Source of the DNA: Planobispora longispora
GTDB lineage: Bacteria > Actinomycetota > Actinomycetes > Streptosporangiales > Streptosporangiaceae
NCBI RefSeq assembly: GCF_016863135.1
Contig: NZ_BOOH01000015.1
Location: 1 to 64,000 of the forward strand
DNA length: 64,000 nt
Reading direction: 5' to 3'
In this document: positions 1 through 64,000 of the stretch, one piece after another
Numbering within the stretch: position 1 is the first letter of the stretch
Layout: each line of letters begins with the position of its first letter
The notes under the pieces: generated by a model
The model's input: only the letters and a program-made list of their open reading frames with translations
Database searches by the model: none
What the model was told of the DNA's origin: nothing
Translations under genes and position numbers: made by a program

Positions 1-94
1 AGAGCCCTCCGACCGGAAGAGCCCTCCGACCGGAAGAGCCCTCCGACCGGAAGAGCCCTCCGACCGGAAGAGCCCTCCGACCGGAAGAGCCCTC
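1..94. repeat. 17-bp tandem repeat at the left window edge
   Basis: Five exact head-to-tail copies of a 17-bp unit (AGAGCCCTCCGACCGGA) at 1-85 and a partial sixth to 94. The array probably continues left of the window. Its last bases run into the stop codon of the HAD gene on the minus strand. It sits just downstream of that gene, and each unit is GC-rich with little self-complementarity, so it does not look like a terminator. Confidence 0.9.
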
Positions 95-887
95 AGAAGA
101 GTTCTTCGAGGACCCGGGCGACCCCGTCGTCGTCGTTGGCCGCGGTCACGTGATGGACCGCCGCCAGCACCTCGGGGTGGGCGTTGGCGACGGCGTAGGC
201 CGTTCCGGCCCAGCGCAGCATCGGCAGGTCGTTCGGCATGTCACCGAAGGCCACCACCCCGGACGGCGTGACCCCGTAGGTGGCGGCGAGCTCGGCCAGG
301 GCCGAGGCCTTCGTCACGCCGTGGGCGCTCATCTCGATCAGCGCCCGGCCGCTGGAGTGCGTGGGCGTGACCAGGTCGCCGACCACGCCGCACACCGTGT
401 CCTGGAGGATGTCGGGGTCCATCCGGGGGTGCAGGGCCAGCAGCTTGGCGCACGGCCGCGAGGTGAGGGTGGACGTGCCGACGCGGAGTCCGCCGACCGC
501 CTTGCTGTCCCAGCCACCCAGACGAAAGTCCGATTCGTGGGCAAATCCCCCTTCATATTCCACCGAGAACGAAAGATCGGAAACTTTTTCCCTGAGCCGC
601 CGCACCACCTCTTCCAGCACATCCGGCTGGATGAGATCGGATTTCACGATCCGCTCGGTGTGCAGGTCGTACACGAGGGCGCCGTTGGCGCATATGGCCA
701 GCCCCCGGTGGTGTACGGCCCCCGCGACGGTGTGCATCCACCGTGGCGGGCGGCCGGTGACGAAGACCAGCGTGGCGCCCGCGTTCTCCACGCGGGCGAA
801 CGCGGCCGCGGTGCGGGGCGACACGGTGCCGTCCGAGCGCAGGGCGGTACCGTCGAGGTCTGTGGCGACGAGCCGGGGACTTCCCAT
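93..887 (-). CDS. Cof-type HAD-superfamily hydrolase
   Basis: Predicted cytoplasmic phosphatase of the Cof/YbjI type (HAD class IIB), 264 aa, the usual length. The four HAD motifs are visible: DLDGT at residues 10-14 with nucleophile and acid Asp10 and Asp12, the Thr44 motif (VTGRP), Lys193, and GDMPND (215-220) supplying the Mg-binding acids. The 150 or so residues between motifs 2 and 3 form the C2 cap that sets substrate choice. Family members act on sugar phosphates, pyridoxal phosphate or flavin nucleotides; the sequence does not say which. It ends next to the 17-bp repeat array and is divergent from cspA. No partner gene is adjacent. Confidence 0.9.
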   Translation of the reverse strand: MGSPRLVATDLDGTALRSDGTVSPRTAAAFARVENAGATLVFVTGRPPRWMHTVAGAVHHRGLAICANGALVYDLHTERIVKSDLIQPDVLEEVVRRLREKVSDLSFSVEYEGGFAHESDFRLGGWDSKAVGGLRVGTSTLTSRPCAKLLALHPRMDPDILQDTVCGVVGDLVTPTHSSGRALIEMSAHGVTKASALAELAATYGVTPSGVVAFGDMPNDLPMLRWAGTAYAVANAHPEVLAAVHHVTAANDDDGVARVLEELF

Positions 888-1129
888 AACAGGTTCCAGT
901 CTGCACTGTGATCCCCGCCGCGCCAGTCGCAGGATCAGCTAGGGGAGGAATCTTCCTGATCGCGGGAACATGTGTGGGCGGGATAGTGTTAGATGTGATG
1001 GCGTTGTATTAGCTGATCCCGTAGTGCATGACCAGAGCTAGATCTGAGCCACCCGGGGCCCCGCTGTACGACACACGGGGGTTCACGAGGTGTGAATCCC
1101 ATAGCTTCAAATCCTGAGGGAGAGCTTTA
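888..1129 (+). promoter_or_regulatory. Promoter and leader region of the cold-shock gene
   Basis: The 242 bp between the HAD gene and the cold-shock gene hold no ORF. The part nearest the cold-shock gene is probably a transcribed leader: an imperfect inverted repeat (GGGTTCAC at 1079-1086, GTGAATCCC at 1092-1100) lies about 30 bases before the start, and a purine-rich ribosome site GAGGGAGAG is at 1116-1124. Long structured leaders are common on csp genes (known); thermoregulation here is inference. The promoter hexamers could not be fixed by eye. Confidence 0.45.
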
Positions 1130-1333
1130 ATGGCTCAGGGAACCGTCAAGTGGTTCAACGCTGAAAAGGGCTTCGGCTTCATCGCGCCGGACGGCGGTGC
1201 GCCGGACGTGTTCGTGCACTTCTCCGAGATCGTCGGCAGCGGCTACCGCAGCCTCGAGGACGGCCAGCGGGTCGAGTTCGAGATCACGCAGGGTCAGAAG
1301 GGTCCGCAGGCCTCGCAGGTCCGCGGCATCTGA
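1130..1333 (+). CDS. cspA: Cold-shock domain protein
   Basis: A 67-aa single-domain CspA-family protein that binds single-stranded RNA and DNA. RNP1 (KGFGFI, residues 13-18) and RNP2 (VFVHF, 27-31) are intact, with the WFN aromatic patch near residue 8. It acts as an RNA chaperone in the cytoplasm; many actinomycetes carry several such genes, so it may be constitutive rather than cold-induced. The start follows a strong purine-rich ribosome site, and a very strong terminator lies 35 bases after the stop, so this is a monocistronic unit. The exact paralog letter cannot be assigned. Confidence 0.96.
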
Positions 1334-1367
1334 CGCATAGACCTTAGATCCACAGATCCACTAGAAC

Positions 1368-1412
1368 ACGAGGGCGGGGTTCGCTTCACGCGAACCCCGC
1401 CCTCGTGCTTTT
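1368..1412 (+). terminator. Strong terminator after cspA
   Basis: Perfect 17-bp stem (1368-1384 with 1390-1406), five-base loop, then GCTTTT at 1407-1412. It lies between two convergent genes (cspA and the FAD monooxygenase), so it could also serve the minus strand, but the T-tract favours the plus strand. Confidence 0.9.
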
Positions 1413-1492
1413 CCGGCCCCGGCGCCCCCTCACGCCCGACCGCCCCGCCGGGACCCCGCCGCTCCGGCCGGACCCGGCTCCGGCGACCGCCG

Positions 1493-2638
1493 TCACACCC
1501 GGTAGACCAGGCCGGAGAGCCTCCAGGCCAGAGCCCGGCGGAACCTCGGGAGGCGGGCCAGCGCCCGCAGGGCCAGGTTCCGGACCGGGCGCACCCTCCT
1601 GCTCATGGTCGCCAGCCGGGTCAGGCGCCCGGCGAACGTCACCACCTGCTCGGCGACCGGGCGGCGGGCCTCGGCGTAAGCGTCCAGTGCCGCCTCCTCG
1701 CCCTTCAGAGCGGCGCTGAGGGCCTCTCCCAGGGCGGTGGCGTCCTGGACACCCGTGTTCATTCCCTGGCCTCCTGCGGGGCTGTGGACGTGTGCGGCGT
1801 CGCCGGCGAGGACGATCCGTCCCGCCCGGTAGGAATCGGCCACCCGGTGGTGGATCCGGAACCGCGAACCCCAGAGGACCTCGCGCACCATCGCCCGCTC
1901 GCGCTCGGGGCCCCGGCCGTCCAGCAGCGCCTGGACGAAGGCCGCGTCGGGTGCGGCGGGCGCGTCCTCCACGGTGGACACGATCCGGTGGACGCCGCCG
2001 GGCAGCGGGGCGACCACGACCAGCCCGGCGGGTGAGAAGTAGAGGACGACCTCGTCCCGCGGCACCCCGCCGGTGAGCCGGACGTCGGCGAGGCTGAACG
2101 ACTCGGCGTACTGCCCGCCGGTGAAGCCGATGCCGGCCTGCTCCCGCACCGTGCTGTGCATGCCGTCCGCGCCGACCAGGTACTTCGCCGTCACGGTGCT
2201 CCCGTCGTCCATGACCGCGGTGACCCCCTCGCCGTCCTGGGTGACGCTCTCCAACGTGTACGGCCTGGCGACCCGGCCGCCCAGCTCGGTCAGGCGCTCC
2301 AGGAGGATCCGCTCGGTCTCGGCCTGGGAGATCATCAACGTGTAGGGGTAGGCGGTCGGGAGGTCGCCGAACTCCACCGGGACGAGCAGCCGGTCGCGGT
2401 CCCTGATGGTGAACCGGGGGGCGTGGATGCCCAGCGCGGCCAGCCGGCCCGAGACCCCCAGGGGCTCCAGGACCTCCAGCGTCCTGGCATGCACCACGGC
2501 GGCCCGGGAGGTGTTGTCCCCCGCGGCCTGGTTGTCGACCACGGTCACGTCGTGGCCCTGGCCGGCGAGGGAGACGGCGACGGTGAGACCGGTCGGACCG
2601 GCGCCGATGACGAGAACGTCCGTGCTGGTGGGGAGCAT
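1493..2638 (-). CDS. FAD-dependent aromatic monooxygenase (PheA/TfdB type)
   Basis: Predicted class A flavoprotein monooxygenase, 381 aa. It shows the Rossmann fingerprint GxGxxG (Gly12, 14, 17), the mid-protein DG motif (GADG, 156-159) that contacts FAD and NAD(P)H, and the GD motif (AGDAAH, 279-284) that binds the FAD ribityl chain. It would hydroxylate a small aromatic or polyketide-like substrate using NAD(P)H and O2; the substrate is unknown. It lacks the C-terminal thioredoxin-like domain of phenol hydroxylases. Ribosome site GGAGG at 2644-2648 is five bases from the ATG. It is divergent from a TetR gene, and the shared 121-bp spacer holds four operator-like palindromes, so TetR control is likely. 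Confidence 0.88.
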   Translation of the reverse strand: MLPTSTDVLVIGAGPTGLTVAVSLAGQGHDVTVVDNQAAGDNTSRAAVVHARTLEVLEPLGVSGRLAALGIHAPRFTIRDRDRLLVPVEFGDLPTAYPYTLMISQAETERILLERLTELGGRVARPYTLESVTQDGEGVTAVMDDGSTVTAKYLVGADGMHSTVREQAGIGFTGGQYAESFSLADVRLTGGVPRDEVVLYFSPAGLVVVAPLPGGVHRIVSTVEDAPAAPDAAFVQALLDGRGPERERAMVREVLWGSRFRIHHRVADSYRAGRIVLAGDAAHVHSPAGGQGMNTGVQDATALGEALSAALKGEEAALDAYAEARRPVAEQVVTFAGRLTRLATMSRRVRPVRNLALRALARLPRFRRALAWRLSGLVYRV

Positions 2639-2658
2639 CTCGGCCTCCGAGAGTCATT

Positions 2659-2688
2659 GCCAACGTTTGTTGGCCAACGTTTGTTGGC
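2659..2688. promoter_or_regulatory. Doubled TetR-type operator, monooxygenase side
   Basis: Two identical 16-bp palindromes GCCAACGTTTGTTGGC at 2659-2674 and 2673-2688 overlap by two bases. They lie 20 to 50 bases upstream of the monooxygenase start. Overlapping palindromes 14 bp apart are typical of TetR-family dimers that bind in pairs (family knowledge). The likely ligand of the control is the neighbouring TetR protein. Confidence 0.8.
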
Positions 2689-2715
2689 ATAACTATGCGC
2701 CTGCCGCGCCGCCAT

Positions 2716-2745
2716 GTCAACGGTTGTAGGCCAACGACTGTTGGC
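2716..2745. promoter_or_regulatory. Doubled TetR-type operator, tetR side
   Basis: A second pair with the same geometry: an imperfect copy (GTCAACGGTTGTAGGC, 2716-2731) and a good one (GCCAACGACTGTTGGC, 2730-2745), again overlapping by two bases. The pair fills the spacer between the -35 and -10 of the tetR promoter, so binding would shut off the regulator's own gene. Confidence 0.78.
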
Positions 2746-2752
2746 ATAAAAT
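2724..2752 (+). promoter_or_regulatory. Leaderless promoter of the tetR gene
   Basis: TTGTAG at 2724-2729, a 17-bp spacer and TAAAAT at 2747-2752. The hexamer ends seven bases before the ATG at 2760 and no ribosome site is present, which fits a leaderless transcript that starts at or next to the start codon. Confidence 0.65.
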
Positions 2753-2759
2753 CTCCGCC

Positions 2760-3305
2760 ATGAGGAGATCCTCGGAGGACACCAAAACCCTGATCCTGGC
2801 CGCGGCGCGCGAACGGTTCGCCGCCGACGGCTACGAGCGGGCGACCATCCGCGCCATCGCCGCGGACGCGAAGATCGACCCGTCCATGGTCATGAGGTAC
2901 TTCGGCAACAAGGACAAGCTGTTCGCCGCCGCCGCCGACGTCGATCTGAGGCTCCCCGATCTGGCCGCGCTCCCCCGCGAGACGGTGGGGGCCGCCCTCG
3001 TCGCGCACTTCCTCGACCGCTGGGAGGAGGACGAGGGCATGATGATCCTGCTGCGCACCGGCGTCACCAACGAGGCCGTCGCCGAGCGCATGCGCATGAT
3101 CTTCGCCGCCCAGCTCGGGCCGCTGGTCGCCACGCTCTGCGGTGATCCCGCCCAGGCTCCCTCCCGGGCCGGGCTCGCCGCCTCCCAGGTGCTCGGCGTG
3201 GCCCTGTGCCGCTACGTGCTCCGCCTGCCGCCCGTCGTCGCCATGTCCCGCGAGGAGATCGTGCACTGGCTGGGCCCGACCCTCCAGCGCTACCTGACCG
3301 GGTGA
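2760..3305 (+). CDS. TetR-family transcriptional regulator
   Basis: 181 aa with the N-terminal TetR helix-turn-helix in residues 1-55 (TRAIAADAKIDPSMVMRYF-like recognition helix) and a C-terminal all-alpha ligand and dimer domain. The 'tetR_C_33'-like C-terminal part is typical of actinobacterial regulators. It is divergent from the FAD monooxygenase and faces two doubled palindromes. The natural reading is a repressor of itself and the oxygenase that releases DNA when an aromatic or antibiotic-like compound binds. The ligand cannot be read from sequence. Confidence 0.9.
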   Translation: MRRSSEDTKTLILAAARERFAADGYERATIRAIAADAKIDPSMVMRYFGNKDKLFAAAADVDLRLPDLAALPRETVGAALVAHFLDRWEEDEGMMILLRTGVTNEAVAERMRMIFAAQLGPLVATLCGDPAQAPSRAGLAASQVLGVALCRYVLRLPPVVAMSREEIVHWLGPTLQRYLTG

Positions 3306-3435
3306 GGCACGCCTGTCCCCGGCGTGGCGGTACGACGGCGCGGAGACACGGAGACCCAGAGAGACGGGGACGTAGAGACACGGGGACGCGGTCTCAACAC
3401 CCGGCGACACGGGGAACCGGGGTGCTCAAGGGAGC
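3306..3435. other. Intergenic region with degenerate short repeats
   Basis: The 130 bp downstream of tetR contain irregular repeats of a GAGACACGGGGAC-like unit (about 3335-3400). No clear terminator or promoter hexamers were identified. Confidence 0.4.
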
Positions 3436-5079
3436 ATGAGCCGAAGGGCTCGGAAGCTTGCGGGGACCGTGTCGGACACGGCTTCGTCACAAGAGGCGCC
3501 GGGGCCGAACCCGGCCGCCCGATGCGCTGTCCATCCAGCTATGAGGCATCCGGTCCCCCCTGACGTGGAGCGTCCGCCCGGTTCGGCCCTGGCCTGGCTC
3601 GCACACCCCGCGACCGTCACCGCCACCTTCCTGCTGCTGATCAACGACCACCTGCTCAAGGGCCTGTGGCCCGGCCCGGTCACCGGCAAGCTCAGCGACT
3701 TCGCCGGCCTGATGGTCGCCCCGCCGCTGCTGGCCCTGACCCGCCTGCCCGTCCCGGCCGCCATCCTCGCCACCGGCGTCGGCTTCACCGTGGTCAAGAC
3801 CACCGAGACCGGCGCCGCCCTGGCCTCCCAGGCCTGGACGGCGCTGGCCGGCCCCTCCCAGGTGCTGGCCGACCCCACCGACCTGCTCGCCCTGCCCGCC
3901 CTGGGCGCCGCCTGGCTCGTCTGGCGCCGCTGCCGGTCCGAGCAGGCCGTACGGCAGGCCCGCACGCTCATCATCGTCCCCGTCGCCCTGATCGCGGTGA
4001 CCGCCACCGCGGGACCGGGAGGATGGGGCTCGACCGCGACGACCGCGGTCTCCGTCGAAGACGACGCGATCACCGTCTTCTTCGACGAGCCCGGCGCCGA
4101 CCCCGTCGCCTCCCGGGACGGCGGCCGGACCTGGAGGGCCGCGAGATCCCTTCCGTCCCCGGACCCGGCTTCCACGGCCACCTCGGAGCCGTCCGCCACC
4201 TCGGAGCCGGACTCGCCCTCCGTGTCGTCCGCCCGTCCGTCCGCCAAGACCCAGGATTGCGTCCCCGGCGAACCCGTCCACTGCTACCGGATCACCCCGC
4301 CCCGCCTGGCCGTCGAGGAGTCCCATGACGGCGGGAAGACCTGGGAAACGACGTGGGAGGTCTCGGAGGGGCGCGAGGACATGATGCGGCGGCGCCACGG
4401 CGGCTCGTGGGCGCAGCACTGGAAGGGCTCCCAGGCCATCGCGGTGCAGAAGAAGGCCGGCGGGCACGTGGTGGTCGTGGCGACCGGCAGCGACGGCATC
4501 GCCGTACGGGACGTGAGCGGGACCTGGCAGCGGCTCGGCGTCCACGGTGACGGTTTCCTCCCGGAAGCTGCGGCCCCCCTCAACGCGCCGGAGATCGATC
4601 TGGAGGCGGAGCGCGTCGTGGGCTTCTTCGCCGGGCTGCTCCCCCTCCTGGCCGGAGTCGCCGCGGCCTGCCGCTACAGGCGGAGCGGCACCGCCTTCCT
4701 CGTGATCGCTTCCACGATCGCCTCGCTCGGCTTCCTGATCGCCCGCCAAGGCATGGGCGAACCGTTCCTGTTCGTGAACCTGCCGCTCGTGCTGGGGATC
4801 GCCTGCGCCCTTCTGGGCATGATCCTGATGATCGTCACAGCCGTCTCGATGCGCCTGCGCGGCTGGGCGTGGCTCTACCTGCTCGCGGTCCCGCCGGCCA
4901 CCATGTTCGGCATCTGGGGCGTCTTCGCCGGCTGGACCCGGGGGACTCCCGACCATTACGTGACGGCGGTGGTGATCTCCTGCCTGGTGACGACCGTGGG
5001 CATGGCGGTGACGGCCGCCATCTGCTGGTCGGGCGTGCGGGCCCCGATCGGCAGGGCAGGGGAGGAGGAGCCGGGGTAG
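3436..5079 (+). CDS. Membrane protein with two Asp-box motifs, function unknown
   Basis: 547 aa, not recognised as a named family. The first 200 residues hold about four hydrophobic segments. Residues 200-390 form a probable outside domain with two Asp-box (BNR) motifs of the form SxDxGxTW, at 226-233 and 296-303, the first within a Ser/Thr/Pro-rich stretch. Residues 390-535 hold four more hydrophobic segments. Asp-boxes are structural turns of beta-propellers such as sialidases and photosystem assembly factors; two alone would not build a full propeller, so enzymatic activity is not claimed. The ATG at 3436 has AAGGGAG directly before it with tight spacing; ATG 3541 (residue 36) is an alternative start that drops a non-hydrophobic leader. 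Confidence 0.7.
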   Translation: MSRRARKLAGTVSDTASSQEAPGPNPAARCAVHPAMRHPVPPDVERPPGSALAWLAHPATVTATFLLLINDHLLKGLWPGPVTGKLSDFAGLMVAPPLLALTRLPVPAAILATGVGFTVVKTTETGAALASQAWTALAGPSQVLADPTDLLALPALGAAWLVWRRCRSEQAVRQARTLIIVPVALIAVTATAGPGGWGSTATTAVSVEDDAITVFFDEPGADPVASRDGGRTWRAARSLPSPDPASTATSEPSATSEPDSPSVSSARPSAKTQDCVPGEPVHCYRITPPRLAVEESHDGGKTWETTWEVSEGREDMMRRRHGGSWAQHWKGSQAIAVQKKAGGHVVVVATGSDGIAVRDVSGTWQRLGVHGDGFLPEAAAPLNAPEIDLEAERVVGFFAGLLPLLAGVAAACRYRRSGTAFLVIASTIASLGFLIARQGMGEPFLFVNLPLVLGIACALLGMILMIVTAVSMRLRGWAWLYLLAVPPATMFGIWGVFAGWTRGTPDHYVTAVVISCLVTTVGMAVTAAICWSGVRAPIGRAGEEEPG

Positions 5080-5243
5080 CGCGGTGATCGGCGACGCTCA
5101 CCGGGCGTTCGCCGTACGGCCCGGCGGGAGAAACCGGCGAGAAACCGGCGAAGACCCGACGAGAAACCGACAAGGAAGCGACGAGGACCCGGTCTGAGAA
5201 CGGACCGGGTCCTCATCCGGGGGCCTGACGGCCCCGGGTGTCA
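5080..5243. other. Intergenic region with GAGAAACCGGC repeats
   Basis: Between the convergent membrane-protein gene and serS. Short direct repeats of GAGAAACCGGC(G) occur around 5129-5172, followed by the serS terminator hairpin. Confidence 0.5.
5183..5214 (-). terminator. Terminator hairpin downstream of serS
   Basis: Perfect 12-bp stem (5183-5194 with 5203-5214) and an eight-base loop, located 30 bases after the serS stop. There is no clean T-tract, as is common in high-GC actinomycetes. Confidence 0.65.
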
Positions 5244-6512
5244 TTACTTGACCGGCTCCAGGACGTCGAGGCCGACGTAGGGGCGCAGGGCCTTGGGCAC
5301 CACGACCGAGCCGTCGGCCTGCTGGTGGTTCTCCAGGATGGCGACGATCCAGCGGGTGGTGGCCAGGGTGCCGTTCAGCGTGGCGACGCTCTGGGGCTTG
5401 CCCCCGGAGTCGCGGTAGCGCACGGCCAGGCGGCGGGCCTGGAAGTCGGTGCAGTTGGAGGTCGAGGTGAGCTCGCGGTAGCGGCCCTGGGTGGGGATCC
5501 ACCCCTCGCAGTCGTACTTGCGCGCGGCCGAGGTGCCGAGGTCGCCCGCCGCCACGTCGATGACGCGATAGGGGATCTCGACCTTGGCCAGCATCTCCTT
5601 CTCCCAGGCGAGCAGGCGCAGGTGCTCCTCGTGCGCGTCCTCGGGACGGCAGTAGGAGAACATCTCCACCTTGTCGAACTGGTGGACCCGGATGATGCCG
5701 CGCGTGTCCTTGCCGTACGACCCGGCCTCGCGGCGGAAGCACGACGACCAGCCCCCGTAGCGCAGCGGGAGCTCCGCCCCGTCGAGGATCTCGTCGGCGT
5801 GGTAGGCCGCCAGCGGCACCTCGGAGGTGCCGACCAGGTAGAGATCGTCCTCGGGGAGGCGGTAGATCTCCTTGTCGTGGGCGATGTGGAAACCGGTGCC
5901 CTGCATCGCCTCGGGCTTCACCAGCACAGGGGTGATCATCGGGATGAACCCGGCCTCGATCGCCTGCTGCATCGCCATGTTGAGCAGGCCGAGCTGGAGC
6001 CGGGCGCCGACGCCCTTGAGGAAGAAGAACCGCGAGCCGGAGACCTTGGCCCCGCGCTCCATGTCGATCGCGCCGAGCAGTTCGCCCAGCTCCAGGTGGT
6101 CCTTCGGCTCGAAGTCGAAGGACCGCTTCTCGCCGGACTCCTCCAGCACGACGTAGTCGTCCTCGCCGCCGTGCGGGGCCCCCTCCTCCACGAGGTTGGG
6201 CACCGTCTGCAGGACCGCGTCGAGCTCGGACGCCAGCTTCTCGGCCTCGGCTTCCAGGGCCTTGACCTGGGCGGCGAGGTCCTTGGCGCGGTCGAGCAGC
6301 GCCGCCTTCTCCTCCCCGGAGGCTTTCGACACCGACTTGCCCATGGTCTTCTGCTCGGCACGCAGGGACTCGAAGGAGCTCAGCGCGGAGCGGCGGCGCC
6401 CGTCCAGGTCGAGCAGCGTATCGACGACGGACTCGTCTTCACCGCGGGCACGCTGCGACGCCCGTAGCCGGTCGGGATCCTCACGAAGGGTACGCAGGTC
6501 AATCACAGACAT
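5244..6512 (-). CDS. serS: Seryl-tRNA synthetase
   Basis: Class IIa synthetase that charges tRNA-Ser (and tRNA-Sec) in the cytoplasm, 422 aa, the normal length. Residues 1-105 form the long helical arm (rich in Glu, Lys, Ala) that grips the tRNA-Ser variable arm. Motif 2 is clear ([14 protein letters not shown]) and motif 3 has the actinobacterial form with NGTLATTRW followed by AILENH. A TSE motif (GTSEVPL) lines the serine pocket. It is a single gene followed by a hairpin; no T-box leader was seen. Confidence 0.98.
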
Positions 6513-6690
6513 AGGCTACCGAGGTACGGCTCGCGTCCGCGTGGATATACGGCCTACCGGAGTGGCCGCAGGCCAGGGGCCCTCCCGGCGCCGCAACGGC
6601 GCTCACGCGCCGGAAGCCCACCCGCCGCAGCGGTGCCCGCGGACCGGAAGCCGCCCGCCGCAGCGACGCCCACCGCTGCGGACCCACCCG
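6513..6690. other. Intergenic region with a 34-bp imperfect direct repeat
   Basis: The region between serS and the beta-propeller gene on the minus strand holds two imperfect copies of a 34-bp GC-rich unit beginning CCGGAAGCC at about 6610 and 6644. No gene was seen. Confidence 0.45.
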
Positions 6691-7787
6691 TCACCGCAAC
6701 GCCCGCAGGTTGAGCACCCGCGAGACGCCGGCGCTCTCCGACCTCCAGCCGACCAGCCCGCCCTCGCGGTACAGGCCCGTGACCGGCTCGCTGTCGGCAT
6801 TCTCCGGTTTCCGGAGCACCGCGGCGGTCCCCCCGTCCAGGTCCACGACCGTCACCCGGATCGGGAAGAGCAGTCGCTCCGCCGCACCCGACGTGTCCCC
6901 GGACTCAGATGTCCCGTTGTCAGCCGCCTCAGCCGCCTCGCGGACGGTGTCCTCAAAATCTTCAGCGGCATCCGGAGAACACCGGCGGAGCCTGCGGCGG
7001 TGGAGGAAGAGAAGGGAGAGAGGTACTTCATGGAGACACCCCTCCTGGGGGCGCCCGTGAAGAGCACGGCGTCGCCGGCCGGCGCGAGCTCCATATCCCA
7101 CAGCTCGTGGCTCTTGTCGAAGGCCACCAGGAGTTTCGGATCCCCTCCGGCACGTGGCATGACCCGCACCTGTCCGGCCTGGTCCGTGTCACCGCGGTTC
7201 GCGACCGTCCTCCAGACCAGGTGATGCTCGTCCGCCCCCGCCTGCGTGAGCATGTAGCCGCTCAGGCCGGGCGTCACGGGCTGGACGGCGAGCACGGACG
7301 TCTGCCGCGACTCCATGGAGAACGCCTCCAGCCGCACCTGACGATCGGCGGCCCCGGCGCCCTGCCGGCTCCCGTCGCTCTCCGTGTTCCCAGCGCTCTC
7401 CGGATTCTCGCCACCCTCGCCACCCTCGGCGCCCGCGCCGCTCTCGGCGACCAGCAGGATGTGCCCGGCGTCGAGCGCGGCCACCGGCCGGTACGCGAGC
7501 CCGTCGGCGGCCCGGGCCGGGATCTCGGCCAGAGCGTGCGGCCAGACCTCCTCGGCCGGCCGGGCGTTCAGGATCATCTCCTCGGTGATGCGAGAAGGGG
7601 GCGTGGTCATGACGACGGGTGCGGCAGGCACGGTGGGCGCGGCGGGTACGGCGGGCAGCTGCCGTACCGCGCCGGTCAGGGTCACCATCAGAACGGTCAG
7701 CGTGCCGGCGGCGAGCAGCGCCGGAGAGCGGAGGATCCCGCGGCGGCGGCCGGTCTCGGAGGGAACTGCGGGAATCGAAGGTTCCAT
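6691..7787 (-). pseudogene. Membrane-anchored beta-propeller-like protein, frameshifted
   Basis: Reading from ATG 7787 (ribosome site GGGGAGG) gives a short cytoplasmic segment, one transmembrane segment near residues 25-45, then an outside domain with Ser/Gly/Glu-rich low complexity and repeated beta-strand blocks similar in style to TolB/WD40-like proteins. That frame runs out at 6852 with an Arg-rich tail that does not look real. The minus-one frame from about 6970 down to 6691 continues with good strand-like sequence (FPIRVTVVDLDGG). One extra base in the four-T run at 6955-6958 (minus strand) would join the two into a protein of about 365 aa. Either the gene is broken or the read lost one base. 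It has no sigma-factor partner, unlike the look-alike gene at 53738. Confidence 0.6.
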
Positions 7788-7870
7788 GGCGCCTCCCCGT
7801 CGTCAGGGTGAACGAGCCACGGAGCCCTTCCGCTACGGAACTCCAGGGAATTCCTTGGAATTTCCGGGAA

Positions 7871-8791
7871 TCAGACCTGACCGGTTCTGACCTTGGCCAG
7901 CCATTCGGCGGCCTCGGCGAAGTCGGGGTCGGCCGTACCCCGCTTGATCTGCGGGGACAGCCGGTCCGCACGCGGGTAGCTGCCGAGGAAGCGCACGTCG
8001 GAGCAGACCCGGTGAAGGCCGGAGATCGCCTCGCCGACGCGGGCCTCCGCCACGTGGCCCTCGAAGTCGAAGTGGAAGAAATAGCGGCCGATGCCGTCAC
8101 CGGTGGGCCGCGACTCGATGCGGGTCAGGTTGACCCCGCGCACCGCGAACTCCGTCAGCATCTCCAGCAGCGCGCCCGGATGGTCGTCGGAGAGGAAGAC
8201 CACCAGGGAGGTCCGGTCGGCGCCGGTGGGCTCGGTCAGCGGGCCCGGCTTGGTCACGTGGACGAACCGGGTCACCGTGTCGGAGCGGTCGCCGATGCGC
8301 GCGGCCAGCTCGACCAGGCCGTAGTGCTCTCCGGCGATGCGCGCGGCGATGGCCGCGTCGTACGGCGAGCCGGGCAGGGCGACCTCCTGGGCCGCCCCCG
8401 CGGTCGACGAGGCGGCGATGGTCACCGCGTCGGGCAGCTCGCGGGCGATGAAGCCGCGGCACTGGGTGAGGGCCGCCGGATGGGAGAAGATCCGCTTGAT
8501 GTTGCCGAACTCGGTGCCCGGACGGACCAGCAGCGAGAACTCGACGGGCAGCAGCACCTCGGCGGTGATCAGCAGCGGCTCGCCCCAGGCGAGCTCGTCG
8601 AGGGTCGTGGCGATGCCGCCTTCGAGCGAGTTCTCCAGCGGGACGACGGCGCCGTCCGCCTCACCCCGCCGGGCGGCGTCGAGCGCCGCGCTGACGTTCG
8701 CGCTCGGCAGGCGCTCGGCTTCCGGCGCCAGGATCCGCAGGGCCTCCTCGGCGAAGGTGCCCTCCGGTCCCAGATAGGCGAGTTTCGGCAT
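7871..8791 (-). CDS. pheA: Prephenate dehydratase
   Basis: Monofunctional PheA-type enzyme that decarboxylates and dehydrates prephenate to phenylpyruvate in phenylalanine synthesis; 306 aa, normal for actinobacteria, which lack the fused chorismate mutase. Residues 1-180 are the catalytic domain with LGPEGTF at the start and the catalytic TRF (DTVTRF) near residue 175. The C-terminal ACT domain carries the ESRP phenylalanine-binding motif (TRIESRP), so feedback inhibition by phenylalanine is expected. It is upstream of and codirectional with the beta-propeller gene; the 83-bp gap argues against tight coupling. Confidence 0.96.
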   Translation of the reverse strand: MPKLAYLGPEGTFAEEALRILAPEAERLPSANVSAALDAARRGEADGAVVPLENSLEGGIATTLDELAWGEPLLITAEVLLPVEFSLLVRPGTEFGNIKRIFSHPAALTQCRGFIARELPDAVTIAASSTAGAAQEVALPGSPYDAAIAARIAGEHYGLVELAARIGDRSDTVTRFVHVTKPGPLTEPTGADRTSLVVFLSDDHPGALLEMLTEFAVRGVNLTRIESRPTGDGIGRYFFHFDFEGHVAEARVGEAISGLHRVCSDVRFLGSYPRADRLSPQIKRGTADPDFAEAAEWLAKVRTGQV

Positions 8792-8965
8792 AGCCCCAGG
8801 TTATCCGGCGGATGTCCAGAAGTGTGCGGAGAACGGCACACTCGTTGCCCGAAAAAATCCCCGGCACGGCCACCTCGCGCCCGGCACGGCCGCCTCGTTC
8901 CGAGAAAAGAGCGGGCCGGAGGAACCCGGTCAGGGAGAGAGGTACCCCGTCCAGGGGATCGTCGT

Positions 8966-10423
8966 TCACAAGGCCCCGATCCGGGACACCCCCGCCTGGA
9001 ACTCCGCACGCCGTCGCGGCAGCCAGACGCCCAGCAGCCACACCAGCCCCACCGCGCCGAGCCCGAACCCGTTCTGCACGATCTTGCCCACCACCGGGCT
9101 GAGCACCGGTGTCTCCGCCGCCTTGATCGCCACTCCCCACCAGGGGATCGGGACCACGTAGTAGAGCCACACCCCGGCCGCCACCCGGACCCGCACCGGG
9201 TCGCGCCCGTCGCCCACGATCGCGCCGAGCACCACGACCACCCAGGCCAGGTGGTGGATCCACGCCACCGGGGACAGCAGCACGGCCATCAATCCGACCA
9301 GGGCGAACGCGGTCATCCCGTCCCCGTCGAGCAGGGCCCGGCGGGCGTGGCGGAAGCCGTACCAGCCGACGGCCGCCACCAGGACCAGCCAGATCGCGCT
9401 CGTCAGCAGGTCGGGCAGGTACAGCCGGATGAGCATGCCGCGCATCGACTGGTTGGTGGTCGCGGCGTTGGCGCCGAGCCGTTCGGGGTCGAGCAGCGCG
9501 CGGAACCAGAAGTCGGCGGCGTCGGCCGGGATCACCAGGAACGGCAGCAGGGTCAGCAGCGCGGCCGTGAAGACGGCCATGAAGAAGGTCCGGCGCTGCT
9601 CCTCCCGCGCGCCCGGGCCGAACCCGGTGATGAGGAGGTAGATCAGGAAGACGCCGGGGGTGAGCTTGACCGCCGTGGCCAGCCCGATCAGCATGCCGCG
9701 CGGCCACACCGGCCGCCGGGCCGCGCAGTCGGCCAGGCACAGGGCGACCAGCAGAATGTCCACCTGGCCGAAGCGGACTTGGTCCCTGATCGGCATCAGG
9801 TAGGTACACATGATCGTCAGGAACGCGAAGGCCGCCGGCATCCAGACCGCGCGCGGCACCGTCCAGGCGGGCCCCGGGCGGCCGGCGGCGGCCCCCGAGT
9901 CCCCCGAGTCCCTTGAGGCCCCTGAGGCCCCTGAGGCCCTCAAGACCTCCGAGACTTCCGAGGCTTCCGAGACTTCCGAGGCTTCCGAGGCTTCCGAGGC
10001 TTCCGAGGCGGTGACGCCGGGCGCTGCCCCCGACCCGCCGAAGCCTCCGGAGCCGTCGAGGCGGTCGGGCCGGCCGATCCGGGCGAGCACCGCGCGGAAG
10101 CCGTACCCGACCGTGATCGCCAGCGTGACGAAGATCCCCGTCGTCCACACCCACTGCGCCACCGGCCACGGCATCGCCGCCAGCGGCGTGGCGAGCAGGG
10201 CCGCGACGGGCGGGTAGGTGAAGGGCAGCAGCTGCGGCGCGGGCGTGGCGAAGTCGTAGACCGGGCGTCCGGACAGCACCATCTCGCCGCCGGTACGGTA
10301 AACGTCCAGATCGACCAGGCGCTGGTCGTCGACGTTGCCCAGCCAGTGGAGCACCAGGGGGGCCACGGCGATCACGACCGTCAGCAGCGCGAGCGGCCAC
10401 ACCCACACCGGCCGCCTGGTCAT
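8966..10423 (-). CDS. GT87/DUF2029-family membrane mannosyltransferase
   Basis: Polytopic GT-C-fold glycosyltransferase of the GT87 (PimE-like) group, about 485 aa from ATG 10423. About ten transmembrane segments; the conserved Asp after the first one (LDVYRTGG) is the expected catalytic or polyprenol-phosphomannose-binding residue. Such enzymes use lipid-linked mannose on the outer membrane face to extend phosphatidylinositol mannosides or lipoglycan (known). The start was set at ATG 10423 (AAGGTG before it) because the upstream in-frame stretch is Ala-Ser-Pro repeats from the divergent gene. Residues in the middle include a Ser-Glu-Ala/Val tripeptide repeat encoded by a 9-bp minisatellite. 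The other glycan genes follow on the far side. Confidence 0.83.
   Translation of the reverse strand: MTRRPVWVWPLALLTVVIAVAPLVLHWLGNVDDQRLVDLDVYRTGGEMVLSGRPVYDFATPAPQLLPFTYPPVAALLATPLAAMPWPVAQWVWTTGIFVTLAITVGYGFRAVLARIGRPDRLDGSGGFGGSGAAPGVTASEASEASEASEVSEASEVSEVLRASGASGASRDSGDSGAAAGRPGPAWTVPRAVWMPAAFAFLTIMCTYLMPIRDQVRFGQVDILLVALCLADCAARRPVWPRGMLIGLATAVKLTPGVFLIYLLITGFGPGAREEQRRTFFMAVFTAALLTLLPFLVIPADAADFWFRALLDPERLGANAATTNQSMRGMLIRLYLPDLLTSAIWLVLVAAVGWYGFRHARRALLDGDGMTAFALVGLMAVLLSPVAWIHHLAWVVVVLGAIVGDGRDPVRVRVAAGVWLYYVVPIPWWGVAIKAAETPVLSPVVGKIVQNGFGLGAVGLVWLLGVWLPRRRAEFQAGVSRIGAL
9945..10007. repeat. 9-bp minisatellite inside the GT87 gene
   Basis: Seven consecutive 9-mers of the form (A/G)CTTCCGAG or ACCTCCGAG, in frame, encode Ser-Glu-Ala or Ser-Glu-Val triplets on the minus strand. 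Degenerate relatives extend to about 9895. The acidic loop lies between hydrophobic segments, and copy number can change without a frameshift. Confidence 0.9.
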
Positions 10424-10509
10424 GGTCACCTTGCCAGTCGTCACGAGCAGGCAGGCTACCGTCAACGTCCGGAGGACGGGCGCGGACGGGAACGGATACG
10501 GGAGATCGG

Positions 10510-12864
10510 ATGAGCTCAGCACGCGGGGGTCACCGGCCTCCGGAGACCGGTCGCGCGAGGACGCGCCCGCGCGGAAGCGCCCGGAGAGTGTGTGCTCCCG
10601 CGCAGGCGCAGGCGCAGGCGCAGGCGCAGACGCAGACGCGGATGCGGGCGCTCGCGTCCGTGTTCGCGTCACCGCGCGGTCTCCTGCGGAGAACGGCCCT
10701 GCTCACGCTCCTTCCGGTCGTGTTCATGCTCCTGGCCGCAGGAGGTACGGCCGCCGCCTCCACCGCGGCGCCCACCGGCCGGGTCGTGATCGTCGGGGTT
10801 CCGGGGCTGCTCTGGAGCGACCTGGACCCGGCGCGGACGCCGAACCTGTGGACGCTCGTGCAGGGCGGCGGATCGGCGTCGTTGTCCACCCGGGCGGCGC
10901 CGCCGAAGGGCCGGGGCTTCATCTGCCCGGTGGAGGGATGGCTGACCCTCTCGGCGGGGCAGCGCGCGGGCGCGCCCGGCATGGGCTGCGCCCTGCCCGC
11001 GGCCCCGCAGGTCTCCGGCGCGGGGGCGAGCGCGCCCGACTGGGCGGCGCTGGTCTCCTACAACGTCACCGAGACGGACTACAAGCCGGTCCTGGGACAG
11101 CTCGGGCAGCTCGTCGTGTCGGCCGGGGGGCAGGTCGCCGCCGTGGGGCCGGGGGCCGTTCTGGGCGCAGCCGACAGGTCAGGAAAAGTCGGTAAATACG
11201 CGGAGACCGTGGAGCAGCTCGGCGACCTGACGCCGTACAGACTGGTCGTCGTCGAGGCGGGGGACCTCACCCGGGCGTGGATCCGGGCCGGGACCGGCGC
11301 GGGCGGCGAGCACGTCAGGGTGACCGGACAGGCCAGGCGGGAGGCCGTGGCCGCGATCGACCGGCAGGTGGGCGCGGTCCTCGGCCGGCTTCCGGCGGGG
11401 ACCTCGCTCCTGCTCGCCGGGCTGTCCGACACCACCGGCGCCGCCCACCTGCACGTGGCGATCGCCCGCGGCCCGTCCCCCGGCGGCGCGCCGTACCCGG
11501 CCGGCCTCCTCACCGCCGCCTCCACCCGCCAGGACGGCCTGGTCACCCTCACCGACCTGACCACCACCGCGCTCGCCCTGCTCGGCCTGGACACGCCCGA
11601 CGGCGCGGTCGGCCGCGCCTGGACCGGCACGGGAGGCGGCGCCCCGCCCGCGCGCGTGGCGGCGGACCTGGCGGGCGAGGACCTGGCCAGCCAGGTCCTG
11701 CGCGAGGTGCGCGGGCCGTTCTTCACGGCCTTCGTGACCGTGCAGATCCTCTTCTACCTGCTGGCCGCCGTGGCGATCCGCCGCGGCTGGGGCGGTTCCC
11801 GCGCGCTGACCGCCGTCCAGGTGGTCGCCGTGGTCAGCGGCGCGATCGCGATCGCCACCTTCCTCGCCCAGCTCGTGCCGTGGTGGACGTTCCCGGTCCC
11901 GATGGCCGGGGTGGTCCTGACCATCCTCGGCATCGCCTGCGCCGTCGCCGGGGCGGCCTTCGCCGGGCCGTGGCGGGCCCATGTCCTCGGCCCGCTGACC
12001 GTGGTCGCCGGTGTCACCTCGCTGGCGCTGCTGATCGACGTGATGACCGGGTCCGGGCTCCAGATCAACGCCGTCACCGGGTACGAGCCGGTGACCGGAG
12101 GACGCTTCTACGGATTCAGCAACATCGCCTTCGCCGTCTACTCCGCCGGGACGATCCTGGCCCTGGCCGGGGTCGCCCAGTGGCTGATCGGCCGCGGGCG
12201 GCGCGGGCTCGCCCTGGCGGTCTGCGCGCTGTACGGCGGGCTCGCGGTGTTCGCCGACGGCTGGCCGGCCTGGGGGGCGGACTTCGGCGGGGTCCCGGCG
12301 TTCCTGGCCGGGACGGCCGTCTTCGTGATCCTGCTGTCCGGCCGCCGGGTCTCGGTGGTCAAGCTCGGCCTGATCGGGCTGGCCGGGGCCGTGCTGATCG
12401 GCGCGATCGCGGTCGCCGACTGGATGCGGCCCGCCGAGCGCCGCACCCACCTGGGCACGTTCGTCCAGCAGGTGCTGGACGGCGAGGCGTGGACGGTGGT
12501 CGCCCGCAAGTTCGGCGCGATGGTCGGGATCACGGTCGGGAACTGGCCGCTGACGTTGCTCTCGCTGGTCGCGCTGGCCTTCCTGTTCCTGGTGCTGAAC
12601 CGGCCCTCCCGGTGGGGCGCCGCCGCGCTGGGCCGGGCCTACGCGGCGGCGCCGACGCTGCGCGCCGGGCTGATCGGCGCGCTGACGTGCGCGCTCATCG
12701 GGTTCCTGATGAACGACTCGGGCATCGCGATCCCGGCGATGGCCCTCACGGTCGCGGTCCCGCTGACGCTGGCCGCCTGCGTGCGCGCGCTCCAGCTCTC
12801 GCCGCCCACCACGCCAGAGCGGCCGTCAGCGCCAGCAGGGACCACGGCACCGCCTGCTGCCTGA
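10510..12864 (+). CDS. Membrane protein with phosphatase-like outer domain and polytopic C-terminus
   Basis: 784 aa, family not named with certainty. The N-terminus is an Arg-rich leader with an Ala-Gln repeat, then one transmembrane segment (about residues 60-82). An outside domain of about 300 residues follows; its start (VVIVGVPGL, then RTPNLW) resembles the metal-binding start of alkaline-phosphatase superfamily domains, but the nucleophile cannot be pointed to. Residues from about 405 to 770 hold eleven or so transmembrane segments. Start ATG 10510 has GGGAGA at 10500-10505. Location between two GT-C glycosyltransferases suggests an envelope glycan or lipid-phosphate role (inference). 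The 3' end overlaps the convergent MptB-like gene by 119 bp. Confidence 0.72.
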   Translation: MSSARGGHRPPETGRARTRPRGSARRVCAPAQAQAQAQAQTQTRMRALASVFASPRGLLRRTALLTLLPVVFMLLAAGGTAAASTAAPTGRVVIVGVPGLLWSDLDPARTPNLWTLVQGGGSASLSTRAAPPKGRGFICPVEGWLTLSAGQRAGAPGMGCALPAAPQVSGAGASAPDWAALVSYNVTETDYKPVLGQLGQLVVSAGGQVAAVGPGAVLGAADRSGKVGKYAETVEQLGDLTPYRLVVVEAGDLTRAWIRAGTGAGGEHVRVTGQARREAVAAIDRQVGAVLGRLPAGTSLLLAGLSDTTGAAHLHVAIARGPSPGGAPYPAGLLTAASTRQDGLVTLTDLTTTALALLGLDTPDGAVGRAWTGTGGGAPPARVAADLAGEDLASQVLREVRGPFFTAFVTVQILFYLLAAVAIRRGWGGSRALTAVQVVAVVSGAIAIATFLAQLVPWWTFPVPMAGVVLTILGIACAVAGAAFAGPWRAHVLGPLTVVAGVTSLALLIDVMTGSGLQINAVTGYEPVTGGRFYGFSNIAFAVYSAGTILALAGVAQWLIGRGRRGLALAVCALYGGLAVFADGWPAWGADFGGVPAFLAGTAVFVILLSGRRVSVVKLGLIGLAGAVLIGAIAVADWMRPAERRTHLGTFVQQVLDGEAWTVVARKFGAMVGITVGNWPLTLLSLVALAFLFLVLNRPSRWGAAALGRAYAAAPTLRAGLIGALTCALIGFLMNDSGIAIPAMALTVAVPLTLAACVRALQLSPPTTPERPSAPAGTTAPPAA
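10601..10636 (+). repeat. Hexanucleotide repeat near the 5' end of a gene
   Basis: Six 6-bp units (four CGCAGG, two CGCAGA) encode Ala-Gln and Thr-Gln dipeptides in the N-terminal leader of the polytopic protein. In-frame, so copy number changes would only alter leader length. Confidence 0.88.
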
Positions 12865-14506
12865 CGACGGTCTTCAGCCAGTCGAGGTCCTCGGGGCGGA
12901 ACGGCTCTCTGGCCGGGAGGTAACCGAGGGACAGGATCGTCGTCCTGGCCACCATGAAGCCCTCCAGCGCGGGCCAGGAGGCCAGGGCCAGCAGCGCGAA
13001 GGCCAGGCCGTCGTACCAGGGCAGGGCGTACGGCGCGGCGAGCAGCCAGGCGGCCACCACCACGGCGGCCACCGTCGGCGCCGGAACCCCCGCCCCACCG
13101 ACCACCGTCGATGCCGGAACCCCCGCCTCACCGACCGCTGTCGGCGCAGGGATCCCCGCCCGGCCCGGGCCGCCGTGCCCGGCGCCCGCCGCAATCGGCT
13201 CGGCGGCGGGGGCGGCCCGCAGCAGCAGCCAGGCCAGGACGGCCAGCAGGGCCAGGGAGCCGAGCTGGATCCAGATCGTGTAGGCGCCCGGCCCGAACAG
13301 CGACTGCAGGCCGGTCTTCACCAGCTGCCAGGGGGTGGCGAGGGAGACCTTCCGGCCGGCCTCGCCCACCTGGTCCAGCACGTGCGGCCCGGCGAGCCCG
13401 TAGGCGACCGCCACCGTGGCGGTCGCCGTGCCCGCGACGACGGCGAGCCTGCGGGGTGAGCGCCGCACCACCCATGCGGGCCCGAGGGCGACCAGCCCGG
13501 CGTTGAGCTTGATCCCGATCCCGGCCCCCAGCAGCAGCCCGGAGGCGACCAGTGACCGCCACGACGCCCCGGCTGCGGCCGGCGACCGCCGTGGCGCCCC
13601 CGAGGGAGCCGGTGACCGCCGCGTCATCCTCGAGAGAGCCGATGGCCACCGCGGCGGCACGGGCCGCGCCCCCGTCTCCGCTCCGGGAGACCCTCCCGGC
13701 CCTCCTGCGAGCCGTCCGGCCCCCAGCGCGACCAGGGCCGCGACCATGCACGCGACGGCCAGGGTGTCCACGTGCATCCCGGCGGCCAGGTGATAGATCA
13801 TCAGCGGGTTGGCCGCCCAGAGCAGCGCCGCCCGCCGCTGCAGGCGGTCGTCCCCGGCGGTGAAGCGGTGGATGAGCAGTGAGGTGCCGATGAACGCGGC
13901 GGCGTTGAACAGCGCCATCACGAAGACGGTCAGCCTGACCGAGTCGCCGCCGACGAGACTGGCCAGCGTCTGCACGGCGGTGGCCAGCGGGCCGTAGACG
14001 CTCGTCACGCCGGTCCATTCCTCGACGGCCCCGGTGACCGGGTCGCCGGGGAAGTCTGCGGGTGTGACGGCGTAGGGGTCGTGGCCCAGCGCGGCCAGCC
14101 GGCCGTACGCGGCGTAGTTGAGGTGGTCGGCCGACCCGGAGGGCGGCAGGAAGGCCAGGAGCGCGACCGCGCCCGATCCCGCCGCCAGCAGCCTCCGCGG
14201 ATCCGGCCGCCATCGGGACCTCAGCGCGGCTCCGAGCCCGGCCCCGCCCAGCAGGATCGCCAGGGCCGCCATGGCGATCACCAGGTGGGCTCCCGGCTCG
14301 GCGCCCAGTGAGTACGGCGGCTGCCAGGACGGCCCGGGCAGCTCCGGCACCATGGCCGACGGCCCCAGCAGCCCGATCAGGATCGTCAGCCCGACGGACG
14401 ACGCCAGAGCCGCGCGCGCGAACCCGCCGAGACCGTCACGCGGGCCACGCGCCGTGCTTTTCCCGGCCACCGCCGCATCCGCAGTCACCCGCAAATTCCA
14501 GCACAT
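12746..14506 (-). CDS. Polyprenol-phosphomannose-dependent mannosyltransferase (MptB-like)
   Basis: 586-aa GT-C membrane enzyme of the MptA/MptB group, which adds alpha-1,6-mannose from polyprenol-phosphomannose to the lipoglycan core. The loop with ADHLNYAAYGRLAALGHDPY after the third or fourth hydrophobic segment is the family signature; about 12 transmembrane segments follow. The middle loop (about residues 270-320) and a segment near residue 455 hold Pro/Ala/Arg low-complexity repeats (a GVPAPTVVGGA-like unit). GT87, phosphatase-like and GT2 neighbours make a glycan block. The last 119 bp lie under the end of the convergent upstream gene. ATG 14506 is used; GTG 14488 is possible. Confidence 0.85.
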   Translation of the reverse strand: MCWNLRVTADAAVAGKSTARGPRDGLGGFARAALASSVGLTILIGLLGPSAMVPELPGPSWQPPYSLGAEPGAHLVIAMAALAILLGGAGLGAALRSRWRPDPRRLLAAGSGAVALLAFLPPSGSADHLNYAAYGRLAALGHDPYAVTPADFPGDPVTGAVEEWTGVTSVYGPLATAVQTLASLVGGDSVRLTVFVMALFNAAAFIGTSLLIHRFTAGDDRLQRRAALLWAANPLMIYHLAAGMHVDTLAVACMVAALVALGAGRLAGGPGGSPGAETGARPVPPRWPSALSRMTRRSPAPSGAPRRSPAAAGASWRSLVASGLLLGAGIGIKLNAGLVALGPAWVVRRSPRRLAVVAGTATATVAVAYGLAGPHVLDQVGEAGRKVSLATPWQLVKTGLQSLFGPGAYTIWIQLGSLALLAVLAWLLLRAAPAAEPIAAGAGHGGPGRAGIPAPTAVGEAGVPASTVVGGAGVPAPTVAAVVVAAWLLAAPYALPWYDGLAFALLALASWPALEGFMVARTTILSLGYLPAREPFRPEDLDWLKTVVRQQAVPWSLLALTAALAWWAARAGARARRRPASAGPRP

Positions 14507-14527
14507 CCGGCGGGCTCCCCGGGGCCG

Positions 14528-14554
14528 TCGTCCACAGCCCTCCGGTTATCCACA
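14528..14554 (+). promoter_or_regulatory. Two DnaA-box-like 9-mers
   Basis: TTATCCACA at 14546-14554 is an exact DnaA-box consensus, and TCGTCCACA at 14528-14536 is one base from the actinobacterial form TTGTCCACA. They are direct repeats 18 bp apart, in the 196-bp spacer between the MptB-like gene and the serine hydrolase. Two boxes are not an origin; a titration or regulatory role is possible, chance not excluded. Confidence 0.4.
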
Positions 14555-14702
14555 GCTCCGGCGGCATGCGGGGATGTTCAGTGGGCGGGTCACTCCCCCT
14601 CGCGGGGGAGAGGAAGATCGCCGGTGTCGGCGATCCGGGCAGAACCCCTTGATCGACAGGATTGGGGCATCGCACGAAAGCCCTACCACCTGGAGATACG
14701 TC

Positions 14703-15899
14703 ATGAAGCGCACCCATGTCACCGCCGCCCTTCTCGCCCTCGCGGTCCTGGGCACGACCGCCGGCACCGCCGGCGCCGCCGCAGCCGCCACTCCGGACCG
14801 CGTCGTGACGCAGGCGCAGACGCAGGTGCCGCCGATCAACGAGGCGGCGCTGGGGCAGGCCATCGCCGGCCTGCCCGCGCCCGACGCCACCGCCGCGGAG
14901 GTGCGGGTGGGCGGCTCGGCGGGCTCCTGGCACGGTGTGAGCGGCGTTCGGGACCTGCGGACCGGGCGCCCGGCCAGGGAGGGGATGCGGTTCAGGGCCG
15001 GCAGCGTGACGAAGATGTTCACCACGGCCGTCGTCCTCCAGCTCGTCGCCGAGGGTGAGATCTCGCTCGACGGCACCATCCAGGAGTATCTGCCCGGACT
15101 TCTCCCGGCCGACTATCCGGCCATCACCGTCGGCCAGGTGCTCAACCACACCAGCGGCCTGCCCTCGCCCAAGCTCAGCAACGACTTCGCCGACATCTAC
15201 GCGACCCGCTTCAAGACCTGGACACCCGAGGAGTACGTCGCCCAGGCCGTGGCGAACCCCATCGAGTTCACCCCCGGCGACTGGCAGCACTACCTCAACA
15301 TCAACACCTTCGTGGCGGGCCTGCTGATCGAGAAGGTCACGGGCAACTCCTACGAGCACGAGGTGACGGCCAGGATCCTGCGCCCGGTCGGCATGCGCGA
15401 CAGCTACCTGCCGGGCCGGTCCGTCCGGGTGCGCGGCCCGCACAACCGCGGCTACCAGGTCGTGCCCGAGGGCTTCCCGGGGGCGGTCGAGTACGGAGAC
15501 GCCCACGTCGTGGACATGACCGAGACCAGCGTCACCTCCACCTGGGCCTCCGGTGACCTGATCTCCACCACGGCCGACCTGGAGAAGTTCGTCAACGCCC
15601 TGTTCAGGGGCGAGATCGTCCCTGCCGCGCAGCTGGAGCCCATGTTCACGGTGCCGGGCGTCAAGCAGTACGGAACCGGCCACCCCGCCGTCTACACCTC
15701 GGGCATGAGCAAGCTCGAACTGCCCGGCGGCATCGTCGCCTACGGCAAGACCGGCGCCAGGTACGGCAGCGCCACCGGCGTCGGCGCCACCCGGGATCTG
15801 TCGCGCACGGTGGTCTACTCGCTCAACTCCACCGACGCCAAGGCCGCCGGCCAGAACCAGCGGGGGCTCGGCGTCGCGCTGGCCGCGTTCGCGAGATGA
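14703..15899 (+). CDS. Secreted serine hydrolase, beta-lactamase/DD-peptidase family
   Basis: 398 aa with a Sec signal peptide (residues 1-28, AGAAAAA near the cleavage site), so exported. Class C beta-lactamase-like fold: SVTK (SxxK with catalytic Ser and Lys) near residue 102, HYLN in place of the YxN motif near residue 201, and GKTG near residue 347. Likely a D-alanyl-D-alanine carboxypeptidase, esterase or D-aminopeptidase; true beta-lactamase activity is less likely. ATG 14703 has GGAG at 14692-14695. It is downstream of and divergent from the MptB-like gene, consistent with an envelope role. The stop is followed immediately by the 45-bp repeat array. Confidence 0.9.
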   Translation: MKRTHVTAALLALAVLGTTAGTAGAAAAATPDRVVTQAQTQVPPINEAALGQAIAGLPAPDATAAEVRVGGSAGSWHGVSGVRDLRTGRPAREGMRFRAGSVTKMFTTAVVLQLVAEGEISLDGTIQEYLPGLLPADYPAITVGQVLNHTSGLPSPKLSNDFADIYATRFKTWTPEEYVAQAVANPIEFTPGDWQHYLNINTFVAGLLIEKVTGNSYEHEVTARILRPVGMRDSYLPGRSVRVRGPHNRGYQVVPEGFPGAVEYGDAHVVDMTETSVTSTWASGDLISTTADLEKFVNALFRGEIVPAAQLEPMFTVPGVKQYGTGHPAVYTSGMSKLELPGGIVAYGKTGARYGSATGVGATRDLSRTVVYSLNSTDAKAAGQNQRGLGVALAAFAR

Positions 15900-15919
15900 G
15901 CGGAACGACAGCCCTGGGG

Positions 15920-16054
15920 GCGCCCCGCGAAGGCCGGTCCGGAGCGGAGAACCTCAGAAAAACAGCGCCCCGCGAAGGCCGGTCCGAGATGGAGGGCCTC
16001 AGGGAAACAGCGCCCCGCGACGACCGTCCGGAGCGGGGCGTGTCAGGGGAGCAG
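15920..16054. repeat. 45-bp tandem repeat between two convergent genes
   Basis: Three degenerate units start with GCGCCCCGCGA at 15920, 15965 and 16010, and a fourth start (GCGCCCTGCGG) at 16054 runs into the 3' end of the GT2 gene. The unit is a multiple of three and looks like an expansion of the 3' end of that gene. Confidence 0.85.
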
Positions 16055-16741
16055 CGCCCTGCGGGCCAGGAGGGCGCGGCCGACGTCCCGGAACTGCCGG
16101 GCGCGGTGGATCTGGGCCCTCCAGTCGGTGCCCGTGGCGCGATGGGCCATCTCCACCTCGACCTCCAGGATCCGGAACCCCTTGCGGATCAGGTCGATCG
16201 TCAGACCCGTCTCCACGCCGAAGCCGCGGGCGAGCGGCCGGGCGGCCTCGAAGGCCGCCCTGGTCAGGCAGCGCTGGCCGTTGAGCGGCTGGGCGGGCGT
16301 CCAGCCGGTGGCGCGCTCGATGCCGTCCCGGGCGAGCCTGACCACGAACCCGTGGCCGCCCAGCTTGACGCGGGTGGCGAAGACCGCGATGGTCATGTCC
16401 GCCTCGCCCGCCTGGACCGGCTCGATCAGGGGCGCGGCCATGTGCGCGGTCTCCCCCAGGTCGGCGTCCAGGAACAGCAGGTGGCGCGGCTCCTCGCCCT
16501 CCGCGTCGAGCAGGCGCACGATCTCCGCGCCGCTCTCCATGGCGGCCGCCTTGCCGCGGTTGTGGCTGTGCCGTGCGACACGGGCTCCCGCGGCCCTGGC
16601 CACCTGGCCGGTCCGGTCGCCGGAGCCGTCGTCCACGACCACGACGAGGTCCACACCGGACAGTTTCAGGGCCGCCGCCACGGTGGCCCCGATGCGGTCG
16701 GCCTCGTCCTTGGCCGGAATGATCACAGCGGTGCCGGTCAT
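16043..16741 (-). CDS. Family 2 glycosyltransferase
   Basis: 232 aa from ATG 16741. GT-A fold: the nucleotide-binding start (IIPAKDEADRIG), VVVDDGSGD, and the metal-binding DxD as LDADLG (near residue 95). It lacks membrane segments, so it is cytoplasmic or peripheral. This layout fits DPM1-like or glucosyl-phosphoglycerate synthase-like enzymes that make activated or lipid-linked sugars; the first would supply polyprenol-phosphomannose for the GT-C enzymes upstream (inference from context). A TTG 24 bases upstream is in frame, but the ATG has GAGG just before it and family proteins begin there. Confidence 0.85.
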   Translation of the reverse strand: MTGTAVIIPAKDEADRIGATVAAALKLSGVDLVVVVDDGSGDRTGQVARAAGARVARHSHNRGKAAAMESGAEIVRLLDAEGEEPRHLLFLDADLGETAHMAAPLIEPVQAGEADMTIAVFATRVKLGGHGFVVRLARDGIERATGWTPAQPLNGQRCLTRAAFEAARPLARGFGVETGLTIDLIRKGFRILEVEVEMAHRATGTDWRAQIHRARQFRDVGRALLARRALLP

Positions 16742-16871
16742 GCGCCTCGCTCCACTCGCCGCCAACCGCGCACGCGAACTCCCGCGTCGCTCACGTCCGC
16801 GACGCCGCCGTGCCCGCCGGCTCGCACGTCCGCGCGCCGGCCGTTCTCAGCGTCCCCGCCACGGGGGACGC

Positions 16872-17225
16872 TCACGCCTTGGGCTCGGCCGTCAGCAGCT
16901 CCTCGGGCACCGTCTCGTGCACGGTGAACACCGAGTCGAGGCCGGTGACCTGAAGGATCTTACGGACGGCGGGCCTGGGCCCGGCCACCTCCAGCGCCCC
17001 GCCGCGCTCGCGCAGCCGCTTGAGCGCCGACAGCAGCACGTTCATCCCGGTGGAGTCGCAGAACTCCACGCCGGACATGTCGATGACCACGAGGTTCGTG
17101 GTGCTCTCCTGGAGCAGCCGAGCGAACTCGGCCTGCAGGCGAGGTGCGGTATATAGGTCGATTTCTCCGACAACGGCCATGACGGTGTGCCCGCCATGAG
17201 ATCGAGTTGAGACTTTTAGCTCCAC
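16872..17225 (-). CDS. Anti-sigma factor antagonist (STAS domain)
   Basis: 117 aa, one STAS domain, BldG/SpoIIAA-like. The phosphorylated Ser lies in the conserved DSTGMNVL motif (about residue 58); the partner kinase would phosphorylate it to release or trap a sigma factor. Start GTG 17225 begins the domain (VELKVSTR); upstream codons to 17261 are not family-like. An RsbW-like ATP-binding protein is 3 kb away at 20195, so the two could be partners, though such switches are numerous in actinomycetes. Confidence 0.9.
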   Translation of the reverse strand: MELKVSTRSHGGHTVMAVVGEIDLYTAPRLQAEFARLLQESTTNLVVIDMSGVEFCDSTGMNVLLSALKRLRERGGALEVAGPRPAVRKILQVTGLDSVFTVHETVPEELLTAEPKA

Positions 17226-17523
17226 AGCGGGCACACTAGCGGCGCGAAGCCCCCGGGTCACGTTCTCTCGGTCAGAGCCTGTTACGGAACCCTACTTTCC
17301 TGTGACACGACGTCTCCGATCACGCCGCCCCGTGTCGCCTCCGGACCGGAGTCGCCCGCCCTTTGTCCCCATTCCCGCCTCACGGGAACCCTCGGTACGC
17401 AAAGCTTGACACTGTGCAACCCCGGCTAGGCCGGAAAGGGGGAGGCACGGGTCCTCCCGTTCCCAGCCGCCACTGCACCGGACGGGCACTGGACATCGAG
17501 AGGAAACGGGCCGGAAAACGTTC
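17226..17523. other. Divergent intergenic region
   Basis: The 298 bp between the STAS gene and the Cys-cluster gene have no ORF with coding character. No confident promoter hexamer or palindrome was found. Confidence 0.4.
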
Positions 17524-18108
17524 ATGAAAAGCGATCTTCCTGAGGACCTCCAGAGACAGCGACTCCGGGAGCGTCTGGAATCCGTCGTCACCCGTGCAAG
17601 GAAGGCCACCTCCTGGCGGGACGCGACCGCCTCTCTCCGCAGCCTGGTGAACCGGGAGGGGGTCGTCCCGATCCGGACCCGCCTGACCGGCGAGGACCTC
17701 GACTTCCTCGAGGAGGCGCGCGAGGACCTGCTGGACTTCGCCACGCTGGGCGTGCGGCTCCTCGACCTGCACCAGCCGCGGGACGCGGGCGGCATCACCA
17801 GCGACGCCGCGCATCCGATCCTGCGCTGCCGGAGCTGCATGTGGCGCTGGCCGTGCCCGACCTTCCGCGCGATGTCGGAGACCTTCGACGGCGCGCGGGA
17901 ACGCGCCGACGACCTCGACGGCCACGTCCCCGTCTCCCGCTGCGTCACGCCCGACGACGGCGAACCCGGCGGCGAGCCGGGCGGGGAGAGCCCGCACGTT
18001 CAGGTGACCGTCATGGTCCCGGCCCAGCCGGAGGGCGAGGGATACGGCGCGCCGTTCACGGGGACAGGGGGAGGCGGATCTCGAAGCGGCAGCCGGGGCC
18101 GGTGTTGA
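17524..18108 (+). CDS. Actinobacterial protein with CxxC-x5-C cluster, function unknown
   Basis: 194 aa, helical in the first 85 residues, then [16 protein letters not shown] with Cys102, Cys105, Cys111 and a fourth Cys at 140. The CxxCx5C spacing is that of WhiB-type iron-sulfur proteins, but the WhiB beta-turn (GVWGG) and its N-terminal Cys are missing, so it is not called WhiB. A zinc or Fe-S site is plausible. The last 50 residues are Gly/Pro/Asp-rich. It sits between the STAS gene and the two-component operon, and its 3' end overlaps the convergent kinase by 53 bp. No strong ribosome site precedes ATG 17524. Confidence 0.72.
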
Positions 18109-19179
18109 CGACGCCGATGTCGCCGTCGTGGGCCTCCACGATGCCGCGGGCGATCGCCAGGCCGAGCCCGGCCCCCGCGCCGTCGGGCCGGGGGCTCCGG
18201 GCCGCCTCGCCGCGGAAGGCCACGTCGAAGACCCGAGGCAGGTCCTCCGCGGGGATGCCGCCGCAGCAGTCTGCCACCGACAGGCACGCGTGCCCGTCCT
18301 CCACCGTGACGCGGACCTGCACCGTCCCGTCCTCCGGGGTGTGCCTGATCGCGTTGACCACCAGGTTGCGCAGGGCTCTGGACAGCTCTCCGGCGTCCGC
18401 CTGGACGGGCACCGCCGCCTCCGCCGAGCCCTGCAGCCGGACCCCCTTGGCCCGCGCCAGCGGCTCCACCCCGGCCAGGGCGTCGGCGACCAGGTCGCCG
18501 AGGCCGGTCCGGCGGCGGGACAGCCGCAGCGCCCCGGCGTGGATCCGCGACAGCTCGAACAGGTCGTCGACCATGGCCGACAGACGGTCCACCTCCAGGC
18601 GGATCTGGGCGTGATAGCGGCCCACGGTCTCCGGGTCGGCCACCACGCCGTCCTCCAGGGCCTCGACCATCGCACGCATCCCGGCCAGCGGGGTGCGCAG
18701 GTCGTGGCTGACCCAGGCGACGAGCTCGCGGCGGGCGCCCTCCAGGGCGCGCTCGCGCTCGTGGCCCAGGCGGATCCGCAGGTATGCCTCGTCGAGGGCG
18801 GCGGCGACCGTGCCGAGCTCGGCGGGGAGGCCGCGGGGCGGGACGAACTCGCCGGACGGCGGGACGTCGTGCACGGCGGCGACGAGCCTGCGGCTGGCGG
18901 CCAGGACCCGCCGGGCCAGCACCGCCGCCACCCCCAGGCCGATCAGTCCGCTGACGGCGACCACGCTGAGCACGATGTTCCTGGGCGTGCCCTCGATGAT
19001 CATTTTCAGGGTGATCGCCACCATGCCCGCCACCGTCACCACCACGGGGACGGCCGCGACCACGGCGAGCATCACCCCGACCGACCGCTCCCGCAGCAGG
19101 CGCATCGCGCCCAGCCCGGTCAGCGCGACCAGCAGGCCGAGCCCGGCGGTGACCGCGGCGATCTCCACGATCTCCGGGA

Positions 19180-19183
<4 letters not shown>
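18056..19183 (-). CDS. Two-component sensor histidine kinase
   Basis: 375 aa from ATG 19183. Two transmembrane pairs lie in the first 125 residues with very little outside sequence, so it probably senses within the membrane. HisKA has SHDLRTPL (phospho-His) near residue 175; HATPase has the N box ([10 protein letters not shown]), and G boxes ADCCGGIP and GLGLAIARG. Its ATG overlaps the stop of the response regulator gene by four bases (ATGA), so they are coupled. The signal is unknown. Confidence 0.93.
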
Positions 19184-19875
<692 letters not shown>

Positions 19876-20001
19876 ACCTCCACGGTAGGCGCGATACGGC
19901 CGGCCGCCGGACCGCGTCACCGGTCCGTAAGACCCGTCCGAAGACTCGATCGTTATGCGTCCGGACGCCTCCGGGATCGGCCGCGGGCGTACGGTGGACG
20001 C

Positions 20002-20178
20002 ATGGGTCGTATCGTGATGGCAGTCCTCGGCGGCATCCTTGCGCTCTACATGGTCTTCGGGCTCGTGCTTCCCGCCCTGTTCGGACTGTTCAAGTTCTTG
20101 TTCGTGCTGGCGATGGTGGCGTTCCTGGTCGTCCTGGTGGTGACCGTCGCGGCCAAGTTCTCCAAGTCCGTCAAGTGA
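20002..20178 (+). CDS. Small membrane protein
   Basis: 58 aa, nearly all hydrophobic: two membrane segments (about residues 4-24 and 30-50) and a basic end (AKFSKSVK). Start ATG 20002 follows a purine-rich stretch (ACGGTGGACGC). It is divergent from the response regulator. The function is not known; small two-segment proteins beside two-component systems sometimes modulate them (inference). Confidence 0.65.
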   Translation: MGRIVMAVLGGILALYMVFGLVLPALFGLFKFLFVLAMVAFLVVLVVTVAAKFSKSVK

Positions 20179-20194
20179 CCGTTCCCCGGGTCCG

Positions 20195-20794
20195 TCAGAT
20201 GCACTCCTGAACGACGGGCTCGGGAACGGGAACGTGCCCGTTCAGTGCCGGGTTGAGGGCCGTGACCACCGCCCAGACGGTGGTGATCTCCCCTTCGTGC
20301 CGGACTCCCCACCGGTCCGCCAGATATTCGACGATGCCCAGGCCCCTGCCCCCTAACGAGGACAGCGGGGCCCGGCCGGCCCGTGGCTCGGTGGTGGCGC
20401 CCCCGTCACTCACCGCTACCTCGACATGCCCATCGGTCCATCGCCATGCCACTCTGATCTGCCCGGACGGCAGGGGGTGCGCATGCCGGAGAGCGTTGCT
20501 CAGCAGCTCGCTCACCACCAGCACGGCATCGTCGATCGCCGTCTCATACACACCCCATTCCTGCAGGTCAGAGCTGAGGCATTGGCGTGCGACGGCGACG
20601 CTGGACGGCGTATACGGCAACAACACGACGCTCGACGGACTCACCCCCCGTATCCCTGTTCCCCTCGAGAACCCGCTGCGGAACCCCGATTCGTTGCTGC
20701 GTGACGATGGGACTCCACGGCGGCCTCCGAGAAGACACCCCAGATACGACCGAAATGCCCCGTTAGCCGATTGCGGAAACCGTGCCCCGATCAC
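20195..20794 (-). CDS. RsbW-like ATP-binding protein (anti-sigma kinase type)
   Basis: About 199 aa from GTG 20794; the conserved part starts near residue 50. HATPase_c_2 domain with the N box SELLSNALRHAHP, the DGGA box and GGRGLGIVE. Hence a serine kinase/anti-sigma factor family member or a related stand-alone GHKL ATPase. The end has Cys-free CI-terminated tail (EPVVQECI). The unstructured N-terminal 50 residues leave the start open. The STAS protein at 16872 is a candidate partner. Confidence 0.8.
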   Translation of the reverse strand: MIGARFPQSANGAFRSYLGCLLGGRRGVPSSRSNESGFRSGFSRGTGIRGVSPSSVVLLPYTPSSVAVARQCLSSDLQEWGVYETAIDDAVLVVSELLSNALRHAHPLPSGQIRVAWRWTDGHVEVAVSDGGATTEPRAGRAPLSSLGGRGLGIVEYLADRWGVRHEGEITTVWAVVTALNPALNGHVPVPEPVVQECI

Positions 20795-20841
20795 AGCTTG
20801 TGCACATTGGACGATAGATCAGTTCTACCGTTACCGGCTCG

Positions 20842-22737
20842 TTACCGCTCCGGCGCGCCGGAGCCGCTACGGGCGCCTGGCGTGTCGGCCCTGCCCAGTT
20901 CCAAACGCATCCGGGTGCCGCCGCCCGGCCGCGGGTAGGCCGCCACGTCCCCGCCCTGGGCCTGGGCGAGGCTGCGCACGATGTAGAGGCCGAGGCCGAC
21001 CCCGCCGAACCGGCGGCGGTCGCCGCTCTCGGCCTGGACGAAGCGTTCGAAGACGCGCTCCCGGTCGGCCGGGGCGATGCCCACCCCCTCGTCGTCGACG
21101 ACCACGACCACCCGATCGCCGTCCGGCCACGCCTCGACCTTGATCAGGCCGCCGTCCGGGGAGTACTTGAAGGCGTTCTCCAGGAGCTGACCCAGCACGA
21201 TGTCGGTGGCGAGGGCGTCACCGTAGACCTTGGGCAGGTCGTCGGGGACGACCACCTCGACCCGGTGCACCTCCGACAGCACCGGCAGGCCCAGGGTGGC
21301 GGTCTTGATCAGCTCTCCGAGGTCGAACGCCTCCAGGGTGAGGACGATCTTCCCGGCCCCGGCGCGCGAGCCCAGCAGCAGGTGGTCCATGAGCTGGCCG
21401 AGGGAGCGCGCCCGCTCGGCGATGGTGTGCACGGCGGACCGGCGCTCGGCGTCGGACAGGCCGTCCCAGCGGGTGTCGAGCATGCCGGCGAAGCCGCGGA
21501 CCACGGTGATCGGGGTGCGCAGCTCATGGCTGGTGGTGGCCAGGAACAGGTCCTTGGCCTCCTCCAGCTCCTTGGCCCGGGTGACGTCGCGGAAGTCGAC
21601 CACGATCTCGCCGGTCTCCTCGATCTCCGCGCGGAGCACGTCCAGCCAGATGCCCGAGGGCAGCTGGTAGGTGAGCTTGTCCCCCGGCTCGGGCAGCGGG
21701 AAGGGGGGCGGCTCGCCGATCACCTCGGCCGCGTGGAAGCCGGTCAGCCCGGCGGCGGCCGGGTTCCACTGGATGACGCGTCCCATGTTGTCCAGGACCG
21801 CGATGCCGTCGGCGCTGGCGTCGAACACCGCGCGCTCGTGGGCGCGCTGCCGTACGGCCTCCTGGTAGGCCATGGCGTTGCCGACGGCGATCCCGGCGTG
21901 CCCGGCGAGGAGTTCGAGCAGCTCCAGCTCGACGTGGCCGGCCTTGCGGTTGGCGAACAGGGCGTAGAGCGCGCCGTACGGCCGGCCGCCCACCGCCGCC
22001 ACGCCGAGCGCGATGGTGTGCAGGCCGGGCAGCCACGACCAGACCAGCTCGTCCAGCCGGGCCTGGTCGCCGGTCTCCAGCATCACGGTCCGGCCGGCCC
22101 GCAGGAGCTTGCCCACCAGGCTGGAGCGCAGGTCGGTGGTCGAGCCGCGCAGCTCGTCGGGGAGCTTGTGACAGGCCACCAGGCGGAGCCGGTCCCCCTC
22201 GATGAGCACGAACCCGCCCGCGTCGGCGCCGGTCAGCTCGGTGAGACTGGCGGCGATCCGCTCGAGCACCGTGGGCAGCTCCAGCTCGGCGTTGATGTCG
22301 GCGACCACGTCGGTCAGCCGGCGGACGAGCTGCGCCCGGCGCATGACCTTGTCGCTGGCGGTCTCGTCGTCCTGGGCCAGGTGGTAGAGGTTGACGTAGC
22401 CGAGCAGCGCGCCGCTCTCCGAGCAGAGCGCCCCGGCGTCCATGCGCACGTCGAGCAGCGTGCCGTCACGCCGGAAGCGCTTGGTGCGCAGCGACACCTG
22501 GCCGCCGGTCCTGACCCGTTCCAGGACCGCGTTGTGCTCGGCGGTGAGCTCGTCGGGGACCATCGGCACGCGGTGGCCGACGGCCTCCTCCTCGGACCAG
22601 CCGAACAGGCGCTCGGCGGCGGGGTTCCAGGCCAGGACGGTCTGGTCGCGGTCGAGGGCGACGACCGCGTTGGGGGAGCCGGCGACGATCGACTTGCTGA
22701 CGACGTCGTCACCGATAGCGATCACATCATCACGCAC
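20842..22737 (-). CDS. Soluble PAS-GAF-PAS sensor histidine kinase
   Basis: 631 aa from GTG 22737 (start not certain). No transmembrane segment: cytoplasmic sensor. Order: PAS (about 15-130, NPAAERLFGWS), a helical linker, GAF (about 155-300), a second PAS (about 315-400, WNPAAAGLTGF), HisKA with TSHELRTPI (near 425), HATPase with LENAFKYSP and DDEGVGIAP, and GVGLGLYIV. No response regulator gene is next to it, so it is an orphan kinase. PAS and GAF could bind haem, flavin or cyclic nucleotides; none is shown by residues. Confidence 0.9.
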   Translation of the reverse strand: MRDDVIAIGDDVVSKSIVAGSPNAVVALDRDQTVLAWNPAAERLFGWSEEEAVGHRVPMVPDELTAEHNAVLERVRTGGQVSLRTKRFRRDGTLLDVRMDAGALCSESGALLGYVNLYHLAQDDETASDKVMRRAQLVRRLTDVVADINAELELPTVLERIAASLTELTGADAGGFVLIEGDRLRLVACHKLPDELRGSTTDLRSSLVGKLLRAGRTVMLETGDQARLDELVWSWLPGLHTIALGVAAVGGRPYGALYALFANRKAGHVELELLELLAGHAGIAVGNAMAYQEAVRQRAHERAVFDASADGIAVLDNMGRVIQWNPAAAGLTGFHAAEVIGEPPPFPLPEPGDKLTYQLPSGIWLDVLRAEIEETGEIVVDFRDVTRAKELEEAKDLFLATTSHELRTPITVVRGFAGMLDTRWDGLSDAERRSAVHTIAERARSLGQLMDHLLLGSRAGAGKIVLTLEAFDLGELIKTATLGLPVLSEVHRVEVVVPDDLPKVYGDALATDIVLGQLLENAFKYSPDGGLIKVEAWPDGDRVVVVVDDEGVGIAPADRERVFERFVQAESGDRRRFGGVGLGLYIVRSLAQAQGGDVAAYPRPGGGTRMRLELGRADTPGARSGSGAPER

Positions 22738-22863
22738 ATATCCATCTTGCCGCTTCGATCGGTCTGATCTTGGCAATTTCGTCCGGCATGTGCTGCCGTT
22801 CTTCAATGTGACGCGTCCGATACGCTGCGGGCACCACACACCTGGACACGGAAGGGTGGGGAC

Positions 22864-23442
22864 ATGTCATCCGGGGATCTCGACGCGCTGCTACGGGTGA
22901 CCTCGCCCACCTACGTCGGGGACAGGCATCCCGACATCGCGTTCGGCACCCATGACGGTCCCGTGGGCCGGATGATCCTCGCCGTGACGGGACGGGGGGT
23001 GGTGTCCTGCAGCTACGAGGACGAACACGTCGTCTTCGAGCGCGTGAGCAGGAACGTCAGCACGTTCATCGGGGCCGACCCCAGCCGGATCGACCCGGTC
23101 CGCCGGGAGCTGGACGCCTACTTCTCCGGCCGGCTCCGCGCTTTCACCGTCCCGGTGGACCTCCGGCTCGCCACGCCGTTCGCCAGGACCGTGCTGCAGA
23201 TGATGATGGCGGTGCCGTACGGGACGGTGACCGCCTACCACCTGATCGCCGAGCGGATCGGCCGTCCGCGGGCGCTGCGGGCGGTCGGCAACGCGCTCGG
23301 CGGCAACCCGGTGTGCGTGATCGTGCCCTGCCACCGGGTGGTGGAGAGCGAGACCGCCCTGGGCGGCTACGCGGGCGGCACCGCCGCCAAGGAGCGGCTC
23401 TTCCGGATCGAGGGGATCCGGGGGAACCCGCTCACGCCGTAA
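22864..23442 (+). CDS. ogt: Methylated-DNA-protein-cysteine methyltransferase
   Basis: 192 aa. Suicide repair protein that moves the alkyl group from O6-alkylguanine to its own Cys in PCHRV (IVPCHRVV, Cys near residue 157), with the helix-turn-helix (GTVTAYHLIAERIG) before it and the Asn hinge (AVGNALGGNP). The N-terminal ribonuclease-like domain is present. ATG 22864 follows GGTGGGG. Monocistronic, and divergent from the PAS kinase. No Ada methylphosphotriester domain is present, so self-regulation by methylation is not expected. Confidence 0.95.
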   Translation: MSSGDLDALLRVTSPTYVGDRHPDIAFGTHDGPVGRMILAVTGRGVVSCSYEDEHVVFERVSRNVSTFIGADPSRIDPVRRELDAYFSGRLRAFTVPVDLRLATPFARTVLQMMMAVPYGTVTAYHLIAERIGRPRALRAVGNALGGNPVCVIVPCHRVVESETALGGYAGGTAAKERLFRIEGIRGNPLTP

Positions 23443-23644
23443 TCCGCACGGAGCCTCACGGGAACCCGTGTGGGCCTCGCGGGAACCCCGGCGAGCCCTG
23501 CGGGACCCCTATGCGAGCCTCGCGGAACCTCCGGGAATCCCGTGTGGGCCTCGCGGGCGGGCGCGTGATCCCGCCCGCGGGCCCCCGGCTGTTCCCGGGT
23601 CCTCCTGCCAGTCCTCCGGAGCTCCCCGGCTCCTCCGCCGCCGG
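23443..23644. other. Degenerate repeats between two convergent genes
   Basis: About six imperfect copies of a unit like CTCGCGGGAACCC(C/G) and TGTGGGCCTCGCGGG occur in 23450-23570. There is no gene and no clear terminator. Confidence 0.5.
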
Positions 23645-24988
23645 TCAGCGGCGGCGCAGCACGCCCAGGGCGAGGGTGACCAGGCCGGAGACGAGGAAGG
23701 CGCCGACGGCCGCGCTCATCCACGGCTGCGGGACGAACCCGATCAGTTCACGGGCCCCGGTCCAGAAGCCGGTCCACCATTTCAGTTCCTCGGCGATCGG
23801 CAGCGCGGCGAGCATCCACCAGGCCGCGAAGCCGAGCACCCACGGCACGACCATGAGCCAGCGCGAGGGGGCGTCCTCCGAGGTGTTCCAGCGGCGCGCC
23901 CCGCCCAGCAGGAAGTAGTCCACCGCCAGGACGGCGAACATCGGGACGAAGACGGCGCCGATCAGGCCGAGGAAGGCGGTGTAGGTGTCGGCCTCGACGA
24001 AGATCGCCAGAAGCGTGACCACCACGCCGGTCCCGGCCGAGATGACCCGCCGGTCCAGCCGGGGCAGGAGGTTCTGCAGGGACATCGCCGTCGAGTAGAC
24101 GTTGACGAACGGCTGGTCGGTCTCGCGCAGCACCAGGATGCCGAAGAACAGCCAGCCGAGCGAGGCCGCCACGAACGGGTCCCACACCTTGTCCGGGTCG
24201 TTGCCGACCAGCGCGAGTGCGGCGATGCCCAGCGTCAGACAGGCCACCTGGGCGATCGTGTAACCGCCGACCACACCGGCGAAGGCGGCCCTGCCGGAAC
24301 GGGAGAACCGGGCGAAGTCCGCCGCGACGGGCACCCACGAGACTGAGAGCGCGATCACGTAATCGACGGAGGGGGCGAACGCCTCCCACGTGCCCATGCC
24401 GACCGACGGCCCGCGGCTGAACAGCTCGACGGCGAACCAGATCATGGAGATGATCACGCCTGCCGTGACGTAGCGGCGGAGCAGCCGGACCGCGCCCAGC
24501 GGGCGGATGGTCAGCGCGGTGGTGATCACGCCGCCGAGGATCACCCAGACGGCGTACGGCACCTCGACCCCGAAGGAACCGGCGATGGCCTGGGCGCCCT
24601 GGGCGATGACCCAGAGCTCGAAGGCTCCCCAGCCCAGCATCTGGACGATGTTGAGCACGGTCGGGACGTACGACAGCCTGGCCCCGAAGAGGCCGCGGAG
24701 CAGCACCATCGCCGGAGCGCCGGTCTGCTGGCCGGGGATCGCCGCCAGGGCGACCATCGCGGTGCCGACGACGCTGCCGACGACGGCGGCGGCGATCGCG
24801 GCCAGGAAGCTCAGGGGCCGGTCGCCCAGCGGATCGATCAGCGCGATCGCACCGGAGAACCCCAGCAGGCTGACCCCGAGGTTGGCCCAGAGCGCGCCCT
24901 GGTCGAGCACGCCGAGGGCCTTGGGCGGGGCCTCGTCGAGGGTGAGAGGGGCTTCGGTAGATTTGGACACAATGACGTCGGACGCCAT
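23645..24988 (-). CDS. cytX: NCS1 permease, thiamine-precursor (HMP) transporter CytX
   Basis: 447 aa with twelve predicted transmembrane segments of the nucleobase-cation-symporter-1 family (cytosine and purine permeases). The sequence alone would read as a cytosine permease; the TPP riboswitch directly upstream assigns it to the CytX subgroup, which imports the thiamine precursor hydroxymethylpyrimidine (HMP) or related pyrimidines (known from comparative genomics of THI elements). Start ATG 24988 has GGGAG six bases before it, part of the riboswitch's last conserved bases. TenA at 30068 makes the same precursor by salvage. Confidence 0.88.
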   Translation of the reverse strand: MASDVIVSKSTEAPLTLDEAPPKALGVLDQGALWANLGVSLLGFSGAIALIDPLGDRPLSFLAAIAAAVVGSVVGTAMVALAAIPGQQTGAPAMVLLRGLFGARLSYVPTVLNIVQMLGWGAFELWVIAQGAQAIAGSFGVEVPYAVWVILGGVITTALTIRPLGAVRLLRRYVTAGVIISMIWFAVELFSRGPSVGMGTWEAFAPSVDYVIALSVSWVPVAADFARFSRSGRAAFAGVVGGYTIAQVACLTLGIAALALVGNDPDKVWDPFVAASLGWLFFGILVLRETDQPFVNVYSTAMSLQNLLPRLDRRVISAGTGVVVTLLAIFVEADTYTAFLGLIGAVFVPMFAVLAVDYFLLGGARRWNTSEDAPSRWLMVVPWVLGFAAWWMLAALPIAEELKWWTGFWTGARELIGFVPQPWMSAAVGAFLVSGLVTLALGVLRRR

Positions 24989-24994
24989 CACACG

Positions 24995-25112
24995 CTCCCT
25001 ACGCCGGCATTACCCGGACAGGTTCATGCGGTCGGCGGCGCGCCGGAGGGCCTGATCGGCCCTCTGCGTGGTTCCGCCCTCTCAGCCCGGTCACGCCCGA
25101 GCTCCCGCGGCA
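24995..25112 (-). promoter_or_regulatory. TPP riboswitch (THI element) controlling cytX
   Basis: On the minus strand the conserved CTGAGA block is followed by a variable stem (AGGGCC/GGCCCT, about 25046-25060), then ACCGCATGAACCTG, and the final GGGTAATGCCGGCGTAGGGA. These are the hallmark bases of the thiamine pyrophosphate aptamer. The last bases (AGGGA) coincide with the ribosome site of cytX, so ligand binding would block translation start, an arrangement known for THI elements. Confidence 0.9.
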
Positions 25113-25288
25113 GCTATCTTTCGCCGAGAAGTATGCCACCTGTCCCCTCTGTCGCATATGCCTGGTCAGGGGTAACCGATGAGCGACGCCTCCGGAAAGG
25201 CCGTCCGAGCCCGGCCGAGCCCGGCCGGGAGCCGCGGCGACGCCCGGCGGCTCCGGCGCTGTGGCGCTGTGGCGCTGTGACACCCTCC

Positions 25289-25320
25289 CCGCCGGGCGGT
25301 CGCCGCGGACCGCCCGGCGG
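25289..25320. terminator. Perfect hairpin after the NlpC/P60 operon
   Basis: 13-bp perfect stem (25289-25301 with 25308-25320), six-base loop, between the stop of the coupled lysozyme-like gene (minus strand) and the cytX leader. No T-tract, so it may be a terminator or a transcription boundary. The 60 bp before it contains a GGCGCTGT repeat at about 25257-25278. Confidence 0.55.
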
Positions 25321-25348
25321 GAGGACGTGTCACCGGCTTCCCGCGGGC

Positions 25349-25756
25349 TCAGCGGATCCCGACCGGGCGGTAGGCGCGGAACTGGGTGCCCGACTCCAGG
25401 CCGTGCCGGACGACGCGGTGGTCGGTGCCGTAGCCGGCCCGCTGCTGGTAGGCCCAGTAGGAGGTACGGGCGGCATCGGCCCACCGGTCGAAGATGACCA
25501 CCATCCGGGCGGTGTTGGCGCCCACCGGGTCGATGACCAGGTCGCCTTGGAGGAGCTGGGTCATGGGGATGGGCCGGGTGTAGGTGTTTTTGGCCAGGTC
25601 CACGGTGATGGGTCCGGGTTTGGCCAGGCCCAGGGCCATGGAGGCGTAGCCGGAGCCGTCGGTGCGGTAGCCGCCGCGGGTCTTGGTCTGGCTGTAGGGC
25701 ACCCGCTGGGCGGTGGCCGGGTTCCAGCTCTTGGCCCGGGCGATCACCTGGGCACG
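25349..25756 (-). repeat. Copy 1 of the 0.4-kb dead NlpC/P60 module
   Basis: Differs from copy 2 (26368-26775) at only two places by eye (25360 and 25393) and is otherwise identical, while flanking coding sequence is unrelated. Direct repeat with copy 2. Confidence 0.93.
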
Positions 25757-26368
25757 CGTCACGCCGGGAGCGGGCCACAGCGCCGAGACGATGATCTGCC
25801 CGTCCCCCGCCTGCGGCTGGTACCGCTCGGGGTACTTGGACACCTGCACGCGCTGGCAGACGTCGCCCACCTTCGCCGATCTCCATGAGCCGCCGGGGTA
25901 CTTGCGGAGCATCTTGTCCAGGAACGCACCGGTGGCCCACGCCACGTTCAGCCGCTGGGCGGCACTGCCCCAGGTGGCGCGCTGCTGGAACACGCCCAGG
26001 CTGTCGTGGTCCACCTCCCGGTCGATGTTCCGCACGCCCGTCTCGACGATGGCCGTGGTGATCGCGATGACCGCCGCCTCCCGGGGAAGCCCCCTGGCGC
26101 GGACCGCCGCCACCACCACCCGGGCGCAGGAGACGCGATAGCCGTTCATGTAGCCGCGCAGTTTCTTCGCCAGCCGGGCGTTGAGCCGGGCCGCCAGCTC
26201 CGTGTCCTCCGCCGTCACCCCCCGGGAACCGCAGGGGGCGGTCGGCAGAGGAGCCGCGGTGGCGGCGCTCGCGGGGACGGCGGCCACCGCTGCCGCCGCG
26301 AGCAGAAGCGCCCCTGCGGTCACTCCTGCCGAGTGCGGCGAGCCGGGCCGGATCCGGGCCCGGCGCAT
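25349..26368 (-). CDS. Secreted lysozyme-like protein with inactive NlpC/P60 domain (protein A)
   Basis: 339 aa. A signal peptide (residues 1-36, cut near ASAATA) is followed by a helical domain (50-200) typical of actinobacterial lysozyme-like/transglycosylase proteins; Glu109 in AIVETGVRN is the best candidate catalytic acid, and DSLGVFQQR is the family motif. The C-terminal domain (about 203-339) is NlpC/P60-like but its catalytic Cys position is Gly (TDGSGY, Gly238) and the His position is Met (ARMVVIF). The start overlaps the stop of gene B (TGATG), so the two are coupled. The C-terminal 408 bp are 99% identical to the end of gene B. Confidence 0.82.
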   Translation of the reverse strand: MRRARIRPGSPHSAGVTAGALLLAAAAVAAVPASAATAAPLPTAPCGSRGVTAEDTELAARLNARLAKKLRGYMNGYRVSCARVVVAAVRARGLPREAAVIAITTAIVETGVRNIDREVDHDSLGVFQQRATWGSAAQRLNVAWATGAFLDKMLRKYPGGSWRSAKVGDVCQRVQVSKYPERYQPQAGDGQIIVSALWPAPGVTRAQVIARAKSWNPATAQRVPYSQTKTRGGYRTDGSGYASMALGLAKPGPITVDLAKNTYTRPIPMTQLLQGDLVIDPVGANTARMVVIFDRWADAARTSYWAYQQRAGYGTDHRVVRHGLESGTQFRAYRPVGIR

Positions 26369-27444
26369 CAGCGGATCCTGACCGGGCGGTAGGCGCGGAA
26401 CTGGGTGCCCGGCTCCAGGCCGTGCCGGACGACGCGGTGGTCGGTGCCGTAGCCGGCCCGCTGCTGGTAGGCCCAGTAGGAGGTACGGGCGGCATCGGCC
26501 CACCGGTCGAAGATGACCACCATCCGGGCGGTGTTGGCGCCCACCGGGTCGATGACCAGGTCGCCTTGGAGGAGCTGGGTCATGGGGATGGGCCGGGTGT
26601 AGGTGTTTTTGGCCAGGTCCACGGTGATGGGTCCGGGTTTGGCCAGGCCCAGGGCCATGGAGGCGTAGCCGGAGCCGTCGGTGCGGTAGCCGCCGCGGGT
26701 CTTGGTCTGGCTGTAGGGCACCCGCTGGGCGGTGGCCGGGTTCCAGCTCTTGGCCCGGGCGATCACCTGGGCACGGGTGATCGTGGGCGGCGGCACCGGC
26801 GCGTCCTCCCGGATGTTCAGCGCCCGGTAGGCCTTGTACTGGCTGTTCGCCGAGAGGCCGTAGCTGCGCGTGCGGTAGTCCGTCCCGTAACCGCCGCGCT
26901 GCTCGTAGGCCCAGTACGAGGTGCGCCCGGCGTTGGCCCACCGGTCGAAGATGACGACGTGCCGGGTGGTGTTGCTGCCGATGGCGTCGATGAGCAGGTC
27001 GCCCCTGCGGAGCTCGGACGTCTGGATGCGCCGGGTGTAGGTGCTCTTGGCCAGCCCCACCGTGATGGGGCCGGGCTTGCCCAGCCCGAGGGCCATGGAC
27101 ACGTAGCCGGAGCAGTCGGTGCGGTAGCCGCCTCGGGTCTTGGTCTGGCTGTACGGCACCCGCTTGGAGGTGCCCGGGTTCCAGGTCTTCGCCCGGGCGA
27201 TCATCTGCGAACGCGTGACCGGGGCCGCCGCGGCGGCCATGATCTCCACGCTCTCCGGCTCTCCGCTCTCCGGCCCTCCGGACGGGCTCGGCAGCGGGGT
27301 GGGGGTGGCCGCCGTGACCGGGTGCGCGGGGGCGGGAGGCGCCGCCTGCGCGGAGGCCGCCGCCACCAGTCCGCTGCCGCATGCGACCACGGTGATGAGC
27401 GCCAGGCTTCCCGTCCGGCTCCAGAGACTCTGGGTGGGGGGCAT
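26368..27444 (-). CDS. Secreted NlpC/P60 peptidase with a second, inactive copy (protein B)
   Basis: 358 aa. Signal peptide (1-35), a Pro/Ser/Thr linker, then a first NlpC/P60 domain (about 76-212) with DCSGYVSM catalytic Cys111 and TRHVVIF catalytic His162. A second domain (about 222-358) has the same fold but Gly257 and Met308 in those places. The first should cut peptidoglycan stem peptides or a related amide; the second is a likely pseudo-enzyme that may bind the same substrate. ATG 27444 has AAGGAG before it; upstream is a shared spacer with gene C. It precedes and overlaps gene A by one base. The start at 27495 was rejected because it adds non-signal-like sequence. Confidence 0.85.
   Translation of the reverse strand: MPPTQSLWSRTGSLALITVVACGSGLVAAASAQAAPPAPAHPVTAATPTPLPSPSGGPESGEPESVEIMAAAAAPVTRSQMIARAKTWNPGTSKRVPYSQTKTRGGYRTDCSGYVSMALGLGKPGPITVGLAKSTYTRRIQTSELRRGDLLIDAIGSNTTRHVVIFDRWANAGRTSYWAYEQRGGYGTDYRTRSYGLSANSQYKAYRALNIREDAPVPPPTITRAQVIARAKSWNPATAQRVPYSQTKTRGGYRTDGSGYASMALGLAKPGPITVDLAKNTYTRPIPMTQLLQGDLVIDPVGANTARMVVIFDRWADAARTSYWAYQQRAGYGTDHRVVRHGLEPGTQFRAYRPVRIR
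26379..26772 (-). repeat. Copy 2 of the 0.4-kb dead module (inverted to copy 3)
   Basis: This 394-bp stretch appears identical to the reverse complement of 28315-28708. It is a direct repeat of copy 1 and inverted relative to copy 3. Confidence 0.93.
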
Positions 27445-27618
27445 GTTCTCTCCTTGTGTCCCGTCGTGGATCGGTTCGGCTGGCCAGCGGGCCACACACT
27501 GACAGGAAATTTCCGAAACATGCCGTGAAAGCGGTGAAGTTGGGACAATATCTCCCCTTGGTGCCGACGTGACCTGTGATGACTCAGAGCCGCTGGGACA
27601 AGGTTGGGACGGATCAGC
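27445..27618. promoter_or_regulatory. Divergent spacer between genes B and C
   Basis: Holds the 10-bp palindrome GGAAATTTCC at 27505-27514 and three copies of a (T/C)TGGGAC motif near 27540, 27594 and 27604. Both genes should be transcribed from here; an operator for the HTH protein is likely in this spacer (inference). No clear -35/-10 pair was identified. Confidence 0.4.
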
Positions 27619-28755
27619 ATGGTGAATGGATCAGGGAGCACAAGCCGGAACCGGCGGCTGCGGCCGTTGCCCGACGATCTGCCGGAACCGGTCCGCGTTC
27701 TCCTGGAGGAGCTGAGGGCCCTGAAGGAACGGGCCGGACTCGACCTCCGGGCGCTGGAGCAGACGACGCACGCGAGCCGGTCGTCCTGGGGGCGATGGCT
27801 GGCCGGGGAGACGTGGATCCCCGCCGAGGCCGTGGAAGGGCTGGCCCGGCTCTGCCGTGAGGACGAGCGCCGGTTCCGCGCCCTGTGGGAAGTGGCCGAG
27901 CAGGCTCGGCGGACGGCCGCAGACGCCCCGACGGCGGACGGCGAGGAGCCGGACCCGGCCGAGATCGCGGAGCCCGATACGGGCGAGATCACGAGGAGAG
28001 TCCCGGAGCCCGGCTCGGGCGAGATCACGGAGAGGAACCCGGAGCCGGCCGGAGGCGAGTGGGAGACTCCCGTGCCGCCGGCGCCGGGGGGAGAAGCGCA
28101 CCCGCGCGGAACGGTCGCGCCGCGCGGAGCGTCGGGCCTTTCCCGATGGCGGTTCAGGGCGGGGGCGGCACTGGGCCTGTCCGCCGGGGTGGTCACCGGG
28201 GTCGTGCTCGGAGGCCCGTTCCTCGGAGGCGGGGCGAGCGGCGACGAGGAGCGGATGCCGTCTCCCGCGGGCGCCCGTGTCGAGGTGACCGCCCGCGCCG
28301 AGGAGGTCACCCGCGCCCAGGTGATCGCCCGGGCCAAGAGCTGGAACCCGGCCACCGCCCAGCGGGTGCCCTACAGCCAGACCAAGACCCGCGGCGGCTA
28401 CCGCACCGACGGCTCCGGCTACGCCTCCATGGCCCTGGGCCTGGCCAAACCCGGACCCATCACCGTGGACCTGGCCAAAAACACCTACACCCGGCCCATC
28501 CCCATGACCCAGCTCCTCCAAGGCGACCTGGTCATCGACCCGGTGGGCGCCAACACCGCCCGGATGGTGGTCATCTTCGACCGGTGGGCCGATGCCGCCC
28601 GTACCTCCTACTGGGCCTACCAGCAGCGGGCCGGCTACGGCACCGACCACCGCGTCGTCCGGCACGGCCTGGAGCCGGGCACCCAGTTCCGCGCCTACCG
28701 CCCGGTCAACGTCCGGGACGGGGGGTCAGCCCGGCCCACCTCCGCGCCGGGGTGA
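27619..28755 (+). CDS. HTH-transmembrane regulator with outside pseudo-NlpC/P60 domain (protein C)
   Basis: 378 aa from ATG 27619. Residues about 24-95 form an XRE-like helical DNA-binding domain (ERAGLDLRALEQTTHASRSS, then GRWLAGE). An acidic linker (100-170, with repeats of GEIT(E/R)) leads to one transmembrane helix (179-202). Residues 229-366 are the NlpC/P60-like module, on the outside by topology, with Gly265 and Met316 replacing Cys and His. The domain order implies an outside sensor, probably for cell-wall fragments, attached to an inside DNA-binding domain (inference). The gene is divergent from genes B and A. Confidence 0.82.
   Translation: MVNGSGSTSRNRRLRPLPDDLPEPVRVLLEELRALKERAGLDLRALEQTTHASRSSWGRWLAGETWIPAEAVEGLARLCREDERRFRALWEVAEQARRTAADAPTADGEEPDPAEIAEPDTGEITRRVPEPGSGEITERNPEPAGGEWETPVPPAPGGEAHPRGTVAPRGASGLSRWRFRAGAALGLSAGVVTGVVLGGPFLGGGASGDEERMPSPAGARVEVTARAEEVTRAQVIARAKSWNPATAQRVPYSQTKTRGGYRTDGSGYASMALGLAKPGPITVDLAKNTYTRPIPMTQLLQGDLVIDPVGANTARMVVIFDRWADAARTSYWAYQQRAGYGTDHRVVRHGLEPGTQFRAYRPVNVRDGGSARPTSAPG
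28315..28708 (+). repeat. Copy 3 of the 0.4-kb dead module
   Basis: Identical by eye to the reverse complement of 26379-26772; the first mismatch on the 5' side is at 28314 and on the 3' side at 28709. It encodes residues about 233-363 of the HTH-transmembrane protein. Confidence 0.93.
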
Positions 28756-28771
28756 TCGCGCGAGCGGTCGG

Positions 28772-29095
28772 CTAGGCGACGAACGGCTCCTGCCCGGACT
28801 CGCTCACCATGGGACGGCCCGCGAGGGCCCAGGACTGCATGCCCCCGCCCACGTTGATCGCCTCGTGCCCGACGGCGTTGAGCCAGGCCGTGGCGTGCGC
28901 GGACCGGCCGCCCACCCGGCAGACCACGTAGACGGGTTTGCCCGCGGGGATCTCCTCGACACGGGCCTGCAGCTCGCCCATCGGGATGTGGACGGCCTCG
29001 GGCGCGTGCCCGGCGTGCCATTCGTCGTCTTCCCGTACGTCCAGCAGAAACGCGTCGGTGGGCACGGCATGCGCGTCGACTTCAGGAACAGTCAT
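28772..29095 (-). CDS. Rhodanese-domain protein
   Basis: 107 aa, single rhodanese domain. The six-residue active loop with the persulfide Cys is CRVGGRS (near residue 59). The DVRE motif (DVREDDEW) precedes it. It would transfer sulfur to a nucleophile such as cyanide or a protein acceptor. Convergent with gene C and adjacent to the MarR gene; no sulfur-pathway partner is present. Small cytoplasmic enzyme. Confidence 0.93.
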   Translation of the reverse strand: MTVPEVDAHAVPTDAFLLDVREDDEWHAGHAPEAVHIPMGELQARVEEIPAGKPVYVVCRVGGRSAHATAWLNAVGHEAINVGGGMQSWALAGRPMVSESGQEPFVA

Positions 29096-29116
29096 GGGCC
29101 CATTGTCCCAAGCCCG

Positions 29117-29578
29117 TCACCATACGGGACGCAAAACCGCACGTCCGCCTGCGACTTCATCCACGTATGCCCGCAGATCATGGTGAATGTCATCCAACCG
29201 CTGGGCCCCGATCACCGCCGCCCACCGATCCTCGATCTCGGCCCACATCTCGTCGGCGTGCCGGACGTAGGCGTGGCCCTTGTCCGTCAGGGCCAGCACC
29301 CGGGCGCGGCCGTCGGTGGGGTGCGGGCGGCGCTCGACGTAGCCCCAGCCCTCCAGCTCGGCCACGATCTTGGAGGCGGCCTGCTTGGTGACGCCCAGGT
29401 GGTCGGCCAGATCGACCGAGGTGACGTCGGCGTGGTCGAGCAGCAGCCGGAAGGTGTACCCGTGCGCGGGACGCAGCGGCTCCCGCCCCTCTGCGGCGAT
29501 CCGGTCGTGGAGCGCCTCGGTCATCGCCCGGTACGTCATGGCCAGCAACAACGGGATCTCGCCTCGCCTGCGCGTCAT
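29117..29578 (-). CDS. MarR-family transcriptional regulator
   Basis: 153 aa from ATG 29578 (GGAGG eight bases before). Winged helix-turn-helix with VDLADHLGVTKQAASKIVAE recognition helix, then ERRPHPTDGRARVLALT wing and dimer helices. It is divergent from a small cupin gene; the 99-bp spacer holds two GTCAA/TTGAC boxes, so it probably represses both. The ligand is unknown. Confidence 0.92.
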   Translation of the reverse strand: MTRRRGEIPLLLAMTYRAMTEALHDRIAAEGREPLRPAHGYTFRLLLDHADVTSVDLADHLGVTKQAASKIVAELEGWGYVERRPHPTDGRARVLALTDKGHAYVRHADEMWAEIEDRWAAVIGAQRLDDIHHDLRAYVDEVAGGRAVLRPVW

Positions 29579-29618
29579 GCCGCCATCCTCCCTCTCCGGA
29601 TTCCCCGTTGACGAGATA

Positions 29619-29661
29619 GTCAATCCGGTTTACCGTCTTGCTGGTAGTCAATCAGGTTGAC
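29619..29661. promoter_or_regulatory. Pair of MarR operator boxes
   Basis: Two near-identical inverted repeats of 15 bp, GTCAATCCGGTTTAC (29619-29633) and GTCAATCAGGTTGAC (29647-29661), centres 28 bp apart, in the MarR/cupin spacer. The second ends 17 bases before the cupin start. Confidence 0.72.
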
Positions 29662-29677
29662 CATCTTAGGAGACAGT

Positions 29678-30052
29678 ATGACCACCGCGAATCTGGCCGA
29701 CGCCCCCGTCTTCGAGCTCGACGGCATCACCTTCCGCTCGCTCGCCGTACCCTCGCGCGGTTCCTCGGAGCTGGCCGTCTGGTCGATCGAGATGGCGCCG
29801 GGCTCGTCCGGCCAGGAGCACACCGTCGACCGCGAAGAGGTGTTCATCGCCAGGTCGGGGCGGATCGTGGGGATGGTGGGCGGCGTGGAGCACACCATCG
29901 GGGCGGGCGACGCGCTGATCCTCCCGCCGCACACCCCGTTCTCGATCCGCAACGACTCCGCGACCGAGCCGGCCGCCGCCACCGTCTGCACCTCGGCCGG
30001 GATCAAGGCCACTCTCGCCGGCCAGACGATCCTGCCGCCGTGGGCCCAGTGA
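29678..30052 (+). CDS. Small cupin-domain protein
   Basis: 124 aa from ATG 29678 (AGGAGA at 29668-29673). A conserved-barrel cupin: the first motif G(X)5HxH... is degenerate (GQEHTVDREEVF; His and Glu are kept) and the second is GDALILPPHTPF, His conserved. It may bind a metal; enzymatic activity is not certain. It is divergent from MarR, which probably controls it. Possibly a small oxygenase or isomerase, or a simple ligand-binding protein. Confidence 0.85.
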   Translation: MTTANLADAPVFELDGITFRSLAVPSRGSSELAVWSIEMAPGSSGQEHTVDREEVFIARSGRIVGMVGGVEHTIGAGDALILPPHTPFSIRNDSATEPAAATVCTSAGIKATLAGQTILPPWAQ

Positions 30053-30067
30053 CCCCCGGGCACCGGG

Positions 30068-30673
30068 TCAGGGCACGTCCCAGAAGGCGAGCTCGTGGGT
30101 CATCCCCTCGGTGAACAGCTCCTTCGCCCGGCCGGGGGCGAGGTCCGCCTCGTCCAGCATGACCGCGATGCGCTCCGTCAGCGCGGCGAAGCCCGGGTGC
30201 GCGTAGGTCTCCACCCAGGCGCGGTAGCGCGGCTCCGCCGGGGGGTTCTCCGCCAGGATGCGGCCGAGCGTGGAGTAGCCCCACATGCAGGGGTAGAGCG
30301 CGGCCAGCCCCTCGGCGTAGTCCGCCGCCGCCGCGAGCAGGAACGAGGTGTACGCCTCGCACGCCGGCCCCTTCACCGCCCCGTCGAGATCGGCGCCGAA
30401 CCCGGCCGACAGGGACCGGTGCAGGCGCAGCTCCTCGTGGAAGGTGGCGTGCGCCAGGTCCACCAGGTCGCCGAGATGCCCGTCGGGGGCCTGCCAGGCC
30501 AGGCGGCAGAACACCCGGACGTAGTCCAGGAGGAACAGGTAGTCCTGTTCGAGCCAGGACCGGAACACCGGCTCCGCCAGGTCGCCCCGTGCGATCCCGG
30601 CCACCGTCGGGTGGACGAGCTGGGCGTCGAGCAGGGGACGCCCGATAGCGTGAAGTTCCTCAGAAATGCTCAT
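30068..30673 (-). CDS. tenA: Thiaminase II / aminopyrimidine aminohydrolase (TenA)
   Basis: 201 aa from ATG 30673. All-helical TenA fold with HPTVAGIARGDL and FRSWLEQDYLFL near the start and the catalytic Cys in YPCMWGY (matches the Bacillus subtilis LLPCYW site). It hydrolyses amino-HMP from thiamine breakdown to the HMP precursor. The TPP-controlled CytX gene at 23645 is a likely companion in pyrimidine salvage, although it is 5 kb away and has no THI element itself. The longer frame to 30748 was rejected because it lacks family similarity. Confidence 0.92.
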   Translation of the reverse strand: MSISEELHAIGRPLLDAQLVHPTVAGIARGDLAEPVFRSWLEQDYLFLLDYVRVFCRLAWQAPDGHLGDLVDLAHATFHEELRLHRSLSAGFGADLDGAVKGPACEAYTSFLLAAAADYAEGLAALYPCMWGYSTLGRILAENPPAEPRYRAWVETYAHPGFAALTERIAVMLDEADLAPGRAKELFTEGMTHELAFWDVP

Positions 30674-30771
30674 AGACCAGGGATTGTGACAGGGCCCGTA
30701 CGGCGAGGCGCCCCGGCCACCCGCCACCGGACATCGCCTATAGCCCAATACGAGGGCATAGGATCCGAAAT

Positions 30772-31401
30772 GTGACGATCATCGCCGAAGAGGTCCTCCT
30801 CCTCGCCTACGAGGAGACCGAGGGCAAGCAGCTGGTTACCTCCGCCTATCTGGACTCCGCGATCGGCGGCGCGCTCCTGGCGGAACTCGCTCTCAACGGC
30901 CGGATCGCCCTGGACGGCAAGAAGGTCGTGGTCAAGGACGCCGGCCCCCTCGGGAACGAGGAGCTCGACGCGGCGCTCACCCGGATCGCCGAGGACGCCA
31001 AGGAACGCAGGCCCGAGTCGTGGGTCTACAAGCTCCAGTCCGGCAAACTGCGCAAGCGCCTGCTCACCGGCCTGGCCGAGCGCGGCGTGCTGGGCGAGAA
31101 CCACCGCAAGATCCTTGGAATCTTCCCCAGCTCCCGCTACCCGGAGCTCGACCCGAGCGTCGAGCTGGAGGTCCGCGGGCGCGTCCAGAGCGTGCTGGAC
31201 GGGGCCGAGCCCGACGAGCGGACGATCATGCTGATCGCGGTCCTGCGCGCCGCCAAGATCGACCGTAAGGCCTTCCCCGGCGTGGACAAGAAGCGGGTCA
31301 AGGAGCTCACCGAGGACGTGTGGGTCGGCAAGGCCGTGGCCAAGCACATCGCCTCGATGCACGCGGCCACCACCGGGGGCGCGGTCGCGGCCGTCTCCTG
31401 A
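30772..31401 (+). CDS. GOLPH3/VPS74-family (GPP34) protein
   Basis: 209 aa from GTG 30772. The start (IIAEEVLLLAYEETEGK) and the rest match the bacterial GPP34 domain, related to the eukaryotic Golgi protein GOLPH3, which binds phosphatidylinositol-4-phosphate. In actinomycetes the family is common with unknown role (known). TAGGAT at 30759-30764 is seven bases upstream of the GTG, fitting a leaderless promoter -10. No ribosome site is present. No membrane segment; a peripheral membrane role is inference. Confidence 0.9.
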   Translation: MTIIAEEVLLLAYEETEGKQLVTSAYLDSAIGGALLAELALNGRIALDGKKVVVKDAGPLGNEELDAALTRIAEDAKERRPESWVYKLQSGKLRKRLLTGLAERGVLGENHRKILGIFPSSRYPELDPSVELEVRGRVQSVLDGAEPDERTIMLIAVLRAAKIDRKAFPGVDKKRVKELTEDVWVGKAVAKHIASMHAATTGGAVAAVS

Positions 31402-31465
31402 CCCCGCCGGGCGCGGCCCACCCGGACGCGGCCGTACGGGCGGGAACGGGTCCCGCCCGGCACTG

Positions 31466-32002
31466 TCAGGCCAGGGAGGCGGCGCCGAAGGAGACGCTGA
31501 ACCGCTTGCACCAGATGGTGACGGTCTTCAGTTTGTCCAGGTCGGCCCCGGCGGGGACGGCGTAGTTGGCGTTCCCCCGGTTGCCCTTGAGCTCGCCCAG
31601 CTCCAGGTGCTTGCCGTCGTCGAGGTTGAACCAGCCCTCCTTGCCCTCCTTGACGGGCTGGTCGCTCAGCCAGACCCGCAGGTCGGGCCCGTCGGAGGTG
31701 TCCAGGTCCTCGATCCGGAGCACCCGGCTGCCGTCGGCCAGCTCCAGGAGCCGGGCCTTGCCCGACGTGTCGTGCTCGTGGGAGACGAACGTCCCGGCGG
31801 CCAGCTCCTTGGCGGCCGCCTCCCGGGCCGGCGCGCCGGACGCCGAAGGGGTCCCGGCGGCCACCGGAACGGCCTCGTTCACCTCGACCGTGGTGAACAA
31901 CCGCCACGGCTGGAACAGGTAGAGGGCGACGGCGAACGCGACGGCGCCGGCGCCCAGGACCACCCAGCCGACGGGGTGGCGAAGCAGTCTCTTGATCCTC
32001 AC
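31466..32002 (-). CDS. Membrane-anchored DM13-domain protein
   Basis: 178 aa from GTG 32002, whose GGAGGAGGAGA ribosome site is excellent; the in-frame ATG at 32044 lies in a large inverted repeat and was rejected. One transmembrane segment (about residues 10-32) then an outside DM13 domain (FVSHEHDTSGKARLLEL and a C-terminal WCKRFSVSFG with a Cys). DM13 is proposed to bind haem or copper and take part in electron transfer or redox sensing (family proposal, not proven). The LCP gene is upstream on the same strand. Confidence 0.85.
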   Translation of the reverse strand: MRIKRLLRHPVGWVVLGAGAVAFAVALYLFQPWRLFTTVEVNEAVPVAAGTPSASGAPAREAAAKELAAGTFVSHEHDTSGKARLLELADGSRVLRIEDLDTSDGPDLRVWLSDQPVKEGKEGWFNLDDGKHLELGELKGNRGNANYAVPAGADLDKLKTVTIWCKRFSVSFGAASLA

Positions 32003-32021
32003 GGTCTCCTCCTCCAGGGTC

Positions 32022-32076
32022 GGAGCCTGCCGCGGAGTCCCCATCGAGCAGCAGAGGGGATTCCGCGGCAGGCTCC
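32022..32076. other. 21-bp inverted repeat between LCP and DM13 genes
   Basis: Arms 32022-32042 and 32056-32076 pair over 21 positions with one G-T pair, loop 13 bases. It lies just upstream of the DM13 ribosome site. Could be the LCP terminator or an attenuator; no T-tract follows on the minus strand. Confidence 0.7.
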
Positions 32077-32214
32077 CAGCCCGAAGGTAACCCGCGCCCC
32101 CACTCCCGGCCCTTACGTGATGCTTACGGCGGCGGCCGCCTCACGCTCACGACGGCCGCCTCGCGGGAGCCGATCGCCGTGCCCGGCGCCGGGGGAAGGG
32201 GAATCCCCGGCGGG

Positions 32215-33519
32215 TCACCGGGCGAGGACGTCCTTGGGGACCTGCTTGTCCTGGGCCAGGGCCCTGAACAGGCGCAGGGCCTTGTCCCGGTCCCAGCGGA
32301 CGACCTCCTGGCCGTTGATCGACTCGAAGCCGCTGAACGGGACGATCGTGGTGACCGGGTTGTCGCCCATGGCCAAGCCGAGGGAGAGCAGGTCGAACGT
32401 CGCGGTCTCCTCGCCGACCGCCACCGAGTCGGTGGCGCTGAACGCCAGCGGGATGGACGTGAAGGGGTTGAGCAGCACCCCGGGGCTGGCCGCCTTCTTC
32501 ACCACGGCGGAGAAGAACTGCCGCTGGCGCTGGGTCCGCTCGAAGTCGGGGATGCTGCCGGTGGCGCGGGTGCGGACGTAGCCCAGGGCCGTGGCGCCGT
32601 CGAGCGTCTGCACGCCCTTCTTCAGGTTGATCCCGGCCTTGGGGTCCCTGATGCTCTGCTTGACGTCGATCTCGACGCCGCCGATGGCGTCCACGATGCC
32701 CACGAAGCCGCCGAAACCGATCTCCATGTAGTTGTCGATCCGGAGGCCGGTGGCCTTCTCCACCGTCTTGGCCAGCAGCTTGGGGCCGCCGTCCTTGAAG
32801 GAGTAGGCGGCGTTGAGCTTGTCGCTGCCGTGCCCGTCGATGGGCACGTAGGAGTCACGCGGGAGGCTGACCAGCGTCGGGCGGCCGTCGCCGTCGGGGA
32901 TGTGCAGCAGCATCATCGTGTCGGTGCGGCGGCCGACGGAGTTGCCGGTGGCGAGCTTCCTGCGCTGGGCCTTGCTCAGGCCCTCGCGGCTGTCGGAGCC
33001 GACCAGCAGCCAGGTCGTGCCGGGGGTGTCGGCGGGGCGCCCCTCGTAGTCGGCGAGCGCCTCGATCCGCTTCAGCTGGCCGTCGATGGTGAAATATCCG
33101 GCTACGGCGAGCACCAGGAGCAGGACGAGCAGGCCGGCGAGGATCCGGGCGATCAGCCTGCCCGGTCGCCGCGGGCCCTTGGGCCCCTTGGACCGGATCG
33201 CGTTCGGCATGCGGACGCCGCCCTTTCCTCCCGGTGGACCGCTGGGAGAGGCCATGGGGGAGTCGTCCGGCCCCTTCAGCGGCCGGACGGGGTTCGTCCC
33301 CGACCGCGCCTTGCCGTACACCTGCGAGACCGCCCTGGGCACGGTGTCGTCCCGGGTCGGCCGGCCCGGGGTGGGGACGTCCGGCGGGAGCTTCGCGGCC
33401 GGACCGCCCTGCCCGGGAACCGGGTGCGCGGGCCGACCCGCCGCCCGGGGGGGCACGGGCGCGGCGGCGGGTGACCGCAACGCGCGCGTGCGATCGTCGT
33501 CTTCCTGCCAGTCACCCAC
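32215..33519 (-). CDS. LytR-CpsA-Psr (LCP) family ligase
   Basis: 434 aa from GTG 33519 (GGAG seven bases before). A 110-residue Pro/Ser/Gly-rich cytoplasmic segment, one transmembrane helix (about residues 120-145), then the outside LCP domain with LLVGSDSREG, RRTDTMMLL and SLPRDSYVP, the Arg and Asp residues that bind the polyprenyl-pyrophosphate. It attaches wall teichoic acid, arabinogalactan or other polymer to peptidoglycan. The long disordered start may be phosphorylated by the PASTA kinases coded 10 kb away (inference). Divergent from the CNNM genes. Confidence 0.92.
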   Translation of the reverse strand: MGDWQEDDDRTRALRSPAAAPVPPRAAGRPAHPVPGQGGPAAKLPPDVPTPGRPTRDDTVPRAVSQVYGKARSGTNPVRPLKGPDDSPMASPSGPPGGKGGVRMPNAIRSKGPKGPRRPGRLIARILAGLLVLLLVLAVAGYFTIDGQLKRIEALADYEGRPADTPGTTWLLVGSDSREGLSKAQRRKLATGNSVGRRTDTMMLLHIPDGDGRPTLVSLPRDSYVPIDGHGSDKLNAAYSFKDGGPKLLAKTVEKATGLRIDNYMEIGFGGFVGIVDAIGGVEIDVKQSIRDPKAGINLKKGVQTLDGATALGYVRTRATGSIPDFERTQRQRQFFSAVVKKAASPGVLLNPFTSIPLAFSATDSVAVGEETATFDLLSLGLAMGDNPVTTIVPFSGFESINGQEVVRWDRDKALRLFRALAQDKQVPKDVLAR

Positions 33520-33832
33520 GTCGCATCTCCGCCACTTCTTGAAGCACTTTCCAACCAACGGTGAAATCGTCACCATCGACGCTACTTCGTGGCTCGCACC
33601 CGCGCAGACGCGTCCCCAAGGTTTTCCCGCGTAAAAGTACCCAGAAGGGTACTCGATCCTCGGAAACCGCCAAGAACCCGATCACCTGATCCGGAAACAT
33701 CGAGTCCCGCCTCGGTCGTTACCGTAGAGGACTACCACCGCTCGAAAGGAAGACCGTGTCCACTCCCGAACCGTGGAGTACCTGCCCGTGCGAACGCACG
33801 GGACCCACTGAGGCAACCGGGAGAGCCGCCCG
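33520..33832. promoter_or_regulatory. Divergent spacer between LCP and CNNM genes
   Basis: 313 bp without a gene. It contains an 18-bp inverted repeat AGTACCCAGAAGGGTACT at 33636-33653 that could be an operator, and AT-rich patches (GGTTTTCCCG, TAAAAG) near 33620. The promoters of both genes should lie here; hexamers were not assigned. Confidence 0.4.
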
Positions 33833-35299
33833 GTGAACACCGTTCTCGGCCTGCTGGCCGTACTGCTCCTCACCCTCGCCACCGGCTACTTCGTCGCCCA
33901 GGAGTTCGCCTTCGTGGCCGCGGACCGCGATGTGCTCCGCGGACAGGCCGACGCCGGCGACGCCGCCGCGAAACGCGCGCTGGAGGTGACGGGGCGACTG
34001 TCCTTCATGCTCTCGGGCGCTCAGCTCGGGATCACCGTCACGGCCCTGCTGGTCGGATTCATCGCCGAGCCGGCCGTCGCCACCGTGATCCGTCCCGGGC
34101 TGGAGGCCGCGGGGCTGCCCGCGGCCGTCGTGCCCGGCGTCGCGGTCGCGCTGGCCGTGGCCATCGCGACGATCATCCAGATGGTCCTCGGCGAGCTCGC
34201 CCCCAAGAATCTCGGCATCGCCAGGCCGGAGCCGGTGGCCAAGTTCCTGGCCCGCTCCACCCTGTTCTACCTCAAGGTCGCCGGGCCGGTCATCCGGCTG
34301 TTCGACTCCGCCGCCACCGGCCTGCTGCGCAAGCTCGGCGTGGAACCGATCGAGGAGATCGAGCACGGGGCCAGTCCCGAGGAGCTGTCCAGGATCGTCG
34401 CCGAGTCCGGCGCGGCCGGCGACCTTCCCCCGCGCCTGTCCGAGCTGCTGGACCGCGCGCTGGAGTTCGGCGACCGCACCGCCGAGGACGTCATGGTGCC
34501 GCGCCCGCGCGTGGTCCTGCTCCGCGACGACCGGCCGATCTCCGACTTGATCGACGCCATCGGCGAGCACGGCCACTCCCGCTACCCGGTGCTCTGCCAC
34601 CGCGACGGCGAGGACGTGGTCGGCGTCACCGGGGTCCGCGAGCTGCTCCGCTCCGGCCTGGAGGACGGCCCCCTGGAGAAGATCACCCGGCCGGCGCTGC
34701 TGGTCCCCGACTCGCTGCCGCTCCCGGCCGTGCTGGAGCGCATGCGCGCGGCCCGGGACGACCTGGCCTGCGTCATCGACGAGTTCGGCGGGCTGGCCGG
34801 AGTCGTCACCGTCGAGGATCTCGCCGAGGAGCTCGTCGGCGAGCTGATGGACGAGAACGACCCCGAGCCCGCGGGCGTCGTCGCCAACGGCGACGGCACC
34901 TGGAATGTGCCCGGCACGCTGCGTGTCGACGAGGTCGAGCGGGCCACCGGGCTCTCCCTCCCGGAGAGCGACGACTACGACACCGTCGCCGGTCTGGTCC
35001 TGGCCGCCCTGGGCCGGATGGCCGAGCCCGGCGACACCGCGACCGTCACGCTGACCGTGGAGAACGACCCGCTCGAAAACGCCCCCGGCGAGGCCGACGC
35101 GGTCCTGACGGTCCTGTCGGTGCACCGCAGGGTCCCCGAGTGGGTACGGCTGGCGCCCGTCGCCGGCGGCGCGGGCCGTGCGGAACCCGCCGGGGAGGCC
35201 GCCGCCCCGGCGGGTTCCCCGGAGAACGAGCACGCCATGGCCGGATCGCGTGAGCACGCGGTCCCGGGGGCCGGGCGAGGGCGGGTGAACGGCCGATGA
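33833..35299 (+). CDS. CNNM/CorC-type transporter 1 (HlyC/CorC family)
   Basis: 488 aa. N-terminal DUF21 (CNNM transmembrane) domain with three to four helices in the first 170 residues, then paired CBS domains (about 205-325, SRYPVLCHRDGEDVVGV and LACVIDEFGGLAGVVT) and the CorC_HlyC C-terminal domain (about 350-435). Predicted magnesium or cobalt efflux or membrane integrity role. GTG 33833 follows GGGAGAG. Its stop overlaps the start of the second copy (ATGA, 35296), so the two are co-translated and may form a heterodimer. Confidence 0.92.
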   Translation: MNTVLGLLAVLLLTLATGYFVAQEFAFVAADRDVLRGQADAGDAAAKRALEVTGRLSFMLSGAQLGITVTALLVGFIAEPAVATVIRPGLEAAGLPAAVVPGVAVALAVAIATIIQMVLGELAPKNLGIARPEPVAKFLARSTLFYLKVAGPVIRLFDSAATGLLRKLGVEPIEEIEHGASPEELSRIVAESGAAGDLPPRLSELLDRALEFGDRTAEDVMVPRPRVVLLRDDRPISDLIDAIGEHGHSRYPVLCHRDGEDVVGVTGVRELLRSGLEDGPLEKITRPALLVPDSLPLPAVLERMRAARDDLACVIDEFGGLAGVVTVEDLAEELVGELMDENDPEPAGVVANGDGTWNVPGTLRVDEVERATGLSLPESDDYDTVAGLVLAALGRMAEPGDTATVTLTVENDPLENAPGEADAVLTVLSVHRRVPEWVRLAPVAGGAGRAEPAGEAAAPAGSPENEHAMAGSREHAVPGAGRGRVNGR

Positions 35300-36327
35300 G
35301 CACCGCCTCAGCCCTGCTGCTCGGCGTGGTCCTGCTGATCGGCAACGCCTTCTTCGTCGCCGCCGAGTTCGCGGTCATCTCCGCGCGCAGGCACCGCGTG
35401 GAGGAACTCGCGGGCAGGGGCGGGCGGTTCACCCGTCTCGCCGCCCGCGCCGCCGTGCGCGGCAGCCGGGAGCTCTCCCTGATGCTGGCCGGAGCCCAGC
35501 TCGGCATCACGCTGTGCTCGCTCGGTCTGGGCATGGTGACCGAGCCCGCCATCGAACACCTCCTGGAACCGGTCTTCGGCGCGGTGGGCGTGCCCCAGTC
35601 GCTCCGGGTCCCGATCTCGCTGGTGATCGCCCTGGCCCTGGTCACCTTCCTGCACATGGTGGTCGGCGAGATGGCCCCCAAGTCGTGGGCGCTGACCCAC
35701 CCGGAGACCGCGGCGATGGCCCTGGCCCTGCCCTTCCGCGGCTTCACCTGGCTCGTCCGCCCGGTGCTGGCCGCGCTCAACGGCCTCACCAACGCGATGC
35801 TGCGGCTGGTCGGCGTGCGCCCGCGGGACGAGCTGGCCACCACCAGGACGCCGGTCCAGCTCGCCATGCTGGTCGGCGAGTCGGGCCGGATGGGCCTGCT
35901 GGACCGGGACGAGCACGACCTGCTGACCCGGGCCCTGCGGATCCACCAGCAGCCGGTCGAGCGCCTCATGCTGCCCATCGCCGAGGCCGCCGCGGTGACC
36001 TCCGCCGCCGCCGGCCCCGACGTGCGGCGGGTCGCCGCGGAGAGCGGCCACCTGCGCCTGCTGGTCAACTCCGGCGCGCCCGCCGACGTCCTGGGCGTCC
36101 TGCACGTCAGGGACGCCCTGGTGCGCCCCGGGGCGAGCCCCGCGGAGCTGGCCCGCCCGGTGCCCCGCCTGGTCAGGACCACGACGATCCCGGAGGCGGT
36201 CGCCGCGCTCCAGGACGCCCGCGCCCACGTGGGCCTCGTCACGGACGCCGGCGAGGTGATCGGCATGGTGAGCCTCACCGATCTGCTCGGCGAGCTCCTG
36301 GACGTCAAGATCGCCGTCCCTCGCTGA
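35296..36327 (+). CDS. CNNM/CorC-type transporter 2
   Basis: 343 aa. DUF21 domain (first 180 residues) and a CBS pair (about 225-330), but the CorC_HlyC C-terminal domain found in transporter 1 is missing. Similar pairs of long and short CNNM proteins are common in actinobacteria. Start ATG 35296 overlaps the previous stop. Likely acts with transporter 1. Confidence 0.92.
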   Translation: MSTASALLLGVVLLIGNAFFVAAEFAVISARRHRVEELAGRGGRFTRLAARAAVRGSRELSLMLAGAQLGITLCSLGLGMVTEPAIEHLLEPVFGAVGVPQSLRVPISLVIALALVTFLHMVVGEMAPKSWALTHPETAAMALALPFRGFTWLVRPVLAALNGLTNAMLRLVGVRPRDELATTRTPVQLAMLVGESGRMGLLDRDEHDLLTRALRIHQQPVERLMLPIAEAAAVTSAAAGPDVRRVAAESGHLRLLVNSGAPADVLGVLHVRDALVRPGASPAELARPVPRLVRTTTIPEAVAALQDARAHVGLVTDAGEVIGMVSLTDLLGELLDVKIAVPR

Positions 36328-36804
36328 CGCCCGCAGCCAGGTGGGGTCGGGGCCACGCCCCGGCCTCACCTGGGAAAAGTAACGAAAATCACACTTCTAC
36401 CCGCCCTGCAAGTGGCTCGAAAGTGACAGGCAAGTACGAAGCGCTACAACAGCCACAGAGCCCTGTCTCCAGACCGGAACCGGTCAATCAGCGGACTGGG
36501 CCTTCTCCCGGCATCCCCGACCCACTACTTTTTGATCACGACCGCCCCCACCCCCGACGGACGGCCCCATGAACGCTCTCCCCACCATGACCGCTGCCGA
36601 GCCGCCCCACCACGGGCGCAGCCGGGAGCTGGGGACGCCTTCCCCCGGGCGCAGCGGGGGTGCAGGGGGCCCCGCCCCCGCCGGGGGGCGTGGGGGGCAG
36701 CGCCCCCCGCACCGGGGGTTCCAGGGGGTCGCCCCCCTGGGTACAACAACGAGAAGCCCCGACGGAAGCGGATTCCATCCGCGACCAGCCGGGGCCGATT
36801 CGAG
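36328..36804. other. 477-bp gap with G/C-run segment before the tRNA
   Basis: The left 200 bp are ordinary; an AAAAAGT-like patch around 36530 could be the end of a transcript. The right half (about 36640-36755) is packed with runs of five or six G or C such as GGGGGGCGTGGGGGGC and its near complement. Small ORFs on both strands have poor coding character. No gene is called. Confidence 0.5.
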
Positions 36805-36887
36805 TGGGCGAGGAGGGATTTGAACCCTCACGTCCTTTCGGACACACGGACCTGAACCGTGCGCGTCTGCCGTTCCGCCACCCGCCC
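36805..36887 (-). tRNA. tRNA-Leu(CAG)
   Basis: 83 nt on the minus strand. Acceptor stem GGGCGGG pairs with CTCGCCC; anticodon loop TTCAGGT gives CAG, reading CUG, the most used Leu codon in this genome type. A long variable arm (CGAAAG loop) and GGTTCAAATCC T-loop confirm a class II leucine tRNA. CCA is not encoded. It lies 166 bp upstream of fhaA and is divergent from it. Confidence 0.95.
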
Positions 36888-37053
36888 TTGTTGGGTGCGG
36901 TCGAAACATTAGCACGGATCGGCCGGTACCTACGAACCCGGATACGATCCATCTAGATGCGGAGCGGCGGAACGGGTGTGAGAGCGCGGAAACGGGCCGA
37001 CACACACCCGCGCGGCCGCGACCATATGTACGACGGAGGAAGGGAGGTAGCCG

Positions 37054-37794
37054 GTGGGAGTCCTTCAGCGCTTCGAGCGCAGGCTTGAAGGCTTGGTCGA
37101 GGGCGCCTTTGCCCGGGCGTTCAAGTCTGACCTTCAGCCGGTCGAGGTCGCCAGCGCGGTTCAGCGGGAAATGGACGAGCGTGCGGCGATCGTCGCACAG
37201 GGACGCACGCTCGTGCCCAACGACTTCGTGGTGGAGCTGTCCACGACCGACAGCGAGCGCCTGGAGGTGTACGCCGACAGCATCAGTCAGGAGCTGGCCA
37301 ACCTCGCGAGGGAGTACGCCAAGGAGCAGGGCTACTCATTCGTGGGGCCGGTCCGGGTGCGTTTCGAGACCGCGGCCGACCTGGCCGTCGGGTTGTTCCG
37401 GATCCGCTCCGGAGTGATCCGCGGCGCGACGGTCGAGCAGGACGAGATCCGCCGCCCCCCGACCGACGTCCCCCAGGGCCACCTGCGCGCCTTCGAGGGC
37501 CACCCCCGTCTGCTGGTCTCCACCCAGGACGACCCGCAGGGCCAGCGCTCCTACGACCTGACAACTCCGGTGACCCTGCTCGGCAGGGGCACCGACTGCG
37601 ATCTCCGGCTGGTCGACCCGGGCGTGTCCCGGCACCACGCCGAGCTGCGCGTGGAAGGCCCGCAGGTCGTGCTCGTCGACCTCGGCTCCACGAACGGCAC
37701 CTTCGTCAACGGCCAGCCGGTGCGCCGGGTCGAGCTCCAGAACGGCACTCGTGTGACGTTGGGGCGGACGACTCTGGTTTTCCGGCGCGATTAA
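37054..37794 (+). CDS. fhaA: FHA-domain protein FhaA (DUF3662)
   Basis: 246 aa. N-terminal DUF3662 domain (residues 1-125) and a C-terminal FHA domain (about 165-245) with GRGTDCDLRL, SRHHAEL and GSTNGTFVN, the phospho-Thr pocket. FhaA binds phosphorylated partners of the PASTA kinases and links to cell-wall synthesis (MviN in mycobacteria, known). GTG 37054 after GGGAGGTAG. It is the first gene of the fhaA-fhaB-pstP-rodA-pbpA-pknA-pknB operon. The linker in the middle is shorter than in mycobacteria. Confidence 0.95.
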   Translation: MGVLQRFERRLEGLVEGAFARAFKSDLQPVEVASAVQREMDERAAIVAQGRTLVPNDFVVELSTTDSERLEVYADSISQELANLAREYAKEQGYSFVGPVRVRFETAADLAVGLFRIRSGVIRGATVEQDEIRRPPTDVPQGHLRAFEGHPRLLVSTQDDPQGQRSYDLTTPVTLLGRGTDCDLRLVDPGVSRHHAELRVEGPQVVLVDLGSTNGTFVNGQPVRRVELQNGTRVTLGRTTLVFRRD

Positions 37795-37811
37795 AGGTAA
37801 ACAGACGGTCC

Positions 37812-38279
37812 ATGTCCGAGCTCACGCTGCTGCTGATCAAGCTCGCGTTCCTCGCGGTGCTGTGGTTCTTCGTGATTGCCGCGGTCGGCGTGATCCGGAC
37901 AGACTTGTTCGGATCCCGTACGGCCCCCGCCGCTCCCGCGCGCAAGGCTCCCAAGCCGGTCAAGCCCCCGGCCAAACCCAAGAAGGGGGAACCCCGGCAG
38001 ATGGTCGTCGTCGGCGGTCCTCTCCAGGGCACCACCATCCCCCTGGCGGAGACACCCATCACCATCGGACGGGCGAACGACGCCACTCTGGTCGTCAGCG
38101 ACGACTACGCATCCAGCCGGCACGCCCGGCTCTTCCCCCAGGACGGTCAGTGGATCGTGGAGGATCTCAATTCCACCAACGGCACGTACCTCGACCGGAC
38201 CAAAGTCACCCGTCCCACTCCGGTGCCGCTCGGTGTTCCGATCCGCATCGGTAAGACCGTCATCGAATTGCGCAAATGA
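37812..38279 (+). CDS. fhaB: FHA-domain membrane protein FhaB
   Basis: 155 aa. One N-terminal transmembrane segment (about 5-25), a Pro/Lys/Ala linker, and an FHA domain (about 75-150) with GRANDATL, SSRHARL and NSTNGTYLD. FhaB (FipA) of mycobacteria joins PknA-phosphorylated FtsZ to the division site (known). Start ATG 37812 is 17 bp after fhaA; the stop overlaps pstP by four bases. Confidence 0.95.
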   Translation: MSELTLLLIKLAFLAVLWFFVIAAVGVIRTDLFGSRTAPAAPARKAPKPVKPPAKPKKGEPRQMVVVGGPLQGTTIPLAETPITIGRANDATLVVSDDYASSRHARLFPQDGQWIVEDLNSTNGTYLDRTKVTRPTPVPLGVPIRIGKTVIELRK

Positions 38280-39619
38280 CCATCGCACTCCGCTACGCCG
38301 CCCGCTCTGACGTCGGCCTCCTCCGCGAAGGCAACGAGGACTCGGCATACGCCAGCGCCCGCCTGCTCGCCGTCGCCGACGGCATGGGCGGACACGCACA
38401 CGGCGAGGTGGCCAGCTCGGTCGCCATCGCCGCCCTGTCGTCCCTCGACGAGAGCGCCTCCGGGGCCGACCTGCTCAGCGCCATCGACGCCGCGGTCCGC
38501 GACGCCAACCGCCAGCTCCACGAGATGGTGGGACGGGACCCCAGCCTCAAGGGCATGGGCACCACGCTGACCGCCATGCTGTGGTCGGGCACGAACGTCG
38601 CCCTGGCCCACGTCGGCGACTCCCGCGCCTATCTGCTGCGTTCCGGGGAGCTCTACCAGATCACGCAGGACCACACCCTCGTGCAGTCCCTGGTGGACGA
38701 CGGCCGGATCACCCTGGAGGAGGCCGCCACCCACCCGCAGCGGTCGATCCTGCTGCGCGCGCTGGACGGCAGCGGCGAGGTCGAGCCCGACCTGTCGTTG
38801 CGGCAGGCCCAGATCGGCGACCGCTACCTGCTCTGCTCGGACGGCCTGTCCGGAGTCGTGAGCGCGGAGACGCTCCACCACACGCTCAGCACGATCGACG
38901 ATCCCGAGACGGTCGTCCGCACGCTCATCGACCTGGCGAACCGGGGCGGCGGGCCGGACAACATCACCTGCGTCATCGCCGACGTCCTGGAGCTGGACGA
39001 GGCGGTCGCGCCGGCCACGGACGTCGCCGTGGTGGGCGCCGCCGGCTCCACGCTGAGCCGCGTGCAGGCCCAGCAGGGCGCGCCCGCGCCGTCCGCCCCG
39101 CTCGATCCCGGCAACCCGTCGACCATGCCCCAGCCCGTCATCACCGATGACGACTTCGACGAGCACGAGAGCAGGGCCGTCGCGGCCCGGCCGGCCAGGA
39201 GGCGGCGCCTGTGGCCGCTGCTGGCTTCCATCGGCGGCGTCATTCTTCTCGGCGGCGGCCTAGGCTGGTATTTCGGGAACCAGTGGCTCGACGACCAGTA
39301 TTTCGTGGGATTGCGAGGTGAGGAGGTCGTGATCTACCGGGGTGTGAACACCACGATCGGCCCCTTCGAGCTCTTCGACGCCGTCCGCAGCACCACCGTC
39401 CCGGTCACGAGCCTGGGCCCGTCCGAACGCAAGCAGGTCACCAACGGCATCCCCGTGGCCAACGAGGACGCGGGCGTCAAGAAGGTCCAGGAGCTCCGGA
39501 CCTCCTCCGCGGCCTCCGTCGGCGGCGACGTGTCCGCCACCCCCGTGCCGGACGCCAGCGCGTCCCCCGAGCCCACGAAGTCCAAGGCCACCGCGACCCC
39601 GAAGCCCACGAACTCATGA
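38276..39619 (+). CDS. pstP: PP2C-type Ser/Thr phosphatase PstP
   Basis: 447 aa. Cytoplasmic PP2C domain (1-235): ADGMGGH, HVGDSRAYL, CSDGLSG and PDNIT carry the metal-binding Asp residues. One transmembrane helix (about 310-335) and an outside tail rich in Ser, Thr, Pro. PstP reverses PknA and PknB phosphorylation. It overlaps fhaB (start) and rodA (end), four bases each, so the block is co-translated. Confidence 0.96.
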   Translation: MTIALRYAARSDVGLLREGNEDSAYASARLLAVADGMGGHAHGEVASSVAIAALSSLDESASGADLLSAIDAAVRDANRQLHEMVGRDPSLKGMGTTLTAMLWSGTNVALAHVGDSRAYLLRSGELYQITQDHTLVQSLVDDGRITLEEAATHPQRSILLRALDGSGEVEPDLSLRQAQIGDRYLLCSDGLSGVVSAETLHHTLSTIDDPETVVRTLIDLANRGGGPDNITCVIADVLELDEAVAPATDVAVVGAAGSTLSRVQAQQGAPAPSAPLDPGNPSTMPQPVITDDDFDEHESRAVAARPARRRRLWPLLASIGGVILLGGGLGWYFGNQWLDDQYFVGLRGEEVVIYRGVNTTIGPFELFDAVRSTTVPVTSLGPSERKQVTNGIPVANEDAGVKKVQELRTSSAASVGGDVSATPVPDASASPEPTKSKATATPKPTNS

Positions 39620-41004
39620 GCGCCCCCGGCGTCGAGCCCGTTCCCCTGCCCGCCAAGCGGCGCATGGCGCAGCTGGTGATGCTCGGATTCGCGGTCCTGA
39701 TCGTGATGGGCGCCTACGCCGCCGTGGGGCTGGGCATCGACCAGAAGATCCCCTCCGGCATGCTCACCTACGGCCTGGGCCTGGGCGGCTTCGTGCTGGC
39801 CGCCTACCTGGTGCTGGCCCGATTCGCCCCGTGGGCGGACCCGCTGATCCTGCCCCTGGTGACGCTGATCAACGGCCTCGGCCTGGTGATGATCTACCGT
39901 CTGGAGGTGGGCGCGGGCGGCAAGGGCGGCGCGTCGGCCACCAGCCAGCTGCTGTGGACCGCCGTCGGGGTGGTCGTCTTCGCCGTGACGCTGATCGTGC
40001 TGCGCGACCACCGGTCGCTGCAGCGCCTGACCTACACGGCCGGCGCCGCCGGGCTGCTCCTGCTGATCTCACCGCTGATCCCGTTCCTCGGCCAGGAGAT
40101 CAACGGCGCGCGCATCTGGATCGGCATCCCCGGCGTGGGCCAGCTCCAGCCGGCCGAGCTCGCCAAGCTCGCTCTGATCGTCTTCTTCGCCGGCTACCTG
40201 GTCGCCAAGCGCGACGTGCTGGCGCTGGCCGGGCGGCGGCTGCTCTTCATCGACCTGCCCCGCGCCCGCGACCTCGGCCCGATCCTCATCACCTGGGGCC
40301 TCAGCCTCGGCGTGCTGATCCTGCAGAAGGACCTCGGCTCCTCACTGCTGATCTTCGGCACGTTCATCGCGATGCTCTACATCGCCACCCAGCGCACCTC
40401 CTGGGTCCTGATCGGCATCCTGCTCTTCGTCGGCGGCGCGGTCCTGGCCGCGTCGATCTTCGACCACGTCGCGGCCCGTGTCGACGTCTTCCTCAACCCC
40501 GAGGACCCCAAGCTGTTCGAGCGCGAGCTGGGCGGCAGCGCGCAGCTCCTGGAGGGCCTGTTCGGCATGAGCCAGGGCGGCATCCTCGGCACCGGGCTCG
40601 GCCAGGGCTACCCGGGCCTGATCCCGCTGTCCTTCTCCGACTTCATCTTCGCCGCCATCGGCGAGGAGCTGGGCCTGACCGGGCTGATGGCACTGCTGAT
40701 GATCTACGCCCTGCTGGTCGAGCGCGGGCTGCGCACCGCACTCGCGGCCCGCGACCCGTTCTCCAAGCTGCTGGCGGGAGGACTGTCGTTCATCCTGGCC
40801 TGGCAGGTCTTCATCATCGTCGGCGGCGTCACGAACCTGATCCCGCTCACCGGTCTGGTCACGCCGTTCATGTCGCAGGGCGGCTCGGCGCTGCTGGCTA
40901 ACTGGATCCTTATCGCGCTGCTGGTACGGATGTCGGATGCGGCCAGGAAGCCGCCGCCCCAGGCCATCCAGGACGAAGGACTCACCCAGGTGTTCCAGCG
41001 ATGA
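39616..41004 (+). CDS. rodA: SEDS-family peptidoglycan polymerase RodA
   Basis: 462 aa, about ten transmembrane segments. RodA/FtsW family glycosyltransferase that polymerises lipid II; the essential Asp in the loop after the fourth segment and the conserved ending (GGSALLANW) are visible. Partner of the PBP coded next. It overlaps pstP and pbpA by four bases each. Confidence 0.96.
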   Translation: MSAPGVEPVPLPAKRRMAQLVMLGFAVLIVMGAYAAVGLGIDQKIPSGMLTYGLGLGGFVLAAYLVLARFAPWADPLILPLVTLINGLGLVMIYRLEVGAGGKGGASATSQLLWTAVGVVVFAVTLIVLRDHRSLQRLTYTAGAAGLLLLISPLIPFLGQEINGARIWIGIPGVGQLQPAELAKLALIVFFAGYLVAKRDVLALAGRRLLFIDLPRARDLGPILITWGLSLGVLILQKDLGSSLLIFGTFIAMLYIATQRTSWVLIGILLFVGGAVLAASIFDHVAARVDVFLNPEDPKLFERELGGSAQLLEGLFGMSQGGILGTGLGQGYPGLIPLSFSDFIFAAIGEELGLTGLMALLMIYALLVERGLRTALAARDPFSKLLAGGLSFILAWQVFIIVGGVTNLIPLTGLVTPFMSQGGSALLANWILIALLVRMSDAARKPPPQAIQDEGLTQVFQR

Positions 41005-42464
41005 ACAGTACTCTCAAGCGCGCCGCCCTGGCCTGCATGGTCATGTTCGGCCTGCTCATGCTGAACGTCAACTACCTGCAGGCCGTACGGGCTTCGGATC
41101 TGAAGGAGGACGCGCGCAACCGGCGCAACTTCTTCGCGCGCTACGAGGTCGAGCGCGGCCTGATCACCGCGGGGAACAAGGTGCTGGCCGAGTCGAAGGA
41201 CACCGGCGACCCCGAGGCCAGGTTCAAGCGCGTCTACCCCGAGGGTGAGGTCTACGCGCCGGTCACCGGGTTCTTCGCCCCCGAGAACACCAGCGACATC
41301 GAGCGGGCCAGGAACGACCTGCTCGACGGGTCCAGCTCCGACCTGGTGATCCGGCGCGGCATCGACCTGTTCACCGGCAAGACGACCAGGGGCGCCAACG
41401 TCGAGCTGACGATCAACCCCAAGGCGCAGGAGGCGGCCTACAAGGCGCTGGGGGCCAGCGGCAAGAAGGGCGCGCTGGTCGCGATCGACCCGAGGACGGG
41501 GGCCATCCTCGCCATGGTCTCCATCCCGACCTACGACCCCAACCTGCTCGCCCCGGCCGACAAGGCGGCGGTCAACGCGGCCTACGCCAAGCTGGAGAAG
41601 GACAAGGACCAGCCGCTGGTCAACCGGGCGATCGCCCGCACCTACCCGCCGGGCTCGACCTTCAAGGTCGTCACCATGGCCGCCTACCTGGAGAGCGACA
41701 GCTCGCTCGGCCCGCAGTCGCAGGTGGACGCGCCGCAGGTGCTCGACCTGCCCAACACCACCGCCGACCTGCCCAACTACGGCGGCGCGGCGTGCGGCGC
41801 CGGTCGGGTGACGCTCTCCTTCTCGCTGGAGCGGTCGTGCAACACGCCGTTCGGCAAGATCGGCATGGATCTCGGCTACGAGACGATGAAGGACCAGGCC
41901 GCCAAGTTCGGCATCGGGACGGACCTGGATCCCCTGGCCATCCCGATGCCGGTCTCCCCCAGCAGCATCGGTCCCGAGGAGGACAAGGCCGCGCTCGCCC
42001 AGGCCTCGATCGGCCAGCGCAGCAACCAGATGACGCCGCTGCAGATGGCCATGGTCGCCGCCGGCATCGCCAACGACGGCGTGGTCATGAAGCCGTACCT
42101 CGTCAAGAGGGTCACCGACTCGGAGGGGACCGAGATCGAGGGCGAGGACCCGGAGGAGCTCGACACCGCGATGAGCGAGGAGAGCGCGGCCAAGCTCAAG
42201 GAGATGATGGTCAACGTCGTCAACCTGGGCACGGCCGGCGCCGCGAAGATCCCCGGCGTGACCGTCGGCGGCAAGACCGGCACCGCGGAGACCGCCGAGG
42301 GCCGCGCCCCGCACGCCTGGTTCATCTCCTTCGCCCCCGCCGAGGACCCGAAGATCGCGGTCGCGCTCATCGTCGAGTCGGGCAGCGCCGGCAACGACGC
42401 CTCCGGCGGCCAGACCGCGGCCCCCATCGCCAAGAGCGTGATGGAAGCGGTGCTGGGTAAATGA
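41001..42464 (+). CDS. pbpA: Class B penicillin-binding protein PbpA
   Basis: 487 aa. N-terminal membrane anchor (1-25), a short dimer domain, then transpeptidase with SxxK as STFK (PPGSTFKVV, near residue 220), SxN as SCN (ERSCNTPF) and KTG as GGKTGTAE near 426. It crosslinks septal or elongation peptidoglycan with RodA. Overlaps rodA and pknA by four bases each. Confidence 0.96.
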   Translation: MNSTLKRAALACMVMFGLLMLNVNYLQAVRASDLKEDARNRRNFFARYEVERGLITAGNKVLAESKDTGDPEARFKRVYPEGEVYAPVTGFFAPENTSDIERARNDLLDGSSSDLVIRRGIDLFTGKTTRGANVELTINPKAQEAAYKALGASGKKGALVAIDPRTGAILAMVSIPTYDPNLLAPADKAAVNAAYAKLEKDKDQPLVNRAIARTYPPGSTFKVVTMAAYLESDSSLGPQSQVDAPQVLDLPNTTADLPNYGGAACGAGRVTLSFSLERSCNTPFGKIGMDLGYETMKDQAAKFGIGTDLDPLAIPMPVSPSSIGPEEDKAALAQASIGQRSNQMTPLQMAMVAAGIANDGVVMKPYLVKRVTDSEGTEIEGEDPEELDTAMSEESAAKLKEMMVNVVNLGTAGAAKIPGVTVGGKTGTAETAEGRAPHAWFISFAPAEDPKIAVALIVESGSAGNDASGGQTAAPIAKSVMEAVLGK

Positions 42465-43972
42465 CGTCGTTGCTCGGTGGCCGATACCGCTCCCTGGGGC
42501 GGATCGCCGCCGGCGGCATGGGCGAGGTGTGGCGGTGCCGGGACGAGCTGCTCGGCCGCGAGGTGGCCGTGAAGCTGCTCCGCCGGCACGTGGCGGCCGA
42601 CCCGCACTTCCGCGAGCGGTTCCGCGCCGAGGCGCGGATCGCCGCCGGGCTGGCCGACCCGGGCATCGCCCAGGTCTTCGACTACGGCGAGGACGGCGAT
42701 GTCGCCTACCTGGTGATGGAGCTGGTCTCCGGCGAGTCCCTGGCGAACATCCTGGCCCGCAACGGGAGCCTGAGCCCGGAGATCACTCTCGATGTGGTGC
42801 ACCAGGCCGCCAGGGGCCTGCACGCCGCGCACCGCTCGGGAATCGTCCACCGGGACATCAAGCCGGGGAACCTGCTGGTCACCGAGGACGGCGCCGTCAA
42901 AATCACTGACTTCGGGATCGCCCGGGCGCTGGAGGCGGCGCCCCTGACCCAGACGGGGACGGTGCTCGGCACCGCCCAGTACGTCAGCCCCGAGCAGGCG
43001 TCCGGCGCCGTCCTGTCCCCCGCCACCGACCTCTACTCGCTGGGCGTCGTGGCCTACGAGTGCCTGACCGGCCGCCCGCCGTTCGTCGCCGACAACCAGG
43101 TGGCGATCGCGCTGATGCACCTCAACGAGCCGCCGCCCGCGCTGCCCGAGAGCGTCCCGGCGGCGGTGCGCGACCTCGTCATGGCCTGCCTGTCCAAGGA
43201 TCCGGCCCGCCGCCCGGCGAGCTCCAGGGAACTGTCGGACCGGGCCTACGTGCTGCGCGAGTCGCTGGCCACCGCGGGCGCGGTGGAGCTGGGCATGCTC
43301 ACCGACCCCTCCGGGTGGCGGGCGGAGCCCGCGGGCGCCGCCGACCCCGCGGAGTTCACGGAGCTCGCGGGGCCGGGAGCCGGGCGGGCGGAGCACTCCC
43401 CGACGGAGGTGGCTCCCGCTCCGGGCCCGGCGACGCCGGTCCCGGGGTTCGGCGGCACGGCCGCGGACGTGGAGCACGGCTCCCGCACGGCGCGGGTTCC
43501 CCCCTCGCGGAGAGCCGGGCCCGCGCGGGCGGCCCCGAAGCGCGACAGGCTGCGGCGGAGGGGAGCGATCGTCGCGGCGGCGGCCGGATGCGCCGCCGCC
43601 GTCGGACTGGGCGCCCTGGTCCTGCAGGACCTGACCCGCCGGGGCGACGGCGCCGGGCCCGCGCAGCCGCTCACCCGGCTGACGCCGGCCGCCACGTCGC
43701 CCACGTCCAGGGCCACCAGGGGCAAGACGGCGCCGGCGACCCGGACGGCGGTCCCTGCGGTCACGTCCCCCCGCCCTTCGCCGTCGCCGTCGGCTACGGT
43801 AAGTAGGTCGGCCACGCCCACCACCGGGCCGACGCGAACGTCGCCGCCCCCGACCCCCACCCCGACCACTCCGACTCCCACCCCGACCACCCCGACGGTG
43901 ACGCAGAGCCCCACACCGACGACCGTCACCCCCGATCCCGGGGAAGCGACCCCGCCAAACGGGGAGACGTGA
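42461..43972 (+). CDS. pknA: Ser/Thr protein kinase PknA
   Basis: 503 aa. Kinase domain (8-270) with the Gly-loop GRIAAGGMGEV, Lys in VAVKLL, HRDIKPGNLL and DFGIAR, activation loop APLTQTGTVLGTAQYVSPEQ. One transmembrane helix (about 370-390) and an outside Thr/Pro tail of about 110 residues without PASTA repeats. Acts on FtsZ, Wag31 and other division targets in relatives. Linked by overlap to pbpA. Confidence 0.95.
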   Translation: MTSLLGGRYRSLGRIAAGGMGEVWRCRDELLGREVAVKLLRRHVAADPHFRERFRAEARIAAGLADPGIAQVFDYGEDGDVAYLVMELVSGESLANILARNGSLSPEITLDVVHQAARGLHAAHRSGIVHRDIKPGNLLVTEDGAVKITDFGIARALEAAPLTQTGTVLGTAQYVSPEQASGAVLSPATDLYSLGVVAYECLTGRPPFVADNQVAIALMHLNEPPPALPESVPAAVRDLVMACLSKDPARRPASSRELSDRAYVLRESLATAGAVELGMLTDPSGWRAEPAGAADPAEFTELAGPGAGRAEHSPTEVAPAPGPATPVPGFGGTAADVEHGSRTARVPPSRRAGPARAAPKRDRLRRRGAIVAAAAGCAAAVGLGALVLQDLTRRGDGAGPAQPLTRLTPAATSPTSRATRGKTAPATRTAVPAVTSPRPSPSPSATVSRSATPTTGPTRTSPPPTPTPTTPTPTPTTPTVTQSPTPTTVTPDPGEATPPNGET

Positions 43973-44054
43973 TGCGTCATGGGGTCGATGATGGACACCG
44001 GTGGCCCGAGAGCCCACCGGCACCCAAGATGAACGGTAAGGGACAGTGCAGGAA

Positions 44055-45929
44055 ATGACTCAGCCCCGACGCCTCGGCGATCGCTACGAGCTTGACGGCG
44101 TCGTCGGCCGTGGCGGCATGGCCGAGGTGTATCGCGCACGGGACCTCCGGTTGGACCGGATCGTCGCGATCAAGACCCTCCGCGCGGACCTGGCCAGGGA
44201 CCACACCTTCCAAGCACGTTTCCGCCGGGAGGCGCAGTCCGCCGCGTCACTGAACCACCCGTCCATCGTCGCGGTCTACGACACGGGCGAGGACACCTCC
44301 GAGGGCGCCCCCGTGCCCTACATCGTCATGGAGTACGTCGACGGCAGCACCCTGCGCGACCTGCTGCGCAACGACCGCCGGCTGCTGCCCGAGCGCGCGG
44401 CCGAGCTGGTCGACGGGATCCTGCGGGCGCTGGACTACAGCCACCGCGGCGGCATCGTCCACCGGGACATCAAGCCGGCGAACATCATGATCACCCGCAA
44501 CGGCGACGTCAAGGTCATGGACTTCGGCATCGCCCGCGCGATGGCCGACTCGGCCGCGACCATGACCCAGACCGCGCAGGTCATCGGCACCGCCCAGTAC
44601 CTCTCGCCGGAGCAGGCCCGCGGTGAGCGGGTCGACGCCCGCAGCGACATCTACTCCACCGGCTGCGTGCTGTACGAGCTGCTGACCGGCCACCCGCCGT
44701 TCACCGGCGACTCCCCCGTGGCGATCGCCTACCAGCACGTGCGGGAGAACCCGATCCCGCCCTCGCAGATCGACCGGGAGATCCCCGCGTGGGCCGACGC
44801 CATCGTGCTCAAGGCGATGGCGAAGGACCCCGGTCAGCGCTACCAGAGCGCAGGGGAGATGCGAGCCGACCTCCAGCGGGCGCTGTCGGGCATGCCGATG
44901 GACGCCCAGACCATGGCGCTGGCCAGCAACTACGGCGCGGCCACCCAGACCCTGAACCAGCAGCCGACGCAGGTGGGGGTCCCCGGCGGCTCGATGACGC
45001 AGCGCACCACCGCCGTCCCGCCGTACGACTACGGTCCCGAGGAGGGCGGGCGTCCGGAGCGCGGGCGCAGGCGCCAGCAGAGCGGCGGCGGCAACGCGGT
45101 CAAGACCGCCGCGTGGATCCTGATCCCGCTCCTGGTCATCGGCGCCTTCATCGGCGCGGGCTACATGTTCCTGAGCTCCCCCGGAACGCCGACCGGCGGG
45201 GGCAAGGTGGCGATCCCGGACCTGGTCTCCCAGACGGAGAAGTCGGCCACCGACACCCTCGAAGGGCTGAACCTGAAGGTCAAGAAGACCCAGGAGTTCA
45301 GCGACGAGCAGCCGTCGGGCGCGGTCATCGAGACCAAGCCGGCGGCCGGCACCGAGGTGGAGAAGGGCAGCGAGGTCGAACTCGTCATCTCCAAGGGCGT
45401 GGAGAAGGTGAAGGTGCCCGAGGTGGTCAACAAGACCGTCGAAGAGGCCCAGGCCGAGCTGGAGGCCGCCGGTCTCAAGGCGAGCCTGCAGACCAAGCCG
45501 TCCGCCCGCAAGCAGGGCGTCGTCTTCGAGACCGACCCCCCGGCGGGCAAGCGGGTCAACAAGGGCAGCACGGTGCGGATCTACGTCCCCGCCGAGGCCC
45601 AGGAGGTGCCCTCCGTCCTCGGCTACGACGTCGAGGAGGCCAAGGGCATGCTTGAGGAGCTGGGCTTCCGGGTCCGGGTCATCGAGCAGCCGAGCACCGA
45701 GCCCGAGGGCACCGTGCTCAACCAGACTCCGCCCGCCGGATCGAAGCTCCAGCCGAACACCACGATCAGGCTGACCGTGTCCACCGGGGAGGCTCCGCTC
45801 CCGACCGAGCAGCCGACCCAGGATCCGTTCCCGACCGAGACCCCGCCGTCGCAGGACCCGTTCCCGACCGACGAGCCGACCAGCGAGGAGCCTCCGCCGA
45901 TCGACGACCCCAGCGGCGAGAACGGCTGA
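44055..45929 (+). CDS. pknB: PASTA-domain Ser/Thr protein kinase PknB
   Basis: 624 aa from ATG 44055 (GTG 44046 is possible). Kinase domain (10-275) with HRDIKPANIM, DFGIARA and the activation loop (TMTQTAQVIGTAQYLSPEQ); transmembrane helix about 355-377; three PASTA domains (about 385-585) that bind lipid II or muropeptides, and a Pro/Thr/Asp tail. Three repeats is one fewer than in mycobacterial PknB. Probably links outside wall signals to wall synthesis through the operon. It starts 82 bases after pknA and ends with a strong hairpin. Confidence 0.96.
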   Translation: MTQPRRLGDRYELDGVVGRGGMAEVYRARDLRLDRIVAIKTLRADLARDHTFQARFRREAQSAASLNHPSIVAVYDTGEDTSEGAPVPYIVMEYVDGSTLRDLLRNDRRLLPERAAELVDGILRALDYSHRGGIVHRDIKPANIMITRNGDVKVMDFGIARAMADSAATMTQTAQVIGTAQYLSPEQARGERVDARSDIYSTGCVLYELLTGHPPFTGDSPVAIAYQHVRENPIPPSQIDREIPAWADAIVLKAMAKDPGQRYQSAGEMRADLQRALSGMPMDAQTMALASNYGAATQTLNQQPTQVGVPGGSMTQRTTAVPPYDYGPEEGGRPERGRRRQQSGGGNAVKTAAWILIPLLVIGAFIGAGYMFLSSPGTPTGGGKVAIPDLVSQTEKSATDTLEGLNLKVKKTQEFSDEQPSGAVIETKPAAGTEVEKGSEVELVISKGVEKVKVPEVVNKTVEEAQAELEAAGLKASLQTKPSARKQGVVFETDPPAGKRVNKGSTVRIYVPAEAQEVPSVLGYDVEEAKGMLEELGFRVRVIEQPSTEPEGTVLNQTPPAGSKLQPNTTIRLTVSTGEAPLPTEQPTQDPFPTETPPSQDPFPTDEPTSEEPPPIDDPSGENG

Positions 45930-45949
45930 TCATCGCGAGCAGCGCACCT

Positions 45950-45980
45950 GACAGGGCCCCGCCGACGGCGGGGCCCTGTC
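45950..45980 (+). terminator. Terminator hairpin after pknB
   Basis: Perfect 14-bp stem (45950-45963 with 45967-45980) and a three-base loop, 20 bases after the stop. No T-run follows, but the strength and position make it the end of the PASTA-kinase operon. Confidence 0.85.
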
Positions 45981-45983
45981 GCG

Positions 45984-46035
45984 TTGAAACCGCGGTCTCG
46001 CTTGAAACCGTGGTCTCGCTTGAAACCGCAGCCCC
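45984..46035. repeat. 18-bp direct repeats between pknB and pabA
   Basis: TTGAAACCG(C/T)GGTCTCGC repeats at 45984 and 46002, with a partial third at 46020. Confidence 0.85.
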
Positions 46036-46079
46036 GCGCGTGGGGTCCGGGCGTGAGCCCCGGGCCCGGACATGGAAGA

Positions 46080-46116
46080 AGCCCTTCCGCCACTCGGGGG
46101 CAATGGCGGAAGGGCT
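46080..46116 (-). terminator. Terminator hairpin after the amidotransferase gene
   Basis: Perfect 13-bp stem (46080-46092 with 46104-46116), 11-base loop, followed on the minus strand by TCTTCC. About 25 bases after the stop of the amidotransferase. Confidence 0.85.
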
Positions 46117-46139
46117 CACTGGTTAGTCGTTCAGAGCGT

Positions 46140-46742
46140 TCACGGTGTTACACGATTTTTTTCCGGCTGGTTTCCGAGGCGTTCCAGCCAGTTTCCGAGC
46201 AGCCGGTGGCCGTGCTCGGAGATCACCGACTCGGGGTGGAACTGCACGCCCTCGACCGGGGCCGTGCGGTGGCGCAGTCCCATGACGATCCCGTCCGCCG
46301 TGGTCGCGGTGACCTCCAGGTCCGGCGGCACCGTCTCGGGCAGTACGGCCAGCGAGTGGTAGCGGGTCATGGTGACCGGAGACGGCAGCCCGGCGAAGAC
46401 GCCGCGTCCGTCGTGGACGATCGCGCTCGTCCGGCCGTGCATCAGCTCGGGGGCCCGCGTCACGGTCGCGCCGTGGGCCACCGCGATCGCCTGGTGCCCG
46501 AGGCAGACGCCGAGCAGCGGCAGGCCGCGGCGCTCGCAGTAGCCGACGAGGGGGACGCTCACGCCCGCCTCCTCCGGGGTTCCCGGACCGGGGCTGACCA
46601 GGACTCCGTCGAAGCCGGCCGCGTCCTCGACGGCGACGGCGTCGCGGGGCCGTACGTCGCATTCCGCGCCGAGCTCGCGCAGATACTGCACGATGGTGTG
46701 GACGAAACTGTCATGGTTGTCCACGACGAGGACGCGGCTCAT
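46140..46742 (-). CDS. pabA: Class I glutamine amidotransferase, PabA/TrpG type
   Basis: 200 aa from ATG 46742. Class I glutamine amidotransferase triad: Cys in GVCLGHQA, His and Glu in FHPES. It supplies ammonia to aminodeoxychorismate synthase (folate) or anthranilate synthase (tryptophan); the gene is alone here, so the product cannot be decided, and it may be amphibolic as in Bacillus. Convergent with pknB. Confidence 0.92.
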   Translation of the reverse strand: MSRVLVVDNHDSFVHTIVQYLRELGAECDVRPRDAVAVEDAAGFDGVLVSPGPGTPEEAGVSVPLVGYCERRGLPLLGVCLGHQAIAVAHGATVTRAPELMHGRTSAIVHDGRGVFAGLPSPVTMTRYHSLAVLPETVPPDLEVTATTADGIVMGLRHRTAPVEGVQFHPESVISEHGHRLLGNWLERLGNQPEKNRVTP

Positions 46743-46891
46743 CGTCTGCCCCCCGATGAACATCCCCGCGGGATCGCCATGTCCCGCTTGTGCCGACTAT
46801 CCTTACTGCGGTCTTCGCTTACCAGCGACTACGCTAGCTGACAGAACCTGCGCACGTCCGGATCGCGCAGGGTTGACGCAGGAGAACCCCA

Positions 46892-47140
46892 GTGCCCAAG
46901 CCCAAGGCTCGCAAGAAGGCGGTCTACACCCCGCCGCCGACGTCCACCAAGCAGATCAAGGTGAGCCCCCGCTGGCTGGCACCGGTCATGGTGGCCTCCT
47001 GGGTCATCGGCATCCTCTGGATCGCCACCTACTACGTCGCACCGAGCGCGCCCTTCATCGGCACTCTGCGTGACTGGAACCTGCTGGTCGGGTTCGTGTT
47101 CATCATCTTCGGTGTGGTTCTCTCCACCCGCTGGCGTTAG
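46892..47140 (+). CDS. crgA: Cell-division protein CrgA
   Basis: 82 aa from GTG 46892 (GGAG eight bases upstream). Basic N-terminus, two transmembrane helices (about 29-49 and 61-80). CrgA binds FtsZ, FtsI and CwsA and coordinates septum growth (known in Streptomyces and mycobacteria). In line with the PASTA-kinase operon neighbourhood, but on its own promoter and hairpin. Confidence 0.94.
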   Translation: MPKPKARKKAVYTPPPTSTKQIKVSPRWLAPVMVASWVIGILWIATYYVAPSAPFIGTLRDWNLLVGFVFIIFGVVLSTRWR

Positions 47141-47156
47141 GTCTTTCCACAGACAT

Positions 47157-47189
47157 ATCCACACCCTGGGGAAGCATCAGGGTGTGGAT
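47157..47189. terminator. Shared terminator between crgA and the rhomboid gene
   Basis: Perfect 12-bp stem (47157-47168 with 47178-47189), nine-base loop. It lies 17 bases after crgA and its right arm reaches the first base of the rhomboid stop codon, so it can serve both strands. Confidence 0.8.
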
Positions 47190-48088
47190 CAGCCGCGGTA
47201 TCCATAGAAATCTGGAATGCCGTGGAAGTCGTTGAAGACGAACGGCGGCAGCAGCAGGACCATGGCGATCAGCACCAGCAGGACGGCCGCGCACCCGGCC
47301 CACTGGACCGCGTTGCGGTTCCTGGCCGGGGCGTAGACGAGGATCGCGCTGACGACCGCGCCGATGACCAGGCCCCCGAGGTGGCCCTGCCAGCTGATGC
47401 CGGGGATGGTGAAAGTGATCACCACGTTGAGGCCGATCAGCCAGATCACGCCGCGGACGTCGTAGCCGAGCCGCCTGCCGACCACGAACAGCGCGCCGAA
47501 CAGGCCGTAGATGGCTCCCGAGGCGCCCACGACGGGAGCCGCGGACAGCAGGTAGACCGCGACGGAGCCGCCGAGCGCGGACAGCAGGTAGAGCGCCAGG
47601 AACCGGGCGGAGCCGAGTCTGCGCTCCAGCTCGGGGCCGATGGCGTAGAGCGCCCACATGTTGAACAGGATGTGGGTGAGCGCGAACCCGCCGCTGCTCA
47701 GCGGCGAGTGCAGGAAGGCGCCGGTGATCAGGCGCCACCACTCGTGGCGGTAGGCGACGAAGCCCGCTTCCATCGCGAAGCGGCTCACCACCTGCTGGGT
47801 GGCGATCGTCTCGACGAAGTAGGCCAGGACGTTGACGATCAGCAGCGCCCAGGTGACCCGGGGCGCGGCGACGGCGCCGCCGCCGAAGACGGACCGCGCC
47901 TGACGTACCGACTTGTTGCCCTCGGCCACGCACTCGGGGCACTGGAAGCCGACCGAGGCGTCGCGCATGCAGTCGGGGCAGATGGGCCGCTCGCAGCGCT
48001 GGCAGCGCACGTGGGCCTCGCGGTCGGGATGGCGGTAACAGGTGGGAACGGCCTGCGTGCCGGGCTCGCCGGGCGGCTGGCTGGTCAT
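47189..48088 (-). CDS. Rhomboid intramembrane serine protease with zinc-finger start
   Basis: 299 aa. Six or seven transmembrane segments with the catalytic Ser in GASGAIYG and His in WQGHLGGL. Residues 16-60 form a B-box-like zinc finger (CYRHP, CQRCERPICPDCM, CPEC) on the inside. This fusion is common in actinobacterial rhomboids. It would cut transmembrane substrates at the membrane; targets unknown. Next to crgA and the cyclophilin gene. Confidence 0.94.
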   Translation of the reverse strand: MTSQPPGEPGTQAVPTCYRHPDREAHVRCQRCERPICPDCMRDASVGFQCPECVAEGNKSVRQARSVFGGGAVAAPRVTWALLIVNVLAYFVETIATQQVVSRFAMEAGFVAYRHEWWRLITGAFLHSPLSSGGFALTHILFNMWALYAIGPELERRLGSARFLALYLLSALGGSVAVYLLSAAPVVGASGAIYGLFGALFVVGRRLGYDVRGVIWLIGLNVVITFTIPGISWQGHLGGLVIGAVVSAILVYAPARNRNAVQWAGCAAVLLVLIAMVLLLPPFVFNDFHGIPDFYGYRG

Positions 48089-48223
48089 GGCGTCTCGGTG
48101 GCCCCTTCGACCGTGCTTGTCTCGCTGCCCACCCTATGCAGAACATCGCCCGCCCGTGCGTGCGTGATGCGGGGCCGTACGGCGGACGCGACGGGAGGTC
48201 CGTACGGCATGCCCCGGGGGCGC

Positions 48224-48259
48224 CCGTGCGGCGGCCAGGCGCGGATGGCCGCCGCACGG
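48224..48259 (-). terminator. Hairpin after the cyclophilin gene
   Basis: Perfect 14-bp stem (48224-48237 with 48246-48259), eight-base loop, about 40 bases past the cyclophilin stop. A 16-bp direct repeat (TCCCGGACCGGATCAG at 48269 and 48285) lies between the hairpin and the stop, overlapping the stop codon. Confidence 0.75.
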
Positions 48260-48296
48260 ACAGGTCGCTCCCGGACCGGATCAGTCCCGGACCGGA

Positions 48297-48833
48297 TCAG
48301 CCCTGGACGCGGTCGACGGTGACCGACTCCAGCACGACCGGGTCGATCGGGCGGTCCCGGCCGTCGGTCGGGGTCTTGGCGATGGCGTCGACGACCTCCT
48401 GGCCCTCGACGACCTCACCGAAGATGGTGTGCCGGCCGTTCAGGTGCGGCGTGGGCACGACGGTGATGAAGAACTGCGAGCCGTTGGTGCCGCGGCCCAT
48501 CTGGATGCCGGCGTTGGCCATGGCCAGCAGGTAGGGACGGTTGAAGTAGAGGTCCGGGCTGATCTCGTCGTCGAACTTGTAGCCCGGGCCGCCGATGCCC
48601 TGGCCCAGCGGGTCGCCGCCCTGGATCATGAAGCCGGAGATGACGCGGTGGAAGACGGTGCCGTCGTAGAGCTTGGCGGTGGTCTTCTCGCCGGTCTCGG
48701 GGTGGGTCCACTCCCGGGCGCCCTCGGCCAGTTCGACGAAGTTGCGCACGGTCTTGGGCGCTTGGTTCGGGAAGAGCTCGACCTTCACGGTGCCGCGGTT
48801 GGTGTTCAGGGTCGCGATCAGCTTCTCAGCCAC
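48297..48833 (-). CDS. ppiA: Peptidyl-prolyl cis-trans isomerase, cyclophilin type
   Basis: 178 aa. Cyclophilin with FHRVISGFMIQGGDP (Arg and Phe of the active site), GSQFFIT and HTIFGEV; the Trp that binds cyclosporin is replaced by His as in some bacterial forms. Cytoplasmic; no signal peptide. It assists protein folding around prolines. Usual companion of crgA and pknB in actinomycetes. Confidence 0.95.
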   Translation of the reverse strand: MAEKLIATLNTNRGTVKVELFPNQAPKTVRNFVELAEGAREWTHPETGEKTTAKLYDGTVFHRVISGFMIQGGDPLGQGIGGPGYKFDDEISPDLYFNRPYLLAMANAGIQMGRGTNGSQFFITVVPTPHLNGRHTIFGEVVEGQEVVDAIAKTPTDGRDRPIDPVVLESVTVDRVQG

Positions 48834-49013
48834 GATCGGAGTGCCCCCTTCAGACGATCAGGCAAAGCCTGTACAAGGCGCTGCTTTTGTGGTGTTTTGA
48901 TAACTACGGCCGTCACCGGCCCACCCAGCATCCTCCCACGGCTGGTCATGATTGAGCCGCTTTCGAGCGGGAAGGGGTGCCTGCGGGGCCCCAACGACAG
49001 GGGAGGAGTTGCT

Positions 49014-49592
49014 GTGCCTCTTGCACTATTCGGAAAGCGCCGCACCACCATGATGGTTCCTCAGACACGACTGCGCCTGGCCAAGACCCAGGTGAGGAAC
49101 GCCGCTGAACGTGTCGGTCCGATGGCCGCCCACGCACGTGAGGCGGCCCGTCACGCGGCCAACGAAAGGATCATCGACGCCCGTGGGTGGGCAGCACCCA
49201 GGCTAGACGCTGCGGCCCACGCATTCGAGGACCAACTCGCGCCGAGAATCACCGCGATGTTGTCCCAGGCGGCGTCGAGGGTTGACCCCAACCCTCAGCG
49301 TTCCCGGAGATGGCCGATGCTCCTGCTGCTCACCGGCCTCGCGGCGGGCGCCGCCGGTGTCGCGATGTACCGCAAGAACGCGGGACAGTGGAGCGACTCC
49401 GTGAAGGGCAGCGCCGCCGACGCGTCCCACTGGGTGAGCGACAAGGCCCGGACCGCCGCGGACAAGGTCTCCGGCGCGGCCGGTGGCATCAAGAACAGGG
49501 CCGAGGAGTTCGGGCACAAGGCCGACCCCTCGTCCGACGAGTTCGGCAACAAGATCAGCACCGAGACGAGCCAGGCGTCCAGGAACATCTGA
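49014..49592 (+). CDS. YtxH-like membrane protein
   Basis: 192 aa from GTG 49014 (GGGAGGAG at 49001-49008). A helical Arg/Ala-rich part (1-95), one transmembrane segment (about 100-118) and an amphipathic Ala/Lys/Ser/Asp tail (120-192) with 11-residue-like periodicity. The function is not known; YtxH-type proteins affect envelope stress or cell separation in some bacteria. ATG 49049 is an alternative start. No coding partner. Confidence 0.8.
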   Translation: MPLALFGKRRTTMMVPQTRLRLAKTQVRNAAERVGPMAAHAREAARHAANERIIDARGWAAPRLDAAAHAFEDQLAPRITAMLSQAASRVDPNPQRSRRWPMLLLLTGLAAGAAGVAMYRKNAGQWSDSVKGSAADASHWVSDKARTAADKVSGAAGGIKNRAEEFGHKADPSSDEFGNKISTETSQASRNI

Positions 49593-49663
49593 CCTGCCGC
49601 GGTTCATCGGGTACGGCCCGCGCCCCGTCGGCGCGGGCCGTACCCGTCTCCGGCGGCGCGGTG

Positions 49664-49701
49664 TTGACGTTTGTACCAAGCGCTTGTTAGAACGTGTTCC
49701 C
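49664..49701 (+). promoter_or_regulatory. TetR/KstR-like operator promoter
   Basis: TTGACG (49664-49669), 17-bp spacer, TTAGAA (49687-49692). A palindrome CAAGCGCTTG (49677-49686) fills the spacer end, and TAGAACGTGTTCCC (49688-49701) matches the KstR half-site form AACNNGTT. So at least one TetR-family repressor would cover this promoter. The promoter serves the CrtC/AttH-like gene 18 bases further on. Confidence 0.62.
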
Positions 49702-49718
49702 CGGACCGAGGAGCACGG

Positions 49719-50825
49719 ATGACGCTGTCACCCCTCGACGACTACCCCGTCCACCAGTCGCCCAATGTGATGCGGCACGTCACGACGTCGGACCGCAATT
49801 TCTACGATCGGTACTATTTCAACTGCCACGCCTGCTCCGACGAGCTGATGCTCATCATCGGCGTCGGCCAGTACCCCAACCTCGGCGTCACCGACGCCTT
49901 CGCCTGCGTGCGCTACCGGGACACCCACCGGGTCGTCCGGGCCTCCCGCGAGCTCGGCGACGACCGGATGAACACCGAGATCGGCCCGTTCCGGGTCGAG
50001 GTCATCGAGGGCCTGCGGAAGCTGCGGGTCGTGCTCGACCCCACCGAGCACGGGCTCTCCTACGATCTGACCTGGGAGGGCACGATCCCGGCGACCCTGG
50101 AGCCGCGCCACTTCGTGCGCTGGCAGGAACGCGTCGTCTTCGACTCCTCCCGGATGGCGCAGACCGGGCTGTGGAGCGGGCACATCATGCTCGGCGACGA
50201 ACGGATCGAGGTCACCCCCGACCGGTGGAAGGGCACCCGCGACCGCTCCTGGGGCGTCCGCCCCGTGGGCGAGCCGGAGCCCCCCGGCATCCAGGTGAAG
50301 AACCCCGGGACGTTCTACTGGCTCTACGCGCCCATGCAGTTCGACGACCACGCCATCCTCTGCATCATCCAGGAGGACGACAAGGGCCGCCGCCTGCTGG
50401 AGGAGGCGGTCCGGGTGTGGGGGTTCGGCTCCCCGCGCGAGGGCGAGCAGGAGTATCTCGGACGTCCCGAGTACCGCCCCGTGTACGCGGAGGGCACCCG
50501 GGACGTGCGCGAGGCGACCATCTCCTTCGCCCCGCCGGGCGGCAAGCCCTTCGACGTGCACTGCACCCCGGTCCTCCCGGTGCACCTGATGGCGGGCACC
50601 GGATATGGCCTGGAACCGGATTGGAAGCACGGCATGTACCAGGGGCCCGGCCCGGTGGTGCAGGGCGTCGTCTACACCCTCCCGCAGGACGCCGACCGCC
50701 TGTGGGGCATGGTCGACTCGGTCGGCCGCTTCGAGTACGACGACCCGTCGGGCTCGCACCAGATCGGACACGGCCTCTACGAATACTGGGCGCTGGGCCC
50801 GCACCCGTCCTTCCCCGAAGCCTGA
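49719..50825 (+). CDS. CrtC/AttH lipocalin-fold protein, function uncertain
   Basis: 368 aa from ATG 49719 (GAGGAG at 49708). Two consecutive lipocalin-like domains with many beta-strands; pattern resembles the AttH/CrtC (hydroxyneurosporene synthase) superfamily, often annotated as DUF7064/7065. No signal peptide. Such proteins occur beside lipid or steroid degradation genes in actinomycetes, and a KstR-like site lies in its promoter, so a role in hydrophobic ligand handling or hydration is proposed (inference). The true reaction is unknown. Confidence 0.75.
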   Translation: MTLSPLDDYPVHQSPNVMRHVTTSDRNFYDRYYFNCHACSDELMLIIGVGQYPNLGVTDAFACVRYRDTHRVVRASRELGDDRMNTEIGPFRVEVIEGLRKLRVVLDPTEHGLSYDLTWEGTIPATLEPRHFVRWQERVVFDSSRMAQTGLWSGHIMLGDERIEVTPDRWKGTRDRSWGVRPVGEPEPPGIQVKNPGTFYWLYAPMQFDDHAILCIIQEDDKGRRLLEEAVRVWGFGSPREGEQEYLGRPEYRPVYAEGTRDVREATISFAPPGGKPFDVHCTPVLPVHLMAGTGYGLEPDWKHGMYQGPGPVVQGVVYTLPQDADRLWGMVDSVGRFEYDDPSGSHQIGHGLYEYWALGPHPSFPEA

Positions 50826-50951
50826 TCCCGGTCCGCCCGGGAACCGCGAGCCCGGAACCGCGGACCCGGGATCAGTGAGCCCGGAGCCTCCGGCCCGGGT
50901 TCACGCGCGGGGCCGTACCGTCCCCCTCCGGTACGGCTCCGCGCGGCGGGG

Positions 50952-51464
50952 CTAGTCCCGCCCCGACTCCGGCACCGGCACCGGCGCGGCACAGGTGACG
51001 GAGACGTCCCCGGCGAACTTCTCGGCGGACTCTCCGGCCACCGGAGGCTCACCCGGCGCAGCCGGAAGGACCCGGGCCCTCTCGACGCCCTCCGGCAGGT
51101 CCTCCGGCCGCAGCCCGGCGCCCTCCGGCCCGGCGATCAGCACCTTCCCCTCCAGGATCTCGGCCGGCTCCGGCCGTTCGCCGGGGACGGGCCGCTCGGA
51201 GTCCGACCCTCCGGCCTCACCGGCCTTCCCGATCTCTTCCTTGAGCCTCTCGGCGAGTTCCCCGGCCTCGGCGTCGGTGAGTTCGCGCACCGTGACGGTG
51301 GGCTTGTCCGCGCCCGCCTCACAGACGACACTGACGATCTTCCCCTTCTCCGGGGAGCCCGGAGGAGCCGGAGTCTCGGGGGTGTCGGCGCTGGCCGCGC
51401 CGCTCAAGGTCGCCATCAGCGCACCGGCGGTCAACACCGCGGTGGCGAGGATGCGGATCCGCAT
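50952..51464 (-). CDS. Small secreted protein, unknown function
   Basis: 170 aa from ATG 51464 (AAGGAG upstream). Signal peptide 1-26 (AASA/DT), then a Pro/Glu/Gly-rich domain with two Cys residues (VVCEAG near residue 48 and VTCAAP near 158) that may form a disulfide. Weak similarity to no family that I can name. Divergent from the response regulator downstream, which may control it. Confidence 0.72.
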   Translation of the reverse strand: MRIRILATAVLTAGALMATLSGAASADTPETPAPPGSPEKGKIVSVVCEAGADKPTVTVRELTDAEAGELAERLKEEIGKAGEAGGSDSERPVPGERPEPAEILEGKVLIAGPEGAGLRPEDLPEGVERARVLPAAPGEPPVAGESAEKFAGDVSVTCAAPVPVPESGRD

Positions 51465-51559
51465 GATCGATTCTCCTTGATCGGTATGGATCGGTATGGA
51501 TCGGCCGTGCATCGGTCGTGGACCGGTCAGCCGTACACTCCCGCGCGGTACCTGAAGTG

Positions 51560-51591
51560 AGCCTGAAGGCTCCCGAAATCGTCTTCAGGCT
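51560..51591. promoter_or_regulatory. 9-bp inverted repeat upstream of the response regulator
   Basis: AGCCTGAAG at 51560-51568 and its complement CTTCAGGCT at 51583-51591, with a further CCTGAAG upstream at 51551. It lies 32 bases before the response regulator start and 96 bases from the secreted-protein gene. Likely operator, perhaps for self-control. Confidence 0.5.
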
Positions 51592-51623
51592 GGCTTTAGG
51601 TGCCGTGCGCCACGCTGGACGGC

Positions 51624-52292
51624 ATGCGCGTGCTGCTGGTCGAAGACGAGAAGCGCCTGGCCGATCTGCTGAAGGACGGCCTGGTCGGCGAGGGGTTCGC
51701 GGTGGACGTCGCCCACGACGGGCGCGACGGGCTGTGGATGGCGACCGAGAACGCCTACGACGTGATCGTTCTCGACATCATGCTGCCCCGGATGAACGGC
51801 TACACCGTCTGCGCGAGGCTCCGCGACGCGGAGAACTGGACGCCCATCCTGATGCTCACCGCCAAGGACGGGGTGCACGACGAGGCCGAGGCCCTGGACA
51901 CCGGGGCCGACGACTTCCTGTCCAAGCCCTTCTCCTACGTCGTGCTGCTGGCCCGGCTGCGCGCGCTGGTCCGCCGGGGCGCCACGGCCAGGCCGGCCTC
52001 CATCGCGGTCGGCGACCTCACCGTCGATCCGGCCGGGTTGCGCTGCCGCCGCGGCGAGACGGAGATCCCCCTCACCCCGAAGGAGTTCGCCGTCCTGTAC
52101 GGCCTGGCCCGCAGGAAGGGCGAGGTGGTCTCCAAGGGCGAGCTGCTCGCCCAGGCGTGGGACTTCTCCTACGACGGCGATCCGAACATCGTCGAGGTCT
52201 ACATCAGCGCGCTCCGCCGGAAGATCGACGCGCCGTTCGGCCGGACGTCGCTGGTGACCGTGCGCGGCGCCGGATACCGGCTGGAGGTCTGA
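51624..52292 (+). CDS. OmpR-family response regulator
   Basis: 222 aa. Receiver domain: EDE near the start, Asp51 in LDIMLP, Thr in MLTAKD, Lys in SKPFS; winged-helix DNA-binding domain ending RGAGYRLE. Coupled to the histidine kinase one base later. Probable target: the divergent secreted-protein gene and its own operon. Confidence 0.94.
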   Translation: MRVLLVEDEKRLADLLKDGLVGEGFAVDVAHDGRDGLWMATENAYDVIVLDIMLPRMNGYTVCARLRDAENWTPILMLTAKDGVHDEAEALDTGADDFLSKPFSYVVLLARLRALVRRGATARPASIAVGDLTVDPAGLRCRRGETEIPLTPKEFAVLYGLARRKGEVVSKGELLAQAWDFSYDGDPNIVEVYISALRRKIDAPFGRTSLVTVRGAGYRLEV

Positions 52293-52293
52293 G

Positions 52294-53802
52294 ATGTCGC
52301 ATCTCTCGGTCCGGGTCCGGGCGGCCCTGGCGACGACCGCGATCGTCGCCGTCGCCCTGGGGGTCATCGTGGCCGTGCTGGTCCGGGTGCTCGGCGGGAA
52401 CCTGGCCGAGACCGCCTCCGCCGAGGCCGCCCGGCGCGCCGGCAGCATGGCCGACCTGCTGTCGTCCGAGGGGAACGTCGCCTCCGGTCAGGCGCCCGGC
52501 CTCCTGGACCCCGATGTCACGGTCGTGCCCGGCCCCCCTTCCACCGGCACGGGCGTCCAGGCCGTACCGGTGCCGGAGCAGGCCGGCGCCGCATCCGGCG
52601 GGCTCTCGTCCCCCGGGACGTGCGGATCCGCCGGACCCCCGCCTCCCGTGGCGTCCGGATCCGCCGCCCCTCCTTTCCCCGTGGAGTCCGGATCCGCCGG
52701 ACCGCTCCCGCCCGACGGGCAGTCCCGGTTCGCCGAGCGCGTCATCCTCGCCGAGCAGTGGACGCCCGGTGACGCCCACGTCACCGCGACGACGACGACC
52801 GAGACCGTCCAGGGCCCGATGGTCGTGCGGGCCAGGGCCTCCCTGGAACCCGCCCGCGCCGCGCTGGAGACCCTCAAGAGCGTGCTGGTCCCCGGCATCC
52901 CCGCCCTGCTCCTCCTCGTCGCCGCCCTCACCTGGCTCGCGGTCGGCCGGGCGCTCAGGCCGGTCTCCGCGATCCGCTCCGAGATGGCCGACATCACCGC
53001 CAGCGACCTGCACCGCCGCGTCCCCGTGCCGAGGGCCCGCGACGAGATCGCCCGCCTGGCCGAGACCATGAACCGCACGCTCGACCGTCTGGAGCTCGCC
53101 GTCGACCGGCACCGGCGTTTCGTCGCCGACGCCGCCCACGAGCTGCGCAGCCCGCTGGCGATCCTCCGTACCCGTCTGGAGCTGGCGCCGCCCGGGCCGC
53201 TGACCGCGGAGACGCTGACCGACGTGGACCGGATCCAGGCGCTCACCTCCGACCTGCTGCTCCTGGCCCGCCTCGACGCCGGCGAGCCCGACCGGCACGA
53301 GGAGGCGGACCTCGGTCAGATCACCGCGGAGGAGGCGGCCCGCTCCCGGCCCCGGCCGGAGGTGCGGGTCGTCCTGGAGATCGCCGCCGACGTGGTGGTC
53401 CTCGGCTCGGCCGAACGGCTGCGCCGCCTGGTGGCCAATCTCGTGGACAACGCCGTCCGGCACGCGGAGTCGGCGGTGACGGTCCGCCTGGCCCGGGAGG
53501 ACGGCGTGGCCGTACTGGAGGTGCGCGACGACGGGCCGGGCATCCCCGACGAGCACCGTGAGACGGTCTTCGACCGCTTCACCCGGCTGGACGAGGCCAG
53601 GGACCGGGACGCGGGCGGCTCCGGGCTCGGGCTGGCCATCGCCAGGGACATCGCGGTACGGCACGGCGGCACGCTCGCGGTCGTCCCGGGCCCGCCCGGG
53701 GCCTGCCTGCGCGCCCGGTTCCCCGCCGCCGCGGCGCTCAGCGGCGGGTCACCAGCGGCACCCAGGAGCCGGATTTCTGGCTGTTCTCCCGGAACCCGCT
53801 GA
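52294..53802 (+). CDS. Sensor histidine kinase
   Basis: 502 aa. Transmembrane helices near 10-35 and 197-220 flank an outside Pro/Ser/Gly-rich sensor domain of 160 residues; HAMP-like (about 220-272), HisKA with DAAHELRSPL, HATPase with LVDNAVRHAE, DDGPGIPDE and [10 protein letters not shown]. Its last 65 bp overlap the convergent propeller gene. Kinase of the response regulator next to it. Confidence 0.94.
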   Translation: MSHLSVRVRAALATTAIVAVALGVIVAVLVRVLGGNLAETASAEAARRAGSMADLLSSEGNVASGQAPGLLDPDVTVVPGPPSTGTGVQAVPVPEQAGAASGGLSSPGTCGSAGPPPPVASGSAAPPFPVESGSAGPLPPDGQSRFAERVILAEQWTPGDAHVTATTTTETVQGPMVVRARASLEPARAALETLKSVLVPGIPALLLLVAALTWLAVGRALRPVSAIRSEMADITASDLHRRVPVPRARDEIARLAETMNRTLDRLELAVDRHRRFVADAAHELRSPLAILRTRLELAPPGPLTAETLTDVDRIQALTSDLLLLARLDAGEPDRHEEADLGQITAEEAARSRPRPEVRVVLEIAADVVVLGSAERLRRLVANLVDNAVRHAESAVTVRLAREDGVAVLEVRDDGPGIPDEHRETVFDRFTRLDEARDRDAGGSGLGLAIARDIAVRHGGTLAVVPGPPGACLRARFPAAAALSGGSPAAPRSRISGCSPGTR

Positions 53803-54979
53803 GCGGGGTGAGCGACGTGCCGTCCCGGCTGACCAGGACCAGCCGGTTGCGGAACTCGATGTCCACGCAGGTGTCCTTCTCGTCGTACTCGCAGGCCCAG
53901 GCGATCAGATGGTCGTCGTCCGCCCAGGCGACGAGCTGCTCGATCCAGTGCCCGGCCACCGGCCGCAGCGGGGTCAGCGCGCCGGTCCGGAGGTCCTTCA
54001 CGGCCGTGGTCGCCTCCTTGTCCGCCGCGTCGGCCGCCAGCCACCGGCCGCTCGGGGACGGACCGGCCTCCTGGAAACTGCCGTGCTTCTCCCTCTCCGG
54101 GACCGGCTGCGCGTTCCCGTCCAGGTCGTAGAACTTCCTCGGCTCCTCCCTGCTGTCGTTGACCTCCCAGACCATCGTCCCGTCCGCGCTCCACCCGAAG
54201 TCCCGGCCCCGGTTCATGGGCGACGGATCCTCCCACGGCACACCGCGGAACACGGCCTGCCCGGTGCCCGGGTCCACCACGGTGAAGCCGGTCCGGCTGT
54301 TCGGGGGCGAGTACTCGCCGCCGTCCTTGCCGATGACCATGATCTCCGCCGGATTCCGGTCGTAGTTGGTGACCAGCAGCTTCGTCCCGTCGGGCGACCA
54401 GGCCAGGCCGCCCGCCGTACGCTCCAGGTCGATCCAGCGGACCTCGCCGCCATCGGAGATCAACCCGACCCGGCGGGCGGGGAGTTCCTCCAGGACCGCG
54501 ACGGTCCCGCCGCCCGGCGCGACGTCCAGCAGCGCCCACGGGGTCTTCTCGTACCCGCCCGTCTTGTCGTCGTAGAGGTACCAGGTCCGGATCAGCAGCG
54601 TGCTCTTGCCGTCGGGGGTCTTCGCGTGCCGCCAGATGTAATAGGCGTAGACCGCCCGGTCGAGGGCCGCGATCAGACGCTCCGGCGGCGTGGAGTCCGG
54701 GTCGGTCCTGAGGTCCCGGGCCGGCGCCGGGTCGGTCAGGACGGTGGCGGTTGCGCCCCCGTCGGGCGTCCCGATCCGCCGGCCCTCCTGCCCCGCCCCC
54801 GGCACGATGAACGCCACGGCGAGCGCCACGGCGGTCGCGGTCGCCCCCGCGACCACCGCGAACGCCCTGGTCCTCGTCCGCCGGCGCCTGCCCAGCGCCC
54901 GGTCCGCGAGCTCCGCGGGTGCTCGCGCGTCCTCCGACCACTCGCGGAGAGTCTGCCGGACGAGCTCGTCGATGGTCAT
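53738..54979 (-). CDS. Membrane-anchored beta-propeller protein, possible anti-sigma factor
   Basis: 413 aa from ATG 54979. A 40-residue cytoplasmic segment (ELVRQTLREWSED), one transmembrane helix (about 42-62), and an outside domain of repeated strand blocks with LAWSPDGTKLLV and GWSADGTMVW, TolB/WD40-like. Position right after and overlapping a SigE-family sigma gene (ATGA) fits a sigma regulator; the inside segment is too short for a classical zinc anti-sigma domain. The similar but frameshifted gene at 6691 has no sigma factor. It overlaps the convergent kinase by 65 bp. Confidence 0.75.
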   Translation of the reverse strand: MTIDELVRQTLREWSEDARAPAELADRALGRRRRTRTRAFAVVAGATATAVALAVAFIVPGAGQEGRRIGTPDGGATATVLTDPAPARDLRTDPDSTPPERLIAALDRAVYAYYIWRHAKTPDGKSTLLIRTWYLYDDKTGGYEKTPWALLDVAPGGGTVAVLEELPARRVGLISDGGEVRWIDLERTAGGLAWSPDGTKLLVTNYDRNPAEIMVIGKDGGEYSPPNSRTGFTVVDPGTGQAVFRGVPWEDPSPMNRGRDFGWSADGTMVWEVNDSREEPRKFYDLDGNAQPVPEREKHGSFQEAGPSPSGRWLAADAADKEATTAVKDLRTGALTPLRPVAGHWIEQLVAWADDDHLIAWACEYDEKDTCVDIEFRNRLVLVSRDGTSLTPLSGFRENSQKSGSWVPLVTRR

Positions 54980-55497
54980 GCCTTCGCCTCCCCGAAGATC
55001 GTGTACGGCTCTCGCAGCTCGGGCGCCAGCGCGCGCAGCTTCGCCAGGGACCGGTGCGTCGTGCTGCGGACCGTCCCGACGGAACAGCCGAGGATGCCCG
55101 CCACCTCCGCCTCCGGCAGGTCCTCGTAGTAGCGCAGGACCAGCACGGCCCGCTGCCGGGACGTCAGCCTGGCCAGCGCCCGGCGCATGACGATCCGCAG
55201 CTCGACTCCGGCGGTGCCGTCGTCGCCGCCCGCCTCGGCCCTGTCGGGCGGCTCGGCGAACGTCGTCTCCCTGCGCCGCCGCCACCAGGAGACCTGCTGG
55301 CGGTACATCACCTGCCGGACGTACGCCTCCGGCTCCTCGACGGTCCGCCACCGGGCGGCGGATCTGGCCAGCGCACTCTGGAGCAGGTCCTCGGCCGCGT
55401 GCTGGTCCCCGCCGGTCAGCAGATACGCCAGGCGCATCAGGGCCGGCGAGCGCGCCGACACGAAATCGCGGAACCGTTGCTCGTCTGCGGCGTCCAC
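54976..55497 (-). CDS. SigE-family (ECF-like) RNA polymerase sigma factor
   Basis: 173 aa from GTG 55497 (GGAGG five bases before). Region 2 (AEDLLQSALARSAARW) and region 4 (TSRQRAVLVLRYYEDLPE followed by SVGTVRSTTHR). Belongs to the SigE/SigM-like group (SCO-type) with the RSTTHR recognition end. It would turn on its own operon and envelope genes. Coupled with the propeller membrane protein. Confidence 0.92.
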   Translation of the reverse strand: MDAADEQRFRDFVSARSPALMRLAYLLTGGDQHAAEDLLQSALARSAARWRTVEEPEAYVRQVMYRQQVSWWRRRRETTFAEPPDRAEAGGDDGTAGVELRIVMRRALARLTSRQRAVLVLRYYEDLPEAEVAGILGCSVGTVRSTTHRSLAKLRALAPELREPYTIFGEAKA

Positions 55498-55590
55498 GAT
55501 CACCTCCACTGTGCGGTTACGTCCCTAAGACGCCCCACGGTGGGTCTCGCTATGCCTCCGATCCGGAGGCGTCCCGCCCCGCCCCTCCGT

Positions 55591-55635
55591 CCCCGCTCCG
55601 CCTCCTCCCTCCCCGCTCCGCCTCCTCCCTCCCCG
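55591..55635. repeat. 20-bp tandem repeat
   Basis: Two exact copies of CCCCGCTCCGCCTCCTCCCT at 55591-55610 and 55611-55630 and the start of a third, pyrimidine-rich on the plus strand, in the gap between the sigma and MBL genes. Confidence 0.9.
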
Positions 55636-56409
55636 CTACGCCCCGCCCGCCGTACGGAGGTCGCCGAGACGTGCGACGATCTCCGCCGCGGTCTCCTCGG
55701 GGAAGGGCACGCGGGCGGGGTCTCCGCCGGTGGTGAGGATCTCGACGGCGGTGACGTGGTCGGCGTGCTGGCGCCGGACGAAATCGCGGTCCACGACGGC
55801 GCCGTGGCCGGGCACCACCACCTCGCCCGGCAGGTCGAGCAGGCGGGCGAGCGTGTCCGGCCACTCCAGCGGGAACCCGTCCCCGAACTGCGGCGGCGCA
55901 CCCTCCTCGACCAGGTCCCCCGCGAAGATCACATCCGCGTCGGGGACCTCGACCACGATGTCGTTGTCGGTGTGTCCCCGGCCGAGATGGCGCAGGCGGA
56001 CCGGGCGCCCGCCGAGGTCGAGGGCGGCGGCGTCGGTGAACGTCCGGCCCGGCGGGGTGATCTCCACCTCGGCCAGCTCCTCCGGGCCCTCGTGGAGCCA
56101 CTTCCGCCGCTGCGCCTCGCCGGTGGCCGCGGCCGTCTCGGCGCACCTGACGTGGCCCCAGATGTCGGCGGGCAGGAAGACCGCGTTGCCGAAGAAGTGG
56201 TCGAAGTGCGCGTGGGTGTTGACCACCGTCCAGGGCAGGGCGGTGACCGTGCGGATCGCCGCCGCCAGCTCGCGCGCCTGGCGGTGGGACATGCGCGTGT
56301 CCACGACCAGGCAGCCCTCGTCCCCGACGACCAGGCCGACGTTCAGGTCGAACGACTCGTGCCGCCGGACGTAGACCCGGTCACCGATCTCCCGCCACCG
56401 CTCATCCAT
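55636..56409 (-). CDS. Metallo-beta-lactamase-fold hydrolase
   Basis: 257 aa. MBL fold with HAHFDH (NTHAHFDHFFGN) and downstream His and Asp residues (HGAVVD) for two zinc ions. RomA/quorum-lactonase-like or glyoxalase II-like; the substrate cannot be read. Cytoplasmic. It stands between the sigma operon and the GH25 gene, with short gaps, no obvious operon. Confidence 0.9.
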   Translation of the reverse strand: MDERWREIGDRVYVRRHESFDLNVGLVVGDEGCLVVDTRMSHRQARELAAAIRTVTALPWTVVNTHAHFDHFFGNAVFLPADIWGHVRCAETAAATGEAQRRKWLHEGPEELAEVEITPPGRTFTDAAALDLGGRPVRLRHLGRGHTDNDIVVEVPDADVIFAGDLVEEGAPPQFGDGFPLEWPDTLARLLDLPGEVVVPGHGAVVDRDFVRRQHADHVTAVEILTTGGDPARVPFPEETAAEIVARLGDLRTAGGA

Positions 56410-56469
56410 GGGCCGAGCATGTCAGATCACGCGCGGGGATGCCGATCGCCGGGTACGGCGCCGGCCGCG

Positions 56470-57516
56470 CTACCGCTTCCCGGCGGTCAGCGTCAGGTTC
56501 ACCGTGCCGACCGTGAGCTTCAGCCCTCGCGTCCGGGCGGGTGTTCCCGCCTTGGCGGGCTTGACCGTGAAGACGAGCCGGACCTTGGACTTCGGGGCCA
56601 GTTCGGCGATCGTGCAGCGCACCGCCGTACCGCTGAACCGGCATCCCCTGCCGACCTTGGCGATCTTCTGCCCGCCGAACGTGCGCCCGGAGACCTTGAG
56701 CGCCCTGATCGGCTCGGTGCCGGTGTTGGCGACCGTCACGGCGTAGGTGTTCCGGACGACCCGGCCCGCCGCCTTGATCCCCGACGGCGGCTTGGCGAGG
56801 CGCTTGAGCTGCGACACCGTGCCGTTGAAGGAGTTCCGCCCGCCGGGGGTGCCCTGCCCCTTGTCGGCCGACTGCCAGAAGGTGTAGCGCTTCCAGCCCG
56901 CCGGGAGCTCGCCGGGTTCGTCGCCCCACCGGGCCAGCCAGAGCGGGTTGCGGCCGAAGGCGGGGGAGTCGCCGGTGCAGGTCCGCCACCAGCTGGTGGT
57001 GGTGTAGATGATCGCGTCCCGGCCGGTCCGCTGCCGGTAGCGCCGGGTGAAGTCGCCCACCCAGGTGATCATCTCCCGCTTGTCGAGACCGTAGCAGTTG
57101 TCGAGGCCGTTGCGGTTCTTGTAGGGGTTGTCCTCGACGTCCAGGACGCCCGGCAGGGTCTTGCCGTCCGGAGTCCAGCCGCCGCCGTTGGCCACGAAGT
57201 AATCGGCCTGTGCGGCGCCGCCGGACTCGTGCGGCTGGGCGAAGTGGTAGGCCCCCCGGATCAGCCCGGCCTCGGCGGCTCCGCCGTACTGGCTCTCGAA
57301 GCGGGGGTTGACGTAGTCGAGGCCCTCGGAGGCGTACACGAACGCGAACGCGACTCCGTTCTCGGCGACGATCGGCCAGTCGATCTCCCCGGTCCAGTTG
57401 CTGACGTCCACCCCGATGACGGCCGATGTCCGGGCCGTCCCGGTGGCCGCCTGAGCGGACCCCGGCAGGAGCGCCGTCGCCATGACGACGGCGGCCGCCG
57501 TTGAGAAACGTTTCAC
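56470..57516 (-). CDS. Secreted GH25 lysozyme (N,O-diacetylmuramidase type)
   Basis: 348 aa from GTG 57516. Signal peptide (1-24, SAQA/AT), GH25 domain (about 28-220) with catalytic Asp in VDVSNW and Asp-Glu in VLDVEDN, the QS(A)DKGQG ending, then a 110-residue beta-rich CARDB-like domain. It cuts the beta-1,4 muramyl bond of peptidoglycan. The start codon lies in the middle of a perfect parS core (57510-57523). A GAGG and GGGG purine tract lies before it. Confidence 0.92.
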   Translation of the reverse strand: MKRFSTAAAVVMATALLPGSAQAATGTARTSAVIGVDVSNWTGEIDWPIVAENGVAFAFVYASEGLDYVNPRFESQYGGAAEAGLIRGAYHFAQPHESGGAAQADYFVANGGGWTPDGKTLPGVLDVEDNPYKNRNGLDNCYGLDKREMITWVGDFTRRYRQRTGRDAIIYTTTSWWRTCTGDSPAFGRNPLWLARWGDEPGELPAGWKRYTFWQSADKGQGTPGGRNSFNGTVSQLKRLAKPPSGIKAAGRVVRNTYAVTVANTGTEPIRALKVSGRTFGGQKIAKVGRGCRFSGTAVRCTIAELAPKSKVRLVFTVKPAKAGTPARTRGLKLTVGTVNLTLTAGKR

Positions 57517-57523
57517 GTGAAAC
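57510..57523. promoter_or_regulatory. parS: parS centromere site
   Basis: GTTTCACGTGAAAC is the exact 14-bp palindrome core of the ParB-binding site (consensus TGTTTCACGTGAAACA; outer bases differ: C and C). The minus-strand GTG of the GH25 gene (57516-57514) is inside it. parS sites cluster around oriC in actinomycetes (known). Confidence 0.88.
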
Positions 57524-57693
57524 CCCGTCCTCCGCGTGACAACGGGGATGATCCTTACCGATGATCCGCGAGGGCCGCAAGGGCGGATGTGATTCTTCCG
57601 TGACATGAGGGCCCGCCGGGTCCCGTCTTGCCTCCGGTTCCTCCGGCCCCGGGGCAGGCGGGCGCGGTGGGATCCGCCCGGCAGACTGAGGAT

Positions 57694-58419
57694 GTGGACT
57701 TCCCCCAAGCCCTGCGCTCGGCGCGGCGCCGTCACCACCTCAGCCAGCTCGACCTCGCCCTCCGCGCGGGCACCACGCAGCGCCACCTCAGCTTCATCGA
57801 GAACGGCCGTTCCCGTCCCGGCCGGGGCATAGTCGTACGGCTGGGCGAGTCGATGGGGCTGCCGCTCAGGGAGCGCAACGAGCTTCTGCTCGCGGCCGGC
57901 TACGCCCCCGTCTACCCGCAGACCTCGCTCGACGATCCGGCCCTGGAGCACGTGCGCGCCGCGCTGGGGCACATCCTGACCGGGCACCTGCCGTACCCCG
58001 CGATCGTGGTGGACCCGCGGCACGATCTCGTCCTCGCCAACGGCGCCTTCGGCCTGCTCACCGAGGGTGTGGCGGAGCACCTGCTGCGCCCGCCGGTCAA
58101 CGTGCTGCGCCTGTCGCTGCACCCGGAGGGCCTGGCCCCGCGGATCGCCAACCTGGCGCAGTGGGCGCGGCACATCCTCGACCGCATCCCACGCGACGAC
58201 CTCCACGACGAGCTGTCGGGTTATGTCCCGCACATCGAGCCGGGACCCGACCACGTCGGCTTCGCCGCGCCCATGCGGCTGCGCTCGGCACGCGGTGAGC
58301 TGCGGCTGACGACCACGATCACGACGTTCGCGACCGCGCTCGACGTGACCGTGGCGGAGCTGAAGCTGGAGGCCTTCCTGCCCGCCGACGCGGCCACCGC
58401 GGCGCTCCTGGCCGAATAG
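57694..58419 (+). CDS. XRE-family regulator with MmyB-like ligand domain
   Basis: 241 aa from GTG 57694. HTH (about 4-60, LSQLDLALRAGTTQRHLSF) and a MmyB-type ligand domain (110-241), PAS-like with NVLRLSLHPEGL and FLPAD at the end. This group usually regulates divergent short-chain dehydrogenases or polyketide genes; here no such gene is divergent. The MmyB domain may bind fatty acids. The gene lies 178 bp from parS. Confidence 0.88.
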   Translation: MDFPQALRSARRRHHLSQLDLALRAGTTQRHLSFIENGRSRPGRGIVVRLGESMGLPLRERNELLLAAGYAPVYPQTSLDDPALEHVRAALGHILTGHLPYPAIVVDPRHDLVLANGAFGLLTEGVAEHLLRPPVNVLRLSLHPEGLAPRIANLAQWARHILDRIPRDDLHDELSGYVPHIEPGPDHVGFAAPMRLRSARGELRLTTTITTFATALDVTVAELKLEAFLPADAATAALLAE

Positions 58420-58465
58420 CGGAGCAGCTGAGCACCCGGGCAGCCGCCCCGGCCCCGGGCAGCCG

Positions 58466-58882
58466 TCAGGGGAACATGTAGTCGGCCTTGATCCGGCCGT
58501 CCGCGTCGAGGACGAGGACCTCCATGCCTCCGCCCACCGCCTCGCCGCCGTCGGCCGGCACCATCTCCCAGCCGAACTTGACGACGTCGTGGAGGCGGAC
58601 GGCGTCGTCCTGCGGCCGGAAGACGAACTCCCCGGGAGCGACGAACTCCTCATAGCTGCGGGCCACCCGGATCTCGATCGCGTCGTGCCCGTGGGCTTCG
58701 AGGGTGGTCGAGCCGAAGCCCAGCCTCGCGGCGATCTCCCGGATCTCCTGGGGCGGCTGGAGGACGTGGGAGCCGTCCTCGGCCCACAGCTCCTCGACGG
58801 CCTTACGGCGGAGCCCGGCGTCGGGCTCGTTCCAGAGGGCGACGTAACGGCCGGCCAGGTCCTGCGCGTGGATGTCGGTCAC
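58466..58882 (-). CDS. SnoaL/NTF2-like protein
   Basis: 138 aa from GTG 58882 (GGAGAAGCA before it). NTF2-like cone fold with DGSHVLQPP and FGWEMV; similar to SnoaL-like isomerases/hydroxylases and to small binding proteins. No catalytic residue can be named with certainty. Convergent with the XRE gene, divergent from the DxDGD protein. Confidence 0.85.
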   Translation of the reverse strand: MTDIHAQDLAGRYVALWNEPDAGLRRKAVEELWAEDGSHVLQPPQEIREIAARLGFGSTTLEAHGHDAIEIRVARSYEEFVAPGEFVFRPQDDAVRLHDVVKFGWEMVPADGGEAVGGGMEVLVLDADGRIKADYMFP

Positions 58883-59209
58883 TGCTTCTCCTCCACTGGT
58901 GTGTCCGTACTCCTCAGATCTTGGGAAAGCGGCCGTACGGCAACAATTCCTCGTGGGGAATGACGGCTCCTCGCGCAGGCCGGCGAGGCGGACCGGGAGT
59001 GGTGACCGCCGGTCGGGCCGGCTCCCAAGCCATATCCCAGACGGAGGCAAGCCGTATCCCAGACGGCGGGCGCAGACTGAAGCGGTCCTCAGAACCGGTG
59101 GCGCCGGCGGCTCGGCGGGAATCTGAAAAATCTTGGAATCCGCTGTAACCATCCGCCCGGACCGCCCCTCTTATCTAACGAACCGGCACGAAAGAAAAGG
59201 GAGAACACA
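58883..59209 (+). promoter_or_regulatory. Leader of DxDGD protein 1
   Basis: 327 bp without gene. A direct repeat TATCCCAGACGG occurs at about 59032 and 59052. The last 85 bp (59126-59209) are matched by 60062-60147 in front of the second copy: GCTGTAACCAT, CGCCCCTCTTATCT, ACGAACCGGCACGA and a purine-rich ribosome site (AAAAGGGAG). Probably the promoter and 5' leader. Confidence 0.6.
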
Positions 59210-59467
59210 ATGAGCGGCGACTTCGACGTCACGACCACCGACTACTACGACACCGACGGCGACGGCGGAACCGACGCCCAGCTGATCGACAGCGACGGCG
59301 ACTACGTGGCCGACGAGGAGCGCTACGACGCCGACGGCGACGGCGTGACCGACGTGGTCTACCTCGACCACAACGGCGACGGCTACACCGACGAGGTGCG
59401 CGTCGACCTCAACGGCGACGGCGTCTCCGACTACACCGAGTACCAGGGCCCCTTCCCCAGCGCCTGA
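59210..59467 (+). CDS. Acidic DxDGD-repeat protein 1
   Basis: 85 aa, no signal peptide or membrane segment. After a short TTTDYY start it has five DxDGDxxxD-type turns (DTDGDGGTD, DSDGDYVAD, DADGDGVTD, DHNGDGYTD, DLNGDGVSD), about 12 residues apart, as in thrombospondin type-3 or dockerin calcium-binding loops. Highly acidic, calcium binding is expected. The role is not known. Its paralogue (60148) differs at about six residues. No secretion signal, so export by another route or a cytoplasmic ion buffer. Confidence 0.85.
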   Translation: MSGDFDVTTTDYYDTDGDGGTDAQLIDSDGDYVADEERYDADGDGVTDVVYLDHNGDGYTDEVRVDLNGDGVSDYTEYQGPFPSA

Positions 59468-59605
59468 TCCTGACCCCGGCACGGTGAGCGGGGTCCCCAA
59501 CCCCTCCCGAGGACCCCTGGCCGCCCTGCCGAATTCAATGCACTCCGGCCTCCGTCATATGCGAATGTTGTCGCACTCATCCCACGACGGCCCGGAGGAC
59601 AGAAC

Positions 59606-60007
59606 ATGATCCGTTACACCGGCGACATGAGCACGATCGAAGCCGATCAGTTGCGGGGCTTCTTCGTCGGCTGGCCGACCCCGCCGTCGGCCGAGAACCA
59701 TCTGGCGGTGCTGCGAGGCAGTCATCGCGCGATCGTCGCGCTGGACGGATCCGGGCGCGTCGTCGGCTTCGTCAACATGATCAGTGATGGCGTGCTGACC
59801 GCGTTCATCCCATGGCTCGAAGTCCTCCCCGAATACCAGGGGCAGGGGATCGGCGACGAGCTGATGCGGCGGATCCTCAAGGAGGCCGAGGACATGTACT
59901 CCGTCGACCTCATATGCGACCCGCCGCTCCAGGCGTACTACGAGCGGCTGGGAATGTCCCGCCTGCAGGGGATGGGACTGCGCAACCGGACGGCCCTCCG
60001 AGGATGA
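59606..60007 (+). CDS. GNAT-family N-acetyltransferase
   Basis: 133 aa with GGAGGACAG before ATG 59606. GNAT fold with the acetyl-CoA loop QGQGIGDEL (Q/RxxGxG/A) after LEVLPEY, and AYYERLGM near the end. Substrate unknown. It lies between the two DxDGD genes, as an insertion between tandem duplicates or as a functional partner. Confidence 0.92.
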   Translation: MIRYTGDMSTIEADQLRGFFVGWPTPPSAENHLAVLRGSHRAIVALDGSGRVVGFVNMISDGVLTAFIPWLEVLPEYQGQGIGDELMRRILKEAEDMYSVDLICDPPLQAYYERLGMSRLQGMGLRNRTALRG

Positions 60008-60147
60008 TCCCCTCGGCCGCCCGGCATTCGGGAGCACGACTCCCCCGGCGGAGGCGGTCACAAAAAATTGCCGAACCCGCTGTAACCATTCGGCGGGATC
60101 GCCCCTCTTATCTGACGAACCGGCACGATGAGAAAAGAGAGACCACG

Positions 60148-60402
60148 ATGAGCGAGTTCTACGTCACCACCACCGACTACTACGACACCGATGGCGACGG
60201 CGGCACCGACGTCCAGCTCATCGACACCGACGGCGACTACGTGGCCGACGAGGAGCGCTACGACACCGACGGCGACGGCGTGACCGACGTGGTCTACCTC
60301 GACCACAACGGCGACGGCTACACCGACGAGGTGCGCGTCGACCTCAACGGCGACGGTGTTTCCGACTACACCGAGTACCAGGGCCCCTTCCCCACCGCCT
60401 GA
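60148..60402 (+). CDS. Acidic DxDGD-repeat protein 2
   Basis: 84 aa, five DxDGDxxxD turns in the same order as protein 1 (DTDGDGGTD, DTDGDYVAD, DTDGDGVTD, DHNGDGYTD, DLNGDGVSD). Apart from one missing residue near the start and about six substitutions it equals protein 1, and the leader is also duplicated. Recent tandem duplication. Possibly a calcium-binding protein. Confidence 0.85.
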   Translation: MSEFYVTTTDYYDTDGDGGTDVQLIDTDGDYVADEERYDTDGDGVTDVVYLDHNGDGYTDEVRVDLNGDGVSDYTEYQGPFPTA

Positions 60403-60580
60403 CCCTGACCCCGGCCGACGCGACCACCGGGGCGAAGCCGGGCCCGTGACGACGCCGGGCCCGGAGATCGACCGATGAAGGACGCCACCCGCGCGGCGCG
60501 CAGCCCCTTACGAAAGTAAGAGACCGGACAGGTCTTTCAGGAGTGTCGACCGCATCGGGGCCCTTTCTAGGCTCCTCGTC

Positions 60581-61783
60581 ATGATCAGAACTCGCCGTAC
60601 GGCCACGGCCGCCCTTCTCGCCCTGACGCTCCCCCTGCTGGGCGCGACCGCGATCTCGACGTCGTCTCCGGCCTCCGCGGCCTCCTCCGCGGAAAGCCCC
60701 GAACAGGGGCTCTCGATCCCCCGTCCCACTGGGCGGTACGCGGTCGGGCGCGACATCCTGCACCTCGTCGACAAGGAGCGGCGCGACCCCTGGGTGCCCA
60801 CGGCGGACGGGCGGGAGCTGATGGTGTCGGTGTACTACCCCGCGACGGCCGGCGGCGGCGCGGTCCCGTACATGACCGTCGACGAGGCCGGGCTCCTGCT
60901 CAAAGGGCTGAAGCTCGACGCCGCGTTCAAGGCCGAGCAGCTCTCCGGCGTCCGCGTGAACGCCCGCGCCGGCGCTCCTCCCGCCGGAGGCGGACACCCC
61001 CTGGTGGTGCTCTCACCGGGCTTCTCGCTCAACCGCGCCACGCTGACGATGCTCGCCGAGGAACTCGCGTCGAAGGGCTACGTCGTCGCGCTCGTGGACC
61101 ACGCCTACGAGTCGTTCGGCACCACCTTCCCGGGCGGCCGTACTCTGACCTGCGTCGCCTGCGACACGATCGAGAAAGCCCCGTCCGACGAGGCGGAGAA
61201 GAAGCTGCTGGGCAGGGCCGCCGCGGGCCGGGCAGCCGACATCTCCTTCGTGGTGGACGAACTGACCCGGGCCGCCGGTCACCGGCCCGCCTGGAAGCGC
61301 TGGAAGATGATCGACCCGAAGCGGATCGGCGCCGCCGGCCACTCTCTGGGCGGGAACGCCGCCGCCGCCGTCATGTCCGCCGACCGCCGCGTCCGCGCCG
61401 GCGCGAACCTGGACGGCACCTTCTTCGCGCAGGTGCCGCGGTCCGGCCTCGGCGGGCGGCCCTTCCTCATGGTCGGCACCAAGGCGCAGCACTCGCCCGA
61501 TTCCACCGACAAGAGCTGGCCGCTGACCTGGCGGCGGCTGGACGGCTGGAAGCGCTGGCTGACGGTCGCCGACTCCGGTCACTTCACCTTCATCGACCTG
61601 CCGGTCCTGGGCGGGCAGGCCGGAGTCACCGACCCCTCCGCCCCGCTCCCGGGAAAGCGATCGGGCGAGATCACCACGGCCTACGTGGGCGCCTTCTTCG
61701 ACCAGCACCTGCGCGGCGGGCATCAGCCGCTGCTGACCGGTCCCTCCGCCGCCAACCCCGAGGTGGTCTTCCACGCCCCCTGA
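60581..61783 (+). CDS. Secreted alpha/beta hydrolase (PAF-acetylhydrolase-like)
   Basis: 400 aa. Signal peptide (1-34, AASA). Alpha/beta hydrolase domain, GHSLGG nucleophile elbow near residue 255, oxyanion region LSPGFSLNR near 145, and HFTF for the His near 330. Similar to platelet-activating-factor acetylhydrolase and plant-type cutinase/lipase group. Lipid or ester substrate is likely, unknown exact. Strong start, monocistronic. Confidence 0.9.
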   Translation: MIRTRRTATAALLALTLPLLGATAISTSSPASAASSAESPEQGLSIPRPTGRYAVGRDILHLVDKERRDPWVPTADGRELMVSVYYPATAGGGAVPYMTVDEAGLLLKGLKLDAAFKAEQLSGVRVNARAGAPPAGGGHPLVVLSPGFSLNRATLTMLAEELASKGYVVALVDHAYESFGTTFPGGRTLTCVACDTIEKAPSDEAEKKLLGRAAAGRAADISFVVDELTRAAGHRPAWKRWKMIDPKRIGAAGHSLGGNAAAAVMSADRRVRAGANLDGTFFAQVPRSGLGGRPFLMVGTKAQHSPDSTDKSWPLTWRRLDGWKRWLTVADSGHFTFIDLPVLGGQAGVTDPSAPLPGKRSGEITTAYVGAFFDQHLRGGHQPLLTGPSAANPEVVFHAP

Positions 61784-61822
61784 GGGACACCCCCTGAGGG
61801 CCGGGATCCGCAGGCCGGGCGC

Positions 61823-63328
61823 CTACTCCTCCTCGGCGAACACGACCTCCCGGCGCCTGCGGATCGCCGGCAGGACGGCGACGACGAGCGCCGCCGCGGC
61901 CAGGGCCAGGAGCACCGCGGAGATCGGCCGGGTCAGGAAGACCGACGCGTCGCCGCGGGAGATGATCAGCGCCCGCCGCAGGTTCTCCTCGAGCAGGGGG
62001 CCGAGCACGAAGCCGAGCAGCAGCGGCGCCGGCTCGCAGCCGCACTTGATCAGGATGTAGCCCAGGATCCCGAAGAAGACGATCGCGTAGACGTCGTAGG
62101 CGTTGAACCCCAGGGAGTAGGTGCCGATGGAAGCGAACAGGATGATCATCGGGAACAGCACCTGGTACGGGATGCGCAGCATGCGCACCCACATGCCGAT
62201 CAGCGGCAGGTTCAGCAGCACGAGCAGCACGTTGCCGATCCACATCGACGCGATCAGGCCCCAGAACAGCGCCGGTTCGTCGATGATGACGTTCGGCCCC
62301 GGGGTTATGCCGTGGACGATGAACGCGCCGACCATCAGTGCCATGACCGGGTGGGCGGGCAGGCCCAGGGTGAGCAGCGGGATGAACGACGTCTGCGCGG
62401 CGGCGTTGTTCGCCGACTCGGGCCCGGCGACGCCCTCGATCGCGCCGTGCCCGAACTCCTCCCGACGCTTCGAGATCCGCTTCTCGACGGCGTACGAGGT
62501 GAACGAGGCCAGCACGTGGCCGCCGCCGGGCAGGACGCCGAGCGCGGAGCCGAGACCGGTGCCCCGCAGGATCGGGCCGACGATCCGGCGCCGGTCCTCG
62601 CGGGTCGGCCAGAGGTTCTTCACCGTGCTGACGACCGCCGTGCGCGTCCGTTCGTCCTCCAGGTTGCGCAGGATCTCGGCCACCCCGAACATGCCGACGG
62701 CGACCGACACGAAGTCGATGCCGCCGTACAGCTCGCGCTGGTCGAACACGAACCGGGGCGTGCCCGTGTAGATGTCCTGGCCGACCGTGCCGAACAGGAC
62801 GCCGAGCGCGATCATCGCCAGTGCCTTGAGCGCCGTGCCGCGGGCCAGCGCGATCGACACGATCAGGCCGAACAGCACCAGCGAGAAGTACTCGGCCGGG
62901 CCGAACCGCAACGCGACGCGGGCCAGCGGCGGGGCCGCGACGGCCAGCACGACGGTGGCCACCGTACCGGCGACGAAGGACCCGACCGCCGCGGTGGCCA
63001 GCGCCGCGCCGGCCCGGCCCCGGCGGGCCATCTCGTGCCCGTCCAGCGCGGTGACCGCCGCCGACGACTCACCGGGCAGGTTGATCAGGATGGCGGTCGT
63101 CGATCCGCCGTACTGCGCGCCGTAGTAGATGCCGGCCAGCATGATCAGTGCCGTCACCGGCTCGAAGCTGAACGTGATCGGCAGCAGCATCGCCACCGTC
63201 GCCGTCGGGCCGATGCCGGGCAGCACGCCGACCGCCGTCCCGAGCAGCACTCCCACGAAGCAGTAGAGGATGTTCTGGGCCAGCAGGGCGGTCGAGAAAC
63301 CCAGCGCGAGGTTGTCGAGAAGTTCCAT
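61823..63328 (-). CDS. tctA: Tripartite tricarboxylate transporter, large membrane subunit TctA
   Basis: 501 aa, about 12 transmembrane helices; TctA family signatures [10 protein letters not shown] and [10 protein letters not shown] (near residue 82), and [11 protein letters not shown]. Transports citrate or related acids with TctB and TctC. The C-terminus is hydrophobic with a KREVVF-like end ([11 protein letters not shown]). Last gene of the tctC-tctB-tctA operon on the minus strand. Confidence 0.95.
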
Positions 63329-63348
63329 GCCTCAATCCGGATGCCGCA

Positions 63349-63810
63349 TCAGAACCCCAGCCACGGGCCCAGCAGCGGGATCCGCAGCTGGAGTCCGACG
63401 ACGAAGATGAGCGTGCCGGCCACGGTCAGCCCGGCGGTCACGGCCACGGCCGCGAGCGGCCGCACGCGCGTGCTGGCCAGCGTGGCGAGCAGGGCGGTCA
63501 CCGCCGACGCCGGGACGAACCCGAGACCCCGTACGGTGAATCCGAAGAACAGGAGCGCGAGCACGATGGCGGCGACCGCACGCCAGGGGACCGGCCCGAA
63601 CGAGATCATCTCGCCGGCGACGAGTCCCTTGACGACGATCGCCAGGCCCAGGGCGGCCATGATCGCGCCGACCAGCAGCGGGAAGGCACCGGGCCCCATC
63701 CGCAGCGGGGTGCCCAGCTCGTAGCCGAGCGCCCCCGCCACGAATGCGCCACCGATCAGGATGAAGATCGCCCCGGCGAGGACGTCCGGGAGGGACCGGC
63801 GGCGCTCCAC
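63349..63810 (-). CDS. tctB: Tripartite tricarboxylate transporter, small membrane subunit TctB
   Basis: 153 aa with four transmembrane helices, typical of TctB (MGPGAFPLLVGAIM near residue 40). It lies between tctC and tctA, 20 bp from tctA and one base from tctC. Confidence 0.92.
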   Translation of the reverse strand: MERRRSLPDVLAGAIFILIGGAFVAGALGYELGTPLRMGPGAFPLLVGAIMAALGLAIVVKGLVAGEMISFGPVPWRAVAAIVLALLFFGFTVRGLGFVPASAVTALLATLASTRVRPLAAVAVTAGLTVAGTLIFVVGLQLRIPLLGPWLGF

Positions 63811-63811
63811 C

Positions 63812-64000
63812 TCAGGAGGCCTTGACGCCGGCGTCGGCGATGACCTTCGCCCAGGTGCCGAGCTGCTCTTCGAGCTTGGCCCGGTGAGCCTGCGGGGTGG
63901 CGTCCTCGGCCGGGACCGGCGCGGTGCCGAGCTTGGCCATCTGGTCGATGACCTTCTGGTCGGCCAGTGCCGTCTTCAGCGCCTCGGTCAGCTTCTGCAC
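63812..64000 (-). CDS. tctC: Tripartite tricarboxylate transporter solute-binding protein TctC, C-terminal part
   Basis: The last 62 codons of a gene that continues past the right edge. The sequence has the Bug/TctC C-terminal pattern (LKTALADQKVIDQMAKLG, and LGTWAKVIADAG). It binds the carboxylate outside and delivers it to TctAB. The start and N-terminus are not in the window. Confidence 0.88.
   Translation of the reverse strand: MQKLTEALKTALADQKVIDQMAKLGTAPVPAEDATPQAHRAKLEEQLGTWAKVIADAGVKAS

Follow-up and report, generated by a model that had tools for sequence, protein, structure and literature searches.

A divergent gene pair of actinomycetes encoding a secreted NlpC/P60 protein and a putative membrane regulator with a catalytically dead NlpC/P60 module

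In a 64,000-nt stretch of Planobispora longispora DNA (hereafter, the window) and in related actinomycetes, we found a divergent gene pair in which gene B codes for a secreted NlpC/P60 protein and gene C for an HTH protein with a single transmembrane helix and a predicted external NlpC/P60 module devoid of its catalytic residues. On balance, we consider it probable that C is a locus-specific membrane one-component regulator of B, the sensor of which is a pseudoenzyme of that same hydrolase. If so, at least five genera seem to have a receptor derived from an inactivated duplicate of the very hydrolase that it would control, which bears on the way in which Gram-positive bacteria adjust the amount of hydrolase to the condition of their wall. 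Found among soil actinomycetes, the pair is a candidate for a previously unreported way of reading one's own wall and controlling the enzymes that cut it.

In the window, a third gene (A) follows B (Table 1). The stop codon of B overlaps the start codon of A (TGATG), and the two likely form one operon on the minus strand, with a hairpin 3' of A as its probable end; C is divergent from both. B has an apparent signal sequence at its N-terminus, indicating a secreted protein. The original prediction was made from the letters of the window, and its statement that A, B and C each end in an NlpC/P60-like module was verified in coordinates and residues alike. The genome holds four modules of this sequence type in total, namely those of A and C and both domains of B (B1 and B2).

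Table 1. Features of the A–B–C locus in the window
Feature	Coordinates	Strand	Remarks
Gene A	25349..26368	-	339 aa; signal peptide, GH184-like muramidase domain, C-terminal dead NlpC/P60 module
Gene B	26368..27444	-	358 aa; two NlpC/P60 domains, the first live and the second dead
Gene C	27619..28755	+	378 aa; HTH_31, linker, one transmembrane helix, dead NlpC/P60 module
Live module of B (domain 1, B1)	26809..27219	-	
Dead module of B (domain 2, B2)	26371..26781	-	
Dead module of A	25352..25762	-	
Dead module of C	28306..28716	+	predicted sensor/ectodomain
Hairpin 3' of A	25281..25345	-	strong, without a T-run; RNA fold -44.5 kcal/mol
Operator-like repeat 1, GGGACA	27542..27547	+	
Operator-like repeat 2, GGGACA	27595..27600	+	53 bp after repeat 1
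Operator-like repeat 3, GGGACG	27606..27611	+	64 bp after repeat 1, 11 bp after repeat 2

B1 keeps Cys111 and His162, exactly as first reported, and the predicted Gly and Met are found in their place in all other copies (Gly238/Met289 in A, Gly257/Met308 in B2 and Gly265/Met316 in C). A third position, missed on the first reading, is lost as well: Glu181 of B1 is replaced by Gln in every dead copy (Gln327 in B2, Gln335 in C). We count this position as catalytic because RipA and RipB use a Cys-His-Glu triad (PMC12067865). Across the loci described below, the triad is present in all 25 B proteins, which are predicted to be active, and the C module has lost it in 25 of 25 complete loci (Cys to Gly; His to Met, Ala, Glu or Gln; Glu to Gln). 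All full dead modules, be they from A, B2 or C, have these same replacements and thus lack the residues of an active NlpC/P60 peptidase. Calling them dead also presupposed that no substitute catalytic pair had arisen, and indeed no alternative Cys-His pair occupies their catalytic positions. In Pfam, the live domain of B gives a weak match (24.4 bits vs. a cut-off of 23), and a search with the dead modules of A, B2 and C returned no NlpC/P60 match; dead module and live domain are 69% identical. Outgroup enzymes that occur without C, down to what we take to be Streptomyces, have Cys and His throughout, and Glu is present in every one except L121 (Gln).

The lysozyme-like domain noticed earlier in A can now be specified as a homologue of GH184, a newly defined muramidase family (PMC10394673). 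The domain spans approximately residues 74–190 and matches 8b2h (phmmer, E=6.6e-11), with Glu109 opposite the catalytic Glu125 and Asp120 opposite Asp150; both the Glu and the Asp that mark GH184 are kept in all four A proteins. A structure prediction of A from a shallow alignment was of low confidence (pLDDT 46) and was set aside. Fungal GH184 enzymes have an SH3-like wall-binding domain, and bacterial ones are said to be without it (PMC10394673); in A, the dead NlpC/P60 module might occupy the place of such a domain.

Loci were gathered from 299 genomes of the family and from a collection of named species. A complete C was present at 25 of them, belonging to Planobispora, Sphaerisporangium, Actinomadura, Spirillospora and Actinoallomurus, and at each a secreted NlpC/P60 protein of one or two domains (B) is divergent from an HTH–transmembrane–NlpC/P60 protein (C). 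The original prediction had envisaged a three-gene unit of wall-cutting enzymes and a receptor controlling transcription, and had suggested asking whether C-like proteins always neighbour B- and A-like genes. The half of this that concerns B has stood up well, since B neighbours C at 25 of the 26 loci with a full C module, and this pairing, together with the spacer repeats (see below), supports the idea of a receptor controlling transcription. The three-gene form has not: A is absent from most genera, and the B–C pair alone is the core. Both A and B2 are limited to Planobispora and Sphaerisporangium, and A is missing at the S. rufum locus. The single C without B, in Actinoallomurus soli (L061/L099), has a broken HTH reading frame, and the A. 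livida locus (L064/L105) has lost the N-terminal (5') halves of both B and C along with the spacer. The loss of B together with the breakage of the C HTH, and the joint loss of the 5' halves and the spacer, are weak but fitting signs that B and C work together. We rejected the absence of the system from one Planobispora genome (G001): at the expected site, the contigs on either side stop within the module, so that the locus is broken by the assembly; the locus of another (G003) is likewise broken.

The N-terminal domain of C is an Xre-type HTH (HTH_31 in Pfam, 33.3 bits vs. a cut-off of 27), and the transmembrane helix covers approximately residues 184–202. Each of the 24 C proteins examined has a single main hydrophobic segment, flanked by positive residues on the N-terminal side; thus, the HTH should be cytoplasmic and the dead module external. 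This HTH subfamily (E<1e-30) has 20 strong matches in the 299 genomes of the family, all of them at these loci and joined to a dead module, and its recognition segment, ASRSSWGRWL, is invariant across ten aligned species. The nearest HTH relatives outside the system (L151 and L156; HTH E ~1e-16 to 1e-20) are actinobacterial proteins that share the HTH–transmembrane–ectodomain layout; unlike C, they are without NlpC/P60 and their HTH is distant. Their external domain is presumably DUF2690-like. In the AlphaFold2 model of C, both the HTH and the ectodomain are confident. The modeled HTH matches Xre HTHs of the lambda-repressor-like and HigA-like kinds, and also RodZ (2wus, Z 9.2), a membrane protein working with MreB, which it binds through a cytoplasmic HTH; one transmembrane helix and an external domain complete its layout. 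The modeled ectodomain has the NlpC/P60 fold, with Z of 12–13 to CwlO, RipA/RipB, MepS and RipD over 112–125 residues; a sequence search of the PDB with the dead-module profile gave no usable match. Herein, RipD (Rv1566c) of mycobacteria deserves attention, being a non-catalytic NlpC/P60 protein with Cys and His replaced that is reported to bind peptidoglycan (PMC12067865), so the binding of peptidoglycan by a dead NlpC/P60 module has a precedent. RipD shares its fold with the C ectodomain (Z 12.2); unlike C, it keeps the Glu, is about 20% identical over the domain and has not been described with an HTH or a paired enzyme gene. Next to RipD, the modules described here would be a second example of dead NlpC/P60 domains that probably bind the wall.

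The spacer between B and C contains direct repeats, GGGACA or GGGACG, with extra copies 8 or 11 bp away. On the C strand of the spacers, GGGACA was counted 44 times vs. 3.8 expected, with a maximum of 11 (12-fold). A pair of repeats 62–64 bp apart was present in 26 of 26 spacers, a set that includes two of the same species, compared with 0.76 for segments drawn at random from these loci. In each of five genomes, the composite motif is present once, always in the B–C spacer; none was found elsewhere in those five genomes, and the reversed control gave 0. Upstream of enzymes without C, GGGACA showed no enrichment (0.71/kb vs. 4.84/kb). Such conserved repeats fit the need of a locus-specific regulator, and together with the invariant recognition segment they point to putative DNA binding by the HTH of C. 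The last repeat adjoins the start of C in Planobispora and Sphaerisporangium (in the window, repeat 3 is close to the C start codon) and lies far upstream in Actinomadura; thus, the promoter geometry is not uniform between genera. The GGGACA repeats could also serve a regulator other than C, and conservation of the spacer partly reflects common descent. We had first taken the spacer palindrome GGAAATTTCC for the operator, but no more than two loci have it intact, and the GGGACA repeats took its place as the candidate.

These repeats bear directly on another reading, in which the dead modules serve for wall targeting only and C is a RodZ-type scaffold or anchor that places B at the site of growth or division, its HTH having no regulatory role. 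The resemblance of the HTH to RodZ would suit such a protein, and so would the dead modules of A and B, which lie where a wall-binding domain might sit, much as the SH3-like domain does in fungal GH184 enzymes (PMC10394673); RipD, too, is a dead wall-binding NlpC/P60 protein for which a regulator role is not known (PMC12067865). However, the locus-specific direct repeats conserved in every B–C spacer and the invariant recognition segment of C speak for DNA binding, and Pfam assigns the HTH to HTH_31; we regard this reading as unlikely.

The origin of the dead modules can be traced in some detail. The three copies in the window are 98–99% identical in DNA over ~405 nt, from which it follows that within this genome one change was copied twice. 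Among all loci, a single branch (support 86/91) separates the 35 dead modules from the rest, and the live or dead state requires 1 change on the tree vs. 26.8 in shuffles. Three independent losses of activity are ruled out by this near-identity, the single clade and the conversion described next. Most simply, then, catalysis would have been lost once, before the lineages of Actinomadura and Planobispora split; the most widespread carrier of the dead module is C. Within Planobispora genomes, the dead copies differ by a dS of 0.01–0.05 vs. ~0.35 for the same gene between species, and in Sphaerisporangium TRM90804 B2 and C are identical over a 120-nt tract with differing flanking parts, both of which indicate gene conversion. 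Sphaerisporangium A has its own distinct dead module, so that of Planobispora A has probably been overwritten by conversion. We also considered a short-read assembly artefact as the cause of the identity; contigs of two other Planobispora species break at the dead module, and such breaks need near-identical copies anyway.

Since conversion is clearly operating and the copies are nearly identical, one might suppose that the dead modules are functionless, decaying duplicates homogenised by chance, and the eroded loci of A. livida (both N-terminal halves gone) and Actinoallomurus soli (B and an intact HTH gone) would agree with this. Yet dN/dS between close species is 0.11–0.39, which indicates purifying selection, the single origin is old and spans two NCBI families, the reading frames are open in 25 loci, and the DGSG and QQR residues are invariant. 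Decay is thus largely refuted, and we give it very little credence.

In the regulatory reading that we prefer, B would be a secreted peptidoglycan endopeptidase, acting as NlpC/P60 enzymes do, by cutting the peptide stems of the wall. The external domain of C would have arisen by duplication within the same enzyme family, with catalysis lost and the fold kept, and would bind the wall structure or muropeptide on which B acts, or the product of B, and leave it uncut. Against this, the residue at the old His position varies, so the groove is not frozen. Occupancy of this domain may alter the state of the transmembrane helix and the HTH and, hence, the grip on the GGGACA direct repeats, on which the HTH would sit, controlling how strongly C itself, B and, at loci that have it, A are expressed. 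Planobispora and Sphaerisporangium presumably gained further copies of the dead module, a probable wall-binding domain in B and in muramidase A, and conversion between the copies keeps their sequences similar. One could extend this to a loop of wall homeostasis. Receptor C and the secreted enzymes A and B would then bear interchangeable copies of one dead domain, held identical by gene conversion, and would compete for one set of sites on the wall; an abundance of free sites would turn the operon on, and shielding of the sites by bound enzymes would turn it off. We offer this extension tentatively and hold it to be improbable. Alternatively, C might sense enzyme B itself through pairing of the dead and live domains, acting as a thermostat or as a membrane-bound inhibitor of B. 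Sensor and enzyme are paralogues, and pseudoenzymes often bind their active relatives, so the idea has some appeal; however, the presence of the dead module on muramidase A as well, in Planobispora, is more in keeping with wall binding, and we find sensing of B distinctly unlikely.

Several known systems resemble parts of the arrangement proposed for C. Transmembrane one-component regulators of the ToxR/CadC type also combine a DNA-binding domain, one transmembrane helix and an external sensor in one chain; unlike C, they have a winged-helix DNA-binding domain and unrelated sensor domains. EnvC and NlpD are degenerate LytM factors, and RsgI anti-sigma factors have carbohydrate-binding or hydrolase-like domains. 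In both cases, dead hydrolase or binding domains are reused to control wall or polysaccharide hydrolases, but through direct activation of the enzyme or a sigma factor, and with different folds. In open full texts, we found no description of the HTH plus NlpC/P60 layout. In the bla and mec divergons of staphylococci (BlaR1/BlaI-BlaZ), the membrane receptor BlaR1 is encoded divergently from the enzyme under its control, and its external sensor is related to class D beta-lactamases (PMC9834060); C is presumed to have the same relation to B. Unlike C, BlaR1 has a sensor that is acylated by the ligand and a metalloprotease domain that acts on a separate repressor; C has its own HTH, no protease and a sensor with all catalytic residues lost, i.e., only an HTH, a transmembrane helix and a dead NlpC/P60 module. 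By analogy, the system is nearest in logic to the bla divergon, without the defining features of that family. It amounts to just two genes, for which the ligand class and the site are predicted and a reporter is at hand; the operator candidate is compact and unique to the locus. The putative general route from enzyme to pseudoenzyme sensor can be searched for in other HTH–transmembrane proteins.

Finally, we would like to comment on the mobility of the locus. Three sister species lack the unit at 25179..28771 at the corresponding site, their flanking sequences being joined directly or almost so; they have the locus, or ends of it interrupted by contig breaks, among other genes. When looked up in the window genome, the site used in the sister species holds unrelated genes. 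As the whole unit occupies different sites between species, the three genes have moved together.

The outer parts of the A-B-C unit are 402-nt inverted repeats formed by the dead modules of A and C, and no transposase was seen near the unit. The chromosomal site of this unit in the window's genome differs from that in sister Planobispora, and the old site is now occupied by other genes, among them one for a cNMP-binding-type regulator.

Between the two GGGACA groups of the B-C spacer, most loci carry a second conserved box, TGACCTGC. The palindrome GTCGATCGAC stands upstream of B in the B-C spacer of many Actinomadura loci (e.g., L049) and is absent from the Planobispora spacers. Several Actinomadura (loci L065-L069 and L078) encode an additional live enzyme of B's type, which is unpaired, being without C, and shows no GGGACA repeat enrichment.

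Coordinates of the boxes and loci discussed
Feature	Position	Remark
TGACCTGC box	window, about 27570-27580	about 26-34 bp past first GGGACA
A-B-C unit	window, 25179-28771	present site
Old A-B-C site	G000:C21:115548-120105	window's genome, L128
Actinomadura livida locus	L064, 4678-5209; L105, 4742-5273	5' halves and spacer lost

In Actinomadura livida, the 5' halves of both divergent genes have been lost together with the spacer in what looks like a single deletion, and the remaining C-terminal module halves stand back to back. In Actinoallomurus soli (L061/L099), C has no adjoining B, and its HTH is no longer intact, broken up by a frameshift as well as by a repeat within it.
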